Both the position numbers and the translations under genes were made by a program. The notes under the pieces are model-generated. The model was given only the letters and a program-made list of their open reading frames with translations. It was not told where the DNA came from and searched no databases. Below are positions 1 through 35,129 of a stretch of 35,129 nucleotides of DNA, one piece after another. Within the stretch, counting starts at the first letter, position 1; each line of letters opens with the position of its first letter. Location: the NCBI GenBank assembly GCA_018969975.1, contig JAGWXI010000023.1, positions 1 to 35,129 on the forward strand. The letters run 5' to 3'. This DNA comes from Burkholderiales bacterium (GTDB lineage: Bacteria; Pseudomonadota; Gammaproteobacteria; Burkholderiales; Burkholderiaceae_C).

Positions 1-483
1 GTGCAGGAGGGAAAGCCTTATCTGATTTTTGGAGATGGCAAACAAACAGCATGTAAACCTATCAGCGATCATGATGTAGCTGATTACTTAGCGGGATGCT
101 TAGAGATAGAGATCCGACACAACCGCATATTGCCTATTGGTGGCCCCGGGCCTGCCATCACGCCTTATGAACAAGGTGAATATTTATTCCAATTACTTGG
201 TAAACCGTCGCGCTTTACAAGTGTTCCACTAGGTCTATTGCGTGGCATCGCCCTTGTATTGGGCGCATTGGGAAAACTAATTCCGCCACTAGCAGTGAAA
301 GCTGAATTAGCCCGTATAGGCCATTACTACGCTAGTGAATCCATGTTGGTATGGGATGCACACGCACAGCGCTACGATGCAGACGCCACCCCTTCATATG
401 GAGAGCAAACACTGCTCGATGCTTATGGCAAGTGGGTCAAAGGCGAGGCGATTCCTGAGCGTGGCGACCACGCAGTGTTTTAA
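1..483 (+). CDS. bciA: Divinyl (proto)chlorophyllide a 8-vinyl reductase, BciA type (5' end cut by window)
   Basis: This is the C-terminal 160 residues of an NmrA/SDR-like NADPH-dependent reductase; the Rossmann N-terminus lies before the window. BciA reduces the C8 vinyl group of divinyl chlorophyllide to ethyl during bacteriochlorophyll synthesis. Recognisable C-terminal family segments are YLIFGDGKQTACKPISD near the start, the IGGPGPAITPYEQGE segment around residue 47, and the acidic tail with YGEQTLLDAY. The GTG at base 1 is only the window edge and not the true start. The gene ends 18 bp before the convergent hemE stop, and the gap has no obvious terminator. The assignment rests on remembered family sequence and on its place in the PGC; another NmrA-family oxidoreductase is less likely. 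Confidence 0.85.
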   Translation: MQEGKPYLIFGDGKQTACKPISDHDVADYLAGCLEIEIRHNRILPIGGPGPAITPYEQGEYLFQLLGKPSRFTSVPLGLLRGIALVLGALGKLIPPLAVKAELARIGHYYASESMLVWDAHAQRYDADATPSYGEQTLLDAYGKWVKGEAIPERGDHAVF

Positions 484-501
484 GTTTGGAATGCCGACTA
501 T

Positions 502-1611
502 TTAACTGCGCGCTCTTAGTGCACGCGAGTGGCTATGCACCGCATCTACCAACACCGCAACACTCTCTGGCGGTGTGAACTGGCTTATGCCGTGGCCTAA
601 GTTAAAAATGTGTGTAGGCCCTGTGGTGTTGCGGTCTGTATGGGGCGTTCCAAAGCTGTCCAACACTTTGTGCGCTTCTTTTTCAATCGCTGATGCGTGC
701 GCAAACAACACATTGGGATCTAAATTGCCTTGCAGTGCTTTGCCGGGATTTCCAGCTGTACCGCCAACAGCTCGTCTTGCTTTGCCAAGATTGACCGTCC
801 AATCTAAACCTAAGACGTTGCAGTCGAGCGTGTTCATTTCTTCCAACCACAAGCCGCCACCTTTGGTAAACACAATGCTGGGAATAGTCTGGCCATCATG
901 GCTGCGAATTAACTGGTCTAGTACCCGCTTGGTATAGGCTAAGCTGAATTCTTGGAATGCACCATCTGCCAGCACGCCGCCCCAGCTGTCAAACACCATC
1001 ACCGCTTGCGCGCCGGCTTTGATTTGTGTGTTCAAGTAAAGCGCCACCGCATCGGCATTGATTTGCAAAATGCGGTGCATCAAATCAGGGCGGCTGTACA
1101 TCAGGCTTTTGACATGGCGGTAATCGTCTGAGCCAGCACCTTCGACCATATAGCAAGCCAATGTCCAAGGGCTGCCAGAAAAACCAATCAAGGGTACACG
1201 CCCGTTCAAGGCTTTACGAATCGATGTGACCGCGTCAAACACATAGCGCAGTTTGTCCATATCGGGGACTGCGAGTTCGGTAACGGCGGCCTCATCCCGC
1301 ACATTCTTTGCAAAGCGGGGGCCTTCACCTTGCGCAAAGCTCAAACCCAATCCCATGGCATCCGGCACGGTCAAGATGTCGCTGAACAAAATAGCAGCGT
1401 CAAGCGGATAGCGATCTAAAGGCTGCAGGGTGACTTCGGTGGCGTAGTCCACATTGGTGGCCAGCCCCATAAAACTGCCGGCCTTAGCACGCGTGGCGCA
1501 GTATTCAGGCAAGTAACGTCCTGCTTGTCGCATCAACCACACTGGTGTGTGGTCTGTCGCTTGGCGAAGGCAAGCTTTTAAAAAGGTGTCGTTTTGAAGT
1601 GGAGCGTACAT
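502..1611 (-). CDS. hemE: Uroporphyrinogen III decarboxylase
   Basis: A 369-residue cytoplasmic enzyme that decarboxylates the four acetate side chains of uroporphyrinogen III to give coproporphyrinogen III. It is full length for the family. The N-terminal signature [13 protein letters not shown] (residues 25-37) carries the substrate-binding arginines, and [16 protein letters not shown] (about 143-158) is the second signature. The start ATG at 1611 lies 14 nt after the hemC stop, so hemB-hemC-hemE look like one transcript. Most betaproteobacteria keep hemE outside any PGC; here it sits directly beside bciA, which fits a tetrapyrrole supply module tied to photosynthesis. Confidence 0.96.
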
Positions 1612-1625
1612 GCGAGATTAAACAA

Positions 1626-2591
1626 TTAGTGAGGTGGTGCGTTGAGCGGTGCGCTGGGTTGTGTGCTGGGCACAGCACCTTGCGCAATGAGTTTGCGGGC
1701 CACTGAGTCGCCCAATGCACTGGCGAGAGAAAGCACGTGCGGGTCTTGCAAGTCGATGGACTTTTGGTCATGGGCATGTATCAAAGCAGTGCCTGCTTTG
1801 AGATGATCACCCCACGCCGCATGAATAGACAAAGTTCCTTGATGGATCGTGGCGTGCGCAGCCAACGGCATGGAGCAACTACCGCCCATCGCGCGACTCA
1901 CGCCGCGCTCTGCATAGACCGCGACTGCAGTAGTGATGTCGTTCAAGCTGGCTAAGGTTTGCACCAAGTCCATGCGGCTAGAACTAATCTCAATACCAAT
2001 CGCTCCTTGGCCAGCAGCAGGAATCATTTTGTTGAGGTCAAAGATATGGCGAATGCGGTCTTTCAAACCCAGTCGTTTCAAACCAGCAGCTGCGAGAACG
2101 ATGCCCGCATATTGGCCTTCATCGAGTTTTTTCAAACGCGTATCTAAATTGCCGCGCAGAGGTTCAATTTTTAAATCAGGACGAAGTGCTTGTAATAAGA
2201 CTGTTCTTCGCAAACTCGAGGTTCCCACCACAGCACCGTGTGGAAGGCTCTCCAGACTCTCGAAGTTCGGCGATACCCAGGCATCGCGGGGGTCTTCTCG
2301 CGCCATGATGCAGGCCAGATGAAAACCTTCTGGCAAATCCATCGGCACATCTTTGAGCGAATGCACCGCAATATGCGCGGAGCCATTCGCAATCGCCACT
2401 TCTAGTTCTTTGATGAACAAACCTTTGCCACCCACTTTGCTCAATGGCTGGTCCAAAATTTGATCACCCATGGTGGTCATGCCCATCAAAGTGACGTGAT
2501 GGCCAAGGCCCTCCAAAAGTTGCTTGACGTGGTTGGCTTGCCAAAGGGCAAGACGGCTTTCGCGTGTAGCAATGGTCAGTTGTAGTGACAT
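1626..2591 (-). CDS. hemC: Hydroxymethylbilane synthase (porphobilinogen deaminase)
   Basis: Polymerises four porphobilinogen units to hydroxymethylbilane. The protein has 321 residues from the chosen ATG. It begins [19 protein letters not shown] as expected, then shows the substrate-binding KDVP segment, the arginine-rich GTSSLRR and [10 protein letters not shown] segments, and the dipyrromethane-cofactor cysteine in GGSCSMPLA (residue 239). A GTG 12 nt upstream at 2603, one base from the hemB stop, would add four residues (MSNL). The ATG is preferred because it matches the usual N-terminus, but neither start has a strong Shine-Dalgarno. The C-terminus runs on into a proline/alanine-rich tail. 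Confidence 0.95.
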
Positions 2592-2604
2592 CAAGTTGCT
2601 CACA

Positions 2605-3624
<1,020 letters not shown>

Positions 3625-3667
3625 TTAGCTCGAAGAGTTTGTAGGAATGAGGATAAGCGGCAAAGGA

Positions 3668-4576
3668 TTACAGCCATTCTCGTCGGACGAGAAAGTGTTG
3701 CATGAGTTCGTGTTCTGGACTGCCACTGGGTGCTTGTCGCTGGTAGGACCAACTTACCAAAGGGGGCATTGACAACAAAATGGACTCGGTTCGACCACCA
3801 GACTGCAAGCCAAAGTGGGTACCTCTGTCCCAGACCAAATTGAATTCAACATACCTCCCGCGGCGATATAGCTGGTGTGCACGCTCGCGTTCACCATAAG
3901 GCGTATCTTTGCGCTTTTGAACAATTGGTAGGTAGGCGGTTAACAAAGCGTCTCCCACGCTTTGCAGCATGGCGAAACTTTGTTCATTGCCAAGCTCAGC
4001 AAAGTCATCAAAGAAGATCCCACCAATGCCACGTTGCTCGTTGCGGTGTTTGAGGTAGAAATAGTCGTCACACCATTTTTTAAAGCGCGGGTAGAGCGCG
4101 TCCCCAAAGGGGGCCAATGCGTCTTTGCAGGTTTGGTGAAAGTGCACTGCGTCTTCTTCAAAGCCGTAGTAAGGGGTCAAGTCCATGCCGCCGCCAAACC
4201 AAGCGACCTTCTCCCCATGCGCAGGGGTAGCTGACAACATGCGAACATTCATATGTACGGTGGGCACATAAGGGTTGCGTGGATGAAATACCAGCGAAAC
4301 CCCCATCGCCTCAAAAGGTGCTCCCGATAGTTCTGGCCGATTGTGGGTTGCGGAGGGGGGAAGTTGTGGTCCCGATACATGCGAGAAGCCACAACCCGCG
4401 CGCTCAAATACGGACCCGTTTTCCAAAATTTGGGTAATTCCTTGACCTTGAAGAACTTCGCCAGCTGGCTTTTCCCACTGGTCCGCCAGAAAGTTGCCAC
4501 CATCCATCTGCGCAATGACGGAGGTAATTCGACTTTGTAATCCGATCAAATAGTTTCGGACTGAACCTGAATCCAT
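3668..4576 (-). CDS. hemF: Oxygen-dependent coproporphyrinogen III oxidase
   Basis: Converts coproporphyrinogen III to protoporphyrinogen IX using O2. The protein has 302 residues, the usual HemF length. Typical segments are [39 protein letters not shown] and [14 protein letters not shown]. Use of the aerobic enzyme rather than radical-SAM HemN fits an aerobic phototroph. The ATG at 4576 lies 11 nt from a TGT-N12-ACA palindrome (4588-4605) in the region shared with divergent hemA, so hemF-hemB-hemC-hemE are probably co-repressed with hemA. The promoter itself could not be assigned with confidence. Confidence 0.96.
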
Positions 4577-4587
4577 ATTTTGCCTGT

Positions 4588-4631
4588 TGTCAATTTAGGT
4601 TTACATGTGTTAATGTAGCAACAATTTAACT
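4588..4631. promoter_or_regulatory. Tandem PpsR/CrtJ-type operator between hemF and hemA
   Basis: Seen directly: TGT-N12-ACA at 4588-4605, then 8 bp (4606-4613), then TGT-N12-ACT at 4614-4631, one mismatch from the palindrome. A second exact TGT-N12-ACA also abuts the first, at 4606-4623, so either register could be used. CrtJ/PpsR, the aerobic repressor of photosynthesis genes, is known to bind TGT-N12-ACA pairs, in some promoters 8 bp apart. The site sits in the 68-bp divergent intergenic region, close to both start codons, and could repress hemF(BCE) and hemA together. Confidence 0.72.
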
Positions 4632-4644
4632 AATTTCTCACAAA

Positions 4645-5904
4645 ATGGCTGTTTGGGCTCTAGGGCTAAACCACAATACTGCTCCGCTAGATATTCGAGG
4701 TAAGTTTGCCTTTGCGGTCGACCAAATGGGACTTGCCCTTTCGACTCTACGTGCTAACTTGCAGGGGCAAAACGAGGCCACGATTTTGTCCACCTGTAAT
4801 CGGACCGAAATTTATTGCTCCGGCACCGATGCGCAACTTCCCCAAACTTTGGAGTGGCTTGCGCGCCAAGGAGCGGTAGCCACTCAATCCTTGAACCAGC
4901 ATCTCTACTGCCTGCAGGACCAAGATGTAACGAGACATGCTTTTCGTGTGGCCAGTGGCTTGGACTCCATGGTTTTGGGCGAGCCTCAAATATTGGGGCA
5001 AATGAAAGATGCAGTGCGGATCGCCTCTAGCGCCGGCGCCTTGGGCACAACGCTCAACCAACTCTTTCAGCGCTCGTTTTCAGTAGCCAAAGAGGTGCGC
5101 TCCACCACCGAAATCGGCGCGCATTCGATCAGCATGGCCGCTGCTGCTGTGCGGCTGGCTGGACAGTTGTTCGAAGACCTCAGCAAAACCAAAGTGCTTT
5201 TTGTAGGCGCTGGTGAGATGATTGAGTTGTGTATTCAACATTTCGGTGCCAAGAGGCCCCTCAGCATGACGATCGCCAACCGCACCCTAGAAAAAGGCGA
5301 TAGGTTAGCCCAAGAGATGGGCGCCACGGTGATGCAGTTATCGCTCTTGCCAGAGCGCTTGCATGAATTTGACGTTGTAGTCAGTTGCACTGCCAGTACC
5401 CTTCCTTTGATCGGTCTTGGCGCTGTCGAGCGCGCTGTCAAGCGCCGGAAAAAGAAGCCCATGTTTATGCTGGATTTGGCCGTACCCAGGGATATAGAGC
5501 CAGAAGTAAAGTCACTCAGTGATGTCTACCTCTACAACGTCGACGATCTCTCTGGTGTGGTGCAAGTTGGTCAAGCAAGTAGACAGGCCGCCGTCGGACA
5601 TGCCGAGACCATCATTGAAAAAGGCGTGCAAAACTTCCACCGTTGGATGGATCAGCGCTCTAGCGTGCCCCTCATTCAAAGGCTCAACAGCACGGCGGAT
5701 GAATGGCGTCAAGCAGAGCTACTTAAAGCCCGAAAAATGCTGGCACGCGGTGAGAATTTGGACGCGGTGCTTGAAACTCTATCGCGCGGCTTGGTTAAAA
5801 AGATGATGCACGGCACCATGACAGAGTTGCATGCTGCAAACAGCCATGAATTAGAGGCCGTTCACGCGCATATAGAAAAGCTTTTTTTGCGTAACAGCAA
5901 CTAG
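4645..5904 (+). CDS. hemA: Glutamyl-tRNA reductase
   Basis: First committed enzyme of the C5 pathway: it reduces glutamyl-tRNA to glutamate-1-semialdehyde with NADPH. The protein has 419 residues. It shows the N-terminal GLNHNTAPLDIRGKFAF, the catalytic cysteine in STCNRTEIY (C51), GLDSMVLGEPQILGQMK, an NADPH-binding FVGAGEMIELC segment near residue 190, and a C-terminal dimerisation helix region. This is not the ALA synthase used by alphaproteobacteria. The ATG is fixed by the conserved N-terminus, yet the upstream AT-rich stretch has no Shine-Dalgarno. The stop lies 6 bp from the convergent regulator gene. Confidence 0.97.
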   Translation: MAVWALGLNHNTAPLDIRGKFAFAVDQMGLALSTLRANLQGQNEATILSTCNRTEIYCSGTDAQLPQTLEWLARQGAVATQSLNQHLYCLQDQDVTRHAFRVASGLDSMVLGEPQILGQMKDAVRIASSAGALGTTLNQLFQRSFSVAKEVRSTTEIGAHSISMAAAAVRLAGQLFEDLSKTKVLFVGAGEMIELCIQHFGAKRPLSMTIANRTLEKGDRLAQEMGATVMQLSLLPERLHEFDVVVSCTASTLPLIGLGAVERAVKRRKKKPMFMLDLAVPRDIEPEVKSLSDVYLYNVDDLSGVVQVGQASRQAAVGHAETIIEKGVQNFHRWMDQRSSVPLIQRLNSTADEWRQAELLKARKMLARGENLDAVLETLSRGLVKKMMHGTMTELHAANSHELEAVHAHIEKLFLRNSN

Positions 5905-5910
5905 CTTTAA

Positions 5911-6864
5911 TTAATCATTGGGTTGCAAGGAAAGTGCCAATGAAACCGCCTCTTTGGCGTTGGTGCAGATGCCACCAGCTCCAAAATCAGCAGCTTGTAA
6001 ATCGCGAATCGTAAAAATCGGACCGCCTAGCAAAACTGCAACCCTGGGGTTGCGAGAGAAACGTTTAATTTGAGCTACCAGCGTGGAAAGGTCGGTAAGT
6101 TGTTGCTCAATACTCACGGATAAACCCACCGTATCAAACCATTCGTTACCCACTGCCTGAACTAATTCATGGGCCGAGGGTGAAATCTCCACCACCACTT
6201 GCCAACCTTCTTTGCGGAAAAACTCAGCCACGATGGTGGGCCCAAGCAAATGCTCTGACCCTGGGGCAGATGCAATCATCACGCGTTTGATTTCACCCTT
6301 GATCAAGGGCCCGTCCTGGTAGGCAAAACCAATTTCATGGGCAATTGCGTGTAAGCGCACCAAGCCATGGGTGACTTGTGAAAAGTCCATGCGGTCGGTT
6401 TCCCATTGCGTACCTAGGTAGCGGGCCGCAGGCGTGATGAGTTGCAAAAAGATGTGCTCGGTGTTGAGGCCTTCAGCCAATAAACGGTTCACAAATGCTT
6501 GCGCAACATGCGGGTCTTGGGAAATACAAAGCGTGACAAAGGTTTCGATTTCCTTCTCGGAGGGCATGGCCCTAGAAGGTGGGACCAAACTCAGATGAGA
6601 ACTGTCTACCCGTTCTGCCTTGAGGAGGCGGGGAATGATTTCTGACTCGATGATGGACAAAATGGAGGATTGGCATTCGGCGGGGTTACCCTTGAAGTCC
6701 CTAGAAAAATCTTCGTTAGATGCAGACGTATTTTTGGAGAACATGGACATCGCCGTCCACGTAATTTTCGAGAGAGGGGTCAGCCAATGGAGCTTTTGCA
6801 AAACAGCATTTGAATTCATAGGGGTTGGTGCTCGGTAGGCCATGGACAATGGCGAGATAGCCAT
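5911..6864 (-). CDS. aerR: AerR/PpaA-type B12-binding regulator of photosynthesis genes
   Basis: A 317-residue protein with a long poorly conserved N-terminus (about 1-100). A helical B12-cap region follows, with YLGTQWETD and DFSQVTHGLVRLH (about 149-172). A C-terminal cobalamin-binding Rossmann domain carries E-H-x-x-G (residues 204-208), the S-x-S segment GLSVSIEQQ and a GGPIF loop. Family members AerR and PpaA bind cobalamin and modulate PpsR/CrtJ in response to light and oxygen. Here the neighbours are hemA and a DUF3422 gene; no ppsR is in the window. The start is uncertain: ATG 6864 was chosen, but TTG 6876 and ATGs at 6843 and 6819 are open. A generic B12-binding regulator is the alternative. 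Confidence 0.85.
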   Translation of the reverse strand: MAISPLSMAYRAPTPMNSNAVLQKLHWLTPLSKITWTAMSMFSKNTSASNEDFSRDFKGNPAECQSSILSIIESEIIPRLLKAERVDSSHLSLVPPSRAMPSEKEIETFVTLCISQDPHVAQAFVNRLLAEGLNTEHIFLQLITPAARYLGTQWETDRMDFSQVTHGLVRLHAIAHEIGFAYQDGPLIKGEIKRVMIASAPGSEHLLGPTIVAEFFRKEGWQVVVEISPSAHELVQAVGNEWFDTVGLSVSIEQQLTDLSTLVAQIKRFSRNPRVAVLLGGPIFTIRDLQAADFGAGGICTNAKEAVSLALSLQPND

Positions 6865-6922
6865 TTCTACCACCAATTTATCCCCCTATCGCTCTTTTCG
6901 CAAGCACATATACGACTTCAAG

Positions 6923-6950
6923 GGAAATCCCTATAAAAAAAGGATTTTCC
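6923..6950. terminator. Imperfect inverted repeat between DUF3422 gene and aerR
   Basis: GGAAATCC (6923-6930) can pair with GGATTTTCC (6942-6950) around an A-rich loop, with one bulged base. It lies just after the DUF3422 stop in the direction of that gene. No T-run follows the stem on the minus strand; the run is in the loop. It is therefore at best a weak terminator or an mRNA 3' stabiliser. Confidence 0.3.
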
Positions 6951-6954
6951 TCTA

Positions 6955-8232
6955 TCAGTTTTTGAACACGCGTTTGTGTATGCGGTGAATCGCCCACCAC
7001 ACCATAGCAACGACAAATGGCAGGCTAATGGCTGAGGCGAGTTCAGGGGAGTGGATCCAACCCAGCTTTTCTCCAGCCCGGGTTAAATGGTCGATAAGTC
7101 CCATGATGTAGTAAGTGATGGCGGCCACGGAAAGCCCTTCGACAGTTGCTTGCAGTTGTAACTGCAAGCCTTGGCGCTTGTTCATATTGCTTAAAAACAG
7201 TTGGCTATTTTGTTGTTGCTCGAACGTCACTCGGGTACGCAACAGATTACTCATGCGAGAGACCCGCTCTGACAGTGCAGTTTGTCGACGTGAAGCCCAT
7301 TCGCAGGTACTGCGCGCTGGGGTTAACCGTCTATCCATAAAGTCGGCAATAGTTTGCAGGCCTTGTATCCGACTCTCGGCAATATCACCAATTCTTCGGT
7401 CAACTAATTCAAAGTAAGCCTTGCTTGCTGAAAAACGGGAGTGGGTGGACGCGTATTGCCCCTCTACCATTCCAGCCAGACGGGTTAGCCGATCTAGCAA
7501 TGAGGCCTCGTCTTGCACGCTCGCGGACTGAATAGACTTTGCCAATTCGGCCAGTTCTTTTTCAGCATCCAGTAAGACCGATCCGGCTGAGCGAGCGGCA
7601 GGCAGTCCTAAAAGAGCAGCCATTCGGTAGGTCTCAATCTCTAGTAGCTGTTGAACCAAACGGCCTTGGCGCCTTGCAGTGATGGAGCCTGCCAGCAGCA
7701 GCATCCGAGAAAATCCATCTGGATGGATTTGAAAGTCGGTGTAGACCTCACCGTGGCCATCAGCCAAAGTCGAGGCAACCAGGGAGTCTTCGTACAAGAC
7801 CTCAGCTACTACGGAATGGTGGGCAAACCCTTTGGAAGGAATGAGCCAGAGATGAATCTTTGAGAGGGTCTCCCCTGGTAAATTCTCCAGCCACTTCTGG
7901 GGTACTTCCTCTATGGCAGTTTGCGCTCGGGCATTGGACTCCAACATCTTATCGTTACAGGCCCGCATGAATGTCCAGCTGGTGAACTCAGTATGGAGTT
8001 CCCAGCGCAAACGAAACATCCCGATATCAACGCTTATATGGTTGGTCTCACTATCGGGGAGTGGCAGTTGGTGGCTACTGAGCAGTTGTTGCAAATGGTT
8101 GCGACTTGATTGCTTGCTGCTATCGGCATAAAGCATGACTAAGTGGGAAATTGCCATGGGGCCGACGATAGGTTCGGGGGGGCGCGCATGCACCTCGTTG
8201 TGCAAGATGTGTCGAAGTGCGTGGTCTTTCAT
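6955..8232 (-). CDS. DUF3422 family membrane-anchored protein
   Basis: 425 residues with the DUF3422 N-terminal signature DHALRHILHNEVHARPPEP. A long, largely helical soluble middle follows. The C-terminus has two hydrophobic segments (about 362-385 and 402-420) and ends in a basic tail, so it is probably anchored in the inner membrane by the C-terminus. No catalytic motif is recognised and its biochemical function is unknown. ATG 8232 is preferred over ATG 8244 because a G-rich stretch (GGGGA) precedes it and the conserved DHALR block follows at once. It is divergent from crtE, and the intergenic operator could control both, hinting at a photosynthesis-related role. That link is inference. 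Confidence 0.8.
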   Translation of the reverse strand: MKDHALRHILHNEVHARPPEPIVGPMAISHLVMLYADSSKQSSRNHLQQLLSSHQLPLPDSETNHISVDIGMFRLRWELHTEFTSWTFMRACNDKMLESNARAQTAIEEVPQKWLENLPGETLSKIHLWLIPSKGFAHHSVVAEVLYEDSLVASTLADGHGEVYTDFQIHPDGFSRMLLLAGSITARRQGRLVQQLLEIETYRMAALLGLPAARSAGSVLLDAEKELAELAKSIQSASVQDEASLLDRLTRLAGMVEGQYASTHSRFSASKAYFELVDRRIGDIAESRIQGLQTIADFMDRRLTPARSTCEWASRRQTALSERVSRMSNLLRTRVTFEQQQNSQLFLSNMNKRQGLQLQLQATVEGLSVAAITYYIMGLIDHLTRAGEKLGWIHSPELASAISLPFVVAMVWWAIHRIHKRVFKN

Positions 8233-8312
8233 GGAGATCCCCATTTTTTAAGCAGATAGTGTTGCATTATGTGGGCCGTTTGCGATCCATTTTTTGCCCT
8301 AGTTAAACACGG

Positions 8313-8340
8313 TTGACAAATCCTTATGTCTTGATACATT
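8313..8340 (+). promoter_or_regulatory. Predicted sigma-70 type promoter of crtE superoperon
   Basis: TTGACA at 8313-8318 matches the -35 consensus exactly. TACATT at 8335-8340 (four of six -10 positions) follows after a 16-nt spacer. The -10 lies inside the first TGT-N12-ACA palindrome (8327-8344), a geometry that suits repression by PpsR/CrtJ. No transcription start was mapped; this is pattern matching only. Confidence 0.55.
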
Positions 8341-8370
8341 TACATAAAGAAGTGTCAATTTATCCTTACG
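8327..8370. promoter_or_regulatory. Tandem PpsR/CrtJ-type operator upstream of crtE
   Basis: TGT-N12-ACA at 8327-8344, an 8-bp gap (8345-8352), then TGT-N12-ACG at 8353-8370, one mismatch. The second half-site begins TGTCAATTTA, the same ten bases that open the hemF/hemA operator. The pair covers the likely -10 element and leader of crtE. It lies between the divergent starts of the DUF3422 gene and crtE, so both may respond. Confidence 0.7.
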
Positions 8371-8392
8371 AATCGAATTTTAGGGGCAACGC

Positions 8393-9274
8393 ATGAATCT
8401 TCACCAAATGGCTGAAAAAGCTTTGGCTCTTCACTTTGAAAAAGCTTTGGGGCCATCCGCCCCTCCAAGGTTAATTGCAGCAATGCGGCACGCGCTATTT
8501 TCTGGTGGTGCACGAATTCGTCCGCAACTTTGTATGGCGGTTGCCCACGCATGTGGCACCCAAGCCCCCGAATTAACGCAGGCTGCAGGAGTGGCCATAG
8601 AGATGATGCATTGCGCATCATTGGTGCACGACGACATGCCAGCATTTGACAACGCTGACACACGAAGGGGACGCCCAAGCGTGCACAAAGCCTATGGCGA
8701 AGCCCTTGCATTGCTCACTGGTGACGGCTTAATTGTCATGGCATACCAAGTGTTACTTCAGGCTGGTAAGGCCCATCCTGAGCGACTCATTGCACTAATG
8801 CAGACCGTCTCGGATGGTGTGGGTGTCCCAGACGGTATCGTTGCAGGACAGGCTTGGGAGTGTGAAACGCGCGCTGATTTGGCGCAATACCAAAGAGCCA
8901 AAACAGGTGCCTTGTTCGTGGCGGCTACCTGTGCTGGCGCACAGTCTGCTGGTGCTGACCCGCTACCTTGGCGGGCTCTTGGCGAGTGCTTGGGTGAGGC
9001 CTACCAAGTTGCAGACGATATCCGTGATGTAGTGGGTCAAGCGCAAGAGCTAGGAAAACCAACCGGCCAGGATGCGCAACACGGTAGGCCTAGTGTGGCA
9101 CACGAATTAGGTCTCGGTGGAGCGATCTCTTACTTTGAAAACCTGATTGATTGCGCTGTTGATTCAGTGCCCCCAGTTGCAAGCGCAGAGACCCTCAGAA
9201 ATATTGTGCGCTCGGAGTCTGAGCGTTTGGTGCCCAGCAGCATTTCAAAGAAATACGCCCATGCGACACCTTGA
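8393..9274 (+). CDS. crtE: Geranylgeranyl diphosphate synthase
   Basis: A 293-residue class I trans-prenyltransferase that makes C20 diphosphate for carotenoids and the bacteriochlorophyll tail. The first aspartate-rich motif is in LVHDDMPAFDNADTRRGRPS (about residues 79-98), and the second is QVADDIRDVVG (about 204-214). HCASLVHDD before the first motif resembles photosynthetic CrtE more than farnesyl synthase IspA. ATG 8393 has an AGGGG Shine-Dalgarno 7 nt upstream. The 3' end overlaps crtF by 14 nt, so the two are translationally coupled. It is the first gene of the crtEF-bchCXYZ-puf superoperon. Confidence 0.93.
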   Translation: MNLHQMAEKALALHFEKALGPSAPPRLIAAMRHALFSGGARIRPQLCMAVAHACGTQAPELTQAAGVAIEMMHCASLVHDDMPAFDNADTRRGRPSVHKAYGEALALLTGDGLIVMAYQVLLQAGKAHPERLIALMQTVSDGVGVPDGIVAGQAWECETRADLAQYQRAKTGALFVAATCAGAQSAGADPLPWRALGECLGEAYQVADDIRDVVGQAQELGKPTGQDAQHGRPSVAHELGLGGAISYFENLIDCAVDSVPPVASAETLRNIVRSESERLVPSSISKKYAHATP

Positions 9275-10451
9275 TCTTGCAGACGTTGGTCTGACCCACC
9301 GCGAACGCGCACATTGGCGCGATGTGCTCTCTATGTGGCGGGATCGGATGTTGACCCGACCCGATATCTATCGTTGGGCGCTATCTAATCCTGTTACGCG
9401 ATGGTTTACCCAGTACAGGACCCGTCAGGTGTTTGATCTTATGGCGGGCTTTGTGCATACCCAAGTGCTGCTGGGATGTGTGCGACTCAAAATACTAGAA
9501 AACCTGATGGAATCGCCTAAAACATTGGCCGAGTTATCGGCCTTTTCGCGCGTACCCGAGGCAGGTTTGCAACGCTTAATCCAATCTGCGGTTACTTTGC
9601 GTTTACTGGAGCGACGAGGCCAGCACCGATTTGGTCTTGGACCTTTGGGCGCTCCTATCGTCAGCCACCCTGGAATTCGCGCCATGATCGAGCACAACCA
9701 ATTGCTCTACCAAGATATGACCGACCCTGTCGCAATCTTGCATGAATCATGGTCTGGTGAGATGAGCGAATACTGGCCTTATGCCCAAGCTGGCGAAGCG
9801 CAAGAAGCCCGCAAATCAGGTGCAGCAGATGCAGCGCAAACTTTTGCCCGATATTCGGAGTTAATGGCAGCCTCGCAAACATTTGTAATCGAAGAGATTC
9901 TTTCCTCCTATCCCTTCCAAGACTGTCACTGCGTATTAGATGTTGGAGGTGGCCAGGGCCGTTTTGCCAGCGAATTGGCACAAACTTACCCCCATTTGCG
10001 GATTACCTTGTTCGACCTTCCTGATGTTTGCAAGGTCAGTTCGCAAAGCGTCGCGCGCAAAGGCTTATCCGAGCGAATTCAAGTTGTGCCCGGAGATTTC
10101 ACCCAAGATGCCCTGCCAAAGGGGGCAGATCTTGTGACATTGGTTCGCATTGCGCATGACCATTGCGACGCGGTGGTGCTCGCGCTTTTGAAGTCCATCT
10201 ATGAGAGCTTGCCAGCAGGTGGTAGTTTGTTGATTGCTGAACCAATGGCTAATGAACCCGGCGAAAAGTCTGACGGGGAGGCCTATTTCCATTTTTATTT
10301 GCTTGCAATGGGCTCTGGACGGTTGCGGACCCCCATGGAATTAATGCAGCTCATGCACCAAGCGGGGTTTAGTCACATAGAGCAAATTCCCAATCCCATG
10401 CCGGTACATGCAAAGTTGTTATTGGGGCGTAAATCTAAGTGTTTGCCCTAG
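9261..10451 (+). CDS. crtF: Demethylspheroidene O-methyltransferase
   Basis: A 396-residue SAM-dependent methyltransferase that methylates the C1 hydroxyl of the carotenoid to form spheroidene. It has the plant O-methyltransferase fold. The N-terminal winged-helix dimerisation region (about 50-140) is followed by the SAM-binding glycine motif VLDVGGGQG (225-233), FDLPDV (about 247-252) and the IAHDH segment near residue 287. ATG 9261 lies inside the crtE 3' end and fixes the usual N-terminus; an upstream in-frame extension from 9147 only reads crtE out of frame. The bchC operator begins 16 nt after the stop. Confidence 0.93.
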   Translation: MRHLDLADVGLTHRERAHWRDVLSMWRDRMLTRPDIYRWALSNPVTRWFTQYRTRQVFDLMAGFVHTQVLLGCVRLKILENLMESPKTLAELSAFSRVPEAGLQRLIQSAVTLRLLERRGQHRFGLGPLGAPIVSHPGIRAMIEHNQLLYQDMTDPVAILHESWSGEMSEYWPYAQAGEAQEARKSGAADAAQTFARYSELMAASQTFVIEEILSSYPFQDCHCVLDVGGGQGRFASELAQTYPHLRITLFDLPDVCKVSSQSVARKGLSERIQVVPGDFTQDALPKGADLVTLVRIAHDHCDAVVLALLKSIYESLPAGGSLLIAEPMANEPGEKSDGEAYFHFYLLAMGSGRLRTPMELMQLMHQAGFSHIEQIPNPMPVHAKLLLGRKSKCLP

Positions 10452-10466
10452 TTTCATCGTAATTAA

Positions 10467-10510
10467 TGTAAATATAAATTGACACACATCAATGTAAGTA
10501 AAAAAATACA
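10467..10510. promoter_or_regulatory. Tandem PpsR/CrtJ operator and probable promoter of bchC
   Basis: Two exact TGT-N12-ACA palindromes, 10467-10484 and 10493-10510, are separated by 8 bp. This is the spacing known for CrtJ at the Rhodobacter capsulatus bchC promoter. The first, read on the minus strand, is TGTCAATTTATATTTACA and so shares the TGTCAATTTA core of the other two operators. A TTGACA (10479-10484) lies in its right half. If that is the -35 element, the -10 would fall in the second palindrome and transcription would begin at or near the bchC ATG. Confidence 0.8.
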
Positions 10511-10513
10511 CTC

Positions 10514-11467
10514 ATGCACGCACACACCGTGGTTTTCAAAAACCCACAACAACTAGCGCTAGAGAAGTTGTCTCTACCCTCTGTTGGTGAGGAAGATATC
10601 CAAATAGCTGTGGAATACAGCGGTATCAGCACCGGAACCGAGCGATTGCTCTGGGATGGCAGCATGCCACCCTTCCCTGGAATGGGATATCCGCTGGTTC
10701 CTGGTTACGAGACTGTTGGGCGTGTTACCCATGCTGGTAGCAAATCCTCCATAAAAGAGGGGCAACGTGTGTTTGTTCCTGGCGCTAATTGTTTTCAGGG
10801 CGTGCGCAGCTTATTCGGTGCTTCAGCCTCGCATTTGGTTACTAACCATGCGCGGGTGATGCCTGTAAGTGAATCCTTGGGCGCGCAAGCAGTTTTATTA
10901 GCTTTGGCCGCTACGGCTTATCACGCTGTATCCATGGGTGGTAAGCGGGAAAAAATTATTGCTCCTGATTTGATTATTGGCCACGGTGTCATGGGGCGTT
11001 TGTTGGCGCGTATGACCGTGGCATCAGGCGCGCGAGCGCCCACAGTATGGGAAACACAAGACGCGCGGCGCGCTGGCGCTGAGGGCTACAACGTGATCCA
11101 CCCCGATGAGGATGATCGCCGTGATTACGAATCCATTTACGAGGTAAGCGGCGACGCCAGCATTTTGGATAAATTGATCTTGCGTCTTAAGCCAATGGGG
11201 GAAATCGTATTAGCTGGCTTTTACAAAGAAAAACTCGCTTTTGATTACGCCCCTGCATTCATGCGGGAAGCGCAAATTCGTACAGCGGCTGAATGGAAGC
11301 GCGCTGACCTTCAAGCAGTAACGGAGTTAGTCAATACAGGGCGGCTCTCGCTGCAAGGATTGATCACGCACCACGAAAACCCCTCGCATGCCAGGCAGGC
11401 GTATGAGGTTGCTTTTGGTGATGCTATGTGCCTAAAAATGGTTTTGGATTGGAGCTCGAACGCATGA
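10514..11467 (+). CDS. bchC: Bacteriochlorophyllide a dehydrogenase (C3 1-hydroxyethyl oxidation)
   Basis: A 317-residue alcohol-dehydrogenase-like enzyme that oxidises the C3 hydroxyethyl group to acetyl near the end of bacteriochlorophyllide a synthesis. Family segments are SGISTGTERLLWDG (about 36-49), YPLVPGYETVG, the truncated Rossmann part around IIGHGVMGRLLARM, and EIVLAGFYKEKLAF. The ATG is fixed by the conserved N-terminus but has no Shine-Dalgarno; the second PpsR palindrome ends 3 nt before it. The stop overlaps the bchX start in an ATGA. It has its own operator inside the longer superoperon. Confidence 0.95.
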   Translation: MHAHTVVFKNPQQLALEKLSLPSVGEEDIQIAVEYSGISTGTERLLWDGSMPPFPGMGYPLVPGYETVGRVTHAGSKSSIKEGQRVFVPGANCFQGVRSLFGASASHLVTNHARVMPVSESLGAQAVLLALAATAYHAVSMGGKREKIIAPDLIIGHGVMGRLLARMTVASGARAPTVWETQDARRAGAEGYNVIHPDEDDRRDYESIYEVSGDASILDKLILRLKPMGEIVLAGFYKEKLAFDYAPAFMREAQIRTAAEWKRADLQAVTELVNTGRLSLQGLITHHENPSHARQAYEVAFGDAMCLKMVLDWSSNA

Positions 11468-12474
11468 CACAGCAATTAGATGGAAACAGCCAGCCGATTC
11501 AATTCGTGGAGCGACTGCGTCAAGAGGCCGCGCAACAAGTAGACCCTGTACACACAGGAGCGCCTACCAAAGAGACCCAAATCATTGCCATTTATGGAAA
11601 GGGAGGAATCGGCAAAAGCTTTACGTTGGCCAACCTCAGTTACATGATGGCGCAGCAGGGCAAAAAAGTTCTTTTGATTGGTTGTGATCCTAAGAGCGAT
11701 ACAACCAGTTTGTTATTTGGTGGTAAGGCTTGTCCCACCATCATTGAGACGTCTTCTCGCATGAAGTTAGCGGGTGAGGCAATCAGTATCAGTGATGTGT
11801 GTTTTAAGCGCGACGGCGTTTTTGCAATGGAACTCGGAGGACCTGAAGTTGGTCGCGGTTGCGGCGGAAGAGGAATTATTCATGGTTTTGAAACGCTTGA
11901 AAAACTAGGTTTCCATGATTGGGGGTTTGACTACGTTTTGCTCGACTTTTTAGGCGATGTGGTTTGTGGTGGATTTGGTCTGCCTATTGCACGCGATATG
12001 TGCCAAAAAGTCATTGTGGTGGCTAGTAATGATTTGCAGTCTTTGTATGTTGCCAACAACGTTTGTTCTGCAGTGGAGTATTTCCGAAAGCTCGGCGGCA
12101 ATGTGGGTGTAGCGGGCATGGTCATTAACAAAGATGATGGAACGGGTGAGGCCCAAGCATTTGCAACGAAGGTGGGAATTCCTGTTTTAGCGGCTATTCC
12201 AGCAGACGAAGATATTCGGCGAAAAAGTGCGAGCTACGAAATCATTGGAATTCCAGGTACCCAATGGGGACCGCTATTTGAGGAGCTGGCTACCAATGTG
12301 GGTGAAGCGCCCCCGGTGCGGCCGCATCCGCAGACGCAAGACCAATTGCTAGGCTTGTTTAGTGCGGACACTGTGGGCCGCAATGTAGTGCTAGAGCCAG
12401 CAACGCAAATGGATATGTGTGGACGGGTTGAAGACATCAAGCCATCGTTAGAAGTTGTCTACGACGAAGCCTAA
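11464..12474 (+). CDS. bchX: Chlorophyllide a reductase, iron protein subunit
   Basis: A 336-residue NifH-like ATPase that passes electrons from its [4Fe-4S] cluster to BchYZ, reducing the C7-C8 bond of the chlorin. The P-loop is [15 protein letters not shown] (about 45-59). The two cluster cysteines are in GRGCGGRG (about 141) and DVVCGGFG (about 175). The N-terminal extension of about 40 residues before the P-loop is typical of BchX and separates it from BchL. ATG 11464 was chosen because it overlaps the bchC stop as ATGA. Confidence 0.96.
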   Translation: MTQQLDGNSQPIQFVERLRQEAAQQVDPVHTGAPTKETQIIAIYGKGGIGKSFTLANLSYMMAQQGKKVLLIGCDPKSDTTSLLFGGKACPTIIETSSRMKLAGEAISISDVCFKRDGVFAMELGGPEVGRGCGGRGIIHGFETLEKLGFHDWGFDYVLLDFLGDVVCGGFGLPIARDMCQKVIVVASNDLQSLYVANNVCSAVEYFRKLGGNVGVAGMVINKDDGTGEAQAFATKVGIPVLAAIPADEDIRRKSASYEIIGIPGTQWGPLFEELATNVGEAPPVRPHPQTQDQLLGLFSADTVGRNVVLEPATQMDMCGRVEDIKPSLEVVYDEA

Positions 12475-12494
12475 AAATAGATTGCCACTAGTTC

Positions 12495-14045
12495 ATGCCT
12501 AAAACCATCCCTATTGTCAGTTCTCCCACTAGCCCTTCAATCGAGGGCGATGGCATGGGTTGCCATTCAGGTGGAGAGAAATTGTTGGCCGCTGCAAAAG
12601 TTGCTGGCAAGTCGGAGGTTTTAGAGAAATATGCGAAGGACTATCCGCTAGACAACGCTTCTGGGCCACACAGTCAACCACAAAGCATGTGTCCAGCTTT
12701 TGGATCACTCAGAGTTGGACTGCGTATGCGACGCACGGCAACTATTTTGTCGGGTTCTGCCTGCTGTGTGTATGGCTTGACCTTCACCTCCCATTTTTAT
12801 GGGGCAAAACGCAGTGTTGGTTATGTTCCATTCAATTCAGAGTCACTCGTTACCGGGAAATTATTCGAAGATATCCGTGAGTCTGTCTATGACCAAGCGG
12901 ATCCGACCAAATACGATGCAATAGTCATCATTAATTTATGTGTACCAACGGCAAGTGGCGTTCCTTTGCAGCTGCTACCGCAAGAGATAAATGGCGTTCG
13001 CATTATTGGCATTGACGTACCAGGCTTTGGTGTGCCCACGCATGCGGAGGCAAAAGATATCTTGGCTGGAGCAATGCTGAAATATGCCAGACAAGAGATT
13101 GATGCAGGTCCAGTACAAGCGCCACGCAGTGGTCGCTCCGATAAGCCTACTGTGACTTTATTAGGTGAAATGTTTCCAGCTGACCCGATGATCATCGCCA
13201 GCATGCTGGGCCCTATGGGGCTCGCCATTGGGCCCGTTGTGCCGACCAGAGAGTGGCGCGAACTTTATGCAGCCTTAGACTGTGTTGCAGTTGCTGCTAT
13301 TCACCCTTTTTATACGGCTAGTATTCGCGAATTTGTAGCCGCTGGAAGGCCTATTGTTGGCTCTGCGCCTGTTGGCTATGAAGGGACGCAATCATGGTTA
13401 CAGGCAGTTGGCAGTGCAGCCAATGTGCCACAAAAAAGTATTGATGCGGCTAAAAATATTATTTTGCCAGTTATCAAAAATGGAATTGCCAATACGCCAA
13501 TTAAGGGGCGCATCACTTTGAGTGGTTATGAAGGATCGGAGCTTCTTGTAGCTCGGTTATTGCTAGAGAGTGGCGCAGATCTCCGTTATGTAGGAACTGC
13601 TTGTCCTCGTACTGATTGGAGTGATGAAGATTACCAATGGCTCAAAGCCAAAGGGGTCCACGTTCAATTCCGTGCTTCTCTTGAACAAGATATAGCAGCA
13701 ATGCACGAATGGCAGCCTGATTTAGTGGTTGGCACAACGCCAGTTGTGCAAGCAGGCAAAGAGCTCAGTATTCCTGGTCTGTATTTCACTAATTTGATAT
13801 CTGCTCGACCATTGATGGGGCCAGCAGGTGCGGGTTCATTGGCGCAAGTGATTAACACCACTATTGCAAACAAACATCGATTTGCAGCCATGAAATCCTT
13901 TTTTGCTGAAACAGGAACAGGAGCGAGTGCAGGTGTTTGGGAGAGTGCACATGGAATTCCCCTTGAGCGTCCAGAATTCAGGAATGAGACACGCCGACTG
14001 TTAGAGAAAAAACTCAAGAAACAAAAATCGGAGGCAATGATCTGA
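12495..14045 (+). CDS. bchY: Chlorophyllide a reductase subunit Y
   Basis: A 516-residue NifD-like catalytic subunit that forms the BchYZ heterotetramer and holds a [4Fe-4S] cluster together with BchZ. Family segments include [12 protein letters not shown] (about 18-29), [17 protein letters not shown] (about 73-89) and [20 protein letters not shown] (about 93-112), where the cluster cysteines lie. The start is 20 nt after bchX with no strong Shine-Dalgarno. The stop overlaps the bchZ start as TGATG, which supports coupled synthesis of the two subunits. Confidence 0.95.
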
Positions 14046-15511
14046 TGTTGGTTCTTGACCATGATCGCGCAGGAGGCTACTGGGGGGCGGTGTACGTTTT
14101 TTCTGCCATCAAGGGCCTTCAAGTGGTGATTGATGGCCCAGTAGGTTGCGAGAACTTGCCAGTGACCTCGGTCTTGCATTACACGGATGCACTGCCGCCG
14201 CACGAACTACCAATTGTTGTCACTGGACTGGCTGAAGAGCAACTTGGACGAGAGGGAACTGAAGGTGCTATGCGCCGCGCTAATGCAGTTCTTGATCCAG
14301 ATCTGCCCTCTGTTGTTGTAACGGGCTCTATAGCTGAAATGATTGGTGGGGGTGTAACGCCAGAGGGCACCAATTTACAGCGCTTTTTGCCTCGAACTAT
14401 TGATGAAGATCAATGGCAGTGTGCTAATCGCGCCATGTATTGGCTTTGGCAGCAATATGGATTAAAAAAAATACCCCAACGTACGCGCAAGGAAGGGGAG
14501 CGTCCCCGCGTCAACATCATTGGCCCTAGCTACGGTACGTTCAACTCTCCCAGTGATTTGGCTGAAATTCGCAGGTTGGTGCAGGGCATTGGTGCGGAAG
14601 TGAATATGGTTTTTCCGCTAGGTAGCCACTTGGCCGATGTGTCACGTTTGGTGGAAGCGGATGTCAATATTTGTATGTACCGAGAATTCGGTCGAATGCT
14701 TTGTGAAGCCCTTGAGCGTCCTTACTTGCAGGCTCCTATAGGACTTCACAGCACAACCAAGTTTTTGCGTTCGCTAGGTGCTTTACTAGGTTTGGATCCA
14801 GAGCCATTCATAGAGCGTGAAAAGCACAGCACCATCAAGCCAATTTGGGATTTGTGGCGCTCGGTAACGCAAGATTTTTTTGGCACTGCCAACTTTGGGG
14901 TAGTTGCTAATGAAACTTATACACGCGGGATTAGACATTTCTTAGAAGATGAGATGGGCATGCCTTGCAACTTTGCTATCGCTAGGCTGGCAGGCGCTAA
15001 AACAAACAATGAAGAAGTGCGCAAACTGGTGACTGAAAAAACACCGATGGTGCTCTATGGCAGCTATAACGAAAAAATCTATCTAGCGGAATGTGAAGGC
15101 CAGAAGATGATGAGAACTAGTTTTATACCTGCTAGTTTTCCTCTGCCACTGATTCGCCGCCATACGGGTACCCCTTTCATGGGATATGCAGGGGCTACCT
15201 ACATCATTCAAGAATTTTGTAATGCTCTATTTGATGCCCTTTTCCATATCCTTCCCTTGGGTACAGAGATGGACAAAATTGAAGGGAGTTTGAGTCGGAT
15301 GGCCCCAGATCAATCTATTCCTTGGGAGCCAGAAGCACAAAAATTGCTCGAGGAATTACTCGAACAGCAACCTATTTTGATTCGCATCTCAGCTGCGAAA
15401 AGAATGCGTGACCAGGCTGAACGTGACGCCAGAGAGAGCGGAAGTTCCCAAGTTTTTGCACAAAGATTTACTGAATTGTTCGGGCAAGCCAAGGATGAGG
15501 TGCATGCATGA
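14045..15511 (+). CDS. bchZ: Chlorophyllide a reductase subunit Z
   Basis: A 488-residue NifK-like partner of BchY. The N-terminus [20 protein letters not shown] and the cluster-binding [16 protein letters not shown] (about 29-44) are typical, as are [13 protein letters not shown] and the C-terminal [12 protein letters not shown], close to the usual BchZ tail. A GGAGG Shine-Dalgarno lies 11-13 nt before the ATG. The last bases overlap a small open frame (15508-15675) by ATGA. The puf genes follow on the same transcript. Confidence 0.95.
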
Positions 15512-15675
15512 AAGATGCATCTCAAAGTTTGCTAGCCCGACCAATCCTTCGACTTGTTCGGAGGTCAAGCTGTTGTGGCGCAGCTGCTGCAACAGTCCGT
15601 CCTGCACCCCTTGTGGGTCAGGGATTCGCTGAAAGGCATTTTGAAAGAGGAGCAAAGTATGACTCATGCAGCTAA
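15508..15675 (+). other. Small open frame in the place usually held by pufQ (doubtful)
   Basis: An ATG overlapping the bchZ stop (ATGA) opens a 55-codon frame that ends 17 nt inside pufB. The predicted peptide starts [20 protein letters not shown] and is basic and alanine-rich. It has no membrane segment, unlike PufQ of Rhodobacter, so I do not call it pufQ. It could be a short leader peptide coupled to pufB translation, or chance. The rest of this 147-bp gap holds a hairpin (15601-15622) and the pufB ribosome binding site. Confidence 0.2.
15601..15622 (+). promoter_or_regulatory. Hairpin in the pufB 5' leader
   Basis: CCTG-C-ACCC (15601-15609) pairs with GGGTCAGG (15615-15622) around a 5-nt loop, with one bulged C. 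It ends 24 nt before the pufB Shine-Dalgarno. It could protect the 5' end of a processed puf mRNA or tune pufB translation; both are inference. Confidence 0.4.
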
Positions 15676-15802
15676 CCCTACCGGGCTGACTGATTCGGAA
15701 GCCCAAGAGTTCCACAGCTATTTCATACAGGGTTACCTGTTATGGGCTGTTGGTGCTTTTGTCGCCCACAGTCTAGTGTGGATTTGGCGGCCTTGGTTTT
15801 AA
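15659..15802 (+). CDS. pufB: Light-harvesting 1 (B870) beta polypeptide
   Basis: A 47-residue single-span membrane protein. The acidic N-terminus (GLTDSEAQEFHSYF) carries the conserved His19 and the membrane helix (about 22-41) carries His37, the bacteriochlorophyll ligand in GAFVAHSLVWIWRPWF. The C-terminal RPWF is typical of LH1 beta. The ATG has an AGAGGAG Shine-Dalgarno (15646-15652) 6 nt upstream. A frame open further upstream (from 15554) only extends into the leader and is rejected. The next gene is not pufA but orf71. Confidence 0.95.
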   Translation: MTHAANPTGLTDSEAQEFHSYFIQGYLLWAVGAFVAHSLVWIWRPWF

Positions 15803-15816
15803 AAAACTAACGTAAC

Positions 15817-15820
15817 GGAG
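15817..15820 (+). promoter_or_regulatory. Ribosome binding site of orf71
   Basis: GGAG lies 6 nt before ATG 15827, an ideal spacing. It fixes the start of orf71 and is as good as the sites of pufB and pufA, showing that this small frame is meant to be translated. Confidence 0.75.
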
Positions 15821-15826
15821 ATAAGT

Positions 15827-16042
15827 ATGACGCACACAAACATGGCAATAAAAACCAATAACCATTTAGCTGGTTATTGGTTAATTTTTGTAATGCTTTT
15901 TTTAGTGTTTATGTTTTTAGCTTTGGCTGGAAAGTTGATGGCACTTAATTGGCGCGACTGGCTTCCCGGTGCAGAGGGATCAACTAGCACTTTGAATGGA
16001 GTGAAGTCATCTGTCTATACCGTTATTTCTCAATTGAATTAA
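15827..16042 (+). CDS. Unrecognised single-span membrane protein between pufB and pufA
   Basis: A 71-residue protein I do not recognise. A polar, basic N-terminus (1-15) precedes one hydrophobic helix (about 16-39: GYWLIFVMLFLVFMFLALAG). A tryptophan-rich interface NWRDWLPGAEG (41-51) and a polar C-terminal tail follow. By the positive-inside rule the N-terminus is cytoplasmic, like LH1 alpha. The helix has no histidine to bind bacteriochlorophyll; the only histidines are H3 and H13. It has a strong Shine-Dalgarno, starts 24 nt after pufB and ends 14 nt before pufA. Position, size and topology suggest an RC-LH1 accessory subunit, analogous to PufX, protein W or LH1 gamma chains but without clear sequence likeness. 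A degenerate alpha-like chain is an alternative. Confidence 0.8.
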   Translation: MTHTNMAIKTNNHLAGYWLIFVMLFLVFMFLALAGKLMALNWRDWLPGAEGSTSTLNGVKSSVYTVISQLN

Positions 16043-16056
16043 GAAAGGAAATTACT

Positions 16057-16254
16057 ATGTGGCGTATATGGCGTGTGATAGATCCTCGCAAGGCAGTAGT
16101 TCTTGTTGGACTTTTGATTGCGTTTGTTTCAACGTCGATTCATCTGATTCAAATCAGTGGCGATCGTTACAACATCAACAGTTGGCATCCAGATACAGCG
16201 AAAGCTGCAGCAGCGATGGCAAAACCACAAAACGCGGCTTTGCCGCAAAAGTAA
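16057..16254 (+). CDS. pufA: Light-harvesting 1 (B870) alpha polypeptide
   Basis: A 65-residue single-span protein starting with the LH1 alpha signature MWRIWRVIDPRKAVV. The membrane helix (about 13-34) carries His29, the bacteriochlorophyll ligand. The usual NWLEG-like segment after the helix is missing; instead SGDRYNINSWHP is followed by an alanine/lysine-rich tail. AAAGGA (16044-16049) lies 7 nt before the ATG. It is separated from pufB by orf71, an unusual order. Confidence 0.93.
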   Translation: MWRIWRVIDPRKAVVLVGLLIAFVSTSIHLIQISGDRYNINSWHPDTAKAAAAMAKPQNAALPQK

Positions 16255-16273
16255 GGACTATTGGTCTTTATTT

Positions 16274-16313
16274 GGCAGACGCAGCTCGATCCCATGGAAC
16301 GATGCGTCTGTCC
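16274..16313 (+). promoter_or_regulatory. Intercistronic hairpin between pufA and pufL
   Basis: CAGACGCA (16276-16283) pairs exactly with TGCGTCTG (16303-16310). It is extended outward by GG/CC with one bulge and inward by TCG/CGA and CC/GG. T-rich sequence follows (16314-16328). In Rhodobacter a hairpin here is known to shield the pufBA mRNA segment from 3' exonucleases, which gives more LH1 than RC. The same role is inferred; partial termination is also possible. The 122-bp gap holds nothing else but the pufL ribosome binding site (GGAGGG, 16364-16369). Confidence 0.75.
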
Positions 16314-16376
16314 TTTTCGCCTATTTTTTAATTCCAAAAGACCTCAATAAAAATCAATCGGTTGGAGGGTACAACT

Positions 16377-17204
16377 ATGTCTATGCTCAGTTTTGAAGCC
16401 AAATATCGTGTAAGGGGTGGCACTCTTTTTGGGGGTGATCTATTCGATTTTTGGGTTGGTCCTTTTTATGTAGGGTTTTTTGGAATTACAACCATTTTCT
16501 TTACCCTAACTGGGACAGCAATGATTTTGTGGGGAGCAGCTATGGGGCCTACTTGGAACCTGTGGCAAATCAATATTGCGCCTCCCGATATTTCCTACGG
16601 ATTGCGTTTTGCTCCGATGATGGAGGGAGGTTTATGGCAACTCATAACGGTGTGCGCAATTGGCTCTTTTGTTTCTTGGGCACTGAGAGAAGTGGAAATT
16701 TGCCGAAAACTTGGTATGGGTCTTCATGTTCCAGTTGCTTTTAGTATGGCAATACTGGCCTACGTGAGTCTGCAAGTCATCAGACCCGTTCTCATGGGCG
16801 CATGGGGGCATGCGTTTCCTTATGGCATCTTCAGTCATTTAGATTGGGTTAGCAATACCGCCTATCAGTACTTGCATTTCCACTACAACCCGTGGCACAT
16901 GATTGCAGTAACTTTCTTCTTTGCTACGGTTTTAGCGCTTTCAATGCATGGGGGCTTGGTTTTGTCTGCTACCAATCCGGGTAAAGGCAAGACAGTTAAG
17001 TCACCAGAACATGAAGATACTTTTTTTAGAGACTTGATCGGATATTCCGTGGGCACGCTCGGTATCCACAGATTAGGTTTATTTTTAGCTTTAGCGGGAG
17101 TTTGGTTTGGGATTGTTTGTATTGTGATTAGTGGCCCATTTTGGACAGGATCTTGGCCAGAGTGGTGGGGTTGGTGGCTCAACATGCCAATTTGGCGTAC
17201 TTGA
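16377..17204 (+). CDS. pufL: Photosynthetic reaction centre L subunit
   Basis: A 275-residue five-helix membrane protein that binds the special pair, an accessory bacteriochlorophyll, a bacteriopheophytin and QA/QB cofactors together with PufM. It starts [20 protein letters not shown], as usual for PufL. The fourth-helix region [20 protein letters not shown] contains chlorophyll-ligand histidines, and [14 protein letters not shown] contains an iron-ligand histidine. The ATG follows GGAGGG by 7 nt; an in-frame extension of five codons upstream reads through the Shine-Dalgarno. pufM follows after 18 nt. Confidence 0.97.
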
Positions 17205-17222
17205 TCAAAAAGGAAATTGAAC

Positions 17223-18197
17223 ATGGCACAGTATCAAAATCTCTTTACCTCAGTACAGCCCGTTGGGCCCTTGCATGATGGCGTTGCTTTGCCCCGCGGG
17301 GACGACAAGCGAACAGGCAATCCCTTTCTATTTCACTTATTGGGAAGGCTTGGCAACGCACAGATCGGGCCTGTTTATTTAGGTACGCTTGGCGTTGCCT
17401 CGCTTGTTTTTGGCATAGCTGCCTTCAACATCATTGGCTTTAATATGCTGGCCTCGGTTGACTGGAATCCTATTCAGCTATTGCGTCAATTATTTTGGTT
17501 GGCGCTTGAGCCCCCACCTCCAGCCTATGGATTGGGTATTCCTCCTCTGGCCCAAGGGGGTTGGTGGTTAATTGTTGGATTCCTTCTAACAGTATCCATT
17601 CTGCTGTGGTGGGTGCGTACTTACCGAAGGGCTATACAACTTGGTTTGGGCACGCATATCGCCTGGGCCTTTGCCGCTGCAATATGGCTTTATCTGGTTT
17701 GCGGTTTCTTTCGTCCCATCATGATGGGAAGTTGGTCAGAGGCTGTGCCTTTTGGAGTTTTCCCGCATCTCGATTGGGTTTCTGCCTTATCGCTTCGATA
17801 TGGAAATTTGTTCTACAACCCTTTTCACTCTTTGTCTATTGTTTTCCTCTATGGCTCGGTTCTTTTGTTTGCCATGCATGGAGCAACAATTTTGGCGGTC
17901 AGCCGCTATGGAGGCGAGCGTGAGATTGAACAAATCGTAGACCGAGGCACTGCCTCGGAGCGGGCGGCATTATTTTGGCGATGGACGATGGGCTTTAATG
18001 CAACTATGGAGTCCATACACCGGTGGGCATGGTGGTTTGCCGTACTGTGTCCTTTAGTAGGCGGTATTGGTATTTTGTTGACAGGTACCGTCGTGGACAA
18101 CTGGTATCTGTGGTCGGCTAAACACCATGTGGTGCCTATGTATCCAATCAGTGGTCCGGCAGTTGTCGATCCAGCCATCTTGGGAGTAAAACCATGA
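17223..18197 (+). CDS. pufM: Photosynthetic reaction centre M subunit
   Basis: A 324-residue five-helix partner of PufL. Typical segments are [12 protein letters not shown] at the start, RNPFLF-like [40 protein letters not shown] with the chlorophyll-ligand histidines, and [19 protein letters not shown] with the quinone and iron site. ATG 17223 is preferred over an in-frame TTG two codons earlier because AAGGA (17210-17214) is 8 nt upstream. The stop overlaps the pufC start as ATGA. The long C-terminus fits species that carry a tetraheme PufC. Confidence 0.97.
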
Positions 18198-19213
18198 GAC
18201 TTATTTTTAAATTCTTACTTTTACTCATCACTGTAAGTTCTATAACGGGATGTGAGCGCCCCCCCATTGAAACTGTGCAAACCGGTTTTCGAGGGACTGG
18301 CATGGAGCAAATTTACAACCCACGAACGCTGATCAAGCAAGCTTCGCTGAATCAAGCGCCAGTTGCACTCGATGCTGCGTCTGAAGAGGGGCCTAAAGCC
18401 AAGCAGGTTTATCAGAACGTACAAGTATTGGGAGACTTGAGTGTTTCACAATTTACGCGTCACATGCTTTCGATTACGCAATGGGTGGCACCTGAGGCCG
18501 GTTGCGCTTACTGCCACAATTTAGAAAATCTTGCAGATGACTCTAAGTACACCAAGGTTGTTGCGAGAAGAATGATTCAAATGACGCAACGTGTGAACCA
18601 AGACTGGAAGTCGCATGTTGCTGAAACTGGAGTGACTTGCTATACATGCCATCGCGGAAACAACATCCCAGCCAATGTTTGGTTTGAACCAAAAGATCGT
18701 AAGTACGCCAATAGTGTGATGGGTAATCCAGCAGATCAAAACATAGCAACTCAGACCGTGGGTTTGACTTCATTGCCAATTGATCCTTACACCCCTTTCT
18801 TAAAAGACGATGCATCTATTAGGCTCAACGGCAATCAGGCCATGGCAGGAGTTGGCGCGAATGCCAATCGCGTATCTCTCAAACAAGCTGACTACACCTA
18901 TTCACTGATGGTGCATATGTCTGAGTCATTAGGTGTCAACTGCACCTACTGCCACAACACAAGAAATTTTCAGTCTTGGGAGGAGTCTCGACCACAGCGC
19001 GTAACCGCTTGGCACGGAATACGTATGGCTAGAGATTTGAATAATGACTACATTATTCCGTTGACTGAAAAATTTCCTGCTAGCAGGTTAGGACCTAAAG
19101 GTGATGTGGCCAAGGTCAATTGCACTACTTGCCACCAAGGCGCATACAAGCCACTGTATGGTGCTCCTATGGCAAAAGACCATCCAGAATTACAGGCCTT
19201 AGTGAAACCTTAA
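18194..19213 (+). CDS. pufC: Reaction-centre tetraheme cytochrome c subunit
   Basis: A 339-residue periplasmic lipoprotein that re-reduces the photo-oxidised special pair. A signal peptide ends in the lipobox SITGC, with the acylated Cys20. Four CXXCH heme motifs are at C104, C149, C250 and C310, in the usual pairs; methionines upstream can act as axial ligands. It is complete for the family. It is the last gene before a strong hairpin at 19221-19265, so it ends the crtE-pufC superoperon. Confidence 0.97.
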
Positions 19214-19220
19214 AGTTTGC

Positions 19221-19265
19221 AATACAAAATGTCTGCACCTCTAAAAGTGCAGACATTTTTGTATT
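19221..19265. terminator. Strong hairpin terminator after pufC
   Basis: AATACAAAATGTCTGCAC (19221-19238) pairs with the complementary strand at 19247-19265 around an 8-nt loop. The stem is about 18 bp with one bulged base, and the 3' arm holds a run of five T. It begins 8 nt after the pufC stop. crtA starts only 15 nt beyond it, so it must either leak or be followed by a promoter-less gene. Confidence 0.8.
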
Positions 19266-19279
19266 GAAAGTAGCGTTTG

Positions 19280-19984
19280 ATGACTTTAATTGCAGGCCAA
19301 GATCAACAAGTAGTTGTAGTGTTGTTAGCTGATATTGCACAAGAATTTAGATTATGGGGTTGGTCTTTAATTGCAAAAGGTTCAAAACCTTTCCAAGCTA
19401 TTCGCGGACTTCGGTTTTTAAAAGTACTCGGTAGTGGCCATGAGGGTGGCTTTAGTCTGCGGCCTAGTGGTTCAAGACAGGGGCTTTTTGCGGTTTTTGA
19501 TAACGCACACCATGCTGATGACTTTCTCGCGCATGCTGAAATCATGAAGTCTTATTTCGCCAGGGCTAATGAAATATGTCTGGTAAAAATGCAAACTTGG
19601 TCTTGCAAGGGAGCTTGGGACGGCACGTCACTTCTAATTACATCTCCTACACCAAGCACTGGTCCGGTGGCAGCGCTTACACGAGGATCGATCAGAATCA
19701 ATAAAGCAGCAGCTTTTTGGAGGCACGCACCAGCTACGCAAACTGCCCTAGAAAACGCAGATGGTTGCCAATTAGCCGTTGGTTTGGGGGAGGCGCCTTT
19801 TTTAAGACAGGCAACATTTACCTTGTGGGACAGCGTTGCTGCTATGGATGCCTATGCACGAACCGGTGCGCATTTAAAGGCTATTGGTGCTGCGACACAA
19901 CATGGCTATTTCTCGGAGTCCATGTTTGCAAGATTTACGCCCCAGGTTATAAAAGGTCGATGGAAAGACCGCTTGTATGGGTAA
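19280..19984 (+). CDS. crtA: Spheroidene monooxygenase
   Basis: A 234-residue O2-dependent enzyme that introduces the C2 keto group, turning spheroidene into spheroidenone. Family segments are FRLWGWSLIAKG, GLRFLKVLGSGHEGGFSLRPS (about 43-63), GLFAVFD and AALTRGSIR. ATG 19280 is preferred over a TTG one codon earlier; the Shine-Dalgarno is weak. It overlaps crtD by 8 nt. Its start is only 15 nt past the pufC hairpin, with no room for a full promoter between them. Confidence 0.92.
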   Translation: MTLIAGQDQQVVVVLLADIAQEFRLWGWSLIAKGSKPFQAIRGLRFLKVLGSGHEGGFSLRPSGSRQGLFAVFDNAHHADDFLAHAEIMKSYFARANEICLVKMQTWSCKGAWDGTSLLITSPTPSTGPVAALTRGSIRINKAAAFWRHAPATQTALENADGCQLAVGLGEAPFLRQATFTLWDSVAAMDAYARTGAHLKAIGAATQHGYFSESMFARFTPQVIKGRWKDRLYG

Positions 19985-21530
19985 TGCATTGCATAGCCCC
20001 AAGGTAGCTGTAATTGGAGCAGGCATTGGAGGTTTAGTAAGCGCATTACTTCTGGCGCACAAAGGATTGGATGTCACACTATTTGAGGCGTCTGATACGC
20101 CTGGGGGCAAAATTCGACAGGTGCATGTAGACGGTGTCGGCATTGATTCGGGACCTACTGTATTCACAATGCGTTGGATTTTTGACCAAATGCTCGCTGA
20201 GCTAGGAAGCTCATTAGAGAGCTTATTAGAGCTCGAGCCTTTAGGGATTTTGGCGCGACATGCCTGGGTTGGGACCGATGGGTATTTGGACTTGCATTCC
20301 GACAAAACGCTTTCTTTTGAATCAATTGCGCAATTTACTAACAAGCAAGAAGCAGTCAGATTTCTAGAATTTTGTAAGCAAACCCAAACCCTCTACAACA
20401 CATTAGAGAAGCCTTACATCAGAAGTGAAAAGCCAGATGTCATTTCTATGGTGAAAGACTTAGGTTTAGGGGGCCTGAGTGCTTTAGGAGGATTAGGTCC
20501 CTTTTCAAGCTTATGGCAGAGTTTAGGAAAGCATTTTCACGACCCCCGTCTACAACAACTTTTTGGTCGCTATGCGACCTATTGCGGATCATCACCGTGG
20601 TTAGCCCCTGCAACATTGATGCTGATTGCGCAAGTTGAAATGGATGGCGTCTGGTCGGTCCGAGGAGGGATGTTTGAAGTCGCCCGAGCATTAGCGGCCA
20701 TGGGCCAGACCTATGGCGTAACACTGCGCTATGGCAGCACATGTGAACGGATCATGTTGAAAAACGGCCAAGTGACTGGAGTTTGTCTTAAAGGTGGTGA
20801 AGTCTTTGCATCAGACTACGTAGTCTTTAATGGCGATGTCAACGCACTTTCACAAGGTTTGCTGGGTGAAGAATTGCGCCCTTCTTTTCAAATTCCAGCC
20901 CTTCGGGAACGTTCTCTTTCAGCCTACACCTTATCTATGCACGCGCAATCAAGTGGGTTTCCATTGGTTCGACACAATGTCTTCTTTGACAATGATTACA
21001 AAAGTGAATTCACTGATATTTTTCAAAATCGACGACTGCCTCAGTCAGGAACTGTCTATTTATGTGCGCAAGACCGTGACGATAGTGGCTTGCAGCAAAC
21101 ACCGCATGAACGTATTTTGTGTTTAATCAATGCTCCATCCGATGATGGTTTCAATACCTTGGCACAACCGGAGATCGAAAAATGCGAACTCAGTCGTCTA
21201 CAACATTTGCGTCAATGTGGCCTAGAGATACAGGCAAAGCCGCACCAAATAATTCGAACACTGCCGCAGGACTTTGCCCGTCTATTTCCGGGCAGTCAGG
21301 GCGCCCTTTATGGTCAGGCAACCCATGGATGGACATCGGCATTCCATCGGCCCTCAGCGAAAACCATGATTCCAGGACTCTATCTCACGGGGGGCAGCGT
21401 TCATCCGGGCCCTGGCGTTCCGATGGCAGCTATGTCGGGACGAATAGCGGCAGCGAGACTCATGGCAGACCGCGATTCAACCAGCAGGTCAAGCCGGGTG
21501 GTTATCTCTGGTGGTATATCGATGCATTGA
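19977..21530 (+). CDS. crtD: Hydroxyneurosporene/methoxyneurosporene C3,4-desaturase
   Basis: A 517-residue FAD-dependent amine-oxidase-fold desaturase that adds the C3-C4 double bond to 1-hydroxy or 1-methoxy carotenoids. The FAD-binding N-terminus VAVIGAGIGGLVSALLLAHKG (about 10-30) is followed by DTPGGKI and the CrtD-type DSGPTVFTMRWIFDQ (about 57-71). The C-terminal FAD segment GLYLTGGSVHPGPGVPMAAM ends the fold, with about 30 extra residues after it. The ATG lies inside crtA, in a different frame. At least 202 nt of its 3' end must be shared with crtC. Confidence 0.92.
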   Translation: MGNALHSPKVAVIGAGIGGLVSALLLAHKGLDVTLFEASDTPGGKIRQVHVDGVGIDSGPTVFTMRWIFDQMLAELGSSLESLLELEPLGILARHAWVGTDGYLDLHSDKTLSFESIAQFTNKQEAVRFLEFCKQTQTLYNTLEKPYIRSEKPDVISMVKDLGLGGLSALGGLGPFSSLWQSLGKHFHDPRLQQLFGRYATYCGSSPWLAPATLMLIAQVEMDGVWSVRGGMFEVARALAAMGQTYGVTLRYGSTCERIMLKNGQVTGVCLKGGEVFASDYVVFNGDVNALSQGLLGEELRPSFQIPALRERSLSAYTLSMHAQSSGFPLVRHNVFFDNDYKSEFTDIFQNRRLPQSGTVYLCAQDRDDSGLQQTPHERILCLINAPSDDGFNTLAQPEIEKCELSRLQHLRQCGLEIQAKPHQIIRTLPQDFARLFPGSQGALYGQATHGWTSAFHRPSAKTMIPGLYLTGGSVHPGPGVPMAAMSGRIAAARLMADRDSTSRSSRVVISGGISMH

Positions 21531-22402
21531 GTGACGATGGTGCGCATGGTCTCTCTTTGATAGCTTTTGTAGGTAGTGTTTTTTCTCCCTACTACGCCTT
21601 AGCACGAAAATTAAATGGAGGTGTAGCAGATCCCGAGAACTTTTGTGCATTAAATATTGCGCTATACGGAAAAGCAGGTAAGCGCTGGACGATGACTGAG
21701 CGAGGTGCAGGCCAAGTCAGTCGCGCAGCCGATTATTTTCAAATTGGACCCAGCAATATGCAGTGGCATGGCCAAGAATTAGTATTCAGTTGCGATGAGA
21801 TAGGTGCGCCCATTCCCAGGCGCGTGCGTGGCCGTGTAACAGTCCAGCCCAATGGCTTTGCTAACTTCACAACTTCCATTGACAACACCGGACTCCATCG
21901 CTGGAGACCGATTGCGCCTTGCGCGAGAGTGCAGGTCGAGTTTGAAAGTCCGAAAGTAAGTTGGAGTGGGCACGCGTACATGGATTCCAATGAAGGTGAC
22001 GAGCCTATAGACCAAGCTTTCCGTCAATGGGATTGGGCACGCGCCACCATGGCCAATGGTGATACCTGCGTTATCTACGATACGGCACCGCAAGATGGTG
22101 ACAGAAGATTAGTGGCTCAAAGATTCGCTCCCAGCGGTGAATCCTTTGGGTTTGAAACTCCTAAAAAATATTCCCTGAAACCATCGGCATGGAGGGTGGG
22201 GCGGAATTTTTACAGTGAATCCATTGATGCGCCCCAAATCATCAGTACGCTTGAAGATACGCCTTTTTATGTGCGTTCATTAATTGATACAGAACTTTTA
22301 GGTGAAAAACTCAGGGCAGTTCACGAGTCATTAGACATACCTCGCTTAGTTTCGCTACCTGTCAGATTAATGCTGCCATGGAGAATGCCGCGCAGGTGGT
22401 AG
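21329..22402 (+). CDS. crtC: Carotenoid 1,2-hydratase (hydroxyneurosporene synthase)
   Basis: Adds water to the C1-C2 double bond of neurosporene or lycopene. The conserved core begins PGGYLWWYIDALSDDG near base 21494, inside the crtD coding region, and continues with IAFVGSVFSPYY, NIALYG and FETPKKYSLKPSAWRVGR. The start is uncertain. No ATG or GTG lies in frame between 21329 and the core, so the gene begins at ATG 21329 (357 residues), at ATG 21182 (406 residues), or at a TTG such as 21557 that would cut the core. Rubrivivax-type CrtC is, as I recall, near 400 residues. It ends 9 bp from the convergent SDR gene. Confidence 0.88.
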   Translation: MDIGIPSALSENHDSRTLSHGGQRSSGPWRSDGSYVGTNSGSETHGRPRFNQQVKPGGYLWWYIDALSDDGAHGLSLIAFVGSVFSPYYALARKLNGGVADPENFCALNIALYGKAGKRWTMTERGAGQVSRAADYFQIGPSNMQWHGQELVFSCDEIGAPIPRRVRGRVTVQPNGFANFTTSIDNTGLHRWRPIAPCARVQVEFESPKVSWSGHAYMDSNEGDEPIDQAFRQWDWARATMANGDTCVIYDTAPQDGDRRLVAQRFAPSGESFGFETPKKYSLKPSAWRVGRNFYSESIDAPQIISTLEDTPFYVRSLIDTELLGEKLRAVHESLDIPRLVSLPVRLMLPWRMPRRW

Positions 22403-22411
22403 GTTGCGTTG

Positions 22412-23317
22412 TTAATCGTTTTTAGGATCTTTCATATGCGCCAAAAGTCTAGCGTGCTCCCTGGGTCCTACGCAGGAGGCTAGAGCCCCATCGCTTGCAA
22501 GGCCGGCTAAATAAATATTTTCAATCTCTGGAGTCACTTTGCGTAATGGGTATTCAGCTATTTTTAGGTGGAGTAATGAACGAAATACAAATAAATATTT
22601 CACCCACCCAGGCAACCAAATGCGTACCATCCTTTTCTCCATTCCGTTGGCGATTGATGCGGCTGCTGTTTCGGGCGTAATTTCTTTATTCAAAAGTCGT
22701 GGCATGGTGTTGCGTAATTTGATAAAACCAGGGTGTAGCGACCCTTCAGTAACTAGCGGCGTGCTTACCCAACTGGCATAAAAAACACCAACATCGACAC
22801 CGTGCGCTGACATCTCAATGCGGCACGAATTAGCTATAGCCTCCACCGCTGATTTACTTGCAGCATAGGCAGACATGAGCGGAGGGTGGGCAAACGAAGA
22901 AACCGAAGCGTTTATCAAAACATATCCACGATGTTGAATAAGCTCGGGTAGGGCAACATGCAAGGTATTGAATAAGCCCATGACATTGACTTCAACACAC
23001 CGCTTCCATGCCAATGGATCCATATGGGCTAAAGGTCCAAATGCAGCGATTCCAGCATTTGCAAAAACAATGTCAATACGCCCATAGTGGAGGATGGTTT
23101 GTCTTACTGCATCTTGGAGGGCATTGAGATCGGTGATGTCAGCAACAAAAGATGTCGTGCTATTGCCGCACTTTTGAGCCACACGAGCAAGTGGTGCACT
23201 GTCACAATCCACCAACACGGTAATGGCGCCTCTAGACATTACCTCTAAGGCAGTTGCTTCTCCTATGCCAGAGGCTGCACCTGTAATCAACACCACCTTA
23301 CCTGTGAGGGAGGACAA
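22412..23317 (-). CDS. Classical SDR-family oxidoreductase of unknown substrate
   Basis: 301 residues with a complete classical SDR core: TGAASGIG nucleotide-binding motif (residues 13-20), D60 in the VADIT adenine-ring segment, NAG (87-89), catalytic S140/S141, Y151 and K155 (YAASK). The C-terminus is extended by about 60 residues, with a hydrophobic stretch around WVKYLFVF. The start is a TTG at 23317: an in-frame stop lies three codons upstream, and SSLTGKVVLITG follows as in the family. It is the last gene of the leftward bchH-crtIB string. A role in carotenoid or tetrapyrrole metabolism is suggested only by position. Confidence 0.85.
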   Translation of the reverse strand: MSSLTGKVVLITGAASGIGEATALEVMSRGAITVLVDCDSAPLARVAQKCGNSTTSFVADITDLNALQDAVRQTILHYGRIDIVFANAGIAAFGPLAHMDPLAWKRCVEVNVMGLFNTLHVALPELIQHRGYVLINASVSSFAHPPLMSAYAASKSAVEAIANSCRIEMSAHGVDVGVFYASWVSTPLVTEGSLHPGFIKLRNTMPRLLNKEITPETAAASIANGMEKRMVRIWLPGWVKYLFVFRSLLHLKIAEYPLRKVTPEIENIYLAGLASDGALASCVGPREHARLLAHMKDPKND

Positions 23318-23343
23318 AATAAATTACCTGTTTATTGAAGTAT

Positions 23344-23796
23344 TTAAATTGATTTTCTAACCATGAAATACAGTATTGGTAGCAAAAGTAAAGTGGCACA
23401 AGCACCCGCTATTTGCCAAATACGCGAGAGCCTCCAATAGTCATCACCGATAACATCACTGGCTTTAAGTAATTTGCGTTGTTTGAGTTGTATGGGAACC
23501 AAGATAAATAACCAAATTAATCCAGAAATGGATACCAATATATTGGACCAGTGAATCCATGGGTGGGCTTCTGCAAGGCCTAGATTTGATGACATTTGGT
23601 AACCAGACCAAACAAGCCCTAGCGATCCTAGAAAAGTGAATAAAACATCCGTTATGAGCACCATACGATTACTGAACTCGATAACAGCATGATTTCTAGT
23701 GCGTTCAGCCATCAATGCCCAAACTCCGCTTACCACCACATTACCTAAAAAAAAACAGGCACAAAGTAAGTGAAGGAGTTTTAGATTACCTTCCAT
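23344..23796 (-). CDS. DUF2269-type small integral membrane protein
   Basis: 150 residues with four predicted membrane helices (about 5-25, 45-65, 80-102 and 127-146). KLLHLLCACFFLGNVVVSGVW near the N-terminus looks like the DUF2269 signature with its conserved histidine. The function is unknown. The ATG overlaps the end of orf65 by 11 nt, implying translational coupling. Related cluster maps often have tspO near crtB; this protein lacks the tryptophan/proline pattern of TspO, so that is rejected. Confidence 0.75.
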   Translation of the reverse strand: MEGNLKLLHLLCACFFLGNVVVSGVWALMAERTRNHAVIEFSNRMVLITDVLFTFLGSLGLVWSGYQMSSNLGLAEAHPWIHWSNILVSISGLIWLFILVPIQLKQRKLLKASDVIGDDYWRLSRIWQIAGACATLLLLPILYFMVRKSI

Positions 23797-23983
23797 CGTT
23801 AGTCCCAGGTGTGTGCGCAGTTTTGGCGTTATGGTTTGAATCTAGCGGGGTAGTTTCATGTGACTGGACTTGTTTTTGTGTCTCTTCACGTGATTTTTTT
23901 AAATCTCGAAATTGCCAATAAAAGAAAGCAACGCCAGCGGCAAGAATAATGAGAACCTCAACAAACTTCAAAGAAAAAGACAT
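23786..23983 (-). CDS. Small single-span membrane protein downstream of crtB
   Basis: 65 residues: one N-terminal hydrophobic helix (about 5-24, FVEVLIILAAGVAFFYWQF), then a charged helical stretch RDLKKSREETQKQ and a polar, low-complexity tail. I do not recognise a family; the layout recalls CcoQ/FixQ-like small subunits only in a general way. Its ATG directly follows the crtB stop (TAAATG) and its 3' end overlaps the DUF2269 gene by 11 nt, so it is a real member of the operon. Confidence 0.7.
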   Translation of the reverse strand: MSFSLKFVEVLIILAAGVAFFYWQFRDLKKSREETQKQVQSHETTPLDSNHNAKTAHTPGTNDGR

Positions 23984-25063
23984 TTATCGTGCAGTCCGCT
24001 CACGTTGTTCCAGCCGAGAAAATAAATCAACCATCCATTCAACCCGTTCGTCAAAATTTCTATTGGGAATTTTCCAAGGCTTTTGAATAGGAAACAGTTC
24101 ATGGTCCCGCTGGACAATATCGACTAAAAAAGTAATCGCTGGTACGGGGCTCAGCGGCACGGCAGGGATGGAAGGCGTTTTTAACAATATGGCAGTTGCA
24201 CGTGCAATCAAGAATAGTTTTCGCGACCCTGATACAACTGTGCGCCGATCCACAGAGTTCAACCCTTCGTGTTCGAGTTGTTTTCCAATTTCAGCATAGA
24301 CCAAGCGGGCAGCTTGAATTGCAGGACGGCAGTCTCTGGGTAATTCGGTGAGCCCAAATTCTCCTCTCCAATAAAGTACTTCAGCGCGCATCAATAAGCG
24401 CTTTGTGAAACTTGCGATTCGTGCGTCAAATACGGGTTCAGCAAGCCACTGATCTGGATCCATACCAATTTCGCGAAACCAAGAGCGAGGAATGTATAGC
24501 CTGGCGTTTCTTGCATCCTCACCAATATCTCTGGCAATGTTGGTAAGTTGCATTGCAACGCCTAACTCACAAGCGCGTGAGATAGCCGTTTCAGATGAGG
24601 CTCCCATTACCAAGGACATCATGGCGCCTACAGTTCCTGCAACTCTAGCTCCGTAGGCTTCGACATCTGCTAAGGTTTCATATTTTCTTCCCTGCGAATC
24701 CCACAAAAACCCATCTATCAAGGCTTCTATCAATCCGGCGGGTATTCCGTATCGGTGCACCACATAGTTCAAGGCTTGGTCAACATTGATGTCACTAGGA
24801 CGTCCGGCATAAATTTTCACAATGCGTTGCTTTAATTGGGCAACTGCAAGCAAAGGATCGATTCCGTTATCAATTGCATCGTCTGCTAGACGGCAAAACG
24901 CGTAAAGAGCTGTTGCTGGTGCGCGCAGTCGGATGGGTAGTAGCTTTGAGGCAGCAAAAAAAGATTTTGATCCGCCGCGCATCAATTCCACACAAGCATT
25001 TAGATCGAAGGTCTCTTCAACTGCAGTGGGGTTACGCGTTGTATCAATGGAAAGATTGGACAT
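23984..25063 (-). CDS. crtB: Phytoene synthase
   Basis: A 359-residue squalene/phytoene-synthase-fold enzyme that joins two geranylgeranyl diphosphates into phytoene. GGSKSFFAASKLLP (about 30-43) and YAFCRLADDAIDNG (about 54-67), with the first aspartate-rich motif, lie near the N-terminus. QLTNIARDIGEDARNARLYIP (about 172-192) holds the second. GAGGTGG lies upstream of ATG 25063. It overlaps crtI by 20 nt, which supports coupled production of the two enzymes. Confidence 0.95.
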   Translation of the reverse strand: MSNLSIDTTRNPTAVEETFDLNACVELMRGGSKSFFAASKLLPIRLRAPATALYAFCRLADDAIDNGIDPLLAVAQLKQRIVKIYAGRPSDINVDQALNYVVHRYGIPAGLIEALIDGFLWDSQGRKYETLADVEAYGARVAGTVGAMMSLVMGASSETAISRACELGVAMQLTNIARDIGEDARNARLYIPRSWFREIGMDPDQWLAEPVFDARIASFTKRLLMRAEVLYWRGEFGLTELPRDCRPAIQAARLVYAEIGKQLEHEGLNSVDRRTVVSGSRKLFLIARATAILLKTPSIPAVPLSPVPAITFLVDIVQRDHELFPIQKPWKIPNRNFDERVEWMVDLFSRLEQRERTAR

Positions 25064-26618
25064 GGGGAACCACCTCTTCTAGCATTTTTGCTGACATCAA
25101 CACACTAGGAACACCTGCACCAGGCTGGCTGCCAGCACCGACAAAATAAAGGCCTTGGATATCTTGACTACGGTTATGGGGTCGAAACCATGCGCTTTGC
25201 AAAAGAATGGGTTCAAGCCCAAATCCAGCGCCCTTATAGGACCACAAGCGGTCTTGAAAATCTTGCGGCGTGGTGACTTTAGACGTCACAACATGCTGTT
25301 TTAAATTCGGCAACACACTATCTTGCAAAACTGATGCGATAGCGTCTTGGTATTGATCTTTGACAGCATTCCAATCCGTACCACTACTGAGATTGGGCAC
25401 AACGGAGAGCGCATAAAAACTATCACAACCTTCGGGTGCAAGAGAGGGGTCTGTTGCAGTAGGGCGGTAAAGATAAAGACTGAAATCTTTGGCTAGCTTA
25501 TGGTTTTTAAAAATATCCTGCAATAGTCCTTTGTACCTTGGACCGAGAACCATCATGTGGTGTGGTACGTCTTGGTATTGCCTATTTGTACCAAAGTACC
25601 AAACAAATAATCCAGACGAATATTTACCATTTTCAATTCGTTTATCCGTCCAGTGCTTACGGAATTTTGAATCTACCAGATGTCGGTAAGTCCAAGCAGG
25701 ATCTGCATTACTTACCACTATATCTGCAGGTATGAATTCCCCGCTTGCTAATTCAACCCCTTTGGCATGACTTTCTTCCACCCGTATTTTGGTTACCGCT
25801 GCGTTATAGCGAATGGGGACAGATCGTTGCGCAAGCAATTTAACTAATTCAGTAACAATGGCACCGGTTCCACCAATCGCTGAATGAACGCCCCATTTTT
25901 TCTCTAACGAATGGATGAGCGAATAAATACAGGTTACTGAAAACGGATTTCCTCCAATTAAAAGGGGATGAAAACTCATGACGATGCGTAACTTTGGATG
26001 CTTGATATAACTGGCAACCATAGAATGGATAGACCGCCAAGCTTTCATTCTTGCCAAATTAGGGAGTGCTTTGATGACATCCCCAACGGTTTCGAATGGA
26101 ATCATTCCGAGCTCAACAAATCCAAGCTGAAAACATTTTTCAGAAGCTTGCATCAGTTGTTTAAATCCTGCAACATCACTTGGACTGATACTGGCTATTT
26201 GATGGAGCATTTCTGCTTCGTTATTGCTGTAATCAAAATGTGTTCCATCATCGAAACGTATCCGATAAAAAGGCGACATCAGGCGAAGGTCAATATGGTC
26301 TTTCATATCCTTGCCACACAAGGTAAAAAGCTCCTCAATCAGAAAAGGCAACGTGATAATGGTGGGGCCCGCATCGAAAGTAAATCCATCTTGTCGATGG
26401 ACATAAGCTCTTCCCCCTGGGGCGTCAAGCTTCTCTAACATTTGAACTTGATAACCTTTAAAGCTAAGTCGCAAAGCTGCCGCAAGGCCGCCAAAACCTG
26501 TACCAATAACAATGGCGATAGGCGATTTTTTTCTATCAGCCAAATCAGCTGAACCTGTGCCGTGCACAAGTGCATCACCACCAACAAGCGTATCAATAGA
26601 TTTGAAGAGACTTGTCAT
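25044..26618 (-). CDS. crtI: Phytoene desaturase (neurosporene/lycopene forming)
   Basis: A 524-residue FAD-dependent CrtI-type desaturase making neurosporene (three steps) or lycopene (four steps); the product cannot be told from sequence. The FAD-binding IVIGTGFGGLAAALRLSFKG (about 36-55) is followed by APGGRAYVHRQDGFTFDAGPT, and the C-terminal bacterial CrtI signature is GLYFVGAGSQPGAGVPSVLM. About 35 residues precede the FAD domain, a little more than usual, but ATG 26618 is the only start before it. It overlaps puhE by 26 nt. Confidence 0.95.
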   Translation of the reverse strand: MTSLFKSIDTLVGGDALVHGTGSADLADRKKSPIAIVIGTGFGGLAAALRLSFKGYQVQMLEKLDAPGGRAYVHRQDGFTFDAGPTIITLPFLIEELFTLCGKDMKDHIDLRLMSPFYRIRFDDGTHFDYSNNEAEMLHQIASISPSDVAGFKQLMQASEKCFQLGFVELGMIPFETVGDVIKALPNLARMKAWRSIHSMVASYIKHPKLRIVMSFHPLLIGGNPFSVTCIYSLIHSLEKKWGVHSAIGGTGAIVTELVKLLAQRSVPIRYNAAVTKIRVEESHAKGVELASGEFIPADIVVSNADPAWTYRHLVDSKFRKHWTDKRIENGKYSSGLFVWYFGTNRQYQDVPHHMMVLGPRYKGLLQDIFKNHKLAKDFSLYLYRPTATDPSLAPEGCDSFYALSVVPNLSSGTDWNAVKDQYQDAIASVLQDSVLPNLKQHVVTSKVTTPQDFQDRLWSYKGAGFGLEPILLQSAWFRPHNRSQDIQGLYFVGAGSQPGAGVPSVLMSAKMLEEVVPHVQSFH

Positions 26619-27375
26619 GCTGTTGTCTTAATGCCCATTTCCAAAGAGCGGTTGAGTCAAAGGGTAGAACCAATAAAAGATGCTCCAAAATCGCGAGTGC
26701 TAATAAAGTGCTTACTAAAAACGCGCCTACAGACTGGGACACACTGCGCAATGGGTGAAGGGCGTAGTCAATTAAAAGCCAATAGAACAAAAATGCACCT
26801 AAAACAGAAATTGGAAAAAAAGCATTAAACCGTCTACGCTTAAAAAAACTCTCCAAATACGATAGATGTGCAGGAAGTAATTTCTCGCTTAAGTTGGGAA
26901 CTCCAAAAAAAAGATTGAGCTTTGCACTAGTTCTCATCACCCATAGAACAAGAAAAGTCCAAGTGCCGATTTGGTTAGGTGCTTCCCAAGTGATAGCAAT
27001 GATTGCGCATCCAACTACCACGATGGCGAATTCGTGCCAAATAATCGCACGCAAAGATTCAACAAAACGGCTCCAGCCTATTACTTCACGCGATAGCGCT
27101 AATTTACGAGGACCTGTAATCCAGCCAGTGAGAAAGGTCAACTCAATCCAACTCCAGGCCAACAAAGCACACGTAAAGGAACAATAAGCGCTGATGATTT
27201 CAGTTTGATACGCAGTATGCGCCAGACCCATTAGTGCAGCAATTGCGAGCAGTGAGGAAGTAAATAAACTCCAAGCAATGGTTAATCGCGACATTCGTAT
27301 TAAAGCGATCAATATGCCGGTACTGAACCACCAAATGACGATCGTGAAAACCACAGCGGTTGTGAGAGCAGTCAT
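26593..27375 (-). CDS. puhE: Photosynthetic complex assembly protein PuhE (DUF3623)
   Basis: 260 residues with about seven membrane helices. The family signature TSAKLNLFFGVPNLSEKLLPAHLSYL (split here, about 160-185) is clear. PuhE influences RC-LH1 assembly and bacteriochlorophyll levels in Rhodobacter. It lies 34 nt after acsF with no strong Shine-Dalgarno, and its 3' end overlaps crtI, so the carotenoid genes have been joined directly to the puh operon. Confidence 0.9.
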   Translation of the reverse strand: MTALTTAVVFTIVIWWFSTGILIALIRMSRLTIAWSLFTSSLLAIAALMGLAHTAYQTEIISAYCSFTCALLAWSWIELTFLTGWITGPRKLALSREVIGWSRFVESLRAIIWHEFAIVVVGCAIIAITWEAPNQIGTWTFLVLWVMRTSAKLNLFFGVPNLSEKLLPAHLSYLESFFKRRRFNAFFPISVLGAFLFYWLLIDYALHPLRSVSQSVGAFLVSTLLALAILEHLLLVLPFDSTALWKWALRQQHDKSLQIY

Positions 27376-27409
27376 TTTGGTTGTTTCTATAAAAGTTTTT
27401 TACTGCAAA

Positions 27410-28486
27410 TCACCAGGCTGGAGCCATACGAACTTCGGTGGGAAGTGCGTGGTGTTTGATGGGTAAGAAGTACAGTTGTACAAAAGTCTTTGCACCTACT
27501 AGTGCCCAGCCCGCTTGTTGAAATTTCCCGATAAGTCCCCCTCGCGCTTTCGCCATATCCAACTGCTTTTGAATATGCAAGAGCTTGTCTAGTCCTTGGC
27601 GAAAGAGGGGGCTATCAATATCTAAGCTGACGGGAAATACTTGGCGTGTAATGTCGTTAGTAATTTGAAAAACCGTGTAGTCGTAGGTGGTTGAATCAAG
27701 CCCCATTTCTTCATGAAGCATTGGTCTGCAGTGGTCTCTTACATACATAGTTGCATAGACAGCTAAAAGAAAAAAACGAATCCAATAAATATTGACGCCG
27801 CGCAATAAATGTGGATTCGCGCGCATGATGAGAGCAAAGGATTCACCATGTCTGAATTCGTCATTACACCAACGCTCAAACCATTTGAAGATGGGGTGAA
27901 AACGTTTCTCAGGGTGTTTCTCAAGCTGTCTAAAAATCGTGATGTAGCGTGCATAACCTATCTTTTCTGAGAGGTAAGTTGCATAAAAAATATACTTTGG
28001 CTTGAAATAGGTGTAGGGCTTATTACGTTTGAGATCACCGAGGTCAATTCCAAGACCAAAGTCTTTGAGTGATTGATTGATGAAGCTGGCGTGCCTTGAT
28101 TCATCACGAGCCATATACCGCATCAGATTTTTAATATCTGGATTTTGAGATTTTTTATAAATCTCGTTGTACAGAATGCAACCAGAGAATTCAGACGTCA
28201 GTGAGGAAATTAGAAAATCTAAAAATTCCTGTCGCATCTCTGGACTTACTTGTGAAAATCGTTCTGCTACTTCTTTAGAGAATTCGGGTGTGCGCTGAAA
28301 GTGGTCATGGTTGTTGTCCCCCTCATACTCATCCATCATCTTGTCCCATTCAGACCTTAGGGAGGAAACATCAACCCGATCCATTTCAGCAAAATTGGTG
28401 GTGTAAAACCGTGGACTGAGCATGGTGTTCATCAAGGCTATTTCAGACGCTTTTTCTGCTGAATCGATTGTTAAAGTCTCTTGCAT
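27410..28486 (-). CDS. acsF: Mg-protoporphyrin IX monomethyl ester oxidative cyclase (aerobic)
   Basis: A 358-residue diiron enzyme that forms the isocyclic ring of chlorophyllide using O2. The ferritin-like diiron ligands are visible in [12 protein letters not shown] (about 99-110), RDESRH (E129, H132) and NDEFRHGES (E210, H213). GGAGA lies 8-9 nt upstream of ATG 28486. The anaerobic alternative BchE is not in this window. The puhC stop is 41 nt upstream. Confidence 0.96.
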
Positions 28487-28527
28487 ATCAATTTCTCCGC
28501 TTTGGAATTCAATTTGTAGGGGATGCG

Positions 28528-29001
28528 CTATTGCGGTTTCATCGTCAAGAAACGAGAAAATTCCGCTGCATTTGTAGGCCCAAAGGACTCTAGTCCTATG
28601 CGTTGCCCTGTAGCTGAATCCAACAAAGTCGTACGACCATCTACATGGGCTATTACTTCGAAAGGTAGTTCAGAGCCTATGCCTCTTGCATATCTTTCAC
28701 GAGCTAATGCGCGGAGTGCACCGCGAACAAATCCTTGCTCTCCACGCAGTTCAGTTAACGTATCTCCGTTAGCGCCATCGATAACGCGAATACCACCATC
28801 TGCTAAATCTTGAAAGACCAGCGGCCGCTTTGCTACTACAGCAGCCGCAAGTTGGTCAGGCCCATTACCAGTAATTCTCACCAAACCCACACCTAGCAAT
28901 GAAATAGCTAGTAATGCTCCTGCGCAAAGCAGCACCCATCGTGGAAAGCTGTCTTTTCCATTTCCAAGAGGTTTTGCGTGTACAAGAGTGGTTTGGTTCA
29001 T
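28528..29001 (-). CDS. puhC: Photosynthetic complex assembly protein PuhC
   Basis: 157 residues: one N-terminal membrane helix (about 20-43, [21 protein letters not shown]) and a periplasmic domain with [18 protein letters not shown], typical of PuhC, which aids RC-LH1 assembly. The start overlaps the puhB stop as ATGA. The domain includes the family pattern around [17 protein letters not shown]. Confidence 0.9.
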
Positions 29002-29669
29002 ATTGGCTTGATCTGTAAGCTCGACATATCCACTTCAAATGATGAAGCAGCCTGTATCGGTTGGGTTTCGACGCCATTTGCCTGCGCCCATACCTGCTGT
29101 AATTGATTTGCCAGTTCTTCCACATTTGCGATAGCCCGCAAGGTTGGCTCAGGCTTGCTTATACGCCATGGCCGCACGCTTGGCCACAAGTTCAGCCATG
29201 CAATCCGGTCAGATCCTTTCAAGGCCAAGCTGATATTGCCAAACCCCTCCTCCAGCAGAAGAATATTGGCTGCTGCTATTTGTTTCAACGGTAAATTGAA
29301 TGTGACTGTTAAAACAATACCAAGACGCATCACCAGACGTTTGTTGGTCAAGGTGTAGACCGTGGTTTGTGTAGTTAACCAGCATAGCCCCCACACAGTG
29401 GACATGCATATGAACGAGATGAGTACCACCCATTTGGTGGAATCTAAGATCGCCAGTAGGCCTTGATTTGCAGCCAAAGGAGCCCATGCTGCACCAAGCA
29501 GTAAACAGGCAAAGTACAGCATTAATTTTTTGAAATGAAATGCAGAACTGGCTAGCAAACCAAGGTTTGGTGATCCCTGCCAAATAATGTGCTCTCCGAA
29601 TGGAAGCCGCTCAGGCAAGCCATAAGTAGGCTCAAATTCGTGTTCGTGCATAGGATGTGATTGCGACAT
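28998..29669 (-). CDS. puhB: Photosynthetic complex assembly protein PuhB
   Basis: 223 residues with a bacterial PH-like domain and membrane helices. The N-terminal EFEPTYGLPERLPFGEHIIWQG (split here, about 11-32) is the family signature, followed by hydrophobic segments at about 48-68 and 80-103 and the LTNKRLVMR motif (about 127-135). PuhB helps assemble the reaction centre in Rhodobacter capsulatus. It follows puhA after 36 nt and is coupled to puhC by ATGA. Confidence 0.92.
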   Translation of the reverse strand: MSQSHPMHEHEFEPTYGLPERLPFGEHIIWQGSPNLGLLASSAFHFKKLMLYFACLLLGAAWAPLAANQGLLAILDSTKWVVLISFICMSTVWGLCWLTTQTTVYTLTNKRLVMRLGIVLTVTFNLPLKQIAAANILLLEEGFGNISLALKGSDRIAWLNLWPSVRPWRISKPEPTLRAIANVEELANQLQQVWAQANGVETQPIQAASSFEVDMSSLQIKPI

Positions 29670-29705
29670 TTTTTAGAGCTGTTGTCTTACCAAATGATTC
29701 GGGCT

Positions 29706-30467
29706 TCAGATCAATGGCTCACTACGCTTTGCGTCAGCGTAAAGAGTTCCACCGCCAAAGTAAGCGCTGATTTTTTCTTCTTCAAGCTTGGTGATTTGGT
29801 TTGGATTTTGCAAACTGGGAACGCCAGAGAAGTGTGCGGCATATAGGGCGTGCACCTCTACTTGGTTTCTCCTTACTAATGCAAAAGTCATCGGAAGCAA
29901 AACAGTTTGTCCATGGTCAAGCGCAACTTCAAGGTAGCGAAATGTCATCTCCGCAGCGTCAATCCAAATATCTTTAACGCTACCGGCTTGGTGACCGTCA
30001 CCTGCCATGACTGGCAGTCCACGGGGATCAACATCTTGGGGAGCAACGCTATATTGGTTAGCAACACGCAAGGGTTGGATCAGAGGCGTACCGTCCGAAT
30101 TCAACTCAGGGACATCCTCACGTAGAACATATGCACCAGCACCCACACCAGATTTCATCGGATCACCTTCTGGAACGATAGGAAATCCAGTTGCTAAGCC
30201 ACTGATATTTCCGTGGATAGGGGGCTCTTTGCGGGTTAAATCTGGAACGGTAATTTTTCGACCGCCCTCGAGCAAGTAGGTCTTGGGTTCAGGGATCGGA
30301 AAACCAGTGACAACAACGCGCCCATTGCTACTGGTGTCCATGGGATATCCCTCGCGATGATTTTCTCGTACGAGGTAATAGATAACACCCGCAAAAAATA
30401 TCCAAAACGCATACAGCAGTAATTGGGCTATATCAACATATCCAGTTATGTTTCCAACAGTTTCCAT
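29706..30467 (-). CDS. puhA: Photosynthetic reaction centre H subunit
   Basis: 253 residues. One N-terminal membrane helix (about 12-31) begins after METVGNITGYVD, and a cytoplasmic PRC-barrel-like domain caps L and M and steers protons to QB. Segments RENHREGYPMD, the GYPMDTSS turn and VKDIWIDAAEMTFRYLEV are typical. Two adjacent ATGs (30470 and 30467) follow AGGAGAGG; the second gives the usual METV start and the better spacing. A longer in-frame extension reads back into lhaA and is not used. Confidence 0.96.
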   Translation of the reverse strand: METVGNITGYVDIAQLLLYAFWIFFAGVIYYLVRENHREGYPMDTSSNGRVVVTGFPIPEPKTYLLEGGRKITVPDLTRKEPPIHGNISGLATGFPIVPEGDPMKSGVGAGAYVLREDVPELNSDGTPLIQPLRVANQYSVAPQDVDPRGLPVMAGDGHQAGSVKDIWIDAAEMTFRYLEVALDHGQTVLLPMTFALVRRNQVEVHALYAAHFSGVPSLQNPNQITKLEEEKISAYFGGGTLYADAKRSEPLI

Positions 30468-30490
30468 CATTACCTCTCCTTTAAAAATAC

Positions 30491-31927
30491 TTAGTTGTGA
30501 CACTTGGTTGAAATCAGTGGTTGCGCAGCAACCGGCCATAAATGGGGGTGACGTTTTACTAAGGGACCAATGGCTATAAGGGTTACAAATAAAAGAGCCA
30601 TTTCAATGTGGTAAACAAAGCTATAGCCAACAGAAGGGTCCGTCATTGCCGACCCCAGTAGCCCTTGAGACGCAATGCTGGTGGTCAGGTCGCGAAGTGC
30701 ACCCCCTATGAACATAGAAGCACCTGCAGCTGCAGATTGCACTGCACCCCAAGCGCCTATAGCTAAGCCAACAAAATTGGCTTCCATTCGCATGGCTGTG
30801 AACAAGGTGCCAACGGCAAATAATCCTCCGCCAAATCCAATACCTAATGCCCCCAACCTAAAGAGCCAACCAGCATCGAGCGGTGCAGAAAAAATGACTG
30901 CTGAAAATGCTGGCAATCCTGTGAGTGCGCCATAGGCGGCAAGACGCATGGGATCAATCCCCTTGGCCAGCCATCTACCTGAAGCGTAAAAACCCACCAA
31001 ACCACCGCCTGCAAGCATGGCAGTTAATGCACTGGTTGCACTCACGCTTAAGTGAAGAATTTCACCTCCATAGGGCTCCAAAATAATGTCTTGCATATTG
31101 AATGCAAAGGTTCCTATTGCGGTAGTCCATAGAAAACGACGTGTTTGGGGTAGGCCGATAAATTTTTGCCAAACTTCCTGAAAGCTGGGTTGTTTAGCAG
31201 TTTTGAGAGCAGCAAAGCGTTGAGGATTTCTGGGTTCTTGTTTCCACAAGGCAACTAAGTTGAGAATCAACACTGCCATCGCAGTACCTTGGACTACTTG
31301 TACCAGTCGCTCTGGTGAAAAATCAGAAAGTAGCAAGCTAAAAACAAGACTACCGCTAACTGCACCTACCAACAGCATGGTGTAGAGCAAGGCAACAACT
31401 TGTGGCCGAGTCGCATCATTCGCTTGATCGGTTGCGAGCGCTAAACCAGCGGTTTGTGAAGTTTGTAGGCCAGCGCCTACCATTAAAAAGGCCATCCCAG
31501 CTGCTGCTTGGCCAAACCAATCAGGCACTGGAACTTGTCCTTGCCCGGATAAAACCAACAAAGCAAAAGGCATAACAGCAAGGCCTAAAAACTGTATGAG
31601 TGTTCCTCCCCACATATAGGGCACACGACGCCAACCAAAAGCAGAAACATGCACATCGGATTGATAACCCGTAACGGCGCGAAAGGGCGCAACCAGCAAG
31701 GGCAAAGCCAGCATGAGAGAGACAAGCCATGCATGAACGCTCAATTCAACAATCATGACGCGATTGAGGGTTCCAATAATCAAGGCAGTGGTGATGCCCA
31801 TCGTTAACTTGAAAAGGGAAAGCCTCAGTAAACGCGGCAGTGGCAAATTGTCACTTGCCACATCGGCAAAGGGCAGCCAGGTAAGGGGTAACCTTTTTGC
31901 GTATTCGGTAAATGTTGTAGCTCTCAT
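30491..31927 (-). CDS. lhaA: Light-harvesting complex assembly protein LhaA (PucC/BCD family)
   Basis: 478 residues, about 12 membrane helices, of the major-facilitator-like PucC/LhaA family. LhaA is needed for LH1 assembly and may deliver bacteriochlorophyll. Signatures include the early LPLPRLLRLSLFKLTMGITT segment, RVMIVEL, FRAVTGYQSDVHVSAFGWRR and ALATDQANDATRPQVVALLY. ATG 31927 was chosen because it overlaps the bchM stop as ATGA; up to six more codons are open upstream. puhA starts 23 nt after the stop. Confidence 0.93.
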   Translation of the reverse strand: MRATTFTEYAKRLPLTWLPFADVASDNLPLPRLLRLSLFKLTMGITTALIIGTLNRVMIVELSVHAWLVSLMLALPLLVAPFRAVTGYQSDVHVSAFGWRRVPYMWGGTLIQFLGLAVMPFALLVLSGQGQVPVPDWFGQAAAGMAFLMVGAGLQTSQTAGLALATDQANDATRPQVVALLYTMLLVGAVSGSLVFSLLLSDFSPERLVQVVQGTAMAVLILNLVALWKQEPRNPQRFAALKTAKQPSFQEVWQKFIGLPQTRRFLWTTAIGTFAFNMQDIILEPYGGEILHLSVSATSALTAMLAGGGLVGFYASGRWLAKGIDPMRLAAYGALTGLPAFSAVIFSAPLDAGWLFRLGALGIGFGGGLFAVGTLFTAMRMEANFVGLAIGAWGAVQSAAAGASMFIGGALRDLTTSIASQGLLGSAMTDPSVGYSFVYHIEMALLFVTLIAIGPLVKRHPHLWPVAAQPLISTKCHN

Positions 31928-32630
31928 GCGCGCACCCATTCCCACACTTGAGATTTATAAAAACCACTGTTGATACGGACCGTTTGACCAGCCTTCCAGT
32001 CGCTTGCGTGGGGTAATGCCATCAATTGGTGCAAGAGTTCAGATTGCAATACTGGTTCGAGCGAAGGGGATCGTTCGCTTTTAGGAAATAGTCTTCCCAG
32101 GCGGTGCATAACTGCTAATAAAGGTGTCCGAGGAGCAAAAGTAAATATGACGGACTTACGGGTTCTTTGGGCTAAATTGGAAAATGCTTTCACAATATCT
32201 GGCGTGTCGTAATGAATCAAAGAGTCCATAGCGATCACATAGTCAAATTGCCCCACGCTTGTGTCGAGCATGTCGCCTGCTAAAAATTCAATGTGTCCAT
32301 AACCGTTTTGGTAATCATTGATACTGCGCTCACGGGCAAGTTGAATTAAGGTGGGCGACAAATCAATGGCTACTACATCGGCGCCTCGACGCATGGCCTC
32401 TGTAGCAAGTGCGCCCGTTCCACAACCTGCATCAAGCAACCGTATGCCCCGCATATCCTGAGGCAACCACGACAAAATAGTTGCACGCATCTGGTCGCGG
32501 CCTTCACGAACGGTTCTGCGAATACGCCCGACGGGCGCATTGGAAGTCAATACCTCCCATGCTTTGGCCGCAGTGCGGTCAAAGTAATGTTCGATTTGTT
32601 CGCGACGTTCGAGATAGCTGGTGTGTTCCA

Positions 32631-32631
<1 letters not shown>
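31924..32631 (-). CDS. bchM: Mg-protoporphyrin IX O-methyltransferase
   Basis: 235 residues. This SAM-dependent enzyme methylates the ring C propionate of Mg-protoporphyrin IX, giving the substrate of AcsF. The SAM motif I is LLDAGCGTGALATEA (about 64-78), followed by VAIDLS and the HFDRTAAKAW-like N-terminal helix. ATG 32631 overlaps the bchL stop as TGATG; a TTG one codon upstream is ignored. It lies between bchL and lhaA in the usual betaproteobacterial order. Confidence 0.95.

Positions 32632-35129
<2,498 letters not shown>

Follow-up and report, generated by a model that had tools for sequence, protein, structure and literature searches.

A conserved gene between pufB and pufA encodes a probable histidine-less relative of the LH1 β polypeptide

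Introduction

It is an old question by what route quinone gets out of a ring-shaped antenna and what small proteins give the ring its shape. PufX, protein W, LH1 γ and the γ-like chain of Rhodopila are small helices of RC-LH1 other than α and β, and all have been proposed to shape the ring or the passage of quinone. To our knowledge, none of them is a β paralogue, and they are compared with the present protein as functional analogues only. The Rhodopila γ-like chain, according to the available part of its description, has 22 residues, runs antiparallel to α/β and is encoded away from puf (PMC9640540). The gene for PufX lies after pufM.

The source cited for the puf ORFs of Rubrivivax gelatinosus is said to be Nagashima 1994. 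The operon contains two ORFs to which no function is assigned, of which ORF2 lies upstream of pufA (PMC12817894). In the accessible text of that paper, ORF2 is a frame without an assigned function and is compared only with PufA-type proteins: aligned with PufA, PufA1 and PufA2, it shows 10-15% identity to PufA2 and no His29, and Gemmatimonas pufA2 is stated not to have come from it. In Roseateles depolymerans, a frame named ORF74, a name that suits a length of 74 residues, has its locus tag between the tags of pufB and pufA. As far as the available portion of that report extends, pufA, pufB and ORF74 are co-transcribed in a major 1-kb puf mRNA, and these three loci show the largest changes in transcript (mRNA data) under carbon starvation (PMC10037100).

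Here we analyse a 71-residue frame at this place in a 35,129-nucleotide stretch of DNA, referred to as the window. An earlier note on this DNA had called its product unrecognised. That description holds for its function, of which no record exists in the sources consulted, but not for the frame, which was noted before in two species: as R. gelatinosus ORF2, and, inferred from position and name or length rather than from sequence, as R. depolymerans ORF74. We found no description of the ORF2/ORF74 frame as a PufB paralogue in the literature searched, to which its β-type nature is new; the search covered few subscription papers, and an older remark is possible.

Results

All features described here lie on the forward strand of the window. 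The gene pufB (15660-15802, with the start ATG at 15660 read from the sequence) encodes a short LH1 β ending in WRPWF and matches PF00556 (E 2e-9) and the NCBIfam model pufB_517_ASD (E 1.8e-20). The 71-residue frame (15827-16042), hereafter the ORF, runs from an ATG at 15827 to a stop codon that ends at 16042; it begins 24 nt after the pufB stop (end 15802) and ends 14 nt before the pufA ATG (16057). A Shine-Dalgarno GGAG at 15817-15820, also read from the sequence, stands 6 nt before its ATG. These dimensions are as the earlier note gave them. The LH1 α gene pufA (16057-16254; PF00556, E 2.5e-5) is followed by a stable hairpin at 16274-16312 and then by a T-rich stretch; folding of 16252-16345 gives -27.4 kcal/mol (z -3.8), with none of 200 shuffles as stable. 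The ORF does lie upstream of a pufA-pufL hairpin, which is of the type expected to shield the pufBA mRNA. Downstream are pufL (16377-17204; PF00124 match at 16464-17195), with the start ATG at 16377 read from the sequence and a TTG at 16362 given in the list of open frames, and pufM (17217-18197; PF00124 match at 17373-18131), listed from a TTG at 17217 with an alternative ATG at 17223. Apart from pufB and pufA, the genome that contains the window (89% complete) yields no Pfam LHC match.

Two further observations concern the flanks of this segment. The C-terminus of PufA, A-A-L-P-Q-K (window 16234-16245), fits the motif [A/S]-[P/A]-[L/M/I]-P, which is tied to contact of LH1 α with the reaction-centre cytochrome in the available text of PMC9640540. 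In R. gelatinosus, ORF1 lies directly upstream of pufB, as the accessible part of PMC12817894 has it; in the window, the gap at 15512-15659, which separates pufB from a gene ending at 15511, is no more stably folded than its shuffles.

The ORF product most resembles LH1 β. With the window's ORF protein as query, no Pfam family was matched at E up to 1, and the Pfam LHC family PF00556 gave weak matches for 12 of 45 members of the ORF family (best E 0.0024). By phmmer against the PDB, however, the best matches were the β-type chains 8z81_B (E 3.4e-8), 7xxf_B (6.3e-8) and 9m8m_B (9.4e-7), in whose alignments the β motif AHxLAWxWRPW is recovered and the ligand His stands opposite Lys36 of the ORF. 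When a profile of 45 ORF homologues was compared with other profiles, the match probability was 98.7% (over 53 columns) for long-tailed PufB, taken from seven related genomes, 95.9% for short PufB and 45% for PufA; an independent ORF profile of 17 rows matched long PufB at 97.2%. In a gene tree, a single branch (SH-aLRT 99) has all 122 distinct ORF cores to one side, although the tree uses only 34 columns and carries a warning that long branches meet. At the level of sequence, the phmmer and profile comparisons show common descent and make the ORF product a paralogue of PufB. The LH1-α-like label of the earlier note was mistaken in sequence terms, and an α-like origin is not supported, given a profile match of 45% to PufA against 96-99% to PufB. 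The same phmmer search found no member of the ORF family among solved chains; none of its 16 matches (E up to 10) bore the name of PufX, protein W, γ or a γ-like chain, short helices of a kind that such a search can miss. The position of the gene, between pufB and pufA rather than after pufM, rules out its identification as PufX.

The features shared with LH1 β, chiefly with long-tailed β, are the helix, an AxxxH-type spacing that includes the Ala, the WRxWLPG segment and the tail. What the ORF lacks are the bacteriochlorophyll-ligating His and the EAxEFH segment, and it is encoded beside a normal short PufB. In phmmer and profile alignments and in column counts, the column of the β ligand His is occupied in the window by Lys36 (AAG, 15932-15934), so that the claimed absence of a helix His for bacteriochlorophyll is borne out. 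Across 54 genomes, this column holds Gln in 37, Lys and Ala in 4 each, Thr in 3, Leu in 2 and His, Ser, Gly and Cys in 1 each. Among 96 distinct sequences, drawn from 127 of 129 loci, the residues are Gln (75), Lys, Ser, Thr and Leu (4 each), Ala (2) and Arg, His and Gly (1 each). The His (codon CAT) was seen at three loci (L055, L056 and L115), from two Curvibacter MAGs and genome G152, and it is possible that a pigment site was regained or kept in this lineage. The cytoplasmic motif GL(T/S)xxEAxEFH, present in PufB, is absent from the window's ORF and from aligned members, which keep the helix, WRxW and a periplasmic-side tail, LPGAE...GVKxAVYTFMSHL. In 62 distinct sequences obtained by profile search of genomes, the residues retained are the Ala four before the ligand column (57), the first Trp (60) and second Trp (53), then past WRxW P (58), G (61), A (59) and E (60), and in the tail V (61), Y (59), T (57), M (56) and S (60). 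Conservation is hence strongest on the part that lies periplasmic in LH1 β. A further 80 loci from named genomes were found via a tail pattern, and their tail invariance follows by construction. An AlphaFold2 model of the ORF product (45 rows; pLDDT 72.9, pTM 0.51, moderate confidence) has predicted helices at residues 13-37, 42-45 and 55-70, of which the first is the one long hydrophobic helix, in line with the single membrane helix proposed before.

The ORF is found together with reaction-centre genes and in a constant place. In a set of 61 genomes, comprising the window's own and relatives, an ORF match with E below 1e-9 was obtained in 30; from this set 20 loci were returned, all of which show short PufB, ORF and pufA. 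In an evenly drawn sample of 399 genomes of the family, reaction-centre genes (PF00124) occur in 64 and ORF profile matches (E up to 0.001) in 61; all 61 are among the 64 genomes with PF00124 and none among the 335 without, and 7 of the 61 matched solely via a long-tailed, His-bearing PufB. Across a phylum sample of 398 genomes, PF00124 was present in 31, of which 15 had no match, and the ORF profile matched in 17. Of these matches, 4 are strong and belong to the window's family, 12 are long-tailed βs from other families that bear the His, and 1 is weak. The weak match (genome G761, E 7.5e-5) comes from a genome without PF00124. A second weak match (L207, G472:C1:3842831-3842989, E 7.6e-5) lies upstream of a long-tailed PufB of another family. 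Scanning of named genomes yielded 170 relatives, 80 of which were kept, under titles such as Limnohabitans, Rhodoferax, Curvibacter, Rubrivivax gelatinosus, R. benzoatilyticus, Piscinibacter, Aquabacterium and a Rhodocyclaceae MAG. One record, titled Candidatus Fonsibacter lacus MAG (L071), has a betaproteobacterial-type puf operon with the ORF and is probably a misbinned contig.

Among 173 loci surveyed, which are not independent and in some cases come several from one genome, the order pufB-ORF on the same strand holds in all 154 that show both genes. The ORF stop lies 9-17 nt before the pufA ATG in all 152 measured cases, including the R. gelatinosus loci L073 and L075; L073 carries its family member at the place of ORF2. 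The other 19 loci comprise 7 with a long β, 1 without the ORF, 4 without these genes and 7 without a recognised PufB. These last 7, all with the ORF, are stretches that start after pufB, or L154, whose β ends in WRSWL and was scored as PufB by eye, or L086. In L086 (Piscinibacter aquaticus), the pufB frame at 3798-3960 departs from the family after ...HVLVWA, through a sequencing frameshift or in a broken gene. The place of the ORF between pufB and pufA is therefore fixed, and the homologues and synteny asked after in the earlier note are present.

The ORF is a real gene under purifying selection. Its median dN/dS is 0.156 and the highest value 0.465 over 667 pairs, compared with 0.087 for pufB (622 pairs, one outlier at 2.4) and 0.089 for pufA (669 pairs); these are Nei-Gojobori values over the C-terminal 58 residues for pairs of at least 70% ORF identity and dS 0.1-1.5, and the pairs are not independent. 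The constraint that the earlier note had asked about is thus evident, and an orphan or chance frame can be rejected on this ground and because many genomes have a homologue in the corresponding position. Shine-Dalgarno duplex energies in the window are -6.6 kcal/mol for the ORF, -8.3 for pufB and -5.6 for pufA. The corresponding medians are -8.2 for pufB (n=113), -7.6 for the ORF (n=112), taking as start the ATG with the best site, a choice that favours the ORF, and -7.3 kcal/mol for pufA (n=113); such similar strengths are no measure of protein amount.

The ORF and long PufB tails do not occur together. Within the family, 62 puf operons could be scored, while G268 and G432, whose assemblies contain reaction-centre genes but lack an LH1 gene, were left unscored. 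Short PufB plus ORF occurs in 54 of the 62, long PufB without the ORF in 7 and short PufB alone in 1, and no operon has both a long-tailed PufB and the ORF. Each of the 7 long-tailed proteins is the single PufB of its operon and retains the His, and pufA comes directly after its gene. Among the 55 operons in which PufB ends in WR[PS]W[LF], 54 have a tail supplied by the ORF. The exception, G175 (L142, G175:C13:42500-46000), has short PufB and then pufA at a distance of 38 nt, lacks the ORF and shows no tail on any LHC match of the genome; it is a natural counter-example. When a family operon carries the tail, it accordingly does so on one protein only, a long PufB with the His or a separate ORF protein next to a short PufB.

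Discussion

Descent from LH1 β and strict co-occurrence with reaction-centre genes make a role of the ORF product in RC-LH1 likely. We lean towards a His-less β-type subunit, derived from pufB and specialised, that would sit in or against the LH1 ring. The ORF would be expressed as part of the operon's pufBA segment, and its product would insert N-in/C-out, by analogy with LH1 β. Contacts retained in the helix and WRxW may hold it in or against the ring at a β-like place, with the tail helix laid on the periplasmic face. A ring position with no or weakly bound bacteriochlorophyll could then alter packing or open a path for quinone. The earlier note's candidate subunit thus survives as a small His-less helix protein, conserved in place and under selection; its novelty is lessened by its being a paralogue of the known LH1 β.

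The main alternative to a subunit of the finished ring is an assembly or dosage factor for LH1, which would pair transiently with PufA or PufB and be absent from, or present in traces in, the completed complex. Descent from β would supply the interfaces needed, the gene is encoded between those of its two would-be partners, and at least one lineage (G175) dispenses with it. The ribosome-binding sites of the ORF nevertheless match those of pufB and pufA in strength, and the homologous R. depolymerans locus, in the available transcript data, responds as pufB and pufA do, more like a structural part (PMC10037100). Neither point is decisive, and we consider an assembly factor unlikely.

The subunit could also be a second pigment-binding β, in which Gln or another residue holds bacteriochlorophyll at a spectrally shifted LH1 site. 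Gln ligates chlorophyll in plant LHCII, which counts for this proposal, as do the Gln of 37 of 54 genomes and the retention of the Ala four before the ligand column (57 of 62) and of the second Trp of WRxW (53 of 62). In 16 of the 54 genomes, however, the column holds Lys (as in the window), Ala, Thr, Leu, Ser, Gly or Cys, most of which are poor Mg ligands, and a dedicated pigment site seems to us quite improbable. Even so, calling the ORF product pigment-free would be too strong, since its commonest residue at this column, Gln, can ligate (bacterio)chlorophyll in other proteins and one lineage has His. Loss of the ligand His, together with absence of the ORF from 8 of 62 scorable operons, might instead suggest a decaying pufB duplicate without function. 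This reading is contradicted by the selection test, with dN/dS at or below 0.465 in all 667 pairs and near-invariant tail residues; moreover, the frame is open in all 54 strong matches, and the predicted length is 71-78 residues in 108 of 112 distinct sequences (most commonly 74). We regard decay as very improbable.

If the His-less β-type subunit is the correct reading, one may tentatively go further and suppose that most phototrophic members of the family divide LH1 β between two proteins, a bacteriochlorophyll-binding short PufB and a tail-bearing, His-less twin that acts as a gap or spacer in the ring. A two-protein LH1 β would then be a way to shape the ring and pass quinone separate from PufX, protein W and the γ chains. 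The features of a single antenna protein may here be divided between two genes, the ORF and pufB. The ORF is a conserved LH1-type gene, the third of its operon, in 54 of 62 scorable family puf operons, R. gelatinosus included. Its product has probably been overlooked as a component of light harvesting in many related bacteria. Placing ORF2 with PufB rather than PufA is in keeping with what the accessible text of PMC12817894 concludes on pufA2.

Most simply, the ORF would have arisen by duplication of pufB within the puf operon and subsequent specialisation. In a tree of the reaction-centre L and M proteins (54 rows, built by a fast method, with less than half of the columns present in seven of the rows), the seven long-β genomes fall among the ORF carriers with weak support, a placement compatible both with and without a single origin and with either order of events. 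A fusion of pufB with the ORF is not favoured as the source of the long-tailed βs, because their tails (GYAxL...) are nearer to those of long βs in other families than to the ORF tail.
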